In this document: positions 1 to 64,000 of the stretch, piece after piece
How positions within the stretch are numbered: the first letter of the stretch is position 1
How the letters are laid out: each line of letters begins with the position of its first letter
Assembly (NCBI RefSeq): GCF_000218625.1
Contig: NC_015672.1
Span: forward strand, 868,001-932,000
Source of the DNA: Flexistipes sinusarabici DSM 4947
GTDB lineage: Bacteria > Chrysiogenota > Deferribacteres > Deferribacterales > Flexistipitaceae
Reading direction: 5' to 3'
Length of the DNA: 64,000 nucleotides
Notes under the pieces: model-generated
The model's input: the letters and a program-made list of their open reading frames with translations, nothing else
The model's database searches: none
What the model was told of the DNA's origin: nothing
Translations under genes and position numbers: made by a program

Positions 1-1076
1 GCAATGACCTGCTCTTTTAATATTTCATCCTCCTGTACCATCAGCAATACGCTCCAGGCTAACATGGATGCTCCAAGCAGTGATTTTATCGCATTAAAGT
101 TAGGGGTTAAACTCTTCTCTATTCCAAAGCCCTGCTTCTCAAATCTGTAACATTCTTCCACGCCCCAGCGGTGGTAATATCCTGTCACGCGTCTCTTAAT
201 CTCTCTGGATTTCTTTATGTGACCATTTGTAAGTAAAATATGAGGCTCTTTATTCTCCTCCCCCTTATTAACCATTACAGTCACAGGGTAAAGCTTACCT
301 TCAAGATTTATATAACACTTCTTATAGCCAAACCTAAAAGATTTCCCAATTTTGTAACGTCTGTTTATTTTCTTCACTAAATCAGGAATACTTACCGGTT
401 TACCTCCTAAAACAAGGTGGCGCTTTTTTGTTAATCTGGTTACAAAATCAAGATCCTTGTTTAAAAAATAATTCAGCATAATACCGCCGTCATAACCACG
501 GTCTAATACCCACAAACCTTTGGGTCCAGCTGCTGATACAAAATTCTCTACCGCTTTCATACTTTCCGTGTTCATACTCTTAAAGCTCTGTTCTTCGCTG
601 CTGTACATATCAAGATACATTGGAAATGTTATTCTCTCAGAAGGATTGTAACAACTTATTTGATTTAGATAATAACCGTTGCCGGTACTGCCTTTGCTCC
701 CATCTCTTAAACGACAATGATTTTCAAAGTTATTGCCAAAATGATGACAAATGTCTCCCGCATCCAAAGCTATTATTGTTTCTTCCCTTACTTTGTCTTT
801 CCACTTGTTCATATTGTAATAATTCGACAATTCAAGAATCTCTGGGTGATCATGGACATTACGGCGTATCCTTTTTAAAGTGTCTTTTATGGCTATATCT
901 TCCTTCAGGCTTCTTGCTATTTCTGTTAAGTTGCAGCTCTTTGAGGCTAATACTCCGGTTACTATTTCCAAAATATGTTTATGAAGGGGCTTTTTTACAC
1001 TTACATTATCCTCTGAAATTGATGATGCTACACTCACAATTTTTCTCTTCACATTTTTCCTAATTTCACCTATCAT
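1..1076 (-). CDS. IS4-family transposase, cut by the window edge
   Basis: DDE transposase read on the minus strand from an ATG at 1076, preceded by a good Shine-Dalgarno (AAGGAGGCAG). The frame is open for 358 codons to position 3, so the C-terminal end lies outside the window. Visible family marks are a first Asp in LDAGD (about residue 125), a second Asp in VLDRGYDGG, and the IS4-type YREK signature Y-x2-R-x3-E-x6-K in YYHRWGVEECYRFEK. The catalytic set seen is complete, so it may be active. It separates a FadL-type gene from its 5' half, which marks it as an insertion. Terminal inverted repeats could not be fixed because the other end is missing. Confidence 0.85.
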   Translation of the reverse strand, partial: MIGEIRKNVKRKIVSVASSISEDNVSVKKPLHKHILEIVTGVLASKSCNLTEIARSLKEDIAIKDTLKRIRRNVHDHPEILELSNYYNMNKWKDKVREETIIALDAGDICHHFGNNFENHCRLRDGSKGSTGNGYYLNQISCYNPSERITFPMYLDMYSSEEQSFKSMNTESMKAVENFVSAAGPKGLWVLDRGYDGGIMLNYFLNKDLDFVTRLTKKRHLVLGGKPVSIPDLVKKINRRYKIGKSFRFGYKKCYINLEGKLYPVTVMVNKGEENKEPHILLTNGHIKKSREIKRRVTGYYHRWGVEECYRFEKQGFGIEKSLTPNFNAIKSLLGASMLAWSVLLMVQEDEILKEQVI

Positions 1077-1210
1077 AAACTGCCTCCTTTTTCTTTTTTG
1101 TTAGTGCTTTATGGTAAATTCACTATACAGGAAAAAGGAGGCTTATTCAATCACTTATCTTCATCTTTTACCTTTCTTTACAAATACTTATCAAATATCT
1201 TTTTGAGAAA

Positions 1211-1993
1211 ATGGGAGGGTGCCAATGGAAAAATAAGCTTGCAATGTTGCCTTATAACGGGAGTATTTTAATGCTTAATTCAGACGGTGACTCCAAGCTT
1301 ACTGCAGATGACTGGGCTTACGGGTGGAATGCTGCAGTTCATTATAAAATTACAGAAAACTGGAAAGCCGGGATTTCCTACAGAAGCGGAATTAAACATG
1401 AAATAAAAGACGGAACTGCTGAATTGTCACTTCCTTCAGGTAATCTTATCGGAAGCGGCCCAGTGCCTGCCATGAATATTCAGAAAACGGGAAGTGCTGA
1501 TATAACATTACCTGAAATTCTTTATTTAGGTACTTCTTACGAAATAGGTAAATTTACTTTTGAACTGGACGGGCAGTGGACAGGTTGGTCATCTTATGAT
1601 GAATTAAAGATTGAATTTGAAGACGGAAGCCAGCAAGTAAGCCCCAAAAACTGGGAAGATGTATGGGCAATAAGATTGGGGGCACAGTATAGTGTTAACA
1701 AGATGCTTGATTTGAGAGCGGGTATTATCAGAGATTATTCACCGATCCCGGATGACACTGTTGATCCTCTTGTACCTTCTGGAGACAGATGGCTGTATGC
1801 TGTGGGGCTTGGATTCAATTTTCACCGGTTAACAATAGACGTTGCGTATAATTATCTTGATGATGAAAACAGAGAATTTGATAATGAAGTGGGTAAGAAA
1901 GCTCCGTACGGTTATGTTGCACCGGAACTTACAGGGGAATTTAAAGATATAGATGCACATATCTTCGGTGTAAATGTTTCCTATAAATTTTAA
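1211..1993 (+). pseudogene. FadL/OmpP1-type outer-membrane barrel, 5' part removed by IS
   Basis: About 250 residues matching the C-terminal half of FadL-family long-chain fatty-acid transporters: a DDWAYGWN segment followed by alternating beta-strand stretches (WKAGISYRSGIKH, FELDGQWTGWSSYDEL) and a C-terminal aromatic residue (VSYKF), typical of outer-membrane barrels. Family members are about 400-450 residues with a signal peptide; here signal peptide and N-terminal half are absent and the IS4-type element lies directly upstream. The first few codons (MGGCQWKN) are probably IS-end sequence, and native coding starts before about 1260. The lipase gene 30 bp downstream suggests the pair once served release and uptake of fatty acids (inference). 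No export is expected without the signal peptide. Confidence 0.75.
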
Positions 1994-2023
1994 ATAAAAT
2001 GATTTTTTCAGGAGGAGTTTTAT

Positions 2024-4093
2024 ATGTTTAGAAAAATTACGTATGTTTTGTTTATATTATTTTCCGTTTCTGTTTTGGTTTCATGCGGCGGAGGCGGTTC
2101 GGATGATGTGGAGACTGTAAGTTATAATCGTCTGAAGTTTGATACTGCTGAATCGAATATGTCCATACCTTTTCCCAATGATGTTATGTGGCAGGAAACA
2201 GGTGGCATTGTTGATCTGACAACACAGGCAGGGGATCCTTCTGAAACAGCTCTTTATTCAGCTATCAAAGCACTGAATATTAGGGGTCTCAGCCCCAATA
2301 CACCGATTGCCATTCCGCTGGCGAGTGATATTAAGCTGAGCAGCACTTCTCTATACAATAGTATCAGAATATTTGATTTGACAGGTTATTTGAAAGATAA
2401 GAATGCTAATCCAACTGGCACGAATCCTCTTAATTATTTTTTTACTGATATCGAAATCAAACAAAACGGTAATATAATCAATGTTTATCCGTTAAACCCT
2501 ATGGCAGCCGGTCACAAGTATCTTGTAATTATAACCGGGGATCTTAAGGATTACCGTGGTTATCCTGTAATGCCTTCTCCAATTTACAAAACATTAAGGG
2601 ATACGGATAATTGCAGTACTCTCGATTCTCCGGATTTGCAAAATCTTTGCAGTAGTTATGATCCGCTTTGGGATATGGCTGCAAACCTGACGGGTAAGAA
2701 AAAAGAAAATCTTCTTGAAATATTCACATTTACCACAGCAGATAAAACGTTGGGATTGGAGGATTTTGGTGTAATCCAGCAAGCATTATTAACCGCTAAT
2801 CTCTCCATTATCGACAATAACTCTATCAATGGATACAGTTATGATAATTTGACTGCGGATAATGCGTCGAATGAATATGTTGGGGTGGATAGTCTAAGTG
2901 ATCTGCCTTTGTTATGTCAAAACTTATACACAAAAAATCCAACATCACTTCCGGCAGTAAGTGACGGTGCAACCTATTTCAAGTCGCCGAATCTTTACAA
3001 TCTGGCTTCAATTCAGACAATCCTTACACCATACCCTGACAATTCAACTGAATTTGCTGCGGCTTGTACTGCAGTTTTCGACAATGCATCCCTTTATGAT
3101 AATGTTACTATAAAAACTGCAACGAATACACAAACTCCTTCAGGGATACTTGTTTTTCAGCATGGTCTCGGTGGGAGTAAATCCAATGTCGATTTGATTG
3201 CCAATGATTTCAGCAATTATATGGTGGTGGGGATGGATCTGCCTTGGCATGGAGACAGAGTATTGCCTCAAGATGATAATAAGACATCATGTTATGATAA
3301 CGTATCCGGAAGCTGTTACTTAACGGCTAATCCGATAAATGACAGACTGAATATCTATCAGTCTATTTTGGACATGCACACACTCACAAAGATGTTCGGC
3401 CTGCAGACTTTAGATAATTCATCCCCTTTGTATGGAGCTCCTCTGTATTTTGCCGGTCAGTCAATGGGGTCTATTACGGGCTCTATGCTTATGAATGTTG
3501 ATAATATTACCACATCAAATGTTGCTTTGCAGGCTACAGAAGGACAAAAGGCGGGTAATTTTATCAATAAAGGCTTGCTGAATGTCGGCGGCGGTAATTA
3601 TGCGGCCCTGCTCAATGAAGCAACAAATGATCTGATAACAGGATTGCTTGACACCTTGGGTGTTGAAAAACACAGTATTGAATACTATACGACACTCGGT
3701 GTGTTTCAGCTGCTTCTTGATCCGGTGGATCCTGCTTATTTTGCTGATAATACAGCGATAAGCGGTAAAGTTTTGCTTCAGTCTGCAAACCATGATACGG
3801 TTATACCCAATGCATCAAATAAAGTACTTGCGCATGCTTATAATTTTGATCCCGGTGTAACAATTACCGGAGATGACACAGCAGCTTCAGGTGCGATAGC
3901 TTCTCCTTCTGCCGGTTGGTATATGTTCGGCAGCGGAGATAACTGGGTCAATCATGGATTCCTGCTTAGTACTTCTAATTTAAACGATTTATATCCCGAA
4001 GCGTTTGGTTATCTGAACCAAACCTATGTGGAAAATATGCAGGGGCTTGCAATAACACAGGCTTTGAATTTTTTGAGTACTCAGCCTCAATAA
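2024..4093 (+). CDS. lipase-like lipoprotein (Pla-1/cef-type)
   Basis: 689-residue predicted lipoprotein: hydrophobic signal with lipobox LVSC, then a glycine/serine spacer, so Cys21 would be lipid-anchored. The second half is an alpha/beta hydrolase: FQHGLGGSKSN (oxyanion region, about residue 377), nucleophile elbow GQSMG with Ser near 480, a possible acid in NHDTVIP (near 588) and a candidate His in VNHGF (near 643). The arrangement resembles extracellular lipases of the Pla-1/cef family (virulence-factor lipase N-terminal domain plus hydrolase). A Shine-Dalgarno AGGAGG precedes the ATG. It follows the FadL remnant by 30 bp and is closed by a strong terminator. Substrate is not determinable from sequence; ester hydrolysis is a family inference. 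Confidence 0.75.
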   Translation: MFRKITYVLFILFSVSVLVSCGGGGSDDVETVSYNRLKFDTAESNMSIPFPNDVMWQETGGIVDLTTQAGDPSETALYSAIKALNIRGLSPNTPIAIPLASDIKLSSTSLYNSIRIFDLTGYLKDKNANPTGTNPLNYFFTDIEIKQNGNIINVYPLNPMAAGHKYLVIITGDLKDYRGYPVMPSPIYKTLRDTDNCSTLDSPDLQNLCSSYDPLWDMAANLTGKKKENLLEIFTFTTADKTLGLEDFGVIQQALLTANLSIIDNNSINGYSYDNLTADNASNEYVGVDSLSDLPLLCQNLYTKNPTSLPAVSDGATYFKSPNLYNLASIQTILTPYPDNSTEFAAACTAVFDNASLYDNVTIKTATNTQTPSGILVFQHGLGGSKSNVDLIANDFSNYMVVGMDLPWHGDRVLPQDDNKTSCYDNVSGSCYLTANPINDRLNIYQSILDMHTLTKMFGLQTLDNSSPLYGAPLYFAGQSMGSITGSMLMNVDNITTSNVALQATEGQKAGNFINKGLLNVGGGNYAALLNEATNDLITGLLDTLGVEKHSIEYYTTLGVFQLLLDPVDPAYFADNTAISGKVLLQSANHDTVIPNASNKVLAHAYNFDPGVTITGDDTAASGAIASPSAGWYMFGSGDNWVNHGFLLSTSNLNDLYPEAFGYLNQTYVENMQGLAITQALNFLSTQPQ

Positions 4094-4110
4094 AAGTAAG
4101 CAAAACACTT

Positions 4111-4140
4111 AAAGGCGGCTCAGCTGAGCCGCCTTTTTTA
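4111..4140 (+). terminator. Rho-independent terminator after lipase gene
   Basis: Perfect 10-bp stem GGCGGCTCAG/CTGAGCCGCC (4114-4133) without a separate loop, preceded by AAA and followed by six T. It lies 18 bp after the lipase stop and may act on both strands. Confidence 0.9.
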
Positions 4141-4210
4141 TGAATATATTTCCACTATATTTAACTTTCCTCCCCATTAATATTATATCAAGTTTCGCAC
4201 TTCGTTTTGT

Positions 4211-4341
4211 CATTGCGAAACCCTGTGGAAACAGGCTTGTGGCAATCTCAAAACAAGAAAAATAGAGAGATTGCTTCGTCGTTTTCACTCCCTGTCCTGT
4301 TAAATGCCACAGGCAATCAGCGAAGCTGATATTTAACAGGG
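4211..4341. repeat. R5+R4 composite interspersed repeat
   Basis: Non-coding stretch of the 4141-4440 gap. R5 module (4211-about 4290) begins GTCATTGCGAAACC, contains GGCAATCTC and its inverse GAGATTGCTTCGTC. R4 module (4296-4341) begins CCTGTTAAAT and ends ATTTAACAGGG with an inner hairpin. The same R5-then-R4 order recurs inside the histidine kinase gene at 26171-26325. Single R4 or R5 copies occur at 13413, 18442, 33551 and 37237. Confidence 0.75.
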
Positions 4342-4461
4342 TAACAAAGACGTGTAAAGAGTGCAAAATTTGAGATAATATGTTAAAATAAATAAAAAGC
4401 ATTAATTTATTGTAGCAGATAATTAAAAAAGTTTTGCCGTTGTAAATTTTTTTGAAAATAT

Positions 4462-4490
4462 TTGCATTTGAGCTGAGGCTGTGTTATTAC
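4462..4490 (+). promoter_or_regulatory. candidate sigma-70 promoter of ectABC
   Basis: TTGCAT (4462-4467) and TATTAC (4485-4490) with a 17-bp spacer, about 60 bp upstream of ectA. Assigned by eye only; no operator is obvious. Confidence 0.4.
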
Positions 4491-4552
4491 ACGTATGAAA
4501 CTTTTAACTTACAAATATGTAATATTGAAAAATACAAGCGGAGGAGAAAGAT

Positions 4553-5056
4553 ATGGAAGATAATATAATCATAAAAAGACCTGTAGTGAAAGATGCCTTT
4601 GGAATTTGGACATTAATAAAAAATTCCGAACCTTTGGATTTAAACTCTAAATATGCTTACATGCTGTTCTGTACTCATTTCAGGGACACGTCTGTAGTTG
4701 CCATCGATCCGGATCAGGATGATAAGGTTGTTGGTTTTGTCTCCGGATACAGACCTCCTGTGCAGCCGGATGCACTTTTTGTGTGGCAGGTAGTTGTGGA
4801 CAGTTCCATGCGCGGCAGAGGGCTGGCTCCGAGAATAATCATAGATATTTTGGAAAGAGAATATAATCTGGATATTAACTATATCCAAGCGACTGTGGGA
4901 CCTTCCAATAAACCTTCAGAGGGGCTTTTCAGGAAACTGGCCAAATATTATGACGCCAAATGTGAAACTTCCGTATTCTTCAGTAAAGAAGATTTTGGTG
5001 AAGGTGATCATGAAGAGGAAGTACTGTTTCATATAGGGCCTATTAAGAGGGGGTGA
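4553..5056 (+). CDS. ectA: L-2,4-diaminobutyrate acetyltransferase
   Basis: 167 residues, the usual EctA length. It transfers acetyl from acetyl-CoA to L-2,4-diaminobutyrate, giving N-gamma-acetyl-diaminobutyrate, the second step of ectoine synthesis in the cytoplasm. The sequence shows a GNAT fold: the IIKRPVVKDAFGIWTLIK start and the acetyl-CoA loop in VVDSSMRGRGLAPRII (about residues 83-98). The ATG follows a strong Shine-Dalgarno (GGAGGAG, 8 bp). It is first in an ectABC operon, with an 86-bp gap to ectB. A full ect operon points to osmotic-stress adaptation; osmotic regulation is a family expectation and not visible here. Confidence 0.93.
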   Translation: MEDNIIIKRPVVKDAFGIWTLIKNSEPLDLNSKYAYMLFCTHFRDTSVVAIDPDQDDKVVGFVSGYRPPVQPDALFVWQVVVDSSMRGRGLAPRIIIDILEREYNLDINYIQATVGPSNKPSEGLFRKLAKYYDAKCETSVFFSKEDFGEGDHEEEVLFHIGPIKRG

Positions 5057-5142
5057 TGAGTAAATTTTGATATAATGTGTTTGTTGATACTGAATACTTA
5101 AAGAAAAATTAATATTTATAAATAATCAGGAGGAATTTAATT

Positions 5143-6417
5143 ATGAGAATTTTTGAAAATCTTGAATCTGAAGTGAGAGGGTATATACGCTCATTTCCAA
5201 CAATATTTGAAAAAGCAAAGGGTGCACTTTTGTATGATGAGCAGGGTGAAAAATATATCGATTTTTTTGCCGGAGCCGGTACCCTGAATTATGGACACAA
5301 TAATGACAAAATATCTGAAGCTCTGATTGAGTATTTAAAGAATGATGGAGTCGTTCACGGTCTTGATCTTGCAACAACTGCAAAGAAAAATTTCTTACAG
5401 AAATTTTCAGATACAATATTGGCTCCGCGTAATTTGGAGTATAAAATTCAATTTACCGGCCCCACAGGAACTAATGCTGTGGAAACGGCTATTAAAATTG
5501 CCCGTATGGTCAAAGGACGCTCCAATATTGTATCATTTACAAATGGATATCACGGTTTGACTATGGGTGCCCTTGCTCTTACAGGTAATGCATTTTACAG
5601 GGATGAAGCCTACATCAGCCGTAGTAACGTCTCTTTTATGCCTTATGACGGATATTTCGGTGACGATGTAAATACAATTGATTATTTGCGAAAATTTCTT
5701 GATGATCCCAGCAGCGGTCTTGATCTTCCTGCTGCAATTATTCTGGAAACAGTTCAGGCTGAAGGCGGTGTCAATGTTGCCTCTTCTCAGTGGCTTAGGG
5801 ATCTTGAACAGCTCTGCCGCGACTACGATATTTTGCTTATAGTTGATGATATCCAGGTTGGTAATGGCAGAACTGGCGAATTCTTCAGCTTTGAAGAAGC
5901 CGGTATTAATCCGGATATTATTACAATGTCCAAAGCTATCGGTGGAGGTTTACCTCTGGCACTTGTTCTTTTAAAACCGGAGCTTGATCAATGGAAGCCG
6001 GGAGAGCACACTGGAACGTTCAGAGGGAATAATCTTGCTTTTGTTGCATCAGCAGTTGCCCTTGAATACTGGGACAACGATGATCTGAGCCAGGCTGTAA
6101 AAAGTAAGTCTGAGGTTTTGAGAAACAGACTGGAAGAGATTGCAGAAAAATACCCTGATGCAAACGCTTCTGTGAGAGGCAGAGGCTTGGTTTACGGTCT
6201 GGAGCTTCCTGAAAAGAATTTTGCTTCTGAGGTTTCCACAAAATGTTTTGAAAAAGGTTTGATTATAGAGCTTGCAGGTGCTTTGGACCAGATTGTTAAA
6301 TTCCTTCCTCCACTTACAATTAAAGAGGATGTTTTAAAAGAGGGTTTGGATATAATTGATGAAAGTATAGGTGAAATTTTACAGGAGAAAAAAGAACGTT
6401 TAACAGGAGAGTTTTGA
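5143..6417 (+). CDS. ectB: diaminobutyrate-2-oxoglutarate transaminase
   Basis: 424 residues, class III PLP aminotransferase. It converts aspartate-semialdehyde plus glutamate to L-2,4-diaminobutyrate, the committed step to ectoine. The N-terminus is typical of EctB ([12 protein letters not shown], then [12 protein letters not shown]). The PLP Asp lies in [13 protein letters not shown] and the Schiff-base Lys in [14 protein letters not shown] (near residue 266). The ATG has a Shine-Dalgarno AGGAGG. The stop TGA overlaps the ectC start (TGATG), implying translational coupling. Confidence 0.95.
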
Positions 6418-6809
6418 TGATTGTAAAGCATTTAAGTGATTTGAAAGGAACCGATGACGAAGTCTACGGGGAGAAGGGGACCTGGGTTAGCCGCAGGTTT
6501 CTTCTGAAAAAAGACGGTATGGGTTTTTCTTTTCATGAAACAACAATATTTGCAGGAACCGAAACATATCTTTGGTATAAAAATCATCTGGAAGCCGTTT
6601 ACTGTGTCGGCGGAGAAGGTGAAATTGAAGATTTGGGTACGGGGAAAATACATCCTATCAAAGACGGGACTATGTATGCACTGAATAATCATGATAAGCA
6701 TTATCTCAGGTCGAAAAAAGACATGAGGTTAATCTGTGTTTTTAATCCTCCGCTTGTGGGACGCGAGGATCACGACGAGGACGGAGCCTATCCTCTTTTA
6801 GATGAATAG
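6417..6809 (+). CDS. ectC: L-ectoine synthase
   Basis: 130 residues, cupin-fold enzyme that cyclises N-gamma-acetyl-diaminobutyrate to ectoine. The recognisable EctC run includes [16 protein letters not shown], the metal/substrate region around [16 protein letters not shown] and GEGEIED, and the C-terminal [18 protein letters not shown]. The start chosen is the ATG at 6417, which overlaps the ectB stop; a TTG three bases earlier is less likely. No ectD hydroxylase or ask gene follows; the operon ends in a strong terminator, so this window supports ectoine but not hydroxyectoine synthesis. Confidence 0.95.
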
Positions 6810-6811
6810 TA

Positions 6812-6842
6812 CAAAAAAGGCGGGGGCTTCCCCGCCTTTTTT
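6812..6842 (+). terminator. terminator of ectABC
   Basis: Stem GGCGGGG (6819-6825) / CCCCGCC (6830-6836) with a 4-nt loop, flanked by A6 and T6, directly after the ectC stop. Bidirectional in form. Confidence 0.9.
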
Positions 6843-6856
6843 GTTCAAGGTTCAAT

Positions 6857-6987
6857 GTTAGTGAAAGTGAAAGTGAAAGTGAACGTGAGACATAAATTAA
6901 CCAAAGTTTGTAATGTGTACAACCCCTACTACATCCTTATCTAAACTTAGCACTTAGTACTTAATACTTAACACTTAACGCTTAACA
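6857..6987. repeat. degenerate word-like tandem repeats
   Basis: Two low-complexity tracts: four units of GTGAAA at 6862-6886, then a run of drifting 8-10-mers of the form CTTAGCACTTAGTACTTAA up to about 6985, ending within the 3' end of the minus-strand CBS gene. Similar drifting-unit tracts with other units occur at 7655, 18150, 25359, 38880 and 42540. Confidence 0.6.
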
Positions 6988-7602
6988 CCCTTCCTTCCAT
7001 GGTTCATAAATTTTAAATCCTTCAGAAATCAGATGATTTTCCACTTTTTTCTTAAAAATACTGTCAATTCTTACAGAAACTATGCGGCTGTTATTTTCGG
7101 CGTGTACGGTCATTATGCTTATTATGTTAATATCCATTTGCTTAAATTGGATTGCCAGTTCCTCCAGCATCCCCGGCTTATCTTCAAGTACAACATCAAT
7201 CCTGCTTCCCACTTCTTCCAGACTCATTATTTTTACCATTGCCCTCAGAATATCGTATCTTGCAATTATACCCATCAGGGAGAAGTTGGAGTCAATTACA
7301 GGCAATGCGCCGATCATATTCTGATAGATTAATAAAAGGGCATCATCCAGTGTATCATACTCTGAAATTGTTATGGGAGTATAAGACATGATTTCATCGA
7401 CACGGATATTTTCAGTTGAAGTATTTTTGCCGAAAGCTTTTCTTATATCACTGCTTGTGACAATCCCTTTAAGAATATTTCCACTGTTAATCACCGGAAG
7501 GTGCTTGATATTCTTTGTGCTTATGATATCAGCAGCGGTACTTAACAAAGTGTCAGGAAAAACAGTGACAACATTTTCGCTCATCCAATTTTTTACAAAC
7601 AT
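6982..7602 (-). CDS. CBS-pair plus ACT-domain protein (AcuB-like)
   Basis: 206 residues: two CBS motifs (about residues 1-130; VKNWMSENVVTVFPDT, VDEIMSYTPITISEYDT, MGIIARYDILRAM) followed by an ACT domain (about 135-206; IDVVLEDKPGMLEELAIQF). This layout is that of AcuB-type proteins, thought to sense adenine nucleotides and amino-acid-like ligands and to modulate partner enzymes; the partner here is unknown. It has no operon partner: terminator and repeats lie on one side, repeat mosaic and an IS110 on the other. The last codons overlap word-like repeat sequence (the protein ends PWKEGC), so the original C-terminus could have been slightly altered. Confidence 0.75.
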   Translation of the reverse strand: MFVKNWMSENVVTVFPDTLLSTAADIISTKNIKHLPVINSGNILKGIVTSSDIRKAFGKNTSTENIRVDEIMSYTPITISEYDTLDDALLLIYQNMIGALPVIDSNFSLMGIIARYDILRAMVKIMSLEEVGSRIDVVLEDKPGMLEELAIQFKQMDINIISIMTVHAENNSRIVSVRIDSIFKKKVENHLISEGFKIYEPWKEGC

Positions 7603-7654
7603 AATTACTCCTTAACTGTAAAGTTCTAAATTCAATGTCCAAGGTTCAGTGTTG

Positions 7655-7730
7655 AACGGCCACCAATAGCCAATACACCAATAAACAAATACACCAATAT
7701 ACCAATACACCATCCAACAAATAAGCACAG
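7655..7730. repeat. degenerate tandem repeat, unit about 10 bp
   Basis: Drifting copies of a CCAATACACCAAT-like unit, upstream of the AcuB-like gene. Nothing else was found between 7603 and 7764. Confidence 0.6.
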
Positions 7731-7763
7731 TTGCATATTTATTCATAATATCGTTTCCTTATG

Positions 7764-7909
7764 ATAGAGATTTCTTCCCGAGCACTTAAAGCATTAAGTG
7801 CTCGGTCGAAAGAATGTCTGCGGCTAGCACCAGTCTTTTAGACTGGTAAATATGTGTAACATCCTATTTATCCGCCCAAGGCGGATGTTAGACAACACTT
7901 TATGTCATC
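7764..7909. repeat. interspersed repeat mosaic, left flank of IS110 copy 1
   Basis: A mosaic that reads as the reverse complement of 18291-18420: GAGATTTCTTC, a hairpin GAGCACTTAA/TTAAGTGCTC, TGTCTGCGG, an R3 copy (7824-7862), then ATCCGCC/GGCGGAT (7868-7886 region). Its end ...TATGTCATC is the left half of the IS110 target, the right half being at 9176 onward. Confidence 0.65.
7824..7862 (+). repeat. R3 hairpin repeat copy 1
   Basis: 39 bp: CTAGCA, stem CCAGTC / GACTGG with TTTTA loop, then TAAATATGTG and a short tail ending in CAT. Other copies: 13028, 18330 (inverted), 32049 (inverted), 54214 (inverted), 54328, 54458. Confidence 0.8.
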
Positions 7910-7969
7910 GTATATTAAGAAAGTAGGAAAAATTGTTTAATAAGTTGTTAAAAAGTAATATAAGGTTCC

Positions 7970-8120
7970 AGAGCACTGAAGGTGATAAAGGACATGATTG
8001 TCATTGGTTCAATGAAACCGTTCGAGATGTTGTCCCCACCTTCAGCTTTCCGAAACCTGAACGGAACATTAGGCATAAAGCCTGCATGTGTTACGATGAT
8101 AGCGTATAGGAAAGCAAAGC
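7970..8120 (+). ncRNA. candidate bridge RNA of IS110 copy 1
   Basis: Two consecutive stem-loops in the 5' non-coding region. Loop 1: outer stem CTGAAGGTG (7976-7984) / CACCTTCAG (8037-8045) and GGACA (7990-7994) / TGTCC (8031-8035), inner hairpin GGTT...AACC. One side of the internal loop carries TGTCAT (7999-8004), identical to the left target. The other carries TCGAGATG (8022-8029), the complement of the right target CATCTCGA. Loop 2: outer stem GCTTTCC (8045-8051) / GGAAAGC (8109-8115), inner stem AGGC/GCCT (8071-8083). It carries ACGGAACAT (8061-8069), identical to the element's right end, and TACGATG (8092-8098), the complement of its left end CATCGTA. This is the layout known for IS110 bridge RNAs (IS621): target loop then donor loop. 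Transcription is inferred, not shown. Confidence 0.85.
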
Positions 8121-8147
8121 TCAAGTAAAAAAATGAGGAGCTTTACG

Positions 8148-9161
8148 ATGAAGAGCTATGAGAAAGTAGTGGGAATTGATGTATCCAAGGAAACGTTGTC
8201 AATCAGCTTATATGATGGCAAGAGCCACACCGGTTATGAAACAAGAAACACGATAAAATCATTTTTTAATGATTTTGTTAAGAAGGAGAAGGGAGTAGAT
8301 TTTTCCAAAGTTCTTTTTATGCTGGAAAATACGGGAGTATACCATTTAAGATTAGCAACCCATTTGAGCAAGGAATGTGGTTATATTGTAAGTGTAGCGA
8401 ATCCTCTTGTAATAAAGAGGTACTCACAGATGAATTTAAAACGTGCAAAGACAGACAAGGCCGATGCCCGTTTGATAGCGGAGTATGGTTATATTAACGG
8501 AGGTGATTGGCTATTTTCTCCCCGGGATATAGACTATTATAAGATAGATATGAAACTTAAAGCGGTGGAAGATTTTCATAAGCAGATAAATATGTTGAGT
8601 AACCAGATTGAAGCGATTGAATATTTACCTTTCAAAGACAATAGCACACTAAATGCTTATAAAAAACTTATAGAGAATTTTAAGAAAGAGATAAAAAAGA
8701 TAGAAAAAGAATTAGACATATTGCTGCGGGAGAAGTATGTCGAAGAGTATAAATTGCTTTCGAGTATTCCTGGAGTTGGGTTAAAGCTGACAGGAGTGAT
8801 TTTGGGCAAATTAAACGGTTTTGCAAATTTTGATAGAGGTAAGGATGTAACGAGTTTTGTGGGTATATGTCCCAGTATTTACCAGTCAGGGACATCGGTC
8901 AATGGCAGAGGTAAAATATCGAAGAAGGGCAACGGCTATATGCGGACGATACTGTATTTATGCTCACTTTCAGCTTGCAAGTATAATAAATCATGCGCAG
9001 AATTATATGAGAGACTTGTAGCTAAAGGTAAGCCTAAAAAGGTTGCCTTAATAGCAGTAGCGAACAAGTTGATAAGGCAGGCATTTGGTGTATTGAAAAG
9101 TGGCAAACCGTATGATCCGGATCATGCAAATAATTTAACTTTGGTTGCAAAAAATGCTTGA
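8148..9161 (+). CDS. IS110-family DEDD/serine recombinase
   Basis: About 337 residues. The N-terminal RuvC-like DEDD domain begins VVGIDVSKETL (first Asp), then LENTGVYH (Glu) and KTDKADARLIAEY (Asp residues). The C-terminal Tnp20 domain has SIPGVGLKLTG and the SGTSVNGRGKISKKGNGYMR region, where the catalytic serine of the family lies. Start ATG 8148 is preferred to 8133 because GAGGAG lies 8 bp upstream of it. In IS110 enzymes this protein, guided by the bridge RNA, recombines a circular donor with target DNA without staggered target duplication. The gene appears intact in both copies. Confidence 0.92.
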   Translation: MKSYEKVVGIDVSKETLSISLYDGKSHTGYETRNTIKSFFNDFVKKEKGVDFSKVLFMLENTGVYHLRLATHLSKECGYIVSVANPLVIKRYSQMNLKRAKTDKADARLIAEYGYINGGDWLFSPRDIDYYKIDMKLKAVEDFHKQINMLSNQIEAIEYLPFKDNSTLNAYKKLIENFKKEIKKIEKELDILLREKYVEEYKLLSSIPGVGLKLTGVILGKLNGFANFDRGKDVTSFVGICPSIYQSGTSVNGRGKISKKGNGYMRTILYLCSLSACKYNKSCAELYERLVAKGKPKKVALIAVANKLIRQAFGVLKSGKPYDPDHANNLTLVAKNA

Positions 9162-9179
9162 CTTTTAACACGGAACATC

Positions 9180-9440
9180 TCGACTGGAGCGAAGCGGAGA
9201 GATCTCCACCGTTGTTTGACAAAAGAAATACCCCCTCTTGCTCTCCCCCTAAATCAGGGGGAGAAGTGAAGTCCCTTTCCCTAACTTAGGGGAAGGCGTA
9301 AGTCGAGCACCAAGCACTTAAGTAATTATGTGCTCGGTGCTTGAATAGGATGGGGTATGAAAATAATTTTTACCAATGAGACCTCTCCACTATGGTCGAG
9401 GTGACATAAAACTGTCTATCATCCGCCTTGGGCGGGGTAC
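9180..9440. repeat. repeat mosaic right of IS110 copy 1
   Basis: The right half of the target repeat (GCGAAGCGGAGAGATCT, about 9189-9205) is followed by a stem TCTCCCCCTAAATC...GGGGGAG (about 9242-9265), CCTAACTTAGGGGAAGG, GCACCAAGCACTTAAG, one R1 copy (9378-9405, ending TCGAGGTGAC) and CATCCGCCTTGGGCGG (about 9421-9436). The CCTAACTTAGG...GCACTTAAG part recurs inverted at 16621-16665. The end of the mosaic (from 9396) belongs to the duplicated xer segment. Confidence 0.65.
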
Positions 9441-9512
9441 TTATTTAAAGCACTCAATACAGGTTAAAGGAGTTTACTAATTTGTCCTGCAAAAGAAATT
9501 GAAAAAACTATT

Positions 9513-10043
9513 ATGAATAATCTTTCACGTGTTTTGTTAAATTATAAAAATTATTTGAGAACTGAGCTTGGTTTTTCAGAGAACACAATTAAGGCTTATA
9601 TACATGATGTTCGGTCTTTTTTTGAATGGTCAGAAAAATATTATGATAAAATAGATATGGTTGATGTTGTTTCCTATATGTCTTATCTGAGGGAAAACAC
9701 ATTTGCTGTTGATACAATTTTAAGAAAGCTGTCAGGTCTGTCTTCTTTTTACGATTTCCTGCTGCAGGAAAAGCTTGTTGGCAATAATCCTTTGAATGCA
9801 GTTCAAAAACCGGGGAGATGGGATAAAATTCCAAAGTTTCTTAATTTTGAAGACATCGACAAACTTCTGGACGCCCCGGATATCAATACTTCTTTCGGTT
9901 TACGTGATAAGGTTTTAATTGAGACTCTATATTCCACAGGGGTCAGAGTGATACTCATGTTACAGATGATAAGAAAAGGAATATTTTGCTTGAAAATCAC
10001 CCGCGTTTCAGAGACAGGAGGCGAAAAGGGGACAGGTAAATAA
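9513..10043 (+). pseudogene. deleted duplicate of the xer tyrosine recombinase gene
   Basis: The first 145 codons are the same as the intact gene at 42870-43766 (one silent difference noticed near 9898). After GVRV the sequence jumps: 385 bp present in the intact copy (43308-43692) are missing, and the last 65 bp of that gene follow out of frame. The Arg of the first box survives, but HxxR, the distal His/Trp and the Tyr are lost, so it cannot recombine. The duplicated block runs from within an R1 repeat (9396 matches 42753) to 10019 (matches 43761), including about 117 bp of identical upstream sequence. It was inserted next to, and partly defines, the 3' end of the TumE-like gene on the other strand. 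Confidence 0.9.
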
Positions 10044-10368
10044 TACTTGACATTTCAAGAACATCTTCAATGTGAATGTGGTAGTTTTCATAAATTTTGT
10101 TTTCTTTATGTATATGGTGTGGAAAAGTTTTTAGATTATTGTGATGAGGGGCATTATCCCAACGCATTATTAGATTTCCGTTTGCGTCCTGCCAGTGGTA
10201 AGAGTATTTTCTTTCATTATTATCAAAATATTCCCTGATAAACAGAAGGGTTTTGTTTTTGAGCACAGCTTCGGTTTTTATATAAAAACCGTCTGAGAAT
10301 GTTTTGAAGTCCTTAATTTCGTAGGAATAAATGACAGGGGAATTATCCAGTAATTTTAATATTTTCAT
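9997..10368 (-). CDS. TumE-like (DUF6516) toxin candidate with replaced C-terminus
   Basis: About 123 residues from ATG 10368 (a TTG at 10380 is possible). The central run RKYSYHWQDANG, IMRWDNAPHH and TFPHHIHKEN is the hallmark of the DUF6516/TumE family, annotated as toxins of type II-like toxin-antitoxin pairs; biochemistry is not established for this subgroup to my knowledge. It starts inside the upstream partner gene (26-bp overlap), so the two are co-translated. The end is odd: family members finish soon after a IEDVL helix, but here about 18 further residues (SSIIYLSPFRLLSLKRG) are read from the pasted-in xer duplicate. The native end is therefore lost and activity is uncertain. Confidence 0.65.
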   Translation of the reverse strand: MKILKLLDNSPVIYSYEIKDFKTFSDGFYIKTEAVLKNKTLLFIREYFDNNERKYSYHWQDANGNLIMRWDNAPHHNNLKTFPHHIHKENKIYENYHIHIEDVLEMSSIIYLSPFRLLSLKRG

Positions 10369-10609
10369 TCTCAATATCAATTAATCTTTTTTCAATATTA
10401 TCCATATTCTTTTTATATGACTTCCATTCGATGTAATCATCCCATTTTTCAAAATTTTCTTTTTCTTCTTCTAATTGAGCCTCAAATTCTTCTAAGGATT
10501 TCCCGTATTTCTTTTCAAAAAGTTTGAGTTTTTCTTTTGTTAAATTCAATTCGTAAAGAATCTCGGCTTTTATATAGTCTTTGGCTTTATTTTGTGACAG
10601 TTCTATCAT
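10343..10609 (-). CDS. putative antitoxin partner of the TumE-like protein
   Basis: 88 residues from ATG 10609, chosen because GGAGAAATAAA directly precedes it. The protein is very charged and predicted mostly helical (LTKEKLKLFEKKYGKSLEEFEAQLEEEKENFEKW), like the small partners that usually precede DUF6516 genes. No DNA-binding motif is evident. It overlaps the toxin gene, the classical antitoxin-then-toxin order. The IS21 element is inserted 90 bp upstream and may have separated it from its promoter. The antitoxin role is inferred from position. Confidence 0.55.
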   Translation of the reverse strand: MIELSQNKAKDYIKAEILYELNLTKEKLKLFEKKYGKSLEEFEAQLEEEKENFEKWDDYIEWKSYKKNMDNIEKRLIDIENENIKITG

Positions 10610-10855
10610 TTTATTTCTCCAGCTATGATTATATAATTCTATTATATTGCAATTATCAATTAATGCAATTCTGATATTTAACATGTTTGGTAATAATTAT
10701 TTGTTGCATACTAAAAATGGACAAAGTTGCAAGAGGAATTCCCGAAAGTTGCAAACAGGAATTCCCGAAATTTGCAAGAAATAATTGCAACAATTTTCAC
10801 AACTGCTAAACCCTGTAAGTTGTTATAAAAAACTTACAGGAGGCAAAAAGAGAGG

Positions 10856-12378
10856 ATGTTAAGTATGTTACAAATTGAAGATATCAGAAATATGTACTTT
10901 AACAAAGGCAAGAATGTGTCGGAAATATGCAGAGAAACCGGCTTTGATCGCAAGACAGTAAACAAGTATCTTGAGAAAGAGAACTGGACAGAAGTAAAGC
11001 TGCCGTTACCGGAAGTCAGGGGATCGAAGCTTGATGCGTATGAGCCTGAGATAGACAGATGGTTAGAAGATGACAGAAGAATAAGGCGCAAACAAAGGCA
11101 TACAGCCAAAAGGGTATTTGACAGATTGAGGGAAAAATATCCTGATTTTGAGTGCAGCTACCGGACAGTAGCGAGTTATGTATCAGAGAAGAAGCAGGAG
11201 ATTTACAACCCTAAGCAGTCGTACTTACCTTTAGAGCATAAAGCGGGTGAAGCCCAGATAGACTTCGGTAAGGCTGACTTTGTAGAAAAAGGTGTACCGT
11301 TTTTTGGCTCTTATCTGAGCGTATCATTCCCCAACAGCAATGGCGGTTATCTGCAGCTTTTTAAGGGGGAGAACTTTGAATGCCTTGCCCAGGGATTGAG
11401 AAATATTTTTGAACATATGGGCGGTGTCCCCCATAGGCATTGGTATGACAATTTATCCCCTGTAGTTAAAGATATCTTAAAAGGCAAAGACCGTAATTTG
11501 ACAGAATCATTTATAAGATTCAGGGAACATTACGGATTCGAGTCAGCATTCTGCAATCCGGCTTCCGGTCATGAGAAGGGAAATGTAGAGAATAAAGTTG
11601 GTTATTTAAGGCGTAATCTTCTTGTTCCCGTTCCGGAGTTTTCAGATTTGGAAGAGTACAACCGTGAGCTGCTGGTAAGGTGTGACAAAGATATGAAGCG
11701 TGAGCATTACCGTAAAGGGGAATTTATCTCCAGTCTTTTTGAAGAGGATTTGAAAGCACTCAATCCGCTGCCTACCAGAGTTTTTGAGGCGGAGAGTTAT
11801 GAGCATGTAAGAGTTGATGCTTACGGCAAATTTACATTGAATGACGGTAAACACACCTATTCAGCCTCTCCACGCCTTGCAGGTGGTAGAGCTGTAGTAG
11901 TAAAGAGCCATAACAATATCAAAGTGCTTGATAAAAATATGAAGGAGGTGGTTGTTCACAATAGGCTTTATGGAGAAGAGAGACAGGAATCTATGGATTG
12001 GTTACCATATCTCAGTCAGCTCTCAAAGAAGCCTGGTGCCCTGAAATATACGGGTATTTATAAAATGCTCCCCTGTTCTATCAGGAGTTGGCTTGATAAA
12101 GTATCACCGGGGGAAAATCTTCAGCACTAAAAATGCTTGCAAGTATGACTAAGGAGTCGGGGTTTGATGTGGCAGTAAAATCCCTGGAAAATGCATTGTC
12201 ATGCAATGCCAGTGATTTTGAGAGTATATCCTCTGTTTACAGGAGTATAATCAGCAGGATGCCTGAGCTTAAGCCGGTAAGTCTGTCACCTGATGTTCCT
12301 GAATTGAGAAAGGTTGATTCTGATTTCAGTAAATATGACCGATTATTTAATAGCGAGGTTGGTCATGTCAGTAATTGA
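10856..12378 (+). pseudogene. istA: istA transposase, frameshifted
   Basis: IS21 IstA. The N-terminal HTH (VSEICRETGFDRKTVNKYL) and the DDE core (AQIDFGKADF, WYDNLSPVV, GNVENKVGY) are intact through about residue 420. The frame then ends at 12130 and continues in the -1 frame to 12378 (MLASMTKESGFDVAV...), overlapping the istB start by 14 bp. The shift lies at a G5A4 run near 12108-12117, so one extra base explains it. Programmed -1 frameshifting is possible but the run does not form a canonical X XXY YYZ heptamer in this frame. Total length about 507 residues agrees with IstA. Confidence 0.8.
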
Positions 12379-13150
12379 GTCTGTGGCAGAAGCCTGCAAG
12401 GAGCTGAAGCTGAGCAGGAATATAGTGGATAATATGCAGAAGATACAGGAAGAAGACAGGTATAAGTTTTTACTGCAATTGTTCCAGCTGGAGATACAAC
12501 ATAGGGCTGATAACCGCAGGCAGAGGAATATAAAGAGTGCCGGTTTTTACAACATGAAGAGTTTTTCTGATTATGTGTATGACGATTTAGAGCTTCCGTC
12601 CGGCTTAAGTATATCAGATATAGAATCTGCAGAATTTGTCAGGCGTAAGGAGAATCTAATTTTATACGGGAATTCCGGGACGGGCAAGTCCCACCTTGCT
12701 ACAGCCATTGGTATTAAGGCTTGCATGGAAGATATGCGTGTGGGTTTTTACAGAACAGCCGGATTGGTGAACAAGCTTCTTGAAGCCAGACAGCAGGGGG
12801 CATTGGACAAGTTGTTCAGGAAGCTGTCTAAGCTGGATTTGATAATATGTGATGAGTGGGGATATGTGCCGTTGGATATGGTCGGTGGACAACTGCTATT
12901 TCAGGTGATTTCTGAGTGTTATGAAACCAAGAGCCTGATTATCACCACTAATCTGGAATTCAGCAAATGGGTGAATATTTTTTACGATCAGGAGATGACC
13001 GCAGCTATGATTGACAGGCTGGTTCATCTAGCACCAGCCAGAGGCTGGTAAATATGTGGTACACATTACAGTCATTTGCTGGTATTTCAGGGGGAAAGTT
13101 GGCGAGTGAAAAATTCGCTTGTTAACAAAAAAAATTCCTCACCGAGGTAG
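12365..13150 (+). pseudogene. istB: istB ATPase interrupted by an R3 repeat
   Basis: IstB helper ATPase: Walker A GNSGTGKSHLA, Walker B LIICDEWGY, and TTNLEFSKW. The start is ATG 12365, inside the end of istA. After DRLVH the reading frame enters a 39-bp R3 repeat (13028-13066) and stops at its TAA. Taking the 39 bp out restores HYSHLLVFQGESWRVKNSL, the conserved IstB ending, up to TAG 13148-13150. The disruption is therefore a clean repeat insertion and not random decay. Confidence 0.9.
13028..13066 (+). repeat. R3 hairpin repeat inside istB
   Basis: 39 bp, stem CCAGCC / GGCTGG with AGA loop, followed by TAAATATGTGG and a tail ending CAT. CAT also directly precedes the insertion, so either a 3-bp target duplication or insertion beside CAT is possible. 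The empty site can be read directly from the restored istB frame. Confidence 0.9.
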
Positions 13151-13243
13151 GGAAAAAATTTTTGCAAAAATAGGGAATTTCTACTTGCAAAAAACAGTAA
13201 TAATTGATCCCAAAGTTTAGTTCAACGTTCAAGGTTCATTGTT

Positions 13244-13460
13244 GAGACCTCTCCGCTTCGCTCGAGGTGACAAGAATGTTGGTTGTCGTAGCTATGATAG
13301 TTGATGAGAAAAACCTCAGACATCGGTTGCCAAAAGTACCTTCTCTGTGTCTCCCCCTAAAGTAGGGGGAGAGTCCGGTTCCCCTCCTAAGATAGGAGGG
13401 GTTAGGGCTTGCCCTGTTGAATGCCAAAGGCAAATGGCTTAGCCATGTATTCAACTGGGG
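13244..13460. repeat. repeat mosaic with R1, R6 and R4 modules
   Basis: Fills the 13206-13502 gap. R1 at 13244-13271 (ends CTCGAGGTGAC), a CCCCTCCTAAGATAGGAGGGG hairpin region at about 13381-13401 (R6, also at 16706), and an R4 copy at 13413-13460 with GTTGAATGCC...ATTCAACTGGGG. No gene seen. Confidence 0.65.
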
Positions 13461-13502
13461 GTGGCATGAAAATAGCTATTTGTTACACTTTTGCTCTTAG
13501 AT

Positions 13503-14566
13503 CTAAAAGCCCAAAGTCACCTGCAACATATGCCGTTCGTCATCCCATTGACCTGCATATGCTCCGACTTCTTCTATATAATATGCGTAATCTATTTTAA
13601 GAATATTGAAATCAAGGCTGGCACCAAATGTGGGATAACCCTGGTTGATCCCTGCCCTCAGAGCAAAAAACTGAAGGTTTGTAGGGCGTAGTTCTGCGCC
13701 GACATGAATTCTTTTGCCAAGGTCGTCATCCTGATCATAAGCTTTTGTCACATCCACATAGTCTATAACTATATCTGATTCGAAAAACAGTATTTGAGGT
13801 GAAATAGATGCTGAAATTGTAAGTGTTGTTTTCATATCTTTAGCATCACCAAAATCGGTGTAGCCAATATTGTAAAAGCTGTTCCCAATCTCGGATTCAT
13901 CGGCAAACTCTTCATTTCATAGATTGCTCCAATATCACCTAAAATACCTGTTCCGCTTTCTAAATCATCTTCAATGATCTGACCAAAATCGTCTTTTGCC
14001 AGATCTGCTGCAGTATACGTTTCAACAAGGGATTCTCGTTTTATCAATTTAACGTTTGCACCTAAACTCAACGAATCGTTGTTTAAAAATTTTCCCGCAA
14101 AACCGGCTGTTATACCTCTATCTACAAAAAACTCGGTCTCGATATTTGGGTATACTTTGTTTCGCGGGATTGCATTCAACCGAGCATTGCCGAATATGCC
14201 TATCATAAAATTTTTATTATAATATGCAGGAAATAAACTTACACCAGCGTGTTGATATTCTCCAATATTGTCCCTGATTAATTTTGCTATTTCACTTTCA
14301 CTTTCCCAGTCTGTATCTTTGGCATCTCTGTAAAAATCCATTGCGTTTTTTCCCATGTCAAACTGTGGATTAAGTATGTCTACGCGGGAGTCTTTGTTGA
14401 AAGCCAAACCTGCCGGATTGTAAAATGCTGAATACTGATCGCTGCTTATGGTATAATGAGCATTACCCATGCCGAGAGCTTTTGTTGATTTCATAAAATA
14501 AGGGTATTCAGCTGCATAAATAAATGTTGGCAGTATTAGTATTAAGAAAGCACAAATTTTCTTCAT
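13503..14566 (-). pseudogene. TraF-like outer-membrane protein, one frameshift
   Basis: Signal peptide (MKKICAFLILILPTFIYAA) followed by YPYFMKSTKALGMGNAHYT and YSAFYNPAGLAF, typical of the beta-barrel family annotated as plasmid-transfer TraF-like (PF13729 type). The frame breaks near 13872: residues after MNPRL run into nonsense and stop at 13832, while the +1 frame reads IGNSFYNIGYTDFGDAKDMKTTLT and continues to the natural end VTLGF at 13503. A single base change thus explains both pieces; combined length is about 354 residues. The barrel ends in Phe as expected. Its role is unknown; no conjugation genes are nearby, so the TraF label should be read as a fold family only. Confidence 0.8.
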
Positions 14567-14586
14567 TATCAATCTCCTCCTTTGCG

Positions 14587-14955
14587 TTAATTAAGGCTAA
14601 GTATATAGTTTTCTATTTCACTTTCAGTAATTTGATTGTCCGAATAGCCCAAATCGTTTTTGAAATCTTCAAAGTCTGCCCGGATACTATCAAAATTCTC
14701 TCCGGTGAGTATATAAACGGCTGTGTTTAATGCTGAGAGGTTTTTATTTAAACGTGTTATTGTAGCATCAGGGATATTGTAAGATATCAGAGCTGATTCG
14801 TACTGCGGAAAAAGGTCATTGATATAATCTTTTGATAATTTCATCGGTTTATCCGTTACATTGTAAAGGATATCCCCAATAATAACCAAAGTGTCCATTG
14901 CTGCTGCAATTCCTTTGAGTAGGTCTTCATCTTCTGAAGGATTAGTGGCACTCAA
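14587..14955 (-). CDS. hypothetical protein, probably 5'-truncated
   Basis: 122 residues, acidic and helical, not recognised. The only starts are a TTG at 14955 with AGAGGAAA just upstream and later codons; an in-frame TAA lies 15 bp before. No signal peptide, although its neighbour 20 bp downstream is an exported barrel, suggesting the 5' end (with a signal peptide) was lost, perhaps when the IS1380-like element arrived. It shares strand and probably transcript with the TraF-like gene. Confidence 0.4.
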   Translation of the reverse strand: MSATNPSEDEDLLKGIAAAMDTLVIIGDILYNVTDKPMKLSKDYINDLFPQYESALISYNIPDATITRLNKNLSALNTAVYILTGENFDSIRADFEDFKNDLGYSDNQITESEIENYILSLN

Positions 14956-15172
14956 TTTCCTCTCAGGACTTTAATTTTGCATTAGAAAATAACAAACTCC
15001 GATTTTGATATTTTTCCTGTTGTTTTTAAAATACAAGAAAAGATTTTCCAAATATTACTTCATTCATACTTTACTAAAGCATAAATTTTCTCCATTTACA
15101 CCGTTTTTAGACACAGCAATACTGCCTATTGCCTGAATTGTCCACAAAGTTAACATAAGTAAAGAAAAAAGG
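14956..15172. other. non-coding stretch, no feature recognised
   Basis: AT-rich sequence between a truncated gene and an IS1380-like transposase; presumably contains the element's 3' end, but no inverted repeat partner could be fixed. Confidence 0.5.
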
Positions 15173-16495
15173 TCACAACGTTAAACATTCTGTCCTCCAC
15201 TGTTCCATTTTTTTGAACATATCCACACTGCAGCACAACTTCAGTTTATTACCGCCGTGGGACACAAGTTTCCCCGCTATAGATATGACCTGATAACGTA
15301 TACTACCCATCTCTTTATTTTTATAGACACCTCCCATTATGATTCGTTTGAGGTACATAATCAGATTATATGCCAGTATTCCTGTCTTAAACCATAAGCC
15401 GTTACCCGCAAGATTACCCGAAGGAAAGCTTTTTAAATTAAAACCATACTTTGCTTCTTTTATATTGTATTCACAAACACCGCGCAAATTATAAAAATGT
15501 ACCACCTTTTCTGCATCCAGTTTTGAATTAGTTGCAATAACACGATATTCATATTTATCACCAAGAAGCTCCGGAACTGTGGGGTTGTCTGACTCAATTT
15601 TCTTACGAACAACTATTATATATACGGAAACTCTCCTTAGTGTTTTCCATACAGTGAATAAACTCTGCTATTTCCTCATTATCGCTTTCATCTCCATACC
15701 TATTTCTATATCTTTTCCATGAATCAGATGGTATATGATTTATTCCTTTACGAACTGAACTATCAAGGTCACCTCCTATAAAAACGTTAAATCGTTATCA
15801 AAACAGTAATTCAATACTTTAGATTGGTAACCGGCAGAATCATTACGAACATTGGATACTTCTATACCACAAGATTCAAGATATTTATGGACTCTCTGAA
15901 GCTGTTCAAGTATGCCAACCTGGGCACTTACATTGCCTTCCCGAAATTCCTCGTCTATACAATAACCGCTCTCTCCTATAAAACACGTCATAGAACTGTA
16001 TGCTTTAAATTTCTTATAACAATACTTGGCATCCCTTTTATACACCTTTGCATAAGTGGCGTCCTGATCCAGAGTAACTGAAAATAAATTTTCTCTTTTT
16101 AAAGCATCTTTCACTATTTTATAGTTGAGACTGCCCAGTTTGCTGATTGTTTTATTAACTGCTACTTCATCCAACATGCTTTCTGTTTTTGAAAAATACC
16201 TACTGATGCTGGAACTATCCGGGATATCTTCAATACCGCTGATATAGCTTAAAACCTTATCAAAAGAAAGTTTGTCGATATCACTGAAACTCCTGCCACC
16301 GCATATCATCGATAGAATAACAGGAATTATTTTAGAAGATGGCGGTTTGCCTCTGTTAGAGCCTGGATGATCAAGTTCTTTATCAAGGAAATCTCGGATG
16401 CCCATCTTATCTAACAGTGGGATTAACAAAGATATTCCACCAAATGGGGTAATTTTATCATTGCTTCTTTCTAATTTGTAGTTTAGTTTGCTCAT
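15173..16495 (-). pseudogene. IS1380-family transposase with frameshifts
   Basis: The total span of 441 codons equals the usual IS1380 length. The start shows FGGISLLIPLLDKMGI, GGRSFSDIDKLSFD and SSISRYF; the DDE region has VTLDQDATYAKVY and NVRNDSAGYQ. The frame fails at a T-run near 15777 (ends NDLTFL) but continues in another frame as IGGDLDSSVRKGINHIPSDSW. It shifts again near 15620 before VVRKKIESDNPTVPEL, and ends CSVDMFKKMEQW at 15173. At least two lesions make it inactive unless the first is a programmed shift. The 5' end is near 16495 to 16620. Confidence 0.8.
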
Positions 16496-16586
16496 TGTAA
16501 GTCACCTTTTTGGTTGTGGTTTTTGTTTTCTTAAAACCTTAATCTACAACATCTTAAAGGTGGCTTGCAACTCCTAATGCAATCTT

Positions 16587-16770
16587 AAAGAAATAGTTAT
16601 CTAGTTTCTCAGGGCTAACTACTTAAGTGCTTGGTGCTCGACTTACGCCTTCCCCTAAGTTAGTGGAAGGGATTTCGCTTCTCCCACTAAGGCAGGGGGA
16701 GAGTCCGGTTTTCCTCCTAAGATAGGAGGGGTTAGGGGTGGTATGATAAATAAACTTTCAATGTATTTGT
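16587..16770. repeat. IS-end-like sequence and repeat mosaic
   Basis: 16591-16626 (AAATAGTTATCTAGTTTCTC, AGGGCTAACTA, TTAAG) matches 54020-54054 at the end of the IS5-family element with one mismatch. Behind it come GTGCTTGGTGCTCGACTTACG (inverse of 9293-9313), CCCCTAAGTTAG, a GGGGGAGAGTCCGG segment also at 13367, and an R6 hairpin CCTCCTAAGATAGGAGGGG. Confidence 0.6.
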
Positions 16771-16799
16771 TTTTGTTTTAATATCAGCTGGGGAATAAT

Positions 16800-17239
16800 A
16801 TGTTTACTGCAAAAAAGTATTTTGTTTTTATTATTAGTTTTCTGGGCGGTGTTATCTATTTCACATTTAAGCTTGGTTTCTTTGCTGATGACTTTATTTT
16901 CAATATTAACAAGTTTTATTATTATATTGTTATTGTTCCGATTCTGGAAGAGTGGATTTTCAGAGGAAATATACAGAGGATATTGAAAGACAAATTAGAA
17001 AAAAAGCCAATAGGCACAGAACTTTATTTGTTAATACCACGGATAGTTTTATCTCTGTACAGAATATCATTACTTCTGTGCTGTTTGCATCTATGCACCT
17101 TGTTTATTCACCAGTTTCACATGCTTTAATAGTGTTTATTCCTTCATTGATTTTCGGTTTAGTCTATGATAGACATCAAAAATTGATATTTCCTGTTTTT
17201 TTGCACGGATTTTATAATTTAAACGTTTTTATTATTTGA
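16800..17239 (+). pseudogene. CPBP-family intramembrane protease, frameshifted
   Basis: A small membrane protein with the three CPBP (Abi/Rce1-like) glutamic protease motifs split over two frames. Motif 1 is EEWIFRG at about residue 49 in the first frame; motifs 2 and 3 are SVLFASMHLVYSP and FPVFLHGFYNL in the -1 frame. The break lies near 17000-17040, between KDKLEKK and NIITSVLF. An intact version would be about 146 residues with four membrane segments. It ends 31 bp before gspC, so it may have belonged to the secretion operon. Possible roles in the family include prenyl-protein or sorting-signal cleavage; none can be assigned. Confidence 0.7.
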
Positions 17240-17269
17240 TTTGAAAAAATTTCATGCTAATATTCGCAG

Positions 17270-18145
17270 ATGCTAAATACAAAGATTAATTTTATTGTTT
17301 GTTCGATAATTCTTGCATTCGGAGCTGCAGTTTTTGTTTCAGGATATATTGATTACAGGTTTCATCCGCCACTCCTGGATAATATACCTGATCGCATAAA
17401 AAACTCAGAGTTAGCCGATGAAGTTTTCAACAGAGAAATTGTTGTAGAAAAGAATATTTTCAGTTTGCAGACCGGTTTGGTACCGGAAAATACTGCTTCA
17501 AAGAATGCGTCTGTTCAATCACCGAACACGAATAAGTCTAAGACTCCCACTAAAACTGCAGAAGAATTTGAAGGTGAACTTTTAGGACTTTTGGCAGGAG
17601 ACGGTACATATTTAGCCATTGTAAAATTTGAAGGAGATGTATTGATTTTAAGAAAAGGTGTGCCTCAGAAGGGGCTGGAACTGATGGACGTTTTCCCGGA
17701 CAGTGTTAATCTGAAATACAAAGGGGATATATACAGTCTGGCTTTTCCGCAGCAGAATATACCCGGCTTGAACGGAGAGGTAGCTAATAAAGATGCGGGG
17801 CAGAAAAAGGGCGGAAAAAACGATTTGCATTATACTATAAGTAAGCGGTATCTGACCAATCAATTGCAGGATATGAACAGCATATTGCGAACCGTTTTTA
17901 TATCTCCCCATTATGATAATGGTAATTTCATTGGATACAGAATAAGCAGACTTGCCGATTCTTCACCTTTGACTAAGGTAGGTATTAAGAAAGGGGATAT
18001 CCTTGTACAGATAAACGGGCAGACGCTGGATTCTCCGAATAAGATGCTTGAACTTTTCAGCAAGATCGATGATCTAACTGCTGCGACCATAGATATTCTA
18101 AGGAACGGACAGAAAAAGACTCTGTTTATAGAAGTTGAATCGTGA
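17270..18145 (+). CDS. gspC: type II secretion system protein GspC
   Basis: 291 residues. One N-terminal membrane segment (about 8-26), a homology region with EFEGELLGLLAGDGTYLAIVKF (about 103-125), a linker, then a C-terminal PDZ domain (about 205-291; IGYRISRLADSSPLTKVGIKKGD, VQINGQTL). GspC links the inner-membrane assembly platform to the secretin GspD and helps choose cargo. It is first of four secretion genes, but 474 bp of interspersed repeats now separate it from gspD. No pilotin or pseudopilin genes (gspG-K) follow in this window. Confidence 0.85.
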   Translation: MLNTKINFIVCSIILAFGAAVFVSGYIDYRFHPPLLDNIPDRIKNSELADEVFNREIVVEKNIFSLQTGLVPENTASKNASVQSPNTNKSKTPTKTAEEFEGELLGLLAGDGTYLAIVKFEGDVLILRKGVPQKGLELMDVFPDSVNLKYKGDIYSLAFPQQNIPGLNGEVANKDAGQKKGGKNDLHYTISKRYLTNQLQDMNSILRTVFISPHYDNGNFIGYRISRLADSSPLTKVGIKKGDILVQINGQTLDSPNKMLELFSKIDDLTAATIDILRNGQKKTLFIEVES

Positions 18146-18329
18146 AAAGCCGTGACGCGTAATGCGTAATGCGGAATACGAGATGCGTAAGGCGTGATAG
18201 GTGAGACGTTAAGCGGGAGATGTTAAGGGTTAAATGTAAGTTGATAGAGGTTGTTTGACGATAGAGACCTCTCGACTGCGCTCGAGGTGACAAAAACTGT
18301 CTAGCATCCGCCTTGGGCGGATAAATAGG

Positions 18330-18368
18330 ATGTTACACATATTTAACAGTCTAAAATACTGGTGCTAG
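18330..18368 (-). repeat. R3 hairpin repeat, inverted copy
   Basis: 39 bp, reads CTAGCACCAGT...ACTGTTAAATATGTG on the minus strand; the stem is partly degenerate. Confidence 0.75.
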
Positions 18369-18441
18369 CCGCAGGCATTCTTTAGATCGGAGCGGAGAAA
18401 TCTCAGACGTTGTTTGGCAAGAGATTTCTCGGCTTCGCTTG

Positions 18442-18487
18442 CCAGTTAAATCCGGCTTGCCGGGTTGCTTTGCAACATTTAACAGGG
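18442..18487 (+). repeat. R4 repeat copy
   Basis: 46 bp: CCAGTTAAAT, inner hairpins CCGGCTTGCCGG and GTTGCTTTGCAAC, then ATTTAACAGGG. The outer AGTTAAAT/ATTTAAC arms pair. Confidence 0.75.
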
Positions 18488-18619
18488 CGAGGGGTGACAA
18501 TTACATGCATACTGTCATCTCAGCCGGAGAGCAGCGGAGCGGAGAAATTTATATGCCAGATGTCTATGATGATCTGCTTAGTTACATAGCTTTAATTTTA
18601 TGAAATTTTGGAGGAGACA

Positions 18620-20473
18620 ATGAAAAAGTTTTCCAATTTGTTAATTATTACGCTTACTGTCCTTTTGTTGAGCAGTGCGGCAAATGCTCAGATAAATGTT
18701 AATCTTAAAAATGTTTCATTAAAAGACTTTGTTCAGTTTGTTGGGGAATTTACCGGCAAATCAATCGTGTACGATGAAAGGATGTTGCGAGGGAATATAT
18801 CTATAGATTCCCAAGCTAAAATGAACAAAAAAGATCTGATGGAGATTTTTTATACAGTTCTCAGTATGAACAATCTCTACGCTGTAAGCAAAGATGATTA
18901 TATCCAGATTCTCCAGGAGAGAGATCTTCAGGACTATCCGGATAAGTTTGTTAAAAGTCCGGATAAAGATTCCAAAGATTTTGTAACCTCAGTAATCACT
19001 GTTGAAGGAATTGATTTGACTCAGGTGGCTGCTTCTGTTGCCAGGCTGAAATCCCGCTTGGGCCATGTTCAGCCGGTTAAGGGGATTAACGCCCTGGTTA
19101 TCAGGGATTCTTCAGACAGGGTGAATAAAATTACCAATGTTATCGAATCGTTGAAAAATGTGGCAAATAATATGAACATTAAGGCAATCCAGATAGAAAA
19201 TACCACAGCCACCAGTGTCTTACAGAATGTTAAGAATTTTTTTAACCAGTTAAAAGCCCAGTCAATGGTGGCTATGGATCCTGTGTTAATTGCCGACGAT
19301 ATGTCCAATGTCCTGATAGCCGCAGCAACTGAAAACGGAATGAAGAAAATAGAATACATTGTTACCAAGCTGGATTCCGCTGATGCCCAGGCTGCAACAT
19401 CTCCCAAAGTATTTTACCTGAAAAATGCGGTAGCTGCCGATGTGGAAAAGGTTTTGAATCAGCTTCTTGGCTCAATACAGGATCCTAAAACAAAAAATGT
19501 AATAAAGTCCAATGTAGCCTCGGATAAAGCCACCAATTCAATAATAGTGGTGGGTGACAGTGAATTATATGACAAGGTTGAAAAACTTATAAATAAGCTG
19601 GATGTGCCCCGTAAACAGGTGTATGTGGGGGCACTTATAATAGAAACAACCCTGGAGAAAGGTGGTAATTTCGGTGTCGAGTGGATGGCCGGCGGAGGCA
19701 ATGATGATTTTGCCGGTTCTGTGGGTTATCTGAATGACGGAGCTGCTACCAGTTTTATGTCCCCTGTTTTGGAAGGCAATTCACCTAATTTTTCTGCACT
19801 GCCCGGTGGTTTTACAGCGGGTGTTCTTGGCAATGTAATTACATATGAAGGTGTGAAATTTCCCACCTTGACAGCGCTGGTTAATTTCGTAAAGACTGCC
19901 AGCGGGATAAATATACTTTCCAATCCTCAAATCTTAACACTTGATAACGAAGAAGCTGAAATTTTCGTCGGTGAAAACAGACCGTTTATCACAAGTACAA
20001 AGTTCGATTCCAATAATAATCCCATACAGAGCTATGACTACAGGGATGTGGGTATAAGGTTGAATATTCAGCCCCATATTTCAAGTAATAACACTATCAC
20101 GCTGGACATTAAGCAGGAAGTGAAGAAAGTCATTTCAAATGCTTCAGTTGATGCTCCGGCTCCCATTACACTCACCAGAAGCACAAATACAACAGTAAAG
20201 CTGAGAAATAACAGTAAGCTGGTTATAAGCGGTCTGATAAAAGATGACTCGGATGTGGTTAATTCGGCTGTGCCGGGACTCTCAAAGATACCTCTGATCG
20301 GATGGCTTTTTAAATCCAAGGAAGAATCCAGCCAAAAAACCAATATGATGGTATTTATCACCGCCAAGATTATATCCACACAATCTCAGGCGGAAAATTT
20401 AACGGAACGAAAGTTTAATAATTCGATGGAATTCGACAATAAAACAGACCAGCAATTGAGGGAAGAGTATTAA
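18620..20473 (+). CDS. gspD: type II secretion secretin GspD
   Basis: 617 residues from ATG 18620, 6 bp after GGAGGAG (a TTG at 18608 is less likely). Signal peptide to about residue 24 (SSAANAQ), N0 domain (INVNLKNVSLKDFVQFVGEFTGKSIVYD), repeated N1-N3 ring domains (VIRDSSDRVNKITNVIESL, LIAAATENGMKKIEYIV, IVVGDSELYDKVEKLINKLD), then the secretin core (GVKFPTLTALVNFVK, LTLDNEEAEIFVGENRPF) ending VPGLSKIPLIGWLFKS. It forms the outer-membrane channel of the system. The stop overlaps the gspE start (TAATG). Confidence 0.93.
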   Translation: MKKFSNLLIITLTVLLLSSAANAQINVNLKNVSLKDFVQFVGEFTGKSIVYDERMLRGNISIDSQAKMNKKDLMEIFYTVLSMNNLYAVSKDDYIQILQERDLQDYPDKFVKSPDKDSKDFVTSVITVEGIDLTQVAASVARLKSRLGHVQPVKGINALVIRDSSDRVNKITNVIESLKNVANNMNIKAIQIENTTATSVLQNVKNFFNQLKAQSMVAMDPVLIADDMSNVLIAAATENGMKKIEYIVTKLDSADAQAATSPKVFYLKNAVAADVEKVLNQLLGSIQDPKTKNVIKSNVASDKATNSIIVVGDSELYDKVEKLINKLDVPRKQVYVGALIIETTLEKGGNFGVEWMAGGGNDDFAGSVGYLNDGAATSFMSPVLEGNSPNFSALPGGFTAGVLGNVITYEGVKFPTLTALVNFVKTASGINILSNPQILTLDNEEAEIFVGENRPFITSTKFDSNNNPIQSYDYRDVGIRLNIQPHISSNNTITLDIKQEVKKVISNASVDAPAPITLTRSTNTTVKLRNNSKLVISGLIKDDSDVVNSAVPGLSKIPLIGWLFKSKEESSQKTNMMVFITAKIISTQSQAENLTERKFNNSMEFDNKTDQQLREEY

Positions 20474-21927
20474 TGAAAACTTTTGAGGAGATTAAAGAGT
20501 ATTATTTTAAATTTCCTGATAGAAGCAATTTTATACCGATTTTTGATGAGGAAGGTAAAAATATTACATTATATTACTGTGACGATGACGGTTACAGAAA
20601 AGCCTTCCTGTTTGCCAACACTCTTGATCTGAATGCGGATTTTCAGGAGACGGATCAAAGTTTTATTCTGGAAAAACTTGAAGATACTTTTGAAGAAAGT
20701 TCTGCCGAGTTTGAAGACGGTGAAGAGGATTTTGAAGATGTAAGCGATATTTTGTCGGCTTCATATGAAGATGCACCTGTGATTAAACTGGTGAATCAGA
20801 TAATTATCAGTGCCGTGAAAGCAGGTGCGAGTGATATTCACTTTGAGACCAGAGCCAATTCTTTTTTGGCAAGGTTTAGAATTGACGGTAAACTGAGGAC
20901 GTTTAAAAGATACCCCAAATCGCTGCATGAAGCTGTGGTTGCCCGGATAAAAGTTATGGCAATGCTTGATGTAGCCGAAGGGAGAAGACCTCAGGACGGC
21001 AGAATAAACGTAAAAGTCGGCAATAGGAACATTGACATGCGTGTATCTGTAATTCCTTCTATCTATGGTGAAAAAGTCGTTCTGCGAATTCTTGAGAAAT
21101 CCAGGAATCTGCTCAGCCTTGATGCTGTAGGTATGTCAGAAGAATGGGTAAAACGCTTTGAAGAGCATATAAATAAACCTAACGGAATCATTCTTGTCAC
21201 AGGTCCCACGGGAAGCGGTAAAACCACAACACTCTACGCTGCTCTTCTTGCTATGAACAGACAGGAAAGGAATATACTGACAATTGAAGATCCGGTGGAA
21301 TACGATGTGGACGGTATTACCCAGGTTCAGGTTAACAATACTGTCGGACTTGATTTTGCAAGTGCAATCAGGTCATTTCTGCGACAGGATCCCGATGTGA
21401 TACTTGTTGGTGAAATCAGGGATGATGAGACGGCCAAAACAGCTGTTCAGGCTTCACTTACAGGCCATCTTGTGCTTTCCACGCTGCATACCAATGACGC
21501 TCCCTCTGCTGTTGCCCGCCTTATTGAAATGGATATTGAGCCGTTTCTTATATCTTCATCACTTTCCCTGGTTGCGGCTCAAAGGCTGGTTAGAAAAAAC
21601 TGTCCTCACTGCTCTGAAACGGTGAAAGTTGGCGATGATCTTGGTTTGATATTAAAAAAAGAGGGAATAGAGCTTAGTGAATACAAAAAAGGTATGGGCT
21701 GTCAGGAATGTTTTGATACCGGCTATAAAGGGAGACTGGCTATATTCGAATTTCTGGAGATTAATGATTCCATCAGAAAGCTTATAAACAGACAGTCCGC
21801 AGCTTATGATATACGAGAAGCTGCTAAAAAAAGCGGTTTTAAGCCAATGTTTTACAGTGGAATGGATCTGGTTAGAGAAGGGATTACAACACCTGAAGAA
21901 ATTTTAGCTACGACCAGGATAGAATAA
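20473..21927 (+). CDS. gspE: type II secretion ATPase GspE
   Basis: 484 residues. Cytoplasmic assembly ATPase with Walker A GPTGSGKTTTLYA (about 243-255), Asp box TIEDPVEY, Walker B ILVGEIRDDET, His box LVLSTLHTNDAPSA, and a tetracysteine zinc site CPHC (near 377) plus CQEC (near 409). The N-terminal N1 domain is shorter than in the best-known GspE and is acidic (FEESSAEFEDGEEDFED). Coupled by 1-bp overlaps to gspD and gspF. A PilB-type assignment was considered, but the gspD/gspF neighbours favour GspE. Confidence 0.92.
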   Translation: MKTFEEIKEYYFKFPDRSNFIPIFDEEGKNITLYYCDDDGYRKAFLFANTLDLNADFQETDQSFILEKLEDTFEESSAEFEDGEEDFEDVSDILSASYEDAPVIKLVNQIIISAVKAGASDIHFETRANSFLARFRIDGKLRTFKRYPKSLHEAVVARIKVMAMLDVAEGRRPQDGRINVKVGNRNIDMRVSVIPSIYGEKVVLRILEKSRNLLSLDAVGMSEEWVKRFEEHINKPNGIILVTGPTGSGKTTTLYAALLAMNRQERNILTIEDPVEYDVDGITQVQVNNTVGLDFASAIRSFLRQDPDVILVGEIRDDETAKTAVQASLTGHLVLSTLHTNDAPSAVARLIEMDIEPFLISSSLSLVAAQRLVRKNCPHCSETVKVGDDLGLILKKEGIELSEYKKGMGCQECFDTGYKGRLAIFEFLEINDSIRKLINRQSAAYDIREAAKKSGFKPMFYSGMDLVREGITTPEEILATTRIE

Positions 21928-23123
21928 TGCCCACGTTTTACTATGAAGCACTGGATAAAACCGGCAAAAAGGTAAAAAATACCGTAGATTCGGCATCCAA
22001 AAATGCTTTACTCAGCGAATTAAAAGCCTCCGGGATATTCCCCTACACCGTTACTGAAATCGGTGAATCAAGGAAGAAATTCAGTTTTTCATTTAAATTA
22101 GGCAGATCGATCAGTGTTGCCGATATTTTTTTCCAGCTTTCGATGCTTATAAAAAGCAGTATTCCTCTGGTGGAAGCCCTGCGTATTGTCGCCCAGAATA
22201 TTAAAAAACAGAAGGTAAAAAGCATACTGCTGGATATTTCCACTGCTGTTTCAGAAGGTAAACGTTTTTCTGAAGCCCTCAACAAACACAGCAATTATTT
22301 TGATGAAATACATATTAGATTGATAGAAGCCTCCGAAAAAGTTGGCAAACTCAGCGATGTTCTGATGGATATAGCCGTTTATGAGGAAGAGCGCAAGAAG
22401 GCCTTTGACAAGGTAAAATCAGCTCTGGTTTACCCGCTGACGGTTCTGATTATCGGTTTGGGAGTTGTCGGTTTTCTGCTGAGCTATGTTGTGCCTAAAA
22501 TGAATAATATTTTTGAATCTATGAACAGGGAAATACCTCCTTCCACCCAGGTAATGATATTTGTCGGTAATTTTATTAAGGAGTACGGTTTTCTTGTGCT
22601 TCTGTTTTTCCTGTTTCTCGGTATTCTGATTCAGTATATATATCGCAAAAAGGAATCCGTCAGGGTTAAAGTGGACAGAAAGGTTTATTTTATAAATTTT
22701 TTCAGGGAAGCACTTGTGGGAAAGCTTTCCCATATGATTTCATTTCTGCTGGCTGAAGGGCTGACTCTTACCCAGGCAATAGCTCTTAGCTCCAAAACGC
22801 TGAATAACAAATTTTTGCAAAATAATCTTGACGAAGTGGTGGAAGATATAAAATCGGGTAAAAGTTTTTCCGGATCTGCCGAAAGCAAAAAAATTTTTCC
22901 GGAAATTTTTGTGGCGGCAGTTAAAACCGGGGAAAAATCAGGTGAATTATCAAGTATTCTGGACAGAATAGGTGAGTTTTACAGCAAAAGGGTGGATAAA
23001 TATACTTCCGCATTCATTTCCCTTATTGAACCTCTTTTTATTGTCTTTATCGGTATTATTGTCGGTTTCATAGTGCTGTCCATTATGGGACCCCTTTTCG
23101 ATTTGAACACGGTTGTTCAGTAG
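21927..23123 (+). CDS. gspF: type II secretion inner-membrane protein GspF
   Basis: 398 residues, polytopic inner-membrane platform protein with two GspF domains (about 65-190 and 265-390) and three membrane segments (VYPLTVLIIGLGVVGFLLSYV, FLVLLFFLFLGILIQYIY, FISLIEPLFIVFIGIIVGFIV). It starts YYEALDKTGKKVKNTVDSAS, typical of the family, and ends SIMGPLFDLNTVVQ. It overlaps gspE by 1 bp. The operon stops here: the next 170 bp are repeats and then an IS110, so any gspG-type genes that followed are not in place. Confidence 0.92.
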   Translation: MPTFYYEALDKTGKKVKNTVDSASKNALLSELKASGIFPYTVTEIGESRKKFSFSFKLGRSISVADIFFQLSMLIKSSIPLVEALRIVAQNIKKQKVKSILLDISTAVSEGKRFSEALNKHSNYFDEIHIRLIEASEKVGKLSDVLMDIAVYEEERKKAFDKVKSALVYPLTVLIIGLGVVGFLLSYVVPKMNNIFESMNREIPPSTQVMIFVGNFIKEYGFLVLLFFLFLGILIQYIYRKKESVRVKVDRKVYFINFFREALVGKLSHMISFLLAEGLTLTQAIALSSKTLNNKFLQNNLDEVVEDIKSGKSFSGSAESKKIFPEIFVAAVKTGEKSGELSSILDRIGEFYSKRVDKYTSAFISLIEPLFIVFIGIIVGFIVLSIMGPLFDLNTVVQ

Positions 23124-23158
23124 GTTAGTTCAAGGTTCATTGTTCATTGTACATCATA

Positions 23159-23296
23159 GAGACCTCTCCGCTTCGGTCGAGGTGACAACTATCGAAACAT
23201 GTCATTTCGACCGTAAGCGAGCACTCGACAAGAGTGCTTGGTGGAGCGGAAAAATCTCAGACATTGTTTAACAAGAGATCCCTCCGCTTCGCTCGG
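23159..23296. repeat. R1 and R5-like mosaic, right flank of IS110 copy 2
   Basis: R1 at 23159-23186, then GTCATTTCGACCGTAAGCGAG, a hairpin GCACTCGACAAGAGTGC, AAAAATCTCAGACATTGTTT and CCCTCCGCTTCGCTCGGGAT, whose last bases form the IS110 target half. Confidence 0.65.
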
Positions 23297-23314
23297 GATG
23301 TTCCGTGTTAAAAG

Positions 23315-24328
23315 TCAAGCATTTTTTGCAACCAAAGTTAAATTATTTGCATGATCCGGATCATACGGTTTGCCACTTTTCAATACACCAAATGCCTGCC
23401 TTATCAACTTGTTCGCTACTGCTATTAAGGCAACCTTTTTAGGCTTACCTTTAGCTACAAGTCTCTCATATAATTCTGCGCATGATTTATTATACTTGCA
23501 AGCTGAAAGTGAGCATAAATACAGTATCGTCCGCATATAGCCGTTGCCCTTCTTCGATATTTTACCTCTGCCATTGACCGATGTCCCTGACTGGTAAATA
23601 CTGGGACATATACCCACAAAACTCGTTACATCCTTACCTCTATCAAAATTTGCAAAACCGTTTAATTTGCCCAAAATCACTCCTGTCAGCTTTAACCCAA
23701 CTCCAGGAATACTCGAAAGCAATTTATACTCTTCGACATACTTCTCCCGCAGCAATATGTCTAATTCTTTTTCTATCTTTTTTATCTCTTTCTTAAAATT
23801 CTCTATAAGTTTTTTATAAGCATTTAGTGTGCTATTGTCTTTGAAAGGTAAATATTCAATCGCTTCAATCTGGTTACTCAACATATTTATCTGCTTATGA
23901 AAATCTTCCACCGCTTTAAGTTTCATATCTATCTTATAATAGTCTATATCCCGGGGAGAAAATAGCCAATCATCTCCGTTAATATAACCATACTCCGCTA
24001 TCAAACGGGCATCGGCCTTGTCTGTCTTTGCACGTTTTAAATTCATCTGTGAGTACCTCTTTATTACAAGAGGATTCGCTACACTTACAATATAACTACA
24101 TTCCTTGCTCAAATGGGTTGCTAATCTTAAATGGTATACTCCCGTATTTTCCAGCATAAAAAGAACTTTGGAAAAATCTACTCCCTTCTCCTTCTTAACA
24201 AAATCATTAAAAAATGATTTTATCGTGTTTCTTGTTTCATAACCGGTGTGGCTCTTGCCATCATATAAGCTGATTGACAACGTTTCCTTGGATACATCAA
24301 TTCCCACTACTTTCTCATAGCTCTTCAT
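23315..24328 (-). CDS. IS110-family DEDD/serine recombinase, copy 2
   Basis: Intact recombinase of about 337 residues, differing from the copy at 8148 in two residues (KECSYI for KECGYI, NGDDW for NGGDW). Start ATG 24328 has GAGGAG upstream. Domain content is as in copy 1: the DEDD residues (GIDVSKE, LENTGVYH, KTDKADARL) and the C-terminal SGTS region are all present. It lies between gspF and the response-regulator gene, transcribed toward gspF. Confidence 0.92.
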   Translation of the reverse strand: MKSYEKVVGIDVSKETLSISLYDGKSHTGYETRNTIKSFFNDFVKKEKGVDFSKVLFMLENTGVYHLRLATHLSKECSYIVSVANPLVIKRYSQMNLKRAKTDKADARLIAEYGYINGDDWLFSPRDIDYYKIDMKLKAVEDFHKQINMLSNQIEAIEYLPFKDNSTLNAYKKLIENFKKEIKKIEKELDILLREKYVEEYKLLSSIPGVGLKLTGVILGKLNGFANFDRGKDVTSFVGICPSIYQSGTSVNGRGKISKKGNGYMRTILYLCSLSACKYNKSCAELYERLVAKGKPKKVALIAVANKLIRQAFGVLKSGKPYDPDHANNLTLVAKNA

Positions 24329-24355
24329 CGTAAAGCTCCTCATTTTTTTACTTGA

Positions 24356-24506
24356 GCTTTGCTTTCCTATACGCTATCATCGTAACACATGCAGGCTTTA
24401 TGCCTAATGTTCCGTTCAGGTTTCGGAAAGCTGAAGGTGGGGACAACATCTCGAACGGTTTCATTGAACCAATGACAATCATGTCCTTTATCACCTTCAG
24501 TGCTCT
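24356..24506 (-). ncRNA. candidate bridge RNA of IS110 copy 2
   Basis: Same sequence as 7970-8120 in the opposite orientation, so the same two loops and guides: TGTCAT and TCGAGATG for target, ACGGAACAT and TACGATG for donor. The right guide has one mismatch to this copy's target (CATCCCGA instead of CATCTCGA). Confidence 0.8.
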
Positions 24507-24698
24507 GGAACCTTATATTACTTTTTAACAACTTATTAAACAATTTTTCCTACTTTCTTAATATACGATGACATTTTCCGTCATTTCGATGAGCCACCGA
24601 CAGGTGGTGAAGAGAAATCTCAATTGCTGTTTGACAACAGGATGGTGCTAATATTTTTGGATGATTTACTTCATATAAACAGCATGATATAATAATAT

Positions 24699-25352
24699 AT
24701 GCGAATTTTGATTATTGAAGATGACTTGGTTTTGGGCTCATCTGTACGGGATTATCTAAAATCCGAAGGTGAAAACGTGTCTCTTATTACAGATGACAGA
24801 AAAATCGACAGATTTTTTAACTTCGGACACTACGATATTGTCCTTCTGGATCTTATGCTTAAAATGAAAAAAGGGGAGTCCATACTTTCACAGCTGAAAA
24901 AAAATAATCCAGAAATACCTGTAATGATAATTACCGCAAAAGAAGGTATAGAATCCAAAGAGGAGTGTTTTAAGAAAGGAGCAGATGATTATATCGTAAA
25001 ACCGTTTGATCCGAGAGAGTTGCTGCTTCGGGTCAGATCTGTTAGTAAAAGATACGGCTGCCCGGCGGATAGAATGGAGATAGGGGATTTATGTATAGAT
25101 GTTTCCGCTGAAACTATTTTTAAAAACGGGTGTGAGGTGAAGCTTACCAAAAGGGAATGGGATATATTATATATATTGCTGATAAACCGTGGTAATGTTG
25201 TCAGTTTTGAGAAAATGATAAATTACGTATGGGGTGATAAGCCGGTGGGAACGGAATCGGTTCGCACTTATATAAGGCATTTACGGCAGCACCTTCCGGA
25301 AAATGCTATTAAAACGTATAAGGGCAGGGGGTATATGCTTGTGGGGGAGTAG
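24699..25352 (+). CDS. OmpR-family response regulator
   Basis: 217 residues. Receiver domain (1-115) with acidic pair EDD at 7-9, phosphoacceptor Asp in IVLLDLML (near 51), Thr in MIITAKE and Lys in YIVKPFDP. A winged-helix DNA-binding domain follows (about 125-217; CEVKLTKREWDILYILLINRGNVVSFEKMINYVW, SVRTYIRHLRQHLP). It probably pairs with the histidine kinase at 25656, although 303 bp of repeats lie between them. Regulated genes are unknown; the secretion and pilus genes around it are candidates by position only. Confidence 0.88.
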   Translation: MRILIIEDDLVLGSSVRDYLKSEGENVSLITDDRKIDRFFNFGHYDIVLLDLMLKMKKGESILSQLKKNNPEIPVMIITAKEGIESKEECFKKGADDYIVKPFDPRELLLRVRSVSKRYGCPADRMEIGDLCIDVSAETIFKNGCEVKLTKREWDILYILLINRGNVVSFEKMINYVWGDKPVGTESVRTYIRHLRQHLPENAIKTYKGRGYMLVGE

Positions 25353-25358
25353 ACAAAG

Positions 25359-25655
25359 GCAGAGGTAAAGGAAGAAATGGGGAGATAGTGAGGTAGGGAA
25401 GTGGTGAGATGGTGAAGTGGAGAAAATTGGATGCGGGGGTTCAGCCCCGCCATGACCACAATGACAGTTTTGCAAAACTACTTTGATACTCCTGAAGACG
25501 TGCTTCTTAGTATTAAGTTTACCCCGTTAAACCTGTATTAATGTTTAACTGGGGTACTAAGTTTTAAGTGCTAAGTTAAAAGCAAAAGCAGAGGCAAAGG
25601 AAGAAATGGGGAGATGGTGAGATAGAGAAGTAGGGAGATAGGTGGGTAGGTATAG
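25359..25655. repeat. purine-rich duplicated tracts and R4-like fragment
   Basis: Two imperfect copies of a GA-rich tract (25359-25432 and 25589-25653) sharing GAGGYAAAGGAAGAAATGGGG and then drifting GGTGAGATAGGGAAGT units. Between them lie GGGGGTTCAGCCCCGCC, an R4-like fragment (CCGTTAAACC...GTTTAACTGGGG, 25527-25554) and AAGTGCTAAGTT words. No gene seen. Confidence 0.6.
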
Positions 25656-26900
25656 ATGAAAAAGTTTTTTGATGTTAGTTTTGAGCTGAAAATTTTTCTT
25701 TTCATTATTGCTACACTGGTTATCGGGCTTTCGATGCTTAATGCCATTTTTCTCTATTCTTTCAAGACGGAAATACAAAAGCGGGTATCGCTGGAAATTG
25801 AAAGACATAACGAGCTTGTTCAGTATACCAGTCCGGACATTCCTACATACCTTAAGGTTTCAGAAAAAAATATATTTATCCCCGGCTATGAATTGTATGA
25901 TATCAGAGGCCAATACAAATATTATGTGGATAAAAGTTATTTAGAACGGGAAGTCCGCAATAAATTGTTTCTGATGTTTTACTGGGATGCAGTCATCATT
26001 TTTTCCATTTCGGTATTGTATTATTTTACAGCTTACAGACTCATTAAAAATCGTGAGAACTATTCAAAATCATTTGAAATTATTCTGCTGGTATTGGGGC
26101 ATAAACTAAAAAATTATCTTGCCGGTCAAAGGGTGAATGCTGAAATCATTGACAAAGACACTGATAGTTCCGTCATTGCGAAACCGAGCACTTTAGAATC
26201 TAAGTACTCGGTTGTGGCGATTTCAAAAGATGATAAACAACGAGATTGCTTTGTCTCTGCCCAAGGGCGGATCCCTAACTTGTTAAATCCGACTTTGTCG
26301 GGCTGCGATGCAGCATTTAAGAGGGCGAGCAAAGAGTTGCAGAACTTGCAAATGCGAAACTTGAATTATAAGCATATACGAGATGCTGTTAACAGAATCA
26401 AAACAGGAAACAGAATGCTGACAGCCGAACTGGAAAATATTTTTTCTTTTGTGAAAAAATTTGGGATTCAAAATAATACAAAATACAAAAAAAATACCGC
26501 CAAAAGTTTTTTAAAACAAAATATTAATTTACCAGAGATATTTGATGAGGTTGAGAAAGAATATTATGAAACACAAATCAGTTATGAAGATATTTCCGGT
26601 GGCGCGAAAAAGATTAAGAAAAAAATTAATTTAAAACGGGTATCTGTGAATTATGATGATATGAAATTTATTCTTTTTTTATTAATGGATAATGCGTATA
26701 AATACTCTGAAGATTTCATTTATATCAGAGCAGGAGTTTACAAAAGAAAGAAATATTTGTTCGTTATTAATGACTTCGGCAGTCCCGTAGAAAGCGGCTT
26801 AGGGGTAGGGCTCTCTGTTGCAGAACAGCTGTGCAGGAAAAACGGCATGAAACTGAGCTGGAATGCCGGCAGATATTTTACTGCTAAAATTATTTTCTGA
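25656..26900 (+). CDS. sensor histidine kinase carrying an in-frame repeat insertion
   Basis: 414 residues. Membrane segment (about 11-33), periplasmic part, second membrane segment (about 108-128), then an H-box LVLGHKLKNYLAG (His near 151). An ATPase part follows with N-box MDNAYKYSED (near 345) and G-box GLGVGLSVAEQL (near 388). Between the H-box helix and the second dimerisation helix (RASKELQNLQMRNLNYKHIRDAV) sit about 52 residues (172-223) that are a translated R5+R4 repeat: SVIAKPSTLESKYS and following. The frame stays open through it. Whether phosphotransfer survives a loop of that size between the DHp helices is unknown. It probably partners the regulator at 24699. Confidence 0.8.
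   Translation: MKKFFDVSFELKIFLFIIATLVIGLSMLNAIFLYSFKTEIQKRVSLEIERHNELVQYTSPDIPTYLKVSEKNIFIPGYELYDIRGQYKYYVDKSYLEREVRNKLFLMFYWDAVIIFSISVLYYFTAYRLIKNRENYSKSFEIILLVLGHKLKNYLAGQRVNAEIIDKDTDSSVIAKPSTLESKYSVVAISKDDKQRDCFVSAQGRIPNLLNPTLSGCDAAFKRASKELQNLQMRNLNYKHIRDAVNRIKTGNRMLTAELENIFSFVKKFGIQNNTKYKKNTAKSFLKQNINLPEIFDEVEKEYYETQISYEDISGGAKKIKKKINLKRVSVNYDDMKFILFLLMDNAYKYSEDFIYIRAGVYKRKKYLFVINDFGSPVESGLGVGLSVAEQLCRKNGMKLSWNAGRYFTAKIIF
26171..26325 (+). repeat. R5+R4 composite repeat inside a coding gene
   Basis: GTCATTGCGAAACC at 26172 with hairpin CCGAGCACTT...AAGTACTCGG, then GGCGATTTC and GAGATTGCTTTGTC, then R4 (26279-26325) with GTTAAATCC, GCTGCGATGCAGC and ATTTAAGAGGG. Module order equals 4211-4341. 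It is read in frame, without stop, by the kinase gene. Confidence 0.85.
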
Positions 26901-26920
26901 TTTTCACGATTTTTTTATGT

Positions 26921-26926
26921 TATAAT
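26921..26926 (+). promoter_or_regulatory. possible -10 box of the pilus operon
   Basis: TATAAT in an AT-rich stretch 43 bp upstream of the first gene of the pilus cluster; no convincing -35 box. Confidence 0.35.
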
Positions 26927-26968
26927 AGTATAAATAACAATGTGGACATATGCTTTGGAGGAACAAAA

Positions 26969-27268
26969 ATGAAGAAGTTTGTGATTTTTATTATTTTATT
27001 GTTGATAAACATCCCGGTATTTGCTTTGGATAACTTGCTTATAAGTGGAAGAGTCAGCAAAATAAATAAACATTATATAATATTAGATATTGATAAAGGA
27101 CTTTGCAAAGGTAAAAGGAAAATAGATTTTTCTAAGGGAGATTATCTGCCTGATGATGTTAAAACACAAAATTTAATTGGTAAGAATATATCTGTTATGG
27201 TAAATTCAAGTACTTGTAAAAAAGAAATGAAAGTTATTAATAATTTGAAAAGAAATACAGGTGAATAA
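26969..27268 (+). CDS. small exported protein of the pilus operon
   Basis: 99 residues from ATG 26969 (GGAGG 8 bp upstream). Signal peptide MKKFVIFIILLLINIPVFA, then about 80 basic residues with two cysteines (KGLCKGKRK, SSTCKKEM) that could form a disulfide. Not recognised as a named family. It overlaps or abuts pilY1, so the two are co-translated, which suggests a periplasmic role in pilus-tip assembly (inference). Confidence 0.6.
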   Translation: MKKFVIFIILLLINIPVFALDNLLISGRVSKINKHYIILDIDKGLCKGKRKIDFSKGDYLPDDVKTQNLIGKNISVMVNSSTCKKEMKVINNLKRNTGE

Positions 27269-27269
27269 G

Positions 27270-30200
27270 ATGAAAAAAATCATTTTTTGTTTATTATTTT
27301 TAGCATTTTTATGGGACATTGGTTATACTCAGAATAGCTGCTCGGATTATAGTTATGTACCACCGACTTTTGTTTCCCAAGTGCCTCCTACAGTAATGAT
27401 CGGCCTCGATACAAGCGGCAGTATGTCCTGGGATGCTTATATGAACAATTTTTCTGATAATAATACTTATGAGGGTCTTTTTAATCCGGGAAAAAATTAT
27501 GAGAAAGTTAACGGTGTATGGCAGGAGACTGCATCCGTTCCCACTACATCATGTCCTTCACCGGATAGAATTGTTCATAGTCCTATAAGTGTAAAAGCTT
27601 GCAACTTGAGTCAGTGGTATCCATCTTGGTATTCATCTTGGTGGCTTCTTTTATTGGGGTATTTTGGAACAAACGAATATTGTATAGACACTGAACAAAT
27701 TTATTCAGGCAATTGCTTGAATTATTGGCTGATGAGCAGGATGGATGTTTTTCAATGGGCAATGACAGGTGGTGAACCTGAACAATGTACCGGTAATAAC
27801 AGCAGCAAATGTGACGCAGAAAGGGTTTGTACCGGAAGTACCTGTGATGTTGTTACAGGTGATGGAGTTGTTATAAGGGCATTAATGGTTGATAATCAGA
27901 CTAATCATGGAATAAAAGACGCAGTTTTATATCAACTTTTGGAAAAAGATAACAGACCCCGATTAGGTATCATGACTTATTCCGGAAGTCATTCAAATAG
28001 TTATATAAACGATGACGTATATATTGGTGATTTTACATCGGCTCAATCTTTAAATGAGAATTATCCCTATACGAATTTAATAACTGCTATTAATTCAGCA
28101 TCACCTTATGGGGGTACACCAACAGGTCCGGCAATGTGGGATATTTGGAATTATTTCAAGCAGGAAAGTCCAGAATATGGGGGATTATCACCTGTGAAAT
28201 CTGCAACAGATAATTCTAATCAATTTAAAGACCCTTTATGGATATGTGAGAATTCAAGCAATGGCTTGGTATGTAATTATGCTCCATGCTCAAGCAATTA
28301 TGTAGTTTTAGCATCTGATGGACAATGGAATACTCCTTCAACAGATATTGACTATAATTGTTCGGACCCATCATCTGATACCTGCAGGTCTCCTGATCCT
28401 GTTATACCTGGGTATAAAATGCATATGGGTGCAAATAGAAATAAAGATAATGCAAATGTAAAAATCGATTCGGTGTATACTTTGGGCATGTTCTTGGGTG
28501 GCACCGGTGAACAATCCCTTAAAAATGTAGCTATGTATGGAAGTTTTGATAAATCTCTGGCTGGTGGTGTATGGCCGGATAGTTTGACGGGCTTTCCTGA
28601 TGATAGCTGTACGATGGATGATGGCGGCTCAGGCCAGGGAAGTGCATGTGAGCCTTTACCATCTTCCTCTGCCGATTGGGATGAAGATGGCAACAATTTG
28701 CCGGATTCTTTTTTTAGTGCAAATAACGCAGCAGAACTCAAAGATAAGATACAGTCCATTTTTACTGATATTTTAAAACGTGCTTCGTCCGGTACTTCTC
28801 TATCCAGTGTCTCTTCTGAAAGTCGAGAATCATCAATGTTGTTCCAAGCGTATTACTATCCAACACTCGTTGACAACTCTACTGGTCAAGAAATATCCTG
28901 GGTAGGAGACTTAAGATCTTATTTTGTTGATGATAAAGACAATGTGCGTGAAGACACAGATAACAATAATATACTAAATTACGCCACTGATAAAATATTA
29001 ATATTTAAATTCTTTCAGGATGTATCTAAAACGATGGCTTTGAAAATAGATGATAATAATAAAGATCAAATCCCGGACAGTTGTGCATTGCCATCATCAA
29101 GACATGATCTATTAGATTTATTCCCTCTTTGGAGCACTTCCAAGTGGCTTAAAAATCTAAATTCAGACTCGAGAACTATTATGTATAATAATGGCACACC
29201 AAATCAGAGTATTACAAATAACTTCAATATTTCTAATGCGTCCTCACTTAAAAATTATTGGGGAATTTCAAGCGATAGCGAAGCTTCTAAACTTATCAAA
29301 TTTATAAGAGGCTACGACTATCCGAATGATAAAAGCTACAGAAGTCGGAATTTTTTAACTACTAATGCTTCTGAAGTGTTTAAAGGTGTTTATAAGTTAG
29401 GGGATGTTATAAATTCTACACCAAGAGTGTTAACAAATGAAAAAGTAAATAAATATGATAATATCTATGGGGATTGGAGTTATTATAATTTTTCAAATTC
29501 CAATACAGTAGAAAATAGAAAATCTGTAGCATTTTTTGGGGCAAATGATGGTATGGTTCATGCTGTATCCGTTGGGAAAATTGTAGATAACTCTACAAAC
29601 TCAGGCGTATCAGAGGTAGTGGGGCAAAATCTTGGAGAGGAACTTTGGGCTTTTATTCCAAAGAATGCTCTACCCTATTTACAATGGTATCACAAAGAAG
29701 ATAAAAGTTGTCATGTGCCAAAAATAGATTATAGATTTCAGCTTGTAGATGCCTCTATAGGGACAGAGACTAATAAAAAAGATAGCTGGAGAACTCTTTT
29801 AGTGGGAACCATGGGTTTTGGTGGAAAAGAAATTGTTGAAAATTTCACTACATATAGCTCATCAATATTTGTTTTAGATGTAACAGATCCTGAGAATGCT
29901 AAAATTCTATGGGAAAAGAAATTGCCTAACAATACATTAACATTGTCATATCCTTCGATAATAAGACAGGGTGCAAAAAGCTCAAAAGGCTCATGGTATT
30001 TAGTCATAGGTTCCGGACCTTTCAATCCTGCAGGAACAGATTTCAGCTATCAGGCTAACAAAGCGAAAATATATTTCTACAACTTGGCTGACGGGAGCCT
30101 TGTTAATACGTTAACAGTACCCGAAAATAATGTAGCAGTTGGAGAAAGCTTATCTTTGGATGTTGATCATGACTACAATGTTGATGCTTTAGTTTTCGGT

Positions 30201-31193
30201 ACATACGGTGCTGCTGATACTGCTGCCGGTAATCTATATATTTTGCACATTCGCAGCGATGCTTCTAACTACCTGGATATTACAAATCTCGCCGGTAGTA
30301 ATATTGAAAAAATACTTGATATAAATAAACCTATTTATGGTATGCCCACCGACGCTTTGGATGAAAATAATGATTTGTGGTTGTACGCAGGTACCGGCAG
30401 ATTTCTTGGTGTGAGTGATAAAGTAGACAATTCCACTCAATATATTCTTGGTATTAAAGATAAAAATAAATTATGGCAAGGAAATAGTGCTGTTACAACA
30501 TCGAGTTTATCCGATCTTTTTAATTCCACCAACGTAACGGTCGATGCTTATATTGATCACGTTAGTTGTTACTGCTTTGATGTAAAATGTGGTGAAGCTT
30601 CATTTGATGTGACAAGTGGGTCGTATGTCTGCTCCAAAGGTGACCCTGTTGTTGATAAAATTTATGGAGATAAAACATCTTTTAAAGTGGATGGAACAAA
30701 TCTTTCTGTTACCTCATTGGCAAATTACTTATACAAAGATACAGTCAATGGAGGCGGGGGTTACGATGGATGGTATTATGAGCTCAATGGTGGAAAACGA
30801 GTTTATTCGAAGCCTTTCTTAGCCGGAAATGTATTAGATTCCCTTGTTTTTGAGTCTGTACAGGATCTTTGCTCTTATGGTGGCACAACTTATTTAGTAG
30901 CAAATTATTATGAAACAGGCACACCTGCACCACAACCAATGTTTCTAAACTCTGGACAAAATATAGTAACTGTTACTGAAAACGGGCAACCCGTTAAGAA
31001 GATTATTATTAAACAAACGGTGGATTTAGGCTCAGGTGCCCCGCCTATTGGGGGGGGAATCACAGCAATGCCCCAAAAAGGGAGTGATGATGAATATACT
31101 AAGCTAATCCAAACTTCTGTTGGTACTATTACAAAACAAAAACAGAAAGGGCAGAGTTTTTCAAATGAGCTTATACATATGATTACAAGGTGA
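27270..31193 (+). CDS. pilY1: type IV pilus tip-associated protein PilY1
   Basis: About 1307 residues from ATG 27270 (a GTG at 27261 is possible). Signal peptide to about residue 21, then a von Willebrand A-like part with MIDAS motif GLDTSGSMS near residue 45. The C-terminal half shows the PilY1 beta-propeller: VAFFGANDGMVHAV, LWAFIPKNALPYLQW, LLVGTMGFGGKE, and a calcium-loop-like DVDHDYNVDALVFG near residue 968. Many cysteines fit an exported protein. PilY1 proteins sit at the pilus tip and govern adhesion and retraction. The next four genes encode pilin-like proteins with 1-50 bp overlaps or gaps, the usual minor-pilin arrangement. Confidence 0.88.
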   Translation: MKKIIFCLLFLAFLWDIGYTQNSCSDYSYVPPTFVSQVPPTVMIGLDTSGSMSWDAYMNNFSDNNTYEGLFNPGKNYEKVNGVWQETASVPTTSCPSPDRIVHSPISVKACNLSQWYPSWYSSWWLLLLGYFGTNEYCIDTEQIYSGNCLNYWLMSRMDVFQWAMTGGEPEQCTGNNSSKCDAERVCTGSTCDVVTGDGVVIRALMVDNQTNHGIKDAVLYQLLEKDNRPRLGIMTYSGSHSNSYINDDVYIGDFTSAQSLNENYPYTNLITAINSASPYGGTPTGPAMWDIWNYFKQESPEYGGLSPVKSATDNSNQFKDPLWICENSSNGLVCNYAPCSSNYVVLASDGQWNTPSTDIDYNCSDPSSDTCRSPDPVIPGYKMHMGANRNKDNANVKIDSVYTLGMFLGGTGEQSLKNVAMYGSFDKSLAGGVWPDSLTGFPDDSCTMDDGGSGQGSACEPLPSSSADWDEDGNNLPDSFFSANNAAELKDKIQSIFTDILKRASSGTSLSSVSSESRESSMLFQAYYYPTLVDNSTGQEISWVGDLRSYFVDDKDNVREDTDNNNILNYATDKILIFKFFQDVSKTMALKIDDNNKDQIPDSCALPSSRHDLLDLFPLWSTSKWLKNLNSDSRTIMYNNGTPNQSITNNFNISNASSLKNYWGISSDSEASKLIKFIRGYDYPNDKSYRSRNFLTTNASEVFKGVYKLGDVINSTPRVLTNEKVNKYDNIYGDWSYYNFSNSNTVENRKSVAFFGANDGMVHAVSVGKIVDNSTNSGVSEVVGQNLGEELWAFIPKNALPYLQWYHKEDKSCHVPKIDYRFQLVDASIGTETNKKDSWRTLLVGTMGFGGKEIVENFTTYSSSIFVLDVTDPENAKILWEKKLPNNTLTLSYPSIIRQGAKSSKGSWYLVIGSGPFNPAGTDFSYQANKAKIYFYNLADGSLVNTLTVPENNVAVGESLSLDVDHDYNVDALVFGTYGAADTAAGNLYILHIRSDASNYLDITNLAGSNIEKILDINKPIYGMPTDALDENNDLWLYAGTGRFLGVSDKVDNSTQYILGIKDKNKLWQGNSAVTTSSLSDLFNSTNVTVDAYIDHVSCYCFDVKCGEASFDVTSGSYVCSKGDPVVDKIYGDKTSFKVDGTNLSVTSLANYLYKDTVNGGGGYDGWYYELNGGKRVYSKPFLAGNVLDSLVFESVQDLCSYGGTTYLVANYYETGTPAPQPMFLNSGQNIVTVTENGQPVKKIIIKQTVDLGSGAPPIGGGITAMPQKGSDDEYTKLIQTSVGTITKQKQKGQSFSNELIHMITR

Positions 31194-31196
31194 TGA

Positions 31197-31670
31197 ATGA
31201 ATAAAGCTTTTACCCTAATTGAGTTGCTTGTTGTTATAGCTGTAGTTGGAATTATCTTGGGGATCTCAACTTTGTATTTTCCCAAAATGATTTCACAAAT
31301 TCATGTGAATAAAACTAAAGACAGGATTGTTACAATGCTTGAAACGGCAATGCAAAATTCCATTACGAAAGGATATGAAAATGCTCCTGAGTCACCTGAA
31401 TATAAATTGTATGGCTTATCATTTGACAATTCCACCTCTCCTCTTGTGGTTAAAAGCTGTACTTTTGAAGGTAACTCTCCAGATAATTTAACTATGAATA
31501 AATGTGAGAGCTATACTCTCCCGGATGATTTGAATGTGACTTATGGCAATACTCCGGTTGTTTTTAATAAAAGAGGGATATCTACCGATTTAACAACAAT
31601 AACGCTGGAGAATAGTTTCGGATACAACAAAAGGATAACTGTCGCAGGAGCCAGGATTAATGTTAAATAA
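31197..31670 (+). CDS. minor pilin, GspH/FimT-like
   Basis: 157 residues. Type III signal for prepilin peptidase: short leader MNK-A followed by FTLIELLVVIAVVGIILGIS, with Glu5 of the mature protein; cleavage is expected before Phe5. The C-terminal part is a GspH/FimT-like beta region with two cysteines (VVKSCTFEG, MNKCESY). It starts 3 bp after the pilY1 stop and overlaps the next pilin gene by 11 bp. Likely part of the priming tip complex of the type IV pilus. Confidence 0.8.
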   Translation: MNKAFTLIELLVVIAVVGIILGISTLYFPKMISQIHVNKTKDRIVTMLETAMQNSITKGYENAPESPEYKLYGLSFDNSTSPLVVKSCTFEGNSPDNLTMNKCESYTLPDDLNVTYGNTPVVFNKRGISTDLTTITLENSFGYNKRITVAGARINVK

Positions 31671-32046
31671 AATGTTGAGGACGAAAAATGCCTTTAGCCT
31701 TGTTGAAATTATGGTTGCATTGGTTATTTTTGCTATCTCGATGCTCGGGATAGCTCCTTTGCTGGTAAATTACATGCGGACAAATGTTATGAATGAAGTA
31801 AGGAATAACGCAAATTATGTTATGCAAAAAGTGATAAATGATAGAAAAAACAGTAAGTTCGATAACATTTCTGCTGGCGGCACGACGCAAAATTATAATG
31901 ACATACAATATAATGTTAGCTGGACAGTTGAGGATAATAGCTCTTTTTCTCAAATAAAAAAGGTGTCTATAATATTAAAATGGCAAAAACCTTATAGTAA
32001 TGGGGAAGACAATTTAACAAGTGAAATCTTTATCAGGAAAGAATAA
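31660..32046 (+). CDS. minor pilin, PilV-like
   Basis: 128 residues. Prepilin leader then FSLVEIMVALVIFAISMLGIAPLLV with Glu5, the PilV/GspI-type signature, and a short globular part. It overlaps the upstream pilin by 11 bp. An inverted R3 repeat begins 3 bp after its stop codon and separates it from the next pilin gene. Confidence 0.8.
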   Translation: MLNKMLRTKNAFSLVEIMVALVIFAISMLGIAPLLVNYMRTNVMNEVRNNANYVMQKVINDRKNSKFDNISAGGTTQNYNDIQYNVSWTVEDNSSFSQIKKVSIILKWQKPYSNGEDNLTSEIFIRKE

Positions 32047-32048
32047 GT

Positions 32049-32087
32049 ATTGTATATACAAATTTAACGGCCGAAGGCCGGTGCTAG
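32049..32087 (-). repeat. R3 hairpin repeat between two pilin genes
   Basis: 39 bp; on the minus strand CTAGCACCGGCC, TTC loop, GGCCGTTAAATTTG and a tail ending ACAAT. It begins 3 bp after the PilV-like stop and its CTAG runs directly into the AGAGG Shine-Dalgarno of the PilW-like gene. Confidence 0.8.
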
Positions 32088-32098
32088 AGGAAAAATAT

Positions 32099-32923
32099 AT
32101 GTATTTACTTGTGGTAAAAAATAAGAGCGGTGTGGGCTTGATTGAGTTACTAATTGCTTTAGCAATTGTTTCAATTATGATGACAGGTGTTTATTTTACA
32201 TATATTACCTTTACCAAGACAGCTCTTGATACCAGACAGGTTGCCAAGTCCGAATCGGAAGTAAATCAGGCACTGTTGAAGTTGGAAAAATTATTGCAGT
32301 CTGCCGGTTTCGGGATATCTCAAAACGAACCGGATGTATTTGTTGTTGATAATTCTCCCACTGAAATAACTTTTAAAACACTCTTTGGTGATAAAATGGA
32401 AGCAGGTTTATGGGAAGTTTGCGTGAATAATAGCAGAAATGTTGCAAATAATTATCCGGTGGTAGCATTGAGTGAAAATGAAAATTTGATAGATTTCTAT
32501 GATAATACGGGGACTTGCAGCAACGGGAATATTCTTTATGTATGCAAAGATTCCAACAGTAATGGTAAATGCGATTATATTGATAATGTAAACGATAATT
32601 ATTTTTATGAAAAAACATTAAGACTGTCAGCAAACGCTTCTGTAAATTATTCTTGGTCAAAAAATTGTGCTCCGAATACAAAGAATCTCCTTATTAATAA
32701 TGACCCATATCTTGGATGTTTAGCCGATTTTGTCGTGGAACGACCAAATAAAAAAACTGTCAAATTGGGGATTATTTATCAAAAAGGAAATAAAAAAGAT
32801 ACCCCCATATCAAAAACCTATAATTATGATTCACTTAGCGGAAGCTATACATTAGATGCTAAACAGGAGTATTACAGATGGAAAAAAGTAGAAATTGTTT
32901 TAGATTTGGTAAACTTAAATTAA
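32099..32923 (+). CDS. minor pilin, PilW-like
   Basis: 274 residues from ATG 32099, chosen because AGAGGAAAA precedes it and the leader then has normal length (MYLLVVKNKSG before VGLIELLIALAIVSIMMTGVYF). Glu5 is present. The large C-terminal region has paired cysteines (VCVNNS, GTCSNG, VCKDSNSNGKCDY, NCAPN, GCLADF), as in PilW proteins. An upstream start at 32021 would read through an R3 repeat and is rejected. The 3' end overlaps the next gene by 46 bp. Confidence 0.78.
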   Translation: MYLLVVKNKSGVGLIELLIALAIVSIMMTGVYFTYITFTKTALDTRQVAKSESEVNQALLKLEKLLQSAGFGISQNEPDVFVVDNSPTEITFKTLFGDKMEAGLWEVCVNNSRNVANNYPVVALSENENLIDFYDNTGTCSNGNILYVCKDSNSNGKCDYIDNVNDNYFYEKTLRLSANASVNYSWSKNCAPNTKNLLINNDPYLGCLADFVVERPNKKTVKLGIIYQKGNKKDTPISKTYNYDSLSGSYTLDAKQEYYRWKKVEIVLDLVNLN

Positions 32924-33480
32924 ACCAGAATGGTTTAGCACTTGTAACTGTTCTGGTTTTTGCTGCAGCTATGTTGATTCTTGGAACCTCAGTCTATTAT
33001 TTTATGATACAGGGAACTAAATTTTCCGGAACAGTAAAGCGGTACAATAGTTTGAAAGAAGCTACAGAAGGTGGGATAGACATAGGCATTGAAGTTGTAA
33101 AAAATTATGACAACAATCTTGGTTCAATGTTTTCAGGGGTTACTTTAAATACTGTAAATGCTTCTGATTGCGGTTTAGGAAACAGCTTAGCACTTGATGA
33201 GTATGTTATACGAGCAAACCCAGCTGACACCAATTGTGCAAATTCTATTTCAAGCCAACCATGGGTTGAATTTAATAGTGGAAATTACATAGTCGATCTT
33301 TATATAGTCAAGGTCCTGCAAGGTCCTCTTACAGGTGTGGGTGGTGCTGCTGCATTTCCTGCCAAGAGTGGGAGCAATGTATCAACTTATAAATATTTAT
33401 TTAAAATTACTGCCCAGGGCAAAGATGAGGCTACAGGTTCTACAATGATTACCGAATCTCTATATAGATTAGTGAAGTAA
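32878..33480 (+). CDS. minor pilin, PilX-like
   Basis: 200 residues, Shine-Dalgarno ACAGGAG before the ATG. Leader NQNG followed by LALVTVLVFAAAMLILGTSVYYF: the position-5 Glu is replaced (LALVTV), as is usual for PilX/GspK-type tip pilins that lack Glu5. ATEGGIDIGIEV follows, resembling the PilX N-terminal domain AExG motif. It is the last gene of the pilus cluster; no major pilin or PilB/C/Q genes are in the window. Confidence 0.75.
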   Translation: MEKSRNCFRFGKLKLNQNGLALVTVLVFAAAMLILGTSVYYFMIQGTKFSGTVKRYNSLKEATEGGIDIGIEVVKNYDNNLGSMFSGVTLNTVNASDCGLGNSLALDEYVIRANPADTNCANSISSQPWVEFNSGNYIVDLYIVKVLQGPLTGVGGAAAFPAKSGSNVSTYKYLFKITAQGKDEATGSTMITESLYRLVK

Positions 33481-33549
33481 GCATACTTGCATATTTGTTT
33501 GCTATATCGTTTCTTAAGAAAATGCATAATTTACCTGTCCCCTTTTATT

Positions 33550-33593
33550 CGTCATTGCGAGGAACCGCCTTCGGGCGGAGACGAAGCAATCTC
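33550..33593 (+). repeat. R5 repeat copy
   Basis: CGTCATTGCGAGGAACCGCC, TTCGGGCGG, AGACGAAGCAATCTC: imperfect hairpin with CCGCCTTCGGGCGG centre. Just before it, ATTTACCTGTCCCCTTTT (33532-33549) is the reverse complement of 10023-10040. Confidence 0.7.
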
Positions 33594-33955
33594 CCATACG
33601 AAACTTTGTTTGAAAACTGACATGAAACCTTTGCACAAGAAAAAATGAAAACATTTGAAGTTAATATATTTTATCTTTACTATTATGATATTATGTGATA
33701 ATATGTATTATTTATTAAAGACAAAAGGAGTTGTTATGGAAAAGTACATAGAACCCACAGTATTAGATTCAATGTTAGACTTTAAAACTAATGATTCGAC
33801 TTATCTTGATAAGATAAATTCACTTATAGACTGGAAGAAAGTAAAATCAATCCTTGATAAGAAATACAGATGGTGTCAACACCGAAATAGAATTCCCCGA
33901 AATCACCGGCTGAAAATTCCCCAGTGCATTTAAATTTTTTTAAAATGACACATTG

Positions 33956-34768
33956 TCATTTGGTGATACCCTCTGTCAGAGAATCGTTTTTTCTGTTCTC
34001 ATCTGAGTTAGTCTGTCTTTCAAAGAATCCAGCCTTTTTCTTTTCTTTAATACGATAACTCTCTCCCTTGATGTTTATAGTGTTGGAGTGGTGCAGCAAA
34101 CGATCAAGAATTGCAGTTGCAAGTACCGTATCACCGAATATTTCTCCCCAAGCACCATACGACTTGTTGGAGGTCAGAATAACAGCTCCTTTTTCATATC
34201 TTTCCGATATTATCTGAAAGAAAAAATGTGCGGCTTCATCCTCCATGCGCCGATATCCAATTTCGTCAATCACCAAGACATCAGGCTTCGTATATTTCTT
34301 CATTTTTCGCTTTATTGTGTTATTATAATAAGCAGCCTGAAGGGTTTCCACGAGCTCATGGGCTGTAGTGAAATATACAGAATAACGCTTTGCAATTGCC
34401 TCAAGCGCCAACGCAACAGCAAGGTGGGTCTTACCAACGCCAGGAGGTCCCATAAATATTAAATTTTCCCGATGTTCAATAAATTGTAGTGTTGCCAAAT
34501 CGTTGATACGCCTTTTGTCAATAGATGGCTGGAAATCAAAGTCAAACTGATCCAGTGTCTTGTAAAAGGGGAGGTTTGATAACCGCTTCTTCATCTTTAT
34601 AAACCTCGAATGCTTTGCTGCCAGCTCATCCTGTAAAAGCTTGTCTAAAAATTCCAAATATGATATGTCTTCTTTAGAAGCCGCTTCCGAATGATTGTGG
34701 AGAATCTCGGGGATTTGAGTAAGCCCCAGCTGATGGAAGGCTTCATTGAGTCGTTCGTGAATAATCAT
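33956..34768 (-). CDS. istB: IS21 helper ATPase IstB
   Basis: 270 residues, AAA+ ATPase with Walker A GPPGVGKTHLA (near 105), Walker B VLVIDEIGY, sensor region VILTSNKSYGAW and the conserved ending ILDRLLHHSNTINIKGESYR. It assists IstA in target choice. Its ATG overlaps the istA stop by 4 bp. A C-terminal tail of about 30 charged residues follows the core. All motifs are intact. Confidence 0.92.
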   Translation of the reverse strand: MIIHERLNEAFHQLGLTQIPEILHNHSEAASKEDISYLEFLDKLLQDELAAKHSRFIKMKKRLSNLPFYKTLDQFDFDFQPSIDKRRINDLATLQFIEHRENLIFMGPPGVGKTHLAVALALEAIAKRYSVYFTTAHELVETLQAAYYNNTIKRKMKKYTKPDVLVIDEIGYRRMEDEAAHFFFQIISERYEKGAVILTSNKSYGAWGEIFGDTVLATAILDRLLHHSNTINIKGESYRIKEKKKAGFFERQTNSDENRKNDSLTEGITK

Positions 34769-36009
34769 TGGTTTACCTCCAAAGCGAATTGCTCATATAC
34801 TGAAAGGTCTCTTTGAGTCACTTCGGGGGCTGAATGTTCATCCAGGCGTGGTAAAGGTTGGCTGACCTTGTTTTTGCCTGAACTGAAAATGCCCCTGAAG
34901 TGCTCTTTTTCCCTTTTTACCTGATATTTTACAGTTGCTTTTTTATGCTCTGCAATTTTTTCATTCCCGCTGTATATACAGATTAACCCTTTTTTGTCAT
35001 CCTGTACGTGAACTATGCTGCCCACATATTGAAAAGGTACTGAGTACATACTTGCACAATAAGATACTAAACAGTCGTTAGTCACATTTCTTGGATAATA
35101 ATCCACCAGCTCAAATGGTATTTGGTTGAAAGGTCTCAGTTTTTCTTTTTCTGTGTACCACCGCTCTATAGGTCTTTCTTTGGTTGTATTATGTATGCGA
35201 GCGTTAGCATGTGTATTTACCCAATCCAAAGCTTTAGCATTTAAATCGTCAAGATCATTGAATGTCCGAACTCTTTGCCAAAAGTTTTTCTTTACATAAC
35301 CGATCCCATTTTCTACCTTGCCTTTTGTTCTGGGGCGATAAAACCTACAGCGTTTTAGTGTAAATCCGTGGTGTTCGGCGAAACGGGCAAAACGCTTATT
35401 CCAAATAACTCCGCCTTTCTCATCCACATCGCTGACTACTGTCTTCATGTTATCATACAGACAAGTTTCCACCACTCCCTCGAAAAAATTAAACGCCCTT
35501 GTATGACAGCCTATCAACGTATCAAGTTTTTCATCTTCCATAAATTCCACATAAATCATACGGCTGTAGGAAAGAAGCATTACAAATATATGCAACTTCT
35601 TACTGGTGCCATTCCAGTTTACTGTCACTTCTCCCCAGTCCACCTGAGCCTGCCTGCCAGCGGGTGTTTCAAAGCGAACTGTAGCTTTCTCACGAAGTTG
35701 GGGGCGGAGTGGCTGCATAAAATCCCTAAGAATCGTCATCTTACCTGTGTAGCCCATATCTCTTATTTCATCGTAAAGCACTACACTGTTAAAACAGCCT
35801 TCTTCCTCCATTCGGTGGATTATGTAATCTTTGAACGGATCAAGCTTGCCCGCTTTGATTACTTGTCGGCTATAACCTTCCGGAACTCCTTCTCTTAGCC
35901 ATTTGCGGACTGTCTTACGGTCTCTGTTTAAATGTTCAGAGATAGCCGTAATTGTCATTCCTTTCTCTTTCATTTCTTTGATCATAAAATACTCTCCGTT
36001 TTTTACCAT
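34765..36009 (-). CDS. istA: IS21 transposase IstA
   Basis: 414 residues: HTH (MTITAISEHLNRDRKTVRKWL), then the DDE integrase core with AQVDWGEVTV (first Asp), CLYDNMKTVV (second Asp) and GKVENGIGYVKKNFW (Glu), and a C-terminal Mu-transposase-like region. Unbroken, unlike the istA at 10856. It moves the element with IstB; the target here was another transposase gene. Confidence 0.92.
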   Translation of the reverse strand: MVKNGEYFMIKEMKEKGMTITAISEHLNRDRKTVRKWLREGVPEGYSRQVIKAGKLDPFKDYIIHRMEEEGCFNSVVLYDEIRDMGYTGKMTILRDFMQPLRPQLREKATVRFETPAGRQAQVDWGEVTVNWNGTSKKLHIFVMLLSYSRMIYVEFMEDEKLDTLIGCHTRAFNFFEGVVETCLYDNMKTVVSDVDEKGGVIWNKRFARFAEHHGFTLKRCRFYRPRTKGKVENGIGYVKKNFWQRVRTFNDLDDLNAKALDWVNTHANARIHNTTKERPIERWYTEKEKLRPFNQIPFELVDYYPRNVTNDCLVSYCASMYSVPFQYVGSIVHVQDDKKGLICIYSGNEKIAEHKKATVKYQVKREKEHFRGIFSSGKNKVSQPLPRLDEHSAPEVTQRDLSVYEQFALEVNQ

Positions 36010-37191
36010 TTTCTCTCCCTTATATTTTTGAGGAAGAGATTTTCAGTTTAGTGGGGAATTTTCAACCGTTTATTTTGGGGAGTTTAGCACCGTTTATGAC
36101 AATGGACTAAGAACACATCTGGCAGCAGAGCTTATTCACCGTTACTTTTGTTTAAAATACTTTTAGTACAGTCGTGGGAAAAGCTGAGTGACCCTCAGGC
36201 TGAATTTGCCTTAAAGGATCGGTTGTCAGTAATAAGATTTGTAGGAGTAAGTGTATCCGGAGAAGTTCCGGATCACAGTACCATCAGCAGGTTTCGGAGC
36301 AGATTACTTGAATTGGAGATATTTGACGAGTTATTTTCAGAGATAAACAGGCAGTTATCGGAATTAAATTTAATAGTGAAAAGCAGGAAGGAAGCGATAA
36401 TAGATGCGACATTGGTAGAGTCCTCGTGCCGTCCCCGTAAAGTAGTAAATGATATTGCAGAAGATCGGCATGAAGGAGATGATGACAATGATAGTTCCTG
36501 TGGTGGTTCCGGAGGGAATAATGAAAGCAACATAAGTTATTCGAAGGACACTGATGCGAGTTGGTTAAAGAAGGGTAATAGAGCGTATTATGGCTACAAA
36601 CAATTTTTCTGTGTAAATTCGGACGGTTATATATTGGGAGAAATGGTAAAGAGTGCCAGAGAGAGTGAGGTGCGGAATTTGGCACCTTTATTACAAAAGC
36701 TTAATTTGCCTAAGGGAACGGCAATATATGCAGATAAAGGCTACAGCAGTGAATCTAACCGCAAAGACATATCAGGAACCTATGCAGATATGATAATGTA
36801 TAAGGCAGCGCGGAATAAGCCACTTACAGGATTTCAGAAATTTCATAACAAGGCAGTAAGCAAGGTTCGTTATGTCGTTGAGCAGGCAATTGGATTGATT
36901 AAACTTCATTTTGGTTATAGTCGTAGCCGGTTTATAGGTATTGATAAGGTTAGGCTGGAATTGTCTATACATTGTATGGCATATAATCTGAGAAAGGGTG
37001 CTTTAAGAATGATTTGACAAGATTTAACCATACAGGTGTGTCCAAAATTACCTATTTTGGACAATTTGAGGCAATTTAAACAAACAAATACCTTTGTTTT
37101 TGCTGATAATGTTGTTTAAAAAAGTGGTAGTTAACAAATTTAGCTGCAAAATTAATGAAATTTAAAAATATTAGGATGATTCAAAAGTCTC

Positions 37192-37331
37192 AATTTAGCA
37201 TTAGAGGTGTAAACTTAGCGCTTAAAACTTAACACCCCAGTTAAATTCGGCTTCGCCTGGCTGCAGGGCAGCATTTAACAGGGTAAACTTAACACTAATA
37301 AGTTTATTACTTTCTTGACTGCAACCTGGTA
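37192..37331. repeat. word-like repeats with an R4 insertion
   Basis: CTTAGCGCTTAAAACTTAACACC, then R4 (37237-37283: CCAGTTAAATTCGGC, GGCTGCAGGGCAGC, ATTTAACAGGG), then TAAACTTAACACTAATAAG. The R4 copy appears to split an ACTTAACAC-type tract. Confidence 0.65.
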
Positions 37332-37577
37332 TTATTCCGCATCCTTTTTTAAGTCATCGAGTGTGGGGAGCTTGTCCTCAGGGATAATATCGATTTCCTG
37401 ACTTAAGGCGTTCAGTATCTTTATTAAAGCTGCTACGGATACCTCTGTAATGTATCCTCTTTCCAGTTTACTGAGTGTAACTCTGCTTATTTCTGCTTCA
37501 TCGGCCAACTGCTGCTGGGTAATTTTTTTTGATTTACGCGATTGCCTAATTTTTTCACCGATTTCCCAAAATTTCAT
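37332..37577 (-). CDS. hipB: HipB-like XRE antitoxin
   Basis: 81 residues, XRE helix-turn-helix (QQQLADEAEISRVTLSKLERG, about 22-42), with a short C-terminal tail rich in Asp/Glu/Lys (PEDKLPTLDDLKKDAE). Such proteins bind the operon promoter and neutralise HipA. Here it follows hipA with a 23-bp overlap, the reverse of the classical hipB-hipA order, so its synthesis depends on hipA translation. Confidence 0.82.
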   Translation of the reverse strand: MKFWEIGEKIRQSRKSKKITQQQLADEAEISRVTLSKLERGYITEVSVAALIKILNALSQEIDIIPEDKLPTLDDLKKDAE

Positions 37578-38775
37578 TTTTAATATCCTTTTTTGTTTTC
37601 ATGTCTTCCGATGACTCCCAGGATGTGATGATATCTTTCCCGGTTTTTTCAAAATGTGGATTTTCTTTGACATATTTTTTTATATCATTTTTTACATCAA
37701 TCATTGCCTGCATGCACTCATCATAGATTGCTTCACCCTCTTTTTCAGGAATAAGACAGTAATTTTTGCCAAAGGTTAAGAGCTCTTTTTTGCCCCACCA
37801 GATTTTTCTGCCGAACATTGTCAGAGCTGGTTTGTCGTTAAAGATATATGGAGTTGTAGTTACAATATCATACGCAGGGCTCAAAAATCTTTTTTTGCGA
37901 TCGGATGTATAAAGAATACCGAAATTCTTTAAATGAGCATCTCCGTTTCGCAGGATGTAGGAAATCACAATAATCTTATAAAGCTGCAGTAAAGATTTTC
38001 TTTTTGAAAACTCATCTGTAAAAATTGAAACGGTTTTAGCCACTTGTTCATAGCTGCCGGAATATTTATGTATTTTATTTTTCCCCTGCAACACACAAAC
38101 TTCTTCAAAACCAAGGTATTTGTTTTTAGAAATGTCAAATCGTTTTATAAAAAAGAGTTTTTTGTTTCCGGAAAGAATCGTTTCGGGAATCTTAACTCCG
38201 GCTTTTCTCGCCACTTGCATACAGAAAAACTCATTTTCAGCCAAGTTAGCAAAATCATCTCCCCAGCTTTTTACGATATAATCCTGAGTTGAAAGTGCGG
38301 ATTTTTCCTTTAATGTAGCCAAAACCTTAGGCTGTATTCCGGACAATGACGTTTGATGGATAAACATCGACAGTAACTTATCAAAAAGGTCAGCATCTTC
38401 TGAAGTGATTAAATCATCTAACGACGGAATTTCTGCACTTATATTTTGTTGGTATGTGCTATCGCTATTATATGTTAAATATCCCTGTATGTTGTTTGAC
38501 AGATAGGAGAGGAGGATATAGTCGTTTATTGTTCCATATTCTTTCATCAGAATATTTTTAAAAATTTCAAACAGGTATCCTTCCGGAAGGTTCATTTCAA
38601 AAATCGGATGCAAATTTCCCCTGTTTGTCCAGGTTTCTTCCCTGTAGGGCATTGTAAGAGAAACGGGCTTTATATTTTCAGGTTTTGGAAAAATATAATT
38701 GAAATGATAATTAAGGTTATTTTTCGTAATGTAACCTGCAGGAGAGTTGTCTGTATATACTTCGATATGTTTCAA
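37555..38775 (-). CDS. hipA: HipA-family Ser/Thr kinase toxin
   Basis: 406 residues from a TTG start. The N-terminal HipA_N region (VYTDNSPAGYITKNN ... LPEGYLFEIFKNIL) is followed by the kinase part: SLSGIQPKVLA (nucleotide-loop region), YIVKSWGDDFANLAENEFFCM, FFIKRFD, catalytic loop RNGDAHLKNFGIL (Asp near 289) and the metal-binding Asp in LSPAYDIVTT. HipA phosphorylates a glutamyl-tRNA synthetase in the best-studied case and induces dormancy; the target here is unknown. All key residues seem present, so it is probably functional. Confidence 0.85.
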   Translation of the reverse strand: MKHIEVYTDNSPAGYITKNNLNYHFNYIFPKPENIKPVSLTMPYREETWTNRGNLHPIFEMNLPEGYLFEIFKNILMKEYGTINDYILLSYLSNNIQGYLTYNSDSTYQQNISAEIPSLDDLITSEDADLFDKLLSMFIHQTSLSGIQPKVLATLKEKSALSTQDYIVKSWGDDFANLAENEFFCMQVARKAGVKIPETILSGNKKLFFIKRFDISKNKYLGFEEVCVLQGKNKIHKYSGSYEQVAKTVSIFTDEFSKRKSLLQLYKIIVISYILRNGDAHLKNFGILYTSDRKKRFLSPAYDIVTTTPYIFNDKPALTMFGRKIWWGKKELLTFGKNYCLIPEKEGEAIYDECMQAMIDVKNDIKKYVKENPHFEKTGKDIITSWESSEDMKTKKDIKNEILGNR

Positions 38776-38968
38776 AATAGCACCAATATGTTAATTTTGA
38801 TTTACAATATAGTGTTAATAGAGATAAATGTAAAGTGAAATTAACATAAAAATAATGAAACAGTCGGGAGTAAAGCATTAAACTTTAATAACCTTTGCTC
38901 TTTAATACCCTTTGCTCTTTAATACCCCTACAACTCCTACAACCTTTAACTACCGTACGATGGACTTA

Positions 38969-39427
38969 TTAATTTATCTTCATCTTTTTGACTTCGGGGT
39001 CTATTGAATCCGTTATTTTATGGATTGATTTAATAAGATCTATTATAGCTTGCTCGTCAAATTTATTTTTTTCAAAGAAACAGTCTTCTTCCAGCACCTG
39101 AAACGATCTGTCCACAAAATCAATGCCTTTTTCCGTAAGTTCAATATTGATAATTCGTCTGTCTTGTCCGCTTTTTACTCTCTGCACGTATCCTTTCATC
39201 TCAAGTCTGTCTATTATGCCGGTAATGGCGCTGTTATTCAGATTGACGTGTCTGGTCAACTCCGTAAGGTTGATGCTTCTTTCCTTTTTTATTTCGTACA
39301 GGCATATAAGCTGTGGGAGGGTAATGTTATATTTCTGGTTGAGATATTTAGTATATTTATCCAGTAAACGGTTGATTTTTCTTATATTGAGAATAAGATC
39401 CATGCAAAGATGTTCGTTATCATACAT
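38969..39427 (-). CDS. MarR-family transcriptional regulator
   Basis: 152 residues from ATG 39427 (AGAGGTACACT upstream; longer starts add a non-conserved hydrophobic stretch). Winged-helix core LPQLICLYEIKKERSINLTELTRHVNLNNSAITGIIDRLEMKGYVQRVKSGQDRRIINIELTEKG seen in pieces: recognition helix near 60-75 and wing DRRI near 90. It lies 260 bp downstream of maeB behind a terminator, so it is its own unit. The ligand is unknown. Some ectoine operons are controlled by MarR-type EctR, but nothing here links this gene to ectABC, 33 kb away. Confidence 0.78.
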   Translation of the reverse strand: MYDNEHLCMDLILNIRKINRLLDKYTKYLNQKYNITLPQLICLYEIKKERSINLTELTRHVNLNNSAITGIIDRLEMKGYVQRVKSGQDRRIINIELTEKGIDFVDRSFQVLEEDCFFEKNKFDEQAIIDLIKSIHKITDSIDPEVKKMKIN

Positions 39428-39644
39428 AGTGTACCTCTGTTTGTAAATATAACTAAAATATAAAATTAATTTGATACTAAAACTTTTCAAGCGTAAAATA
39501 ACAAAAAAATTCATATAAATCAAGAGTCAAATGTTTTTGGTAAAAAATAAAAAGTATAAATTGAGGGTTTAAATAATTCAGTACGTGCGGTAAAAGGTAG
39601 TTCAATGCTATTAGAAACATAAAGTTATTTGTTGTTATTCATTG

Positions 39645-39681
39645 AAAAAAGCCTGCCGTACAGTTCAATATACGGCAGGCT
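39645..39681 (-). terminator. terminator of the malic enzyme gene
   Basis: On the minus strand, stem GCCTGCCGTA / TACGGCAGGC (39651-39660 and 39671-39680) with a 10-nt loop, followed by six T. Confidence 0.92.
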
Positions 39682-39687
39682 GAAGAT

Positions 39688-41988
39688 TTATTTGCAGATT
39701 TCGTCTTTGTGCTGCTCTTTATAATGAGCGTCCACTACGGCAATTGCAGCCATATTAACTATCTCATTTACATCACTTCCCCTCTGCAGTACGTGTACGG
39801 ATTTGCAGAATCCCTGCAAAATTGGGCCGATAGCTGTACCACCACCTAATCTGTAAAGCAGTTTGTATGCTATGTTTCCCGCCTCAAGATTTGGGAAAAC
39901 GAGTGTATTAGCGTCACCCTGAATAGCAGAGAATGGGAACGCATCTTGTGCTATAGGAGGATAGGTAGCTGTGTCTGCCTGCATATCGCCGTCTATGATC
40001 AGCTCCGGATGTTTTTCTTTTACCATTTTCATAGCGTCGGAAACCTTTTTTGTCCTGGGAATACGGACACTGCCAAAGTTGGTGAAGGAAAGCATTGCAA
40101 TTTTGGCGTCAGTATCAAATTTTTTCCATGTTTCTGTGGACTGGAGAGCAATTTCTGCCAGCTGTTCTGCATCAGGATCGATATTTACTGTTGTATCGGC
40201 ACATAATACGATATTTTCTTTAAAAACCATAAAATAAGAGCCGGAAGGAACTTTGTAGTCTTTTTGAAGAGGTACAGTTTCCAGGAACGGCTTGACGGAC
40301 TCCGGATAGCTTCTTGAAAAACCTGTCAGCATACAGTCAGCTTCACCGTTTAGTACCATCATGGAGCCGTAGTAGTTTGTTATTCTTATCAATCTTCTCT
40401 TGGCCTCAACTTTGGTCATACCCTTTCGCTGCCTCTGATTAAATAGCTGTTCGGCATACTCCTCAAGTTTGTCAGATTTTGCCGGATCAATTATCTCGCA
40501 GCCTTCCAGATTGATATTGTTAATATCGGCCAGCTCTTTTATTTCAGCTTCATCGCCAAGAATTACCGGTGTTGCGAATCCTTCCTCAACAATTTTCTGT
40601 GAAGCTCTTAGTATTTTTTCATAATTGCCTTCAGCCATAACGATCTTTTTAGGATTAAATCTGGCTTTATTTATAATCTGCCGTGTAAATTCTTTTGCTA
40701 TAGAAAGTCTTGATTCAAGGACATCTTTATATTTGTCCCAGTCTTTTATTTCCACTCGTGCCACACCTGTTTCCATTGCAGTTTGTGCCACAGCCGGTGC
40801 AACTGTTGTCAAAACCCTTGGATCAAACGGCTTGGGAATAATATACTCTTTGCCAAATTCAATTTTTTCCAGCCCGTAAGCTTTGCACACAGATTCGGGA
40901 ACGTCCTGTCTTGCAAGCTCAGCGAGTGCTTTGGCCGCAGCCAGTTTCATTTCCTCATTAATGGCTGTTGCCCTGACGTCAAGTGCACCTCTGAAGATAA
41001 AAGGAAAACCGAGAACATTGTTTACCTGATTCGGATAATCCGATCTTCCTGTTGCCATTATGGCGTCACCTCTTACTTCTTCAACTTCTTCTGGGGTAAT
41101 TTCCGGGTCAGGGTTGGCCATTGCCATAATAATGGGGTTTCTGTTCATCATTTTTACCATTTCTTTTGTGACTGCACCTTTTACGGATAATCCCAAAAAT
41201 ACGTCAGCTCCGTCCATCGCTTCCAGAAGTGTTCTTTTGTCCGTATCCACGGCAAATTTTTCTTTATATTTATTTATACCCTCTGTACGACCCTGATAGA
41301 TAACACCTTTGGAATCACACATTATGACGTTTTCTTTCTTAACTCCCGTAGAGATTATCAGCTTTGCAATGGCTATGGCTGAAGCTCCTGCCCCGTTGAT
41401 AACCACTTTTAAATCCGAAATTTCCTTCTTCACAATTTCTGAGGCATTGAGAAGTGCTGCCAATGCGATAATGGCTGTGCCATGCTGATCATCGTGAAAA
41501 ACAGGTATATTTAAGCGCTCTCTTAAAGTTTCTTCAATATAAAAGCAGTCTGGAGCTTTGATGTCTTCCAAATTTATACCGCCAAAGGTGGGTTCGATAA
41601 GTTCGGCAGCTTTTATTACCTCATCAGGGTTCTGAGAGTTTACCTCTATATCAAAAACATCAACATCTGCAAACCGCTTAAAGAGCACGCCTTTTCCTTC
41701 CATGACAGGTTTTCCAGCAGCCGCCCCTATATTTCCCAGACCAAGAACAGCAGTCCCGTTGGACAGTACGGCCACAAGATTGCCCTTTGCTGTGTAATCA
41801 TAAACTTTTTCAGGATCATTTTCTATTTCCAGACATGGGTATGATACACCGGGTGAATATGCAAGTGACAGCTCCCTCTGAGTGAAGCAGGGTTTAGTTG
41901 CAACCACCTCTATTTTGCCGTGTCTGTGTCCCATATGGTATTCAAGCGCCTCTTCTTTGGTTACCTTACCTTTTTTCTCCATTTCCAT
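39688..41988 (-). CDS. maeB: malic enzyme fused to phosphotransacetylase-like domain
   Basis: 766 residues, the MaeB architecture. N-terminal malic enzyme (about 1-430) with [34 protein letters not shown]-type region, catalytic-site [15 protein letters not shown] and the nucleotide-binding [14 protein letters not shown]. The C-terminal part (about 435-766) resembles phosphate acetyltransferase ([44 protein letters not shown]) and is regulatory in known enzymes. It oxidatively decarboxylates malate to pyruvate, usually with NADP. Monocistronic, with a good Shine-Dalgarno (AGGAGG) and terminator. Confidence 0.92.
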
Positions 41989-42734
41989 AAATTCCTCCTG
42001 CTGTTTTTATTTCAAGCTTTTATAGTAAACCTAACATCTGCCCATTATAGACGGATTGTGAGTATAGAGTAAACTATAAATCAACATTAATGCAAAGTAA
42101 ACAAAAAAATGTAATATTTTGCAAAAAATTTTATAAAACAATATTGCTGTTTTTGGATATAGATAAAATCAATAATTATATATTTTAACATATTATTATC
42201 AAATAGACTGACGTTAAATATAAAATCTTATGGTAAGTATAATTTTTAATATTATTAATATATTCTATGATATAACTATTTGAAATAAAATGAAAAATAT
42301 TTAAATACCTGTTATAATGCATATAAGAATTTGATAAAACAATATAAGGTCAATGCAGTGTATTGTAAATTTATCTCAATGATGGTACATTCGGGCATAT
42401 TCTGATTGATTGTTCTTTTAATGGGCGGCTTGAATTTAGTTATAATGGAAAGAAATATGTGTTAATATGGCCGACTTATTTAATCTATGGTTAATATATT
42501 AAGTTGGAGAAGTGGTATATTGGTTGTGGGCATTCAACACTGAACATCTCATATTACGCATAACCCATTACGCATAACCCATTACTCATCACGGTATTTG
42601 TTAGAATTATCAAAAAGACTTATATTATTGATTCAGAAGATGTTTGATGGTATTATTTGATTATAGGTTTTGGCTGTTTTTTGTGGACAGTCCGGTTAGC
42701 CGGTGTGGAGAAATAATATTCGATGTTTAAAAAA
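41989..42734. other. long AT-rich intergenic region
   Basis: Holds the maeB promoter region on its left side. No gene, tRNA or clear hairpin found. A word-like tract CATATTACGCATAACCCATT and near-copies lies at 42549-42592. Confidence 0.5.
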
Positions 42735-42800
42735 GAGACCTCTCGACTACGCTCGAGGTGACATAAAACTGTCTATCATCCGCCTTGGGCGGGGTACTTA
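42735..42800. repeat. R1 plus CATCCGCC/GGCGG module upstream of xer
   Basis: R1 (42735-42762, GAGACCTCTCGACTACGC then TCGAGGTGAC) followed by CATCCGCCTTGGGCGG. From 42753 the sequence is duplicated at 9396. Confidence 0.75.
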
Positions 42801-42869
42801 TTTAAAGCACTCAATACAGGTTAAAGGAGTTTACTAATTTGTCCTGCAAAAGAAATTGAAAAAACTATT

Positions 42870-43766
42870 ATGAATAATCTTTCACGTGTTTTGTTAAATT
42901 ATAAAAATTATTTGAGAACTGAGCTTGGTTTTTCAGAGAACACAATTAAGGCTTATATACATGATGTTCGGTCTTTTTTTGAATGGTCAGAAAAATATTA
43001 TGATAAAATAGATATGGTTGATGTTGTTTCCTATATGTCTTATCTGAGGGAAAACACATTTGCTGTTGATACAATTTTAAGAAAGCTGTCAGGTCTGTCT
43101 TCTTTTTACGATTTCCTGCTGCAGGAAAAGCTTGTTGGCAATAATCCTTTGAATGCAGTTCAAAAACCGGGGAGATGGGATAAAATTCCAAAGTTTCTTA
43201 ATTTTGAAGACATCGACAAACTTCTGGACGCCCCGGATATCAATACTTCTTTCGGCTTACGTGATAAGGTTTTAATTGAGACTCTATATTCCACAGGGGT
43301 CAGAGTGAGCGAACTGATCAACATAATGATCAGCGACATGGATTTAAAAAGAGGTATCATAAAGGTTACCGGCAAGGGGAGTAAACAGCGTTTTGTGCCC
43401 CTGTACAGTTCTTTGATTGATCTGATAAACCATTATCTTGAAGTACGGAGGTTTTCTTTTGTAAAAAATCGTGATAATGGTTACCTGTTTTTAAATAAGA
43501 ACGGAGGCAAACTCTCTCGAGTGTCGTGTTGGAGCATTATAAAAAAATACTGCGCAGCAGCCGGTATAAAAGGAGATTTCAGTCCCCATACACTGAGACA
43601 CTCCTTTGCAACCCACCTATTGACCAACGGGGCTGATTTGAGAACTATCCAACTATTTCTGGGGCATGCTGATATTTCCACCACGGAAATTTATACTCAT
43701 GTTACAGATGATAAGAAAAGGAATATTTTGCTTGAAAATCACCCGCGTTTCAGAGACAGGAAATAA
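42870..43766 (+). CDS. XerC/XerD-type tyrosine recombinase, intact copy
   Basis: 298 residues, normal Xer length. N-terminal SAM-like domain (VLLNYKNYLRTELGFSENTIKAYIHDVRSFFEW); catalytic Arg in STGVRVSEL (near 148), Lys in GKGSKQRFVPL, HTLRHSFATHLL (His/Arg near 244-247), the distal His in LGHADISTTEIY with nucleophile Tyr (near 279). It could serve chromosome-dimer resolution at dif, or be a XerD-like integrase; which Xer it is cannot be settled here. The stop overlaps the start of the cca-fusion gene (TAATG), so it heads the housekeeping operon. A deleted copy is at 9513. Confidence 0.9.
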   Translation: MNNLSRVLLNYKNYLRTELGFSENTIKAYIHDVRSFFEWSEKYYDKIDMVDVVSYMSYLRENTFAVDTILRKLSGLSSFYDFLLQEKLVGNNPLNAVQKPGRWDKIPKFLNFEDIDKLLDAPDINTSFGLRDKVLIETLYSTGVRVSELINIMISDMDLKRGIIKVTGKGSKQRFVPLYSSLIDLINHYLEVRRFSFVKNRDNGYLFLNKNGGKLSRVSCWSIIKKYCAAAGIKGDFSPHTLRHSFATHLLTNGADLRTIQLFLGHADISTTEIYTHVTDDKKRNILLENHPRFRDRK

Positions 43767-46411
43767 TGAAAATAGTTTTGACACATCATAACCCCGACTT
43801 TGATGCCCTTTCAAGTGCTGTGGCTGCAGCACTTTTATATCGATGTGACCAGGTGATTTTATCGTCAAATACCGAAGGAAATGTCTCCGAATACCTTGAC
43901 AGGGTTGATTTGGGTATTGAAATAAGCAGGATGAACAAGAAAGAACTGGAGGATATGCCTGAAGAAAAAATTGAACTGGCTGTGGTAACAGATTGTAAGT
44001 TGAAAAACAGGCTGGGTTATCTTAATAAAATCCTTTCTAGGGCTGATAAAGTTATAGTTTTTGATCATCACCAGAGTAAAGAATCCGATATCGGTGCCGA
44101 CGAGATATACTTTTTCCCTTATGGCGCTACAACTACAATCCTTGTAAACAGAATACGTGAAGAAAATATACCGATTGATCCTGAGCAGGCGACGCTGCTG
44201 TTAATGGGAATTTATGAAGATACAGGCTTTCTCTCGTTTAATACCACAAAATCCGAAGATCTGAGGGCATGCGCATATCTGCTGGATGCCGGAGCGGATC
44301 TTTCCGGTGTACCTTATTATATTAAACGGGATATGTCCAAGGAACAGGTTTTTCTTTTAAATGAACTTCTTATGAACATGACGCTTATTATTGCCGAGGG
44401 TGTCTATGTCGGGGTTTCGTCTGCCTCATTTGATGAATATGTTGATGAAATTTCTTTTTTGGCACATAAAATAATTGATATGGAAAATCTTGATGCACTG
44501 TTTATTCTCGTAAGGCTGGGAGACAGAATTGTTCTTGTGGGAAGAAGCAAAACAGAAAGTATTGACGCATCTGAAATATGTTATCATTTCGGCGGAGGGG
44601 GACATCCGGCAGCAGCCAGTTCCATAATAAAAGACAGAATGTTACCTGAAGCATTCGATACGCTGAAGAATGTTATAAAAGATAAGATAAAACCGACCAA
44701 AAATGCCGAGAGCATAATGACCTATCCGGTTAAATGTGTGTCCTTTTATCAAACTTTTGATGAGGCTCTGAGTCTTTTTATGAAATATAATCTGAATATG
44801 ATGCCTGTAGTGAAAGAAGGCGCAACTGTTGGCATTATTTCCAGAAAAGATATTTTGCAGGGGATTAAACACGGTTTGTCAGACGAACCGGTTAACTCGA
44901 TAATGCAGATTGAGTTTGAGAAAGTAAATCCGGATACCCCTTATTATGAAGTTGAGGATATAATTCTTGGGGCTAATCAGAAAATTGTGCCGGTGGAAAA
45001 AGACGGGATTCTCGTTGGTGTGATTACAAGGACTGATTTGCTGCGACTCATGAGAGAAGATATGGATAAGACCCCCGGCTATATGAAAGGGAGAATTAAG
45101 AGCCTTGGTCTGTCAAAAACGAGAAACCTTTCCAATGTGCTGAAAGACAGACTGCCGGAAAAATATTTTTCAATTCTGGAAGAAGTCGGTATGCTGTCCG
45201 ATGAGCTGAGGATGAACGCATATATTGTGGGCGGTTTTGTAAGAGATTTGCTGATGCGCAATAAAAACTTTGATGTGGATATTGTCGTGGAAGGTGATGC
45301 TACTGTGGTAGCCCGCACCTATGCCGGACGAAAAGGTGCAAAGGTTTCTGTACATGATAAGTTCAAAACTGCAGTGGTAATTTTAAACGGCGATCGTATT
45401 GATTTTGCAACTGCAAGAACCGAATATTACGATTTTCCGGCTGCTGCCCCGGAGGTTGAAAGTTCTTCCATTAAAAATGATTTATACAGAAGAGATTTTT
45501 CAATAAATTCTCTGGCGGTTCAGATTAATAATAAAGATTTCGGAAAACTGATAGATTTTTTCGGCGGGCAGAAAGATATTAAGGATAAAAAAATCAGGGT
45601 GTTACATAACTTAAGTTTTGTGGATGACCCATCGAGGGTTTTCAGGGCTATCAGATTTGCAGTGAGATTCGGATTTGAAATAGGACCCCATACAAAAAAA
45701 CTGATAAAACATTCCGTTAATCTCAATTTGATAGAGCGCATAGCCGGAGTCAGGCTTTTTCAGGAATTAAAGTATATCCTGAGTGAAGACAACTATATAG
45801 ACGCTTTAAAACTTCTCGATGAGTATGATCTTTTTAAATACTATTCTGCAAAAGAAGTTTATAATTCCGGTAAATTGGAAAATCTGGAAAACCTTGAAAA
45901 AATATATTCCTGGTATACATTTCAATTTTCCGAGGTGTGTGATGAAATTTATAAAAGCAGATTCTGTGTTTTATTCAGTAACCTTACATTTAAGGAAGTG
46001 GTAAATCTCGGAGAAAGATTTAACTTTTCAGGTAAAATGAGGGACGATCTTATTAAAGGTTTGCTGAAAACAAAGAATGTGGTGCTTAAGATTACAAAAA
46101 CAAAAGAAGTTACACCAGCCAAAGTTTACAGGCTTTTAAATCCGCTTTCCAATGAATATATATTTTCAGTTGGGGCTTTGCTTTCCCAAAAAGATGATTA
46201 TCTTATTAAAGATTATTTTACAAAATATAGAAATACAAAACTGCTAATTAGCGGCAATGATTTGAAAAAATTGGGTTACAAACCGTCGAAACTGTTTGGT
46301 GTAGTTCTTGAGAAACTCTTGGATTTAAAGCTTGACGGGTATATTACAAACAAGGAGGATGAATTAAATTGGGCAAAAAAATTATTCAGGGAGCATGGTG
46401 CTGATGGCTGA
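43766..46411 (+). CDS. cca: DHH-CBS-tRNA nucleotidyltransferase fusion
   Basis: 881 residues in four parts. DHH/DHHA1 phosphoesterase (1-310; THHNPDFDALSSA, VFDHHQS, CYHFGGGGHPAAASS); two CBS motifs (about 312-430; SIMTYPVKCVSFYQTFDEAL, VGVITRTDLLRLM); nucleotidyltransferase head (about 480-620; YIVGGFVRDLLM, FDVDIVVEGDATVVA, RRDFSINSLAVQI); RNA-binding neck and body to the end. Fusions of this kind are known as A-adding tRNA nucleotidyltransferases in bacteria that split CCA addition between two enzymes, so this one may add only the last A; a CC-adding partner would be elsewhere. Overlaps xer (1 bp) and phoH (8 bp). Confidence 0.88.
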   Translation: MKIVLTHHNPDFDALSSAVAAALLYRCDQVILSSNTEGNVSEYLDRVDLGIEISRMNKKELEDMPEEKIELAVVTDCKLKNRLGYLNKILSRADKVIVFDHHQSKESDIGADEIYFFPYGATTTILVNRIREENIPIDPEQATLLLMGIYEDTGFLSFNTTKSEDLRACAYLLDAGADLSGVPYYIKRDMSKEQVFLLNELLMNMTLIIAEGVYVGVSSASFDEYVDEISFLAHKIIDMENLDALFILVRLGDRIVLVGRSKTESIDASEICYHFGGGGHPAAASSIIKDRMLPEAFDTLKNVIKDKIKPTKNAESIMTYPVKCVSFYQTFDEALSLFMKYNLNMMPVVKEGATVGIISRKDILQGIKHGLSDEPVNSIMQIEFEKVNPDTPYYEVEDIILGANQKIVPVEKDGILVGVITRTDLLRLMREDMDKTPGYMKGRIKSLGLSKTRNLSNVLKDRLPEKYFSILEEVGMLSDELRMNAYIVGGFVRDLLMRNKNFDVDIVVEGDATVVARTYAGRKGAKVSVHDKFKTAVVILNGDRIDFATARTEYYDFPAAAPEVESSSIKNDLYRRDFSINSLAVQINNKDFGKLIDFFGGQKDIKDKKIRVLHNLSFVDDPSRVFRAIRFAVRFGFEIGPHTKKLIKHSVNLNLIERIAGVRLFQELKYILSEDNYIDALKLLDEYDLFKYYSAKEVYNSGKLENLENLEKIYSWYTFQFSEVCDEIYKSRFCVLFSNLTFKEVVNLGERFNFSGKMRDDLIKGLLKTKNVVLKITKTKEVTPAKVYRLLNPLSNEYIFSVGALLSQKDDYLIKDYFTKYRNTKLLISGNDLKKLGYKPSKLFGVVLEKLLDLKLDGYITNKEDELNWAKKLFREHGADG

Positions 46412-47381
46412 GAAAGCGTTACGGCAAAAAGAGATTCAGGTTGAGGAGACACTGGTACCGGAAATACTGGGCAAACAGGATGAGTATCTTAAAATGATTA
46501 AGAAAGAACTTTCCATTAATATAGCTGTTTTCGGTAATAATTTTGTTTTTTCAGGCAGTTCGGAAGCTGTAGAAAAAGGCGTTAAGTTGCTGGAACATCT
46601 GATCAGCATTGCGAAAACGAGGAATATAAATAAATCGGATATAACTTATGCGCTGCGTATGATAAGTTCGGATAAGGATACAGATGTCCAGGGAGTTTTA
46701 TTAGACAGTGTGAAAGTTTCGGGACGTGTAAAGGAAGTAGTACCAAAGTCTCAAAAACAGAAGGAGTATCTTGGAAATATTAAAAATGACGATGTAGTCT
46801 TCGGCATAGGTCCGGCAGGTACAGGTAAGACTTATCTTGCAATGGCGATGGCTGTAAATATGTATCTGACAAAAAGGGTGAGCCGTATTATATTGACCAG
46901 ACCGGCTGTGGAAGCAGGCGAAAATCTCGGATTTTTGCCTGGGGATATTGCTGATAAAATAAATCCTTATTTAAGACCACTGTATGATGCTTTATACAGC
47001 ATGCTTGATGTTGAAAAGGCTGCGCTTCTCATTGAAAAGGGAGTGATTGAGCTTGCACCTCTTGCCTTTATGCGCGGCCGAACACTCAACGATTCTTTTG
47101 TAATACTTGATGAAGCTCAGAATACAACTATGGAACAGATGAAAATGTTTTTAACAAGGCTGGGATTTCACTCCAAAGCCGTTATAACGGGTGATATTAC
47201 CCAGATAGATCTCCCAGTAAACAAGGGTTCCGGGCTTGTCCTGGTGAGAAATATTCTGAAGAACGTTGAAGGTGTCAAATTTGTGGAATTTTCTGAAAAG
47301 GATGTAATAAGACATCCGCTTGTTCAGAAAATCATAAAAGCGTATGAGAAATATGAGGAGAGGATTGGCAATGGAAATTAG
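46404..47381 (+). CDS. phoH: PhoH-family ATPase
   Basis: 325 residues from ATG 46404, preferred because GGGAG lies about 12 bp upstream (46395 is too close). N-terminal KH-like region, then the PhoH P-loop GIGPAGTGKTYLAMAMA (near 140), IILTRPAVEAGENLGFLPGD, Walker B SFVILDEAQNTT and VITGDITQIDLP, all diagnostic. An RNA-linked ATPase, often next to ybeY as here, suggesting a shared role in RNA maturation. The HD-domain gene often found between phoH and ybeY is absent. The stop overlaps the ybeY start. Confidence 0.9.
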   Translation: MAEKALRQKEIQVEETLVPEILGKQDEYLKMIKKELSINIAVFGNNFVFSGSSEAVEKGVKLLEHLISIAKTRNINKSDITYALRMISSDKDTDVQGVLLDSVKVSGRVKEVVPKSQKQKEYLGNIKNDDVVFGIGPAGTGKTYLAMAMAVNMYLTKRVSRIILTRPAVEAGENLGFLPGDIADKINPYLRPLYDALYSMLDVEKAALLIEKGVIELAPLAFMRGRTLNDSFVILDEAQNTTMEQMKMFLTRLGFHSKAVITGDITQIDLPVNKGSGLVLVRNILKNVEGVKFVEFSEKDVIRHPLVQKIIKAYEKYEERIGNGN

Positions 47382-47829
47382 TGTTTTGTTAGACAATAAA
47401 ACGGATGAAGATTTATTCTCCGGAGATTTTTTTGAGGATATTTCAAAAATTTTATTTGATAATGTGAAAGCGGAAAACGATTTTATTGAAATTTCGCTAC
47501 TTATACTGGATGATGCAAAAATCAGAGAGATAAACCGGCTTTATCGTGGAATTGATAAGCCCACTGATGTTTTATCTTTTCCCATGAATCCGGAGGAGAG
47601 TGCTGCCAAATACATGATCGGTGATGTTGTTATCTCTGCTGATAAAGCAAAAAAACAGGCTGAAGATGCCGATATTTCCTTTGAAAGGGAGCTGGCATAT
47701 CTATATATTCACGGTCTGCTGCATCTTCTTGGGTATGATCACGAACTTTCAGAGGCTGAAGAGAAGATTATGTTTGATCTGCAGGAGAATATATTAACTC
47801 AGGTTATTGAAGCCGGAATTTGCACCTGA
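47371..47829 (+). CDS. ybeY: endoribonuclease YbeY
   Basis: 152 residues from ATG 47371 (overlap of 11 bp with phoH). The zinc motif HGLLHLLGYDHE (H-x3-H-x5-H, near residue 113) and DKPTDVLSFPM are characteristic. A single-strand ribonuclease needed for 16S rRNA 3'-end maturation and ribosome quality control. Operon position is standard. Confidence 0.92.
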   Translation: MEISVLLDNKTDEDLFSGDFFEDISKILFDNVKAENDFIEISLLILDDAKIREINRLYRGIDKPTDVLSFPMNPEESAAKYMIGDVVISADKAKKQAEDADISFERELAYLYIHGLLHLLGYDHELSEAEEKIMFDLQENILTQVIEAGICT

Positions 47830-47955
47830 GATTGAAAGTAAAAGTCTTTTTAGAGGATTTTTGTGGATTTAAAAGTAATTATGTGGTAACTAAACTAATA
47901 TGATAAAATACACGTGTTTAAAAATGCTTCTAAGAGGTGAGCTTTTAGTAGCCAT

Positions 47956-48657
47956 ATGAAATCGGACAGTTGGTGGAAATCCCTCGGCTTTGCTACGCAG
48001 GGAGTGCTTTATGCGGTTAAAACCGAAAGAAATCTCAAGATTCACATCTTTTTGGCTATTGCCGTTTTATTTATTTCTCTTTTTTTCGATCTGGCTTTTC
48101 TGGAGTATGTAATATTTGCATTGACCATTACACTTGTTATTGCCTCAGAGCTTTTTAATACAGCCATTGAATACATAATAGATGCTCTGATACCTGAGCA
48201 ATCAGAAACCGCCCGGGTGATAAAAGATGTTTCTGCGGGTGCTGTTTTGGTAACGGCATTTGGAGCGATTTTTGTTGGATATTTTGTTCTTTTTGACAGA
48301 ATGCGCAAAATTGCCAATATGTCTCTGAGTAATCTCCCCAACCTTCCCGACCATATAGCGGTTATTTCCCTGTTTATAACTATTTGTTTTGTTGTGATCT
48401 TTAAAACGATGAGTGTTAAAGGGATACCCCCCATAATAGGCGGGATGCCTTCCGGACATGCAGCGATATCGTTTTCTATACTTGTCTCCGTAGCATATAT
48501 TACACAAGATTTTCTGGTAATTCTTCTGGTTACTGTTCTGGCTCTTCTGGTGAGTCACTCACGTATTCAACTGAACATACACACCCTAAAGGAAGTGGCT
48601 ATGGGCGGCATTTTAGGAGCTGCGATAACGTTTTTTATATATGTATTTTTTCTGTGA
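47956..48657 (+). CDS. DgkA-PAP2 fusion (lipid kinase/phosphatase)
   Basis: 233 residues with a diacylglycerol/undecaprenol kinase domain (about 1-115; WKSLGFATQGVLYAVKTERNLKIH, and SELFNTAIEYIIDAL with the E-x3-N-x3-E motif) fused to a PAP2-type phosphatase domain (about 125-233; GGMPSGHAAISFSI and SHSRIQLNIHTLKE). Five to seven membrane segments. The fusion could interconvert undecaprenol and its phosphate for envelope synthesis; this is inference from the domains. It follows ybeY after 126 bp and precedes corC by 9 bp. Confidence 0.82.
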   Translation: MKSDSWWKSLGFATQGVLYAVKTERNLKIHIFLAIAVLFISLFFDLAFLEYVIFALTITLVIASELFNTAIEYIIDALIPEQSETARVIKDVSAGAVLVTAFGAIFVGYFVLFDRMRKIANMSLSNLPNLPDHIAVISLFITICFVVIFKTMSVKGIPPIIGGMPSGHAAISFSILVSVAYITQDFLVILLVTVLALLVSHSRIQLNIHTLKEVAMGGILGAAITFFIYVFFL

Positions 48658-48666
48658 GGTGAAAAC

Positions 48667-49962
48667 TTGGAAGACGGTATAACGTTATATTCGGTGTTGA
48701 TAATTATTTGCCTGGTGATGTCGGCTTTCTTTTCTTCGACGGAGACCGCTCTGACGTCATTAACAGAACTTAAAATCAACCATATTATTCACGAAAAGGG
48801 CAGTAAAGCAAAAGCGCTGGAATTGTGGTTGCTGCATCCAAACAAGGTGCTGAACACCATACTTATAGGAAATAACATCTTTAATATTCTGGGCTCTGTT
48901 TTGGCTGCAGAAATGGCGAATATACTGTTTAACAACACACCCATTGCTCTTGTTACTGGTGTTATGACTCTGATGGTTTTGATTTTTGGTGAAATAACAC
49001 CCAAAACCTTTGCAAAACACAATGCCGAGGCATTTTCACTGTTTGCAATAAAAATTCTCAGGTTGTTTTATACTGTTTTCTATCCGGTTTCCTATTCCCT
49101 GAACGTTTTTGTAAAGGTTTTAATAAAATTTATGGGCGGTGAAGTGGAAAAGATTGGTCCGAGTATTACTGAGGATGAGCTGGAGTTTCTTATTTCTGTT
49201 GGTGAGAAAGAGGGCGTGCTGGAGGACCAGAAGCGGGAAATGCTGCATAATATTTTTGAAATCAGCGATACCATAGCAAGGGAAGTTATGGTTCCCAGAA
49301 CGGATATGACAATACTGAAAGTGGACCAGCCGATTAATGATATTATAAATGTAGTCAGCCAGACGGAATATTCCAGAATTCCCGTTTATGAAAACAGGAT
49401 GGATAATATTATTGGTATTTTATATGTTAAAGATCTGCTGAAATATATTAAAGAGGATTTTGCTTCTATTGATATACGCAAAATAATGAGGAAAGTGTAT
49501 TTTGTTCCTGAAACCAAAAAGATTGATGATCTGCTCAGAGAATTCCAGTTAAACAGAATACATCTGGCCGTTGTTGTGGATGAATATGGCGGTGTGTCCG
49601 GTATTGTAACTCTGGAAGATATTCTGGAAGAAATAGTCGGCGAAATAAGAGATGAGTACGATAAAGAGGATGATGATATTGTTGAGAAAGCTTCCGAGTC
49701 GGAATATATTGTCAGAGCCAGGATGGATGTGGATGATTTCTGCGAATTTTTTGGAGTGGAAAAATCCGAAGATATGGACGAGTATGAAACATTAGGGGGG
49801 CTTATCTACGATTTAGCCGGTGAAATTCCCGATGTCGGGGATGAGTTTCATCTTGACGGCTATACGCTTACAGTGATTGAAAAAGAGAGCAGAAAACTCA
49901 AAAAGATTAAGGTGGTAAAAAACGAAGTTAATGAAGATTCAGAAGATGAGCAATATGAATAA
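48667..49962 (+). CDS. CNNM/CorC-HlyC family membrane protein
   Basis: 431 residues from a TTG start with GAGGTG upstream. DUF21/CNNM membrane domain (about 1-180; SAFFSSTETALTSL, TLMVLIFGEITPKTFAKHNAE), a CBS pair (about 200-325; VMVPRTDMTILKV, IHLAVVVDEYGGVSGIVTLEDILEEIVGEI) and a C-terminal CorC_HlyC domain (ending ESRKLKKIKVV). The family handles Mg/Co transport or sensing. It overlaps era by 17 bp. Confidence 0.88.
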   Translation: MEDGITLYSVLIIICLVMSAFFSSTETALTSLTELKINHIIHEKGSKAKALELWLLHPNKVLNTILIGNNIFNILGSVLAAEMANILFNNTPIALVTGVMTLMVLIFGEITPKTFAKHNAEAFSLFAIKILRLFYTVFYPVSYSLNVFVKVLIKFMGGEVEKIGPSITEDELEFLISVGEKEGVLEDQKREMLHNIFEISDTIAREVMVPRTDMTILKVDQPINDIINVVSQTEYSRIPVYENRMDNIIGILYVKDLLKYIKEDFASIDIRKIMRKVYFVPETKKIDDLLREFQLNRIHLAVVVDEYGGVSGIVTLEDILEEIVGEIRDEYDKEDDDIVEKASESEYIVRARMDVDDFCEFFGVEKSEDMDEYETLGGLIYDLAGEIPDVGDEFHLDGYTLTVIEKESRKLKKIKVVKNEVNEDSEDEQYE

Positions 49963-50830
49963 ATTTGGTGTGGTCACGATAATCGGCAGACCGAATGTCG
50001 GCAAATCGACACTTTTGAACTATATTCTCGGAGAAAAGGTTACAATTATTTCCTCCAAACCCAACACAACAAGAACTGTGGTTAAAGGGATAAAAACCAC
50101 AAAAGATTATCAGGCTGTGTTTGTAGATACACCGGGTATTCACAATGCAAGGGACAAGATCAACAGGCTTATGGTGGATCAGACAGTTTCAAGCTTGAGT
50201 ATGGTGGATGTTATTTATTTAATGATGGAGCCTGATGAGATATTTGCATCTGAGTTTAATTATATAATGAGCCTGCTGAATGAGCTGAATATTCCAAAAT
50301 TCCTATTAATCAATAAAATCGATGCATATAAAAGGCATGAAATTTATAAAATGGCTGATACTGCTTTTAAAAAGGGTAAGTTTAAATATGTTTTACCGAT
50401 TTCTGCCAAAAAAGGCACCAATGTCGAAAAACTGTTGAGTTTGACTGTCGAAGAGTTTAGCAGTACCGGTGCTTTTTACGATGAAGAAGAAATCACGTCA
50501 ATCCCGGAGAAATTTCTTATTGCCGAGTTCGTAAGGGAGCAGGTTTTTAATTATATGAAAGATGAGCTGCCCTATGATACCCTTGTTGAATGTGAAAGTT
50601 TGGAAGAGGAAAATGATAAACTTTTTGCCAGTGTTTCTATAATTGTAAAAAGGGATTCCCAGAAAGGGATGATAATAGGCAAACAGGGTCAGAATCTTAA
50701 AAATATAGGCAAAAGAGCCAGGCAGAATCTTAAAAGATTTTTTGGAGTTCCGATACATCTTGAATTATGGGTGAAAGTCAAATCGAATTGGCAGGACAGT
50801 GATGAGTATTTAAGTATCCAGGGGTTGTAA
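49946..50830 (+). CDS. era: GTPase Era
   Basis: 294 residues from ATG 49946 (49931 or 49955 possible; overlaps the corC-like gene). G1 GRPNVGKST, G2 region TTRTVVKGI, G3 DTPGIH, G4 NKIDAYK, G5 ISAKKG, followed by a KH domain (SVSIIVKRDSQKGMIIGKQGQNLKNIGKRARQNL, seen at about 230-265). Era binds the 3' end of 16S rRNA in 30S assembly, which fits its place after ybeY. recO follows 6 bp later. Confidence 0.93.
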   Translation: MSNMNKFGVVTIIGRPNVGKSTLLNYILGEKVTIISSKPNTTRTVVKGIKTTKDYQAVFVDTPGIHNARDKINRLMVDQTVSSLSMVDVIYLMMEPDEIFASEFNYIMSLLNELNIPKFLLINKIDAYKRHEIYKMADTAFKKGKFKYVLPISAKKGTNVEKLLSLTVEEFSSTGAFYDEEEITSIPEKFLIAEFVREQVFNYMKDELPYDTLVECESLEEENDKLFASVSIIVKRDSQKGMIIGKQGQNLKNIGKRARQNLKRFFGVPIHLELWVKVKSNWQDSDEYLSIQGL

Positions 50831-50836
50831 TTCCGG

Positions 50837-51535
50837 ATGAAACGGATAAAAACACCCGCTATTATTTACAAAATGATGATGTATTCGGATAAATCCGCCA
50901 TCTCCACAGCATTTTCCCTTTCCCATGGCAAAATCAAACTTTTTATAAACAAGGCTTATTCCAAACGCGGCGGCATATCAAAAATGTTACCCGGGGATCT
51001 TGATTTTCTCAAAAAAAGTAGTTCAGATTTAAATAAATTTTATGCCTTTTATCAGAATATTGGCATGTCACACTTTTTGGAATCACCTGCTGTTTATTTG
51101 CGTATGAATCTTATATTTGAAATTTTTGATATGTTTTACGGCCTTGATATGCCGGATGAGCGGTTGTGGCGTTTACTGATGAATGTTACACCCCATAATT
51201 TCCGCAAGTCCTCAATTTACATAAGTGATTATATTTTGAACGAATCAGGGTTCAGAGATAACTTTATTTTTTGTTCCTCATGTGATAAACATATGGTGGA
51301 AGGGTTCCTGGAAGATGGCAGAGTTTTTTGCATGGATTGTTCAAAAGGGAACGGATTTTACATTGACGAAAAGCTGGTGGAAATCTTTAATGCTTTGGAT
51401 GATAATGAATTATACAAAAAGCTTTTTGTGATAAGTGATGTGGAAATGATGTATTGGGATTTCTTTCAGAAATATTTCAACAAAATCACCGGAAAAAAAC
51501 TTAAAACTCTGGATACCCTTAAACTTATTGAATGA
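50837..51535 (+). CDS. recO: DNA repair protein RecO
   Basis: 232 residues. N-terminal OB-fold with KTPAIIYKMMMYSDKSAISTAF, a helical middle, and a C4 zinc finger CSSC...CMDC (about 152-177), the RecO arrangement. It helps load RecA at single-strand gaps with RecR. The era-recO adjacency is widely conserved. The sequence is divergent, hence the slightly lower certainty. Confidence 0.85.
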   Translation: MKRIKTPAIIYKMMMYSDKSAISTAFSLSHGKIKLFINKAYSKRGGISKMLPGDLDFLKKSSSDLNKFYAFYQNIGMSHFLESPAVYLRMNLIFEIFDMFYGLDMPDERLWRLLMNVTPHNFRKSSIYISDYILNESGFRDNFIFCSSCDKHMVEGFLEDGRVFCMDCSKGNGFYIDEKLVEIFNALDDNELYKKLFVISDVEMMYWDFFQKYFNKITGKKLKTLDTLKLIE

Positions 51536-51544
51536 GAGGCAAAT

Positions 51545-52441
51545 TTGCGGATAAGAAAACACACATTACAGACGCCGTATCCTGTCGGCCCTGTCCATTT
51601 TTATACCTATGAAACGGACAGGTATATTCTGATTTTTGATACGGGGCCGAGGACGGAAGAAGCTGCAAAATATGTTGAAGAATTATTCGATAATAAAAAG
51701 CAAAAATTTCTTTTTATAACCCACTGTCACGTTGACCATTACGGTATGCTGAATTTCTTTGAAAGGCGTGATGACACGGAAATTTTTATTTCAAAATATG
51801 ATTTGTTTAAATTTGACAAAGTTGACGAACGGTTGGAAAAATTGAAACGGCTTCTTGCCGGGGAAGGATTCCCGGAAGATATTATATCATCTGTTGAAGG
51901 GAGTCTTCGCTACTTTAAATATTCCGTTCCTTTTCCGAAGCGTTATAATGTGTTGGAGGAAAATAGTAATTATGTATCAGAACTCGGAATTGCATTTGAA
52001 AGGTGCCCCGGCCATTCACAGAGTGATATCCTCTATAAAATTAACGGCAATGCTGTAAGCGGCGATATAATTCTAAGAAACATATTTCAGACACCCCTGC
52101 TTGATATGGATTTCTATGATACTGACAAAAGATTCAAAAATTACGATGCATATATAAATACCGCAATGAAGCTTAAAAGTATGAAAAATTATAACTTTTT
52201 GCCCGGTCATCGGGATTATATTGACTCAGTTGATGAGCGGTTAAGATTTTACGTTAGCAAAGTAAAAGATCGTGCGGCTTTTTTGGAGAAAATGTGCAGC
52301 GAATGCACAGTATACGAGGTTGTGAAAAAACTGGTTAATGATGTGACTGAAAATCCTTTCTCTACATATATCAAAGCTTCAGAGACCTTTTTTATAAAAG
52401 ATTATCTTTCTTCACCATCCAAGCTTGACAGTATAATTTAG
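51545..52441 (+). CDS. metallo-beta-lactamase-fold hydrolase
   Basis: 298 residues from a TTG start (GAGAGG upstream), last of the housekeeping operon. MBL motifs: THCHVDHYG (H-x-H-x-D-H, near 60), CPGHSQSDILY (His near 158), SGDI (Asp near 176) and LPGHRDYID (His near 220), a complete two-metal site. The C-terminal helical part resembles LACTB2-type hydrolases that act on glyoxalase-like or RNA substrates; the substrate cannot be named. The IS5-family element begins 60 bp downstream. Confidence 0.82.
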   Translation: MRIRKHTLQTPYPVGPVHFYTYETDRYILIFDTGPRTEEAAKYVEELFDNKKQKFLFITHCHVDHYGMLNFFERRDDTEIFISKYDLFKFDKVDERLEKLKRLLAGEGFPEDIISSVEGSLRYFKYSVPFPKRYNVLEENSNYVSELGIAFERCPGHSQSDILYKINGNAVSGDIILRNIFQTPLLDMDFYDTDKRFKNYDAYINTAMKLKSMKNYNFLPGHRDYIDSVDERLRFYVSKVKDRAAFLEKMCSECTVYEVVKKLVNDVTENPFSTYIKASETFFIKDYLSSPSKLDSII

Positions 52442-52503
52442 CTCTATAATTCCATCTGAGTAAAACAAGCCGAATAGCAAATATACTCCAGACTTTTTAA
52501 TTA

Positions 52504-54047
52504 GTTAACCCTGAAAAAGGTATATTTTCTTAAAATTTGCCAATATTTTTGTTTATTAAATGTAAACTATACATATATTTTGGCATACTTTTTATCCAGA
52601 AACACTTCGTTTGCAAAATTTGCTAATTTTTTTGCAATATTATCCATAAATTTTTTGAGAAAAAATAAAAGAAAGGCCAGTATCAGCCTTAGGTTATGAC
52701 CACTTGCCGCCAAAATTGCATTAGCTTTATCTCCCTCTTTGCCTTTCAGATAATTTCTGTCCATCCGGTTATCTCGCTTAGTATGACCTATCGTCGCCTC
52801 AACACAACTTCGTCTTTTCAATAACCTCTTAAAATTAACTTTGAATTTCTTCATACTGCGTGGAACTACATGGACTTTTGCATCCCCTCTATAATTGTGC
52901 TTCCTGTAACCCAAATCTACCAATATCGTATCTATTGTACCGTTACTACCCAAAAGGGTTTTTGCTTCACATAAATTCTCTTCTAATGTATGACCGTCAT
53001 AAGGATTGCCGTGAAATGATTTGCAACTCAGTATAAAATTCTTCTTCAATGTACCAACAAAACCTACTTTGTTACCAAACTCATACCTCTTATGGCTCTT
53101 GCCCTTGCTAATGCACTCAACCTCTGGACTGTGAAGACTGTAAAGTTTGTTCTTGCTCTTTTTACTCCGATTCCACAAACTCTCGTAAAATAACTTTAGC
53201 TGTTGAAACTCATCCGAATTCCTCAATTCCTCAGGTAAAACCCTTTCTATAGAACGATATAATTTGCCCATCTTTGTCTTCATCTTTTTTACTGCCTTAC
53301 CCGCTCTCTTGTACTGTTTCGCATGAACATAGCCACTATATTTCATCAATAGCTTCTTGCCGGAATATTCATGTGTCTCCTTTAACCTTATCTCATGCTT
53401 CTTTGAAAATTTCACAAGATATTTGATCATTGTATAAAAAAGTTTTATGTCCGTTGGAAACGTTATGTTCTTTTCCTGCACCGTCGTATCTGCAGCTACT
53501 TTCTTTACGTCATTCTTATTAAGATAACCACTACGAAAAGCAGTGTTAATTGTCTCCTCTAAAAACTTCAACAAATCTTCTTCTTTTAAACGATTCCGAA
53601 ATCTTGTCATGCTGGTTGGATTTATCGGCACCTTTGTCTGGAATACCTTTTCTCCAGTGAAGTACTGCCAGTAAGGGTTTTCTTTCCAGCCATGCACCAC
53701 GTCTTCATCACTCAAATTGTACGTGTATTTCAAATAATGAAACCCAACCATCATACGTATTGGAATTCCTGGGCGACCATCGTTACGGTGATAAAGACTG
53801 CCAAATTCTTTCTCAAAATATTCCCAGTCTATTTTATCTGCTAATTGTATTAATGGATGTTTCATATCTATAATGTTAACAAGCAGTGGTTCTAAAAGCT
53901 CTTGTGTCGTCGAATCTTGCTTCTTAGGACGCATATAATCCCCCGGGTTTTTTGCTTATTCCTTTACTTTTCTGTGGGATTACTTTAGCATATTTCCTTG
54001 GTTAACTCAAGTATTATCAAATAGTTATCTAGTTTCTCAGGGCTAAC
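52504..54047 (-). mobile_element. IS5-family (IS1478-like) element
   Basis: About 1.54 kb. Inverted ends GTTAACCCTGA (52504-52514) and TCAGGGCTAAC (54037-54047). TAATTA flanks both tips (52498-52503 and 54048-54053); being palindromic, it may be a target duplication or part of a longer inverted repeat TTAATTAGTTARCCCTGA. One intact transposase gene. Confidence 0.8.
52567..53934 (-). CDS. IS5-family transposase, IS1478-like
   Basis: 455 residues, start ATG 53934. The N-terminus has HPLIQLADKIDWEYFEKEFGSLYH, RPGIPIRMMVGFHYLKYTYNLSDE and NPYWQYFTGE, the pattern of the IS1478-type branch of IS5. DDE: AADTTVQEKNI (first Asp), ILVDLGYRKHNY (second Asp) and RRSCVEATIGHTKRDNRMDR (Glu). The central basic linker is long. 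The gene seems intact. Confidence 0.88.
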   Translation of the reverse strand: MRPKKQDSTTQELLEPLLVNIIDMKHPLIQLADKIDWEYFEKEFGSLYHRNDGRPGIPIRMMVGFHYLKYTYNLSDEDVVHGWKENPYWQYFTGEKVFQTKVPINPTSMTRFRNRLKEEDLLKFLEETINTAFRSGYLNKNDVKKVAADTTVQEKNITFPTDIKLFYTMIKYLVKFSKKHEIRLKETHEYSGKKLLMKYSGYVHAKQYKRAGKAVKKMKTKMGKLYRSIERVLPEELRNSDEFQQLKLFYESLWNRSKKSKNKLYSLHSPEVECISKGKSHKRYEFGNKVGFVGTLKKNFILSCKSFHGNPYDGHTLEENLCEAKTLLGSNGTIDTILVDLGYRKHNYRGDAKVHVVPRSMKKFKVNFKRLLKRRSCVEATIGHTKRDNRMDRNYLKGKEGDKANAILAASGHNLRLILAFLLFFLKKFMDNIAKKLANFANEVFLDKKYAKIYV

Positions 54048-54592
54048 TAATTAAGAGTTTTGAATAAGTATCATCCTAACCGAGCACATAAACCCTTATG
54101 TTTTTTGGACTCTGAGCTGAACGCTTCTCCTGTCAAAGAGTTAGGAAAGTTGGTGATAAAATTAATAATGATTCAATTACTCAAAGCTCTTGCCTGACGT
54201 CACCCCATTTTTTATTGTGTACACAAATTTATCGGTTTTCGACCGATGCTAGTAGTGCAAATATTTTTCAATGTAATTTGCACGCATTTCGCAGCCGAAA
54301 CTCGAAACTACTGCCGCTAACCGTCTACTAGCAACAGCCGTAAGGCTGGTAAATATGTGGAACACATCCCCCTCCTCTCATAATTGTTTTATTTGCAAAT
54401 ATTTATTCACTTTACCTTCCAACACAGGGTGTGACCGCTAACCGGCAGTACGTTTCTCTAGCACCAGCCTTTCAGGCTGGTAAATATGTGGAACACATTC
54501 GACATCGGCTGCTTCATTAGTGCAAATTACATTGAAATCAGTGTCATGTTAGCTAAGTATATGTAAAACAATACTTTTATATAATTTTTGGG
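54048..54592. repeat. repeat mosaic with three R3 copies
   Basis: R3 copies at 54214-54252 (inverted; stem ATCGGT/ACCGAT), 54328-54367 (stem CAGCC/GGCTG, loop GTAA) and 54458-54498 (stem CCAGCC/GGCTGG, loop TTTCA). Around them are related segments: GCAAATTACATTG and inverse CAATGTAATTTGC, and GACCGCTAACCGGCAGTA near-repeats. No gene found. Confidence 0.75.
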
Positions 54593-54682
54593 GTGATGCC
54601 AGAAAGCTCTTGCTGCTTGACTTATTTAAGATTATTTCGTATTATAAAATACTATTTCATATTACGAAATATTGGAGCGGTC

Positions 54683-55592
54683 ATGAATATTGAAATTGAA
54701 GAAGTGGGGTTAAGGGAAGGACTCCAAAGCAATGATGTTATTTTAAGTGAAAAAGATAAAATCAATCTAATAGAAAGACTCATTGATTCGGGTCTGGAGC
54801 GTATTCAGCTGGGATCATTTGTGAATCCTGAAAAAGTTCCGCAAATGAGAGGGGTTGATAATCTTTTTAGACATTTTTGTGAGCGTAAAGGTATAATTTT
54901 TACCGGCCTTGCACTAAATAAAAGAGGGGTACTCAGAGCTATTGATGCCGGTGTAAAGAATATTAATATATCTGTTTCTGCTAGTGATACCCATCAAATG
55001 AAAAATACGGGAAAAACAAAGATTGAAGCTTTAAAGTATTTAAAAGAAATGATTTATATTGCCAAAGACAACGGTATGTCAGTTAAGGGAGGTATACAGG
55101 CAGCTTTTGGTTGTTTTTATGAAGGCAAAATACCTGTGGAGGCCATTCATCGCTTGCTTGATTTTTATATGTATTGTGATGTTGATGAATATAACTTATC
55201 GGATACCGCCGGTTTCGCCACACCCGGTGTTGTGAAGGAGATTCTTAGTTATGTTGGGGAGCTTGTTTCCTTTGAGAAGATATCTCTGCATATGCACGAT
55301 ACTTTAGGAATGGGTTTGGTTAACATTTTCGAAGCTATGAATTGTGGAATCAGTAGGTTTGACAGCTCGATAGCTGGTATGGGTGGATGCCCCCTTTATG
55401 AAAGGTGCTTCCGGCAATGTTCCGACTGAAGATTTGGTTTATATGCTGAACTCACTTGATTTTGTTAATAAAGACAAATTGCCAGATATTAAAAAATTGA
55501 ACGATTGTGCAGATTATGCGAGAAAATTGTTCGGGAAAGATTTTACAGGGAAAATATCCTATTATAAAGATATTTATAATAAATGTTTATGA
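54683..55592 (+). pseudogene. HMG-CoA lyase-like aldolase, one-base frameshift
   Basis: DRE-TIM metallolyase of the hydroxymethylglutaryl-CoA lyase type: EVGLREGLQSNDV at the start, NINISVSASDTHQMKN, GGIQAAFGC, LSDTAGFATP, LHMHDTLGMG. The start is ATG 54683. At 55388-55392 a run of five C shifts the frame just before the conserved cysteine loop. The original read GMGGCPFMKGASGN, and the +1 frame continues PTEDLVYMLNSLDF to 55592. Restored length is about 302 residues. The enzyme would split a 3-hydroxy-3-methylacyl-CoA (for example HMG-CoA to acetoacetate and acetyl-CoA). The true substrate is open; the downstream CoA transferase and tricarboxylate transporter suggest an imported branched or hydroxylated diacid (inference). 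Confidence 0.85.
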
Positions 55593-55599
55593 GGTCAAA

Positions 55600-56766
55600 A
55601 TGTACAACATTCTGGAAGGTATAAAAATTCTCGATTTGACTAATGTTTTGGCCGGCCCTTTTTGCACTTATCAACTTTCCATGCTGGGCGCTGAAGTTAT
55701 TAAAATTGAAAAACCTTTTACGGGTGATTTGGCAAGAAAACTGGGTGTTGATGAAAAGCTTAATGAAATAAAAATGGGAACATCGTTTCTTGCTCAAAAT
55801 GCCAACAAAAAAAGTGTTGTTCTTGACTTAAAAGATAAAAAAGACCTGGATGTATTTTACAGATTAGCGGAAGACGCTGATGTTATTGTTGAAAATTTTA
55901 GACCGGGTGTAGTAAAAAAACTTGGTGCAGATTATGGGAATGTTAAGAAATTTAATTCCAAAATAATTTACTGTTCAATTTCCGGATTTGGTCAAAATGG
56001 GGAACTGTCCGAAAGACCAGCATACGATCAAATTATCCAGGGGATGGCCGGTGTTATGTCACTCAACGGTAATGAAGAATTGAATCCTTTAAGATGCGGT
56101 TTCCCCGTGTGCGATACAGTGGGAGGGATTACGGCTGCCATGGCAATTATTGCTGCTTTATTTCGGAAGGAAAAGAGCGGTAAAGGGACATACATCGATG
56201 TTTCAATGTTTGATTCTATATTGCCTGTTTTGGGATGGGCTGTTTCCAATTATCTGATCGGCGGTGAAATGGTAAAGCCTATGGGAAATGATAATTTTAC
56301 TGCAGCACCTTCGGGGACTTTTAACACAAAAAACGGACTTATTAATATATCAGCAAATGAAGATAAACAGTGGTAAAACTTATGTTATGCCTTAGACAGA
56401 ATGGATTTGACAGATAATGAGAAGTTCAGGGATAAGAAAAAAAGAAAGTCCAACAGGGAAGAGCTGAATAAAATCATTAATGGTGAGCTTTCAGCAAAAG
56501 AAACTTCTTACTGGGTGGAGAAACTGTGTGCTTTAAGTGTTCCGTGTGGTGAAGTTTTGAACCTGCAAGAGGTATTTAATCTTAGTCATGTAAAAGAAAG
56601 AAAAATCGTTTTGGATACCGGGATGAAGCTTTTCGGTAAAAAAGTGAAGGTGGTGGGTCCAGGCGCAAAATTTCCTGAAATAGACTGTTCTATAATATCT
56701 CCAGCACCAAAACTTGGTGAACACACAGAACTTTTTTTGAAAGAATATCGGGATCAAAAGCTATGA
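55600..56766 (+). pseudogene. class III (CaiB/BaiF) CoA transferase with in-frame stop
   Basis: 389 codons, the family length, from ATG 55600 (GAGGTC upstream), 7 bp after the lyase. It opens YNILEGIKILDLTNVLAGPFC and has VIVENFRPGVVKKLGADY with the catalytic Asp region SERPAYDQIIQGM (near 145) and GGITAAMAIIAALFRK. A TAA at 56374-56376 follows ANEDKQW, and the same frame goes on NLCYALDRMDL to 56766, so one base change (likely AAA to TAA) breaks it. It would move CoA from a donor acyl-CoA to a carboxylic acid, presumably preparing the lyase substrate. Confidence 0.88.
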
Positions 56767-57245
56767 GTTTGCTCATTGTTGTTATGGCAGGTATTGCAGG
56801 CGCTATTTTAGCAATTAAGCTCTCCGTACCCGGTGGTGCTATAGTCGGAGCTATGATTGGCAGCGGTATATTTACTATTTTGAGTACAACTAAAATTGTT
56901 ATTCCGGCACCGATAAATTTTACTATACAGGTGGCTTTGGGAATTATGATAGGCACTTCAATGAATAAAGATCTTCTTAAGGTTGCTTCAAAAATAGTTC
57001 CGATTGCGATTGTAGGGTCTTTGGTATTTATCGCTGTTGGCGTGCTTATAGCTTTATTTGTATACAAACTCGGATTTCTTGATTTTACCACTGCACTTTT
57101 AGGATTCACTCCCGGGGCAATGTCTTCAGTACTTGGTCTTGCTATATCTTTGGAAGCAAAACTTGCTCTGGTTGCCACTATACAAATTATACGATTAATT
57201 ATGCTTGTTATTGTTATCCCTTTTATTGTAAAAATAATTTTATAA
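56763..57245 (+). CDS. AbrB-family membrane protein, single-domain
   Basis: 160 residues, ATGA overlap with the CoA transferase gene. Four to five membrane segments and the AbrB duplication-domain pattern (KLSVPGGAIVGAMIGSG, GFTPGAMSSVLGLAISLEAKLALVATIQIIRLIM). Usual AbrB proteins (PF05145) have two such domains, so this is a half-size member. A transport or regulatory role is only assumed from the family; co-transcription with the CoA genes suggests a helper in the same pathway. Confidence 0.65.
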   Translation: MSLLIVVMAGIAGAILAIKLSVPGGAIVGAMIGSGIFTILSTTKIVIPAPINFTIQVALGIMIGTSMNKDLLKVASKIVPIAIVGSLVFIAVGVLIALFVYKLGFLDFTTALLGFTPGAMSSVLGLAISLEAKLALVATIQIIRLIMLVIVIPFIVKIIL

Positions 57246-57257
57246 AGAGGTGCGTAT

Positions 57258-57995
57258 TTGATAAAATCAACAAGTGTGGAAAAGGCATTGAAAATCATTA
57301 AATGTTTTAATGAAAAAAATAAGGATCTCAGCCTTAATGATTTGAATTTAAAGCTTGGCATTTCCAAACCAACTTTATACAGACTATGCTACATTCTAAC
57401 CAAAGAAGGCTTTTTATCTAAAAACAGAGAAATGAATACCTACAGACTTGGTGTTAATATGTTTGAAATTGCAAACTCATATATTAACACTTCAAATTTT
57501 GTGAATTCTATAGATAATATTTTAGAGGAATTGTCAAAGGAGTTTGGAGAAACAGTTACTATTTATAAGCTGGAAGGATTTTACAGAAAATGTATAATGC
57601 GTTTTGAAACAGAATATGCTCTTAGATATGCTGTTCAAGTGGGGGAAAGACTTCCGCTTGACAAAGGTGCAGCAGGGAAAACAATTTTAACTTTCTTTGA
57701 GGTGGAAGCAAGGCATAAATACTATGAATTTATTGGTATTGACAAAATTGAACAGGAAAAGTTTGAAGAAGTTCTGAAGAATATAAAGAATGATGGGTAC
57801 TATGTTTCTTATGGAGAAAGGGATAAATTTCTGGCATCTGCAGCCGTTCCCCTATTTGGCAATGACATGAAAATTTTTGGTGCACTGGGAGTTTCCGGTC
57901 CTATTCAAAGATTTAGTGAAAAACTTGATAAAGAAAAGATCAGCAATCTGATTAAATATGGTTATATTCTTAATAATTTAGTAAAACACTTTTGA
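57258..57995 (+). CDS. IclR-family transcriptional regulator
   Basis: 245 residues from a TTG start with GAGGTG 6 bp upstream. N-terminal HTH (VEKALKIIKCFNEKNKDLSLNDLNLKLGISKPTLYRLCYIL), C-terminal effector domain (ERLPLDKGAAGKTILTF, YVSYGERDKFLASAAVPLFG, GALGVSG). IclR proteins commonly control catabolic genes next to them and bind small acids, so it is a likely regulator of the lyase/CoA-transferase genes. Confidence 0.87.
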   Translation: MIKSTSVEKALKIIKCFNEKNKDLSLNDLNLKLGISKPTLYRLCYILTKEGFLSKNREMNTYRLGVNMFEIANSYINTSNFVNSIDNILEELSKEFGETVTIYKLEGFYRKCIMRFETEYALRYAVQVGERLPLDKGAAGKTILTFFEVEARHKYYEFIGIDKIEQEKFEEVLKNIKNDGYYVSYGERDKFLASAAVPLFGNDMKIFGALGVSGPIQRFSEKLDKEKISNLIKYGYILNNLVKHF

Positions 57996-58021
57996 ATAAA
58001 TAAGATTGACGGAAATGCAGA

Positions 58022-59605
58022 ATGAAATGGTTATCTAAATTACGTCTACAATCAAAGCTTATAATTTTTATTTTTGCTTCTATTCTTATGCAACTTATAG
58101 TTCTGGGCTTTCTTTCAATAAATGTTATAAGCGATGTGCTTCAGAAACAGATAGGCGAAAGAGCATTAGCTGTGTCAAAGACATTGTCACAAAATGAAAA
58201 ACTTCAAAAGCTTATGTACCTGGATGATCCGAACGGCGAAATACAGGAAATGGCTGAGAAAATCAGGAAAAAGACGGGAGCTGAATTTGTGGTCGTGGGC
58301 GATGAAAATATTAAGCGTTTCTCCCACCCTGATGAATGGAAAATAGGAAAGCATATGGTGGGCGGAGACAGCATGCGGGCAATAAATACCGGTGAATCTT
58401 ATATTTCTAAAGCCGTAGGGACACTTGGTCCGTCTATTCGTGGAAAAGTTCCTGTTTTTTACAACGGTGAAACAGTTGGTTTGATATCAACCGGTTATTT
58501 AATCAGTGATGTGAAAGATATCATCGGAGAATATGTTTATATATTTAAAACCGTTATTATGATATTGTTATTAATAGGGGTTATTTCAGCTGTTCTGATC
58601 GCTAAAGGATTGAAAAAAGCTATTTTTGGTCTGGAGCCCCACGAAATAGCATCAATGCTCAGCGAAAGGAATACTATTATAGAAACGATCCATGAAGGTA
58701 TTCTTGCTGTTGATAATGATAAAAATATAAGATTTGCAAATGGAGCAGCTGTTTCCATTCTTGAAAATAATAAATCCAGGTCAATAGTGGGTCAGAATCT
58801 GGAGCATATTTTCCCTAAATTTGATCTTCAATCGGTCTTTGAGAATGGAAAAGCTATTCTTAATTATGAAATTTTTATGAAAAGAAATCTTATTGCCAAT
58901 GTTAATCCGATCTTGCATAAAAAAAATATAATGGGAGCAGTCATATCTTTCAGGCCGAAAGATGAACTATATGAGCTGGGAAAGAAATTGTCCTACGTCA
59001 GACAATATACAGAGACACTGAGAGCTAAGACTCACGATTATTCTAATAAGCTTCATACCATAGCCGGCTTACTTCAGACAAATAACTATGATGAGGCACT
59101 AAATTTTGTCCTTCAGGAATACTCAGACTATAGCGAAATCCTGGGAATTGTGAACAGTACAATAAAGGACTCAATAGTTGCCAGCTTAATATTGGGGAAG
59201 TTTAATTATGCAGAGGAACACAAAGTAAGCCTGGAAATCGATGAGAACAGCATGTTAAGTAAAGTTCCGGCTAATATTGACAGCTACAAACTCGTTGATA
59301 TTCTTGGAAATATATTGGATAACGCTATTGAGGCAGCGTCTTCCTCGTTGGATAAGAAAGTAAAAATTTCCTTTACCGACTTTGGGGATGATATAGTTTT
59401 TGATATCGAAGATTCTGGCAAAGGGATAAAGGATGGCCTTTATAGCTCTATCTTTGAAAAAGGATATTCCACCAAAGAAAATTACGGAAGGGGACTCGGT
59501 TTGCATATTGTCAAAAGAAGGCTGAACGATTTGCGGGGGCAGATTTCCTGCAGCAGAAGTGACTTGGGCGGTGCAGCTTTTACAATAATTATACCCAAGA
59601 AATGA
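58022..59605 (+). CDS. CitA/DcuS-type sensor histidine kinase
   Basis: 527 residues. Membrane segment (about 13-37), periplasmic sCache sensor (about 40-172; EEMAEKIRKKTGAEFVVVGD-like region, KAVGTLGPSIRGKVPVF), second membrane segment (about 175-197), PAS domain (about 215-315), Spo0B-type His helix RAKTHDYSNKLHTIAGL (His near 339) and HATPase (NILDNAIEAA, DSGKGI, GYSTKENYGRGLGLHIVKR). The family senses citrate or C4-dicarboxylates outside the cell. It is 8 bp from its regulator and next to tctCBA, so the ligand is probably the transported acid. Confidence 0.9.
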   Translation: MKWLSKLRLQSKLIIFIFASILMQLIVLGFLSINVISDVLQKQIGERALAVSKTLSQNEKLQKLMYLDDPNGEIQEMAEKIRKKTGAEFVVVGDENIKRFSHPDEWKIGKHMVGGDSMRAINTGESYISKAVGTLGPSIRGKVPVFYNGETVGLISTGYLISDVKDIIGEYVYIFKTVIMILLLIGVISAVLIAKGLKKAIFGLEPHEIASMLSERNTIIETIHEGILAVDNDKNIRFANGAAVSILENNKSRSIVGQNLEHIFPKFDLQSVFENGKAILNYEIFMKRNLIANVNPILHKKNIMGAVISFRPKDELYELGKKLSYVRQYTETLRAKTHDYSNKLHTIAGLLQTNNYDEALNFVLQEYSDYSEILGIVNSTIKDSIVASLILGKFNYAEEHKVSLEIDENSMLSKVPANIDSYKLVDILGNILDNAIEAASSSLDKKVKISFTDFGDDIVFDIEDSGKGIKDGLYSSIFEKGYSTKENYGRGLGLHIVKRRLNDLRGQISCSRSDLGGAAFTIIIPKK

Positions 59606-59612
59606 TGAGGTC

Positions 59613-60302
59613 ATGACAATGAGAGAATACAAAGTGCTAATAGTTGAAGATGATACCAAAATTTCAAAAATTCATAAACTTTTTGTTGAAAAAACAGAAG
59701 GGTTTGATGTTGCTGGTATTGCAAATACAGTATCAGATGCGGCTTATATGTCTGAAGTTCTGAAACCGGACTTGGTGTTATTGGATGTATATTTTCCGGA
59801 AAAAAACGGTCTGGAATTACTTAAGCTTATCAGAAACAAAAATTATGAAACAGATATTATTATCATTACTGCATCCAATGACATAAATATTTTAAAAGAA
59901 TCAGTAAAAGGCGGTATTTTTGATTATATAATTAAACCAGTGATTTATAGCAGATTCGAGAAATCTTTGATAAATTATAAATTGTATAAGCAGCAAATAA
60001 GTAAAAAAGATAAGCTCCAGCAAAGTGATGTTGATAGTATATTTAATTTAAATGCGAAAATATCCGACTATAGTGAAGATAATCTTCCTAAAGGGATAGA
60101 TAAAATTACTTTGGACAAAATAGTATCATTTTTTAATACAAATGATGAAGGTTTTACAGCTGAGAATGTGGGCAAAATGGTTGGGGTAAGCAGATCAACC
60201 GCGAGACGTTATCTGGAATATCTTGTTAGCTCCGGATTTCTGTTTTCAGATCAGTATTATGGAACAGTGGGCAGGCCAGAAAGAACCTATTTCAAAAAGT
60301 AG
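59613..60302 (+). CDS. CitB/DcuR-type response regulator
   Basis: 229 residues. Receiver with VLIVEDDTKISK, phosphoacceptor Asp in LVLLDVYFPEKNGLELL (near 56), Thr in IITASND and Lys in YIIKPV; C-terminal HTH (FTAENVGKMVGVSRSTARRYLEYLV, near 190) and the ending GRPERTYF typical of the CitB/DctR type. It is expected to activate tctCBA through sites in 60303-60517. Confidence 0.9.
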   Translation: MTMREYKVLIVEDDTKISKIHKLFVEKTEGFDVAGIANTVSDAAYMSEVLKPDLVLLDVYFPEKNGLELLKLIRNKNYETDIIIITASNDINILKESVKGGIFDYIIKPVIYSRFEKSLINYKLYKQQISKKDKLQQSDVDSIFNLNAKISDYSEDNLPKGIDKITLDKIVSFFNTNDEGFTAENVGKMVGVSRSTARRYLEYLVSSGFLFSDQYYGTVGRPERTYFKK

Positions 60303-60440
60303 CACCTCCTCATAAACTATCCGTGAACAATATGAACTAAATTAATTTAAAGGAAAATATTCTTTTTATTCTGATATTATTTACTTTTGTGAATTTTCAA
60401 TACAATGTTTGAGTATTGGGAGAGTATAAATCTGGTTATG

Positions 60441-60486
60441 TCAAAATCATCTTAAGATTTTGATATGTATGTGATTATTTCACATA
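60441..60486 (+). promoter_or_regulatory. two inverted repeats upstream of tctC, candidate operators
   Basis: TCAAAATC-N7-GATTTTGA (60441-60463) and TATGTGA-TTATT-TCACATA (60468-60486), both perfect, ending 31 bp before the tctC start in an AT-rich promoter region. The second resembles a CRP-type site but has a 5-bp instead of 6-bp spacer. The first is a candidate for the adjacent response regulator. Confidence 0.55.
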
Positions 60487-60517
60487 TTGTATAACAATAT
60501 TATAAAAGGAGGATTCT

Positions 60518-61504
60518 ATGTTCAGGAAATTTTTTGGTTTACTTGTTTGTGTTTTAGCTTTTTCATCTTTTATTTTTGTTAGTGCAGGTGATGTTGAGGC
60601 TGAAACAAGTGTTGAAAAAATTCATTTTCTCATTCCCGGTGGAGCAGGCGGCGGATGGGACACAACAGCCAGAACTGTTGGAAAGGTTTTGCAGGATACC
60701 GGTCTTATTGAAGAAGCGTCTTTTGAAAACAGGTCCGGTGGCGGCGGCGGTGTGGCTATTAATTATCTTATTACCACTGCAAGAAGGCAGAAGGATACTT
60801 TGATGGTTAATTCAACACCAATTGTTGTCAGATCATTAACCGGTGTATTTCCTCAGTCATTCAGAGATCTGACACCGGTAGCTTCAGTAATCGCTGACTA
60901 TGCGGCTTTAGTTGTTCCTGTTAACTCCAAATTTAACAGTTTCAAAGATATTGCTGAATCTTTTAAGGAAAACCCGAACTCAATCAAAGTGGCCGGCGGT
61001 TCAGTTAAAGGTGGTATGGATCATTTGGTTGCAGCTATGGCGATTAACGCTGCCGGAGGGGATCCTTTAAAATTGCAATATGTGCCTTATGATGCCGGTG
61101 GTAAAGCTATGGCAGGATTACTTTCAGGTGATACACAAATGTTATCAACTGGTTTTGGTGAAGCTGTAAATTTAGCTAAACAGGGAGAAGTTAAAATCTT
61201 GGCGGTTACTGCTCCTGAGAGACTTCCTGAAGCTCCGGAGGTACCGACTCTTAAAGAGTTGGGTTACAATATGGAATTTGCCAACTGGAGAGGATTTTTC
61301 GGACCGCCTAATTTGAGCCAGGATAAAGTGGATGCGTATGTATCAGTATTTAAAAAAATGTATAAAACGGATATGTGGGATAAAATGCGGAAGAAATACG
61401 GATGGCAGAACCTTTTTCACCCGGACAAAGAATTTGTAGCATTCCTTGAAAAACAGGAAAAAGAAGTCGGTGATATGATGAGAAGACTTGGTTTCCTGCA
61501 GTAA
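60518..61504 (+). CDS. tctC: tripartite tricarboxylate transporter binding protein
   Basis: 328 residues. Signal peptide to about residue 27 (MFRKFFGLLVCVLAFSSFIF...), then a Bug-type periplasmic binding protein: HFLIPGGAGGGWDTTAR, FENRSGGGGGVAINYL, LTPVASVIADYAALVVP, VPYDAGGKAMAGLLSGD, TLKELGYNMEFANWRGFFGPP. It delivers a carboxylic acid to TctAB. A strong AGGAGG precedes it. The hairpin after the gene may protect this part of the message, giving excess binding protein. Confidence 0.92.
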   Translation: MFRKFFGLLVCVLAFSSFIFVSAGDVEAETSVEKIHFLIPGGAGGGWDTTARTVGKVLQDTGLIEEASFENRSGGGGGVAINYLITTARRQKDTLMVNSTPIVVRSLTGVFPQSFRDLTPVASVIADYAALVVPVNSKFNSFKDIAESFKENPNSIKVAGGSVKGGMDHLVAAMAINAAGGDPLKLQYVPYDAGGKAMAGLLSGDTQMLSTGFGEAVNLAKQGEVKILAVTAPERLPEAPEVPTLKELGYNMEFANWRGFFGPPNLSQDKVDAYVSVFKKMYKTDMWDKMRKKYGWQNLFHPDKEFVAFLEKQEKEVGDMMRRLGFLQ

Positions 61505-61528
61505 GTAACCATTGATAAATGTTTATAG

Positions 61529-61549
61529 GCCCCGTTAACGTTTCGGGGT
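61529..61549 (+). terminator. intercistronic hairpin after tctC
   Basis: CCCCG (61530-61534) pairs with CGGGG (61544-61548), extendable by G-T pairs, followed by a pyrimidine-rich stretch without a T-run: more likely an attenuator or mRNA-stabilising hairpin than a full stop. Confidence 0.6.
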
Positions 61550-61579
61550 CTCTCCTCACTAATCTTACAGGAGAAAAAT

Positions 61580-62065
61580 ATGTTAACAAAAGAGAAATTA
61601 GGTGCCTTTGCAATGCTCTTGTTTTCCATTGCATATGGTTACGGTACCACACAAATACCGCTAAGTTATTTTGCCAGGCAAGAGAGTTTTAATTCCAAGA
61701 CTATGCCCTTTGCCTTAAGTATAACAGGGATAATTATTTCGGTTTTGATTATAATTTTACCTTCCGTTGATCCGGAGGGGAAAGGGCATTTTAAAACTGC
61801 TTTTAAAGGTAAGGTATGGAGTACGACGATTTTCCTTCTAATACTTATGGTTTTATATGGTTTTGTAATGCCATTTCTTGGTTTTCTTATTTCTTCTTTT
61901 TTATTCCTGGTGACAGGTTTTTATATTTTGGGTGAAAGAAGATTTTTTCTTATGATTGCAGCAGCTGTTCTATTAGTATTTATTTTATGGTTTTTCCTGT
62001 CTGCAATCTTAGGAATGTATATGGCACCAGGTGAATTATTTTATATGTTGGGAGTGATAAAATGA
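61580..62065 (+). CDS. tctB: tripartite tricarboxylate transporter small subunit
   Basis: 161 residues, four membrane segments (about 9-25, 42-60, 80-112, 118-142), consistent with TctB: FPLAL-type segment MPFALSITGIIISVLIIIL and LGFLISSFLFLVTGFYILGERR. It ends 4 bp into tctA. Small TctB subunits are weakly conserved; the call rests on topology and position between tctC and tctA. Confidence 0.85.
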   Translation: MLTKEKLGAFAMLLFSIAYGYGTTQIPLSYFARQESFNSKTMPFALSITGIIISVLIIILPSVDPEGKGHFKTAFKGKVWSTTIFLLILMVLYGFVMPFLGFLISSFLFLVTGFYILGERRFFLMIAAAVLLVFILWFFLSAILGMYMAPGELFYMLGVIK

Positions 62066-63585
62066 TTGAATCTATGCTGAGCGGGCTCTCAATGGGTCTG
62101 AGTACCGTGTCGGACCCTATTAATATAGTTTTTGTGCTGACAGGCTGCTTTGTTGGAACCATCATAGGAATGATCCCCGGCTTCGGTCCTATTACGGCTG
62201 TTGCTCTTTTGATTCCTGTTACATATGGCTTGGACCCGGCTTCAGGGATGATAATGCTGGCCGGTGTTTATTACGGCGCTATATTCGGGGGTTCCACAGC
62301 TTCTATACTTATTAATGCACCTGGAGAAGCTGCAGTTGTCGCAACTGCAATTGACGGGTATCCCCTGGCAAGAAAGGGATATGCAGGTAAAGCACTGGCC
62401 ATAGCTGCATATTCTTCTTTTTCCGGCGGTACAGTAGGGGTTATTTTATTGATGCTTTTTGCGCCCGCATTGGCCTCTGTCTCCAAAAGTTTTCAGTCTG
62501 CAGATTATTTTGCGCTCATGATTCTGGGACTGACAGCGGTATCTGCATTTGCAGGCAGAGGAAGGTTTTTAAAAGCTGTTCTCATGGCAGTTTTTGGACT
62601 AATGTTATCAACAGTGGGAACCGACCAGATTTCAGGTACCCAAAGGTTTACTTTCGGTTCTGTTCAGCTTTTGGACGGTATCGATTTTCTTCTGCTGGCT
62701 ATGGCAACTTTTGCCATAACGGAGGGACTGTTTATTGTTATGAATAAAGATGCTTCTTCTGATAGTTATAAGCCGAAAGAAGTAGGGTTTAAGAGTCTTA
62801 AAGTTTCAAAATTTGAGATAAAGAAAATCATTCCGACAATAATGCGCTCATCACTGGTTGGTTTTTTTATCGGTGTCCTGCCGGGTGCCGGGGCCACACT
62901 GGGATCTTTTATTTCTTATGGAATGGAGAGAAATGTAGCAAAGCCTGAAGATCAGAAGGAATTTGGCAAAGGAAGTATAAAAGGACTTGCTGCTCCTGAA
63001 ACGGGAAATAATGCGGCAAGTACCGGCTCTTTTGTTCCACTGCTGACTTTGGGTATCCCGGGTTCAGGTACCACGGCTGTTATGCTGGGAGCACTGATTG
63101 CTTATGGACTCGAACCTGGACCCCGTATGTTTATTGACAGTCCGGATGTGTTTTGGGGGGTTATTGTTTCGATGTATATTGGCAATATATTTCTTTTGAT
63201 TCTTAACCTGCCTCTTGTGCCCTATCTGGCAAGGATTCTTGCAGTCCCCAGAAATCTGATGGTTCCGATAATCCTGTTTTTTTCAATAATAGGTGTTTAC
63301 CTAGTTACATTTAATGTTTTTGATATTAAACTTATGGTGATTGTTGCAATATGTGCACTGTTTTTACGACTGACATCTTTCCCCATGGCTCCTTTACTGC
63401 TTGGTTTTATCTTAGGGGGGCTAATGGAGGATAATTTGAGAAGATCGCTTATAGTTTACAACGGGTCAATTAGTTTCTTGTGGGAAAGAGATATCACACT
63501 GATAATAAATATTATTAGTGCATCTTTTCTGTCTTTGCCCTTAATCAGAACTATTAAAGGTAGAATGTTTAGAAAAACTGTTTAA
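62062..63585 (+). CDS. tctA: tripartite tricarboxylate transporter large subunit
   Basis: 507 residues, about 11-12 membrane segments. The two TctA signature loops are present: GTIIGMIPGFGPITAVALLIP (near 36-56, read in two parts) and FFIGVLPGAGATLGSFISYG (near 275). Also YYGAIFGGSTASILINAPGE and PLLTLGIPGSGTTAVMLGALI. It forms the channel with TctB and is ion-coupled in the family. Complete and last of the operon. Confidence 0.93.
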   Translation: MIESMLSGLSMGLSTVSDPINIVFVLTGCFVGTIIGMIPGFGPITAVALLIPVTYGLDPASGMIMLAGVYYGAIFGGSTASILINAPGEAAVVATAIDGYPLARKGYAGKALAIAAYSSFSGGTVGVILLMLFAPALASVSKSFQSADYFALMILGLTAVSAFAGRGRFLKAVLMAVFGLMLSTVGTDQISGTQRFTFGSVQLLDGIDFLLLAMATFAITEGLFIVMNKDASSDSYKPKEVGFKSLKVSKFEIKKIIPTIMRSSLVGFFIGVLPGAGATLGSFISYGMERNVAKPEDQKEFGKGSIKGLAAPETGNNAASTGSFVPLLTLGIPGSGTTAVMLGALIAYGLEPGPRMFIDSPDVFWGVIVSMYIGNIFLLILNLPLVPYLARILAVPRNLMVPIILFFSIIGVYLVTFNVFDIKLMVIVAICALFLRLTSFPMAPLLLGFILGGLMEDNLRRSLIVYNGSISFLWERDITLIINIISASFLSLPLIRTIKGRMFRKTV

Positions 63586-63589
63586 TATT

Positions 63590-64000
63590 TTACAAAGGGA
63601 TGTATGCTTTATGCGTATATCCCTTAATTTCAACCTCTTTAAGTACTATTGTTCCTGAACCGCAGGCAATTTCCGCTCCGTTTTCATCATTTTTGATTAT
63701 TTCACCCGGCTCTCCGAAATACCCCTGCCATTTTTCTGTTTTGGCCCTGAACACTTTGACTTTGGTTCCTTCCGAATAAAAATAAGCGCCGAAAAACGGT
63801 CTGCTGAATGCCCTGATCTGATTGTAAATGCTGTATGCATCTCTTCCAAAATCTAATATGGCGTTTTTTGAACGCTTTCGGATAATATAGAAGGCTTCAT
63901 CTTCGTTTTGCGGAAGGGTTTTGTAATTTTTCAGCCCGTTTTTTTCAACATTTATAATAAATTCTGCTGATATATTCACGATATTTTCTATAAAATCTTC
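63590..64000 (-). CDS. formyltransferase C-terminal part, cut by window edge
   Basis: 137 residues of an open frame that runs off the right edge (a GTG at 63979 is not needed as start). IRAFSRPFFGAYFYSEGTKVKVFRAK and GEIIKNDENGAEIACGSGTIVLKEV match the C-terminal domain of Fmt/ArnA-type formyltransferases. Whether it is methionyl-tRNA formyltransferase or a sugar-nucleotide formyltransferase cannot be told without the N-terminal domain. It converges on tctA with 4 bp between the stops. Confidence 0.65.
   Translation of the reverse strand, partial: EDFIENIVNISAEFIINVEKNGLKNYKTLPQNEDEAFYIIRKRSKNAILDFGRDAYSIYNQIRAFSRPFFGAYFYSEGTKVKVFRAKTEKWQGYFGEPGEIIKNDENGAEIACGSGTIVLKEVEIKGYTHKAYIPL

What the first reader, a model, noticed from the sequence alone, without database searches (positions are those of the whole stretch)
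7970..8120. IS110 bridge RNA readable by eye: both guide loops match target and donor
In the 238-bp 5' non-coding part of the IS110 element two stem-loops follow each other. Loop 1 carries TGTCAT (7999-8004) and TCGAGATG (8022-8029) on opposite sides of an internal loop; these equal, respectively complement, the sequence on the two sides of the insertion (TGTCAT, CATCTCGA). Loop 2 carries ACGGAACAT (8061-8069) and TACGATG (8092-8098), which equal or complement the element's own right and left ends (ACGGAACATC, CATCGTA). Stems CTGAAGGTG/CACCTTCAG and GCTTTCC/GGAAAGC close them. This is the target-loop plus donor-loop layout known for IS110 bridge RNAs. The match of four short segments to four independent DNA ends makes chance unlikely. 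I know of no description of this element, but I cannot search.
Basis: partly seen in the sequence, partly recalled or inferred. Interest (0 to 1): 0.88.

Follow-up and report, generated by a model that had tools for sequence, protein, structure and literature searches.

The report
IS110 jumping gene with bridge RNA
A mobile DNA element in the hot-brine bacterium Flexistipes carries the recently discovered kind of "bridge RNA" that tells it where to insert; comparison of dozens of copies shows that the reading is right, but it is one more example of a known mechanism.

Summary
The window lies in Flexistipes sinusarabici (genome length 2,526,590 bp). The element, 7909-9178, is one of at least seven intact near-identical IS110-family copies there. 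Its recombinase is a relative of IS621. Its upstream non-coding region folds into two guide loops, and a covariance model built from eight close relatives finds the same RNA upstream of homologous recombinases in Bacteroidota. Guides co-vary with DNA: when the target guide differs, the flanks differ to match (permutation P about 5e-6 among close copies, 2e-4 among distant relatives). When the element's own end differs (ACGG, ACAG, ATGG), the donor guide differs likewise. Targets in Flexistipes are REP-like palindromes (63 empty sites). Excision would create a -35/-10 promoter across the circle junction, as in IS621. Not every copy matches: two of seven intact copies have two mismatches in the right target guide. 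Near-identical copies carry different right guides aimed at different REP variants, which points to natural retargeting. RNA expression and recombination were not tested. This is a new member of a well-described kind.

The parts
7909..9178 (+). IS110-family element (boundaries ambiguous by 3-4 bases, because CAT/CATC is shared by flank and element)
   Evidence: Boundaries from alignment of copies L001-L009 and their flanks
7903..7908 (+). left target flank TGTCAT, matched by the left target guide
   Evidence: nine of ten left ends in this genome are preceded by YGTCAT (the tenth, L010, lacks its left tip)
9176..9183 (+). right target flank CATCTCGA, start of the REP-like palindrome CTCGACTGGAGCGAAGCGGAGAGATCT; CAT is shared with the element end
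7911..7916 (+). TATATT, predicted -10 box; with TTGACT of the right end it forms a promoter (17-bp spacer) only in the circular form
   Evidence: the same arrangement in four relatives
7970..8122 (+). bridge RNA body (two stem-loops); the full transcript probably starts near 7920-7925 and its 3' end is not defined
   Evidence: covariance model R1, 183.5 bits (the window sequence was among those used to build the model)
7976..8045 (+). target-binding loop, closed by CTGAAGGTG/CACCTTCAG and GGACA/TGTCC
   Evidence: compensatory changes in helices 1 and 2
7999..8004 (+). left target guide (LTG) TGTCAT
8022..8029 (+). right target guide (RTG) TCGAGATG, complementary to CATCTCGA; differs between copies
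8045..8115 (+). donor-binding loop, closed by GCTTTCC/GGAAAGC
   Evidence: helix 5 has changes on both sides in all six pairs
8061..8069 (+). left donor guide (LDG) ACGGAACAT, equal to the element's right end
   Evidence: co-varies with the right end as ACGG/ACAG/ATGG
8092..8098 (+). right donor guide (RDG) TACGATG, complementary to the element's left end CATCGTA
8148..9161 (+). IS110 recombinase, 337 aa (start at 8148 preceded by GAGGAG; 8133 is an alternative upstream ATG)
   Evidence: PF01548 and PF02371; IS621 matched at 5e-35
9157..9178 (+). right end with TTGACT (-35 half of the junction promoter) and donor sequence ACGGAACAT
23302..24571 (-). second copy of the element in the window (recombinase gene up to 24343; bridge RNA body 24354-24506)
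   Evidence: flank CATCCCGA, one mismatch to its guide TCGAGATG

Best explanation
This is an autonomous IS110-family insertion sequence of the IS621 type. Its left end encodes a bridge RNA. The first loop (LTG TGTCAT, RTG TCGAGATG) base-pairs with the two strands of a genomic target at the edge of a REP-like palindrome. The second loop (LDG ACGGAACAT, RDG TACGATG) pairs with the element's own joined ends. The DEDD/serine recombinase would bring the two together and recombine them within the shared CAT (core). Excision as a circle joins TTGACT in the right end to TATATT in the left end and so makes the promoter that transcribes the bridge RNA (and probably the recombinase), so expression is tied to the mobile form. 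Shown here by sequence comparison: element ends, multiple copies at matching sites, guide/flank and guide/end covariation, conserved RNA fold, conserved catalytic residues, conserved junction promoter sequence. Inferred from IS621: RNA synthesis, circle formation, binding and strand exchange.
For: Seven intact copies 98-100% identical plus fragments in the genome. All intact copies sit after [TC]GTCAT and before CATTGCGA, CATCTCGA or CATCCCGA. G010 group A: LTG TTTTTCTCAT sits at flank TTTTTCTCAT and RTG TGAGAATG mostly at CATTCTCA; its variant L038 has RTG CGAGAATG and flank CATTCTCG. G010 group B: donor guide and right end both changed to ACAGAACAT. L043: LTG AAGCAGTCAT equals its flank, and donor guide and right end are both ATGGAACAT. 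Permutation of flanks: 116 of 135 positions matched versus 85 expected, P 5e-6 (redundant set); 48 of 54 versus 31.5, 4 of 720 permutations as good (one per class). Distant relatives: 58 of 70 versus 33, P 2.4e-4. Fold covariation in A2 (12 pairs with both sides changed) and A3 (86.6% of cells paired versus 37-47% for slid controls). Model R1 hits 30+ relatives just upstream of the recombinase. Junction promoter TTGAC[AT]-17/18-TATATT in five elements. IS621 and ISCro4 relatives in PDB.
Against: No transcript or recombination data. RTG mismatches: L003 and L004 two of eight, L002 one; distant L095 and L099 match poorly on the right. Structure counts on A3 lean towards the structure because that alignment was fitted to it, and it includes two antisense hits (L005-, L020+). 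The core is CAT, not the CT of IS621. No clean orthologous empty site was found: the G016 locus L160 diverges before the insertion point.
Confidence: 0.95

Rival explanations
1. The left-end structure is a cis-regulatory 5' UTR or small RNA controlling recombinase translation (as described for ISPpu9), and the matches to DNA are a by-product of common ancestry of repeats.
For: A short CTCA/TGAG complement lies over the ribosome-binding site (8120-8137, sequence). ISPpu9 has regulatory small RNAs (PMC8450116, abstract).
Against: A regulatory UTR does not explain why four segments change together with flanks and element ends. Regulation could exist in addition.
Confidence: 0.03
2. The element is specific for REP-like palindromes through protein recognition of the palindrome, and the RNA matches arise because guides and flanks are both derived from the same repeat family.
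For: In Flexistipes and in G010 group B the target is always the GTCAT..CGA repeat.
Against: G010 group A, with the same RNA architecture and a 61% identical protein, sits at a different sequence (TTTTTCTCAT/CATTCTC) that its guides match. Distant relatives sit at other sites matching their own guides.
Confidence: 0.02

Closest known systems
IS621 bridge RNA and recombinase (IS110 family; Durrant et al. 2024 PMC11208160; Hiraizumi et al. 2024 PMC11208158)
   Same: Recombinase domains and DEDD/S residues, RNA in the left end upstream of the gene, target loop followed by donor loop, 5' guide equals the top strand and 3' guide complements the top strand, promoter across the joined ends, insertion in REP palindromes
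   Different: Distant protein (phmmer E 5e-35); shared core CAT instead of CT; right target guide up to 8 nt including the core (4-7 in IS621); REP family is the GTCATNNCGA type
seekRNA of IS110 and IS1111 elements (Siddiquee et al. 2024 PMC11187229)
   Same: RNA-guided target choice; order of guides as reported for the IS110 type; natural redirection by change of the guide (there ISEc11/ISXne4, IS1111 type)
   Different: Here guide variants occur among near-identical copies in one genome and in a sister genome
REP-targeting insertion sequences (Tobes and Pareja 2006 PMC1525189; ISPpu9 PMC8450116)
   Same: Repeated insertion at a fixed place in REP-like palindromes
   Different: Different REP family and host phylum (Deferribacterota)

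Membership tests
[quoted passage not shown]
   PF01548 3e-18, PF02371 1.8e-19; D11, E60, D103, D106, S247 invariant in A1 and aligned to IS621 DEDD/S241
IS110 family, IS621-type with bridge RNA | Long non-coding left end upstream of the recombinase gene (IS1111 type usually has it downstream) | tested here: met
   239 bases left (7909-8147), 17 bases right of the stop codon
IS110 family, IS621-type with bridge RNA | Two-loop RNA: target loop then donor loop | tested here: met
   Folds of the window and of the alignments; model search
IS110 family, IS621-type with bridge RNA | Target guides match the insertion flanks and co-vary with them | tested here: met
   some mismatches remain (L003, L004, L095, L099)
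IS110 family, IS621-type with bridge RNA | Donor guides match the element's ends and co-vary with them | tested here: met
   ACGG/ACAG/ATGG in guide and right end alike
IS110 family, IS621-type with bridge RNA | Sigma-70-like promoter sequence across the joined right and left ends | tested here: met
   TTGACT-17-TATATT; conserved in four relatives; 2% chance for the -35 alone. Activity not tested
IS621 itself | CT core dinucleotide | tested here: not met
   The shared core is CAT in all copies read. CT defines IS621, not the IS110 family as a whole
IS110 family, IS621-type with bridge RNA | Bridge RNA is transcribed and bound by the recombinase; recombination needs it | not testable with these tools
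   needs small-RNA sequencing and in vitro recombination
IS110 family, IS621-type with bridge RNA | Excises as a circle | not testable with these tools
   needs junction PCR or reads
any RNA family curated in Rfam 15 | Match to a curated covariance model at gathering score | tested here: not met
   No Rfam 15 hit anywhere in the window

The most novel reading that the evidence does not exclude
Within Flexistipes, near-identical copies of one IS110 element carry at least three right target guides (TCGAGATG, TCGCAATG, TCGAAATG) on almost the same backbone, tracking variants of one REP family (CATCTCGA, CATTGCGA, CATTTCGA). If so, this is ongoing natural retargeting of a bridge RNA by one- to two-base changes, with mismatch tolerance or guide exchange between copies explaining the mismatched ones.
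Probability: 0.45. Interest if true: 0.45.

Novelty: new member of a known kind. Interest (0 to 1): 0.3.

Why it matters
It shows that bridge RNA guides can be read correctly from raw sequence and confirmed by copies in the same genome. It adds a Deferribacterota lineage from a hot-brine organism, with a CAT core, as a candidate for comparison with IS621 and ISCro4. It also offers a small natural experiment on how guide changes and mismatches relate to target choice.

Tried and rejected
A single-protein scan of genome contigs found nothing; the alignment-based scan did. Rfam gave no match. I thought that the L003/L004 insertions might be shared with the sister genome G016 (similar right flanks in L153/L159), which would make their mismatched guides a later change; flank comparison showed similarity over only about 220 bases (L003/L153) and no long match (L004/L159), i.e. 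composite repeats, so orthology was dropped. An orthologous empty site in G016 was sought and not cleanly found. The first REP pattern was too strict and found none. Weaker antisense hits of the RNA model were taken as self-complementarity of the hairpins. In one search the automatic extraction failed for L084 and L097, which were left out of the test; by eye both agree with their flanks.

Full report
Where it lies. The window is G000:C1:868001-932000 of a single-contig genome of 2,526,590 bases. That length equals the published Flexistipes sinusarabici genome (PMC3236037), a moderately thermophilic halophile of the phylum Deferribacterota from Red Sea brines. That paper remarks on 86 transposase genes.

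The observation. The left end folds into two successive stem-loops at -57.8 kcal/mol, z = -3.3, no shuffle of 200 as stable. There is no Rfam match.

The element. The gene at 8148-9161 encodes a 337-aa protein with PF01548 and PF02371 and matches IS621 (5e-35) and ISCro4 (1e-34) in the PDB. The residues that align with IS621 D11, E60, D102, D105 and S241 (essential there, PMC11208158) are conserved in all four Deferribacterota proteins aligned. The genome holds seven intact copies at 98-100% identity and several fragments. Aligning them fixes the ends: CGTATATTAAG on the left and ACACGGAACAT on the right, with CAT shared with the target. Nothing suggests a target duplication other than this shared CAT.

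Targets. Intact copies sit between [TC]GTCAT and CATTGCGA (L005, L006, L007; also the fragments L011 and L014), CATCTCGA (L001, L003) or CATCCCGA (L002, L004), each the first arm of an imperfect palindrome. The pattern GTCATNNCGA-N4-34-GNNATCTC occurs 63 times in the genome and never in the reversed control; by the two variable bases these are TG 31, CG 10, TA 8, CT 7, CC 4, TC 2, TT 1. Several reconstructed empty sites (for L003, L005, L006, L007, L011) exist letter for letter elsewhere in the genome (compare). So the target is a REP-like repeat, as for IS621 in E. coli.

Guide and flank co-vary. Copies L001, L002 and L009 carry RTG TCGAGATG; L003-L008 and L010 carry TCGCAATG. In the sister genome G016 the guides seen are TCGAAATG and TCGAGATG, and its right flanks are CATCTCGA (3), CATTTCGA (3) and CATCCCGA (1), with no CATTGCGA; several of its contigs break in the guide region, so guides and right flanks cannot be paired copy by copy there. 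In G010 (same order) group A elements have a different target guide (TTTTTCTCAT, TGAGAATG) and sit at TTTTTCTCAT/CATTCTCA (one at CATTCTCG, a G-U pair); L038 shows a single-base matched change (CGAGAATG, CATTCTCG); group B has TCGCAATG and sits at CATTGCGA. L043, from a Thermoanaerobaculaceae MAG, has LTG AAGCAGTCAT equal to its flank. Permuting flanks among 15 copies gives P = 5e-6; one per guide class gives 4 of 720. The 15 copies are related, so the first figure overstates the evidence; the second is the safer one. Seven more distant elements (six Bacteroidota, plus L043, which is also in the first set) give 58 of 70 matched against 33 expected, P = 2.4e-4. Examples by eye: L097 RTG GTAATATG at CATATTAC, L092 AAGATATG at CATATCTT, L076 TCGAAATG at CATTTCGA.

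Donor guide and element end co-vary: ACGGAACAT/ACGGAACAT in Flexistipes, ACAGAACAT/ACAGAACAT in G010 group B, ATGGAACAT/ATGGAACAT in L043.

The RNA. In eight close relatives 12 of 43 predicted pairs have compensatory changes. A covariance model made from them finds the RNA in more than 30 relatives directly upstream of the recombinase gene, mostly in Bacteroidota. On the 41 matches 86.6% of cells are paired, against 37-47% in slid controls, and all nine pairs of the target stem and all six of the donor stem change on both sides; that alignment was fitted to the structure and holds two antisense hits, so the figure is somewhat flattering.

Junction promoter. Joining the ends gives TTGACT-17-TATATT in the window element, TTGACA-17-TATATT in G010 group A, TTGACT-17-TATATT in group B and in a Pontibacter element, and TTGACA-18-TATATT in L043. 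In the integrated form the -35 box is supplied by whatever flank happens to be there. Durrant et al. describe the same arrangement for IS621 (PMC11208160).

Exceptions. L003 and L004 have two mismatches in the RTG and L002 has one. Durrant et al. [quoted passage not shown] Whether these reflect tolerance at insertion or a guide that changed afterwards is open; an attempt to date them through shared insertions failed.

Verdict. A textbook IS110 bridge RNA in a host order that the main paper does not name in its text (no occurrence of 'Deferribacter'). The mechanism is known; the copy-level guide variants are the most interesting part, though natural redirection has been described for IS1111 elements (PMC11187229). 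Whether this particular element is among the thousands scanned in the supplementary data of Durrant et al. could not be checked.

Noticed in passing
23302-24571 (minus strand): A second, nearly identical copy of the element lies in the same window; its right flank is CATCCCGA, one mismatch to its guide.
   Followed up: yes
8117-8139: AAGCTC...GAGCTT and CTCA/TGAG complements could hide the ribosome-binding site GAGGAG of the recombinase; GCTC could instead pair with GAGC at 7971-7974 at the base of the bridge RNA. A possible translation switch, partly conserved in relatives.
   Followed up: no
4209-4249, 24580-24621, 33551-33593: Unoccupied REP-like palindromes GTCATNNCGA...GNNATCTC; part of a genome-wide family of at least 63, with several variants of the two middle bases.
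   Followed up: partly
L003 and L153 right flanks; G016 contigs: REP-like repeats occur in larger composite repeats (about 100-220 bases) shared between the two Flexistipes genomes at different places.
   Followed up: partly
9513-10043: An ORF resembling the N-terminal part of a XerC/XerD-type tyrosine recombinase (by eye) that ends abruptly, followed by an IS21-like istA/istB pair at 10856-13051 (by eye).
   Followed up: no
L076 (Niastella sp. MAG): A Bacteroidota relative sits at TGTCAT/CATTTCGA, the same repeat type as in Flexistipes, which suggests that this REP-like repeat family is spread over several phyla.
   Followed up: no
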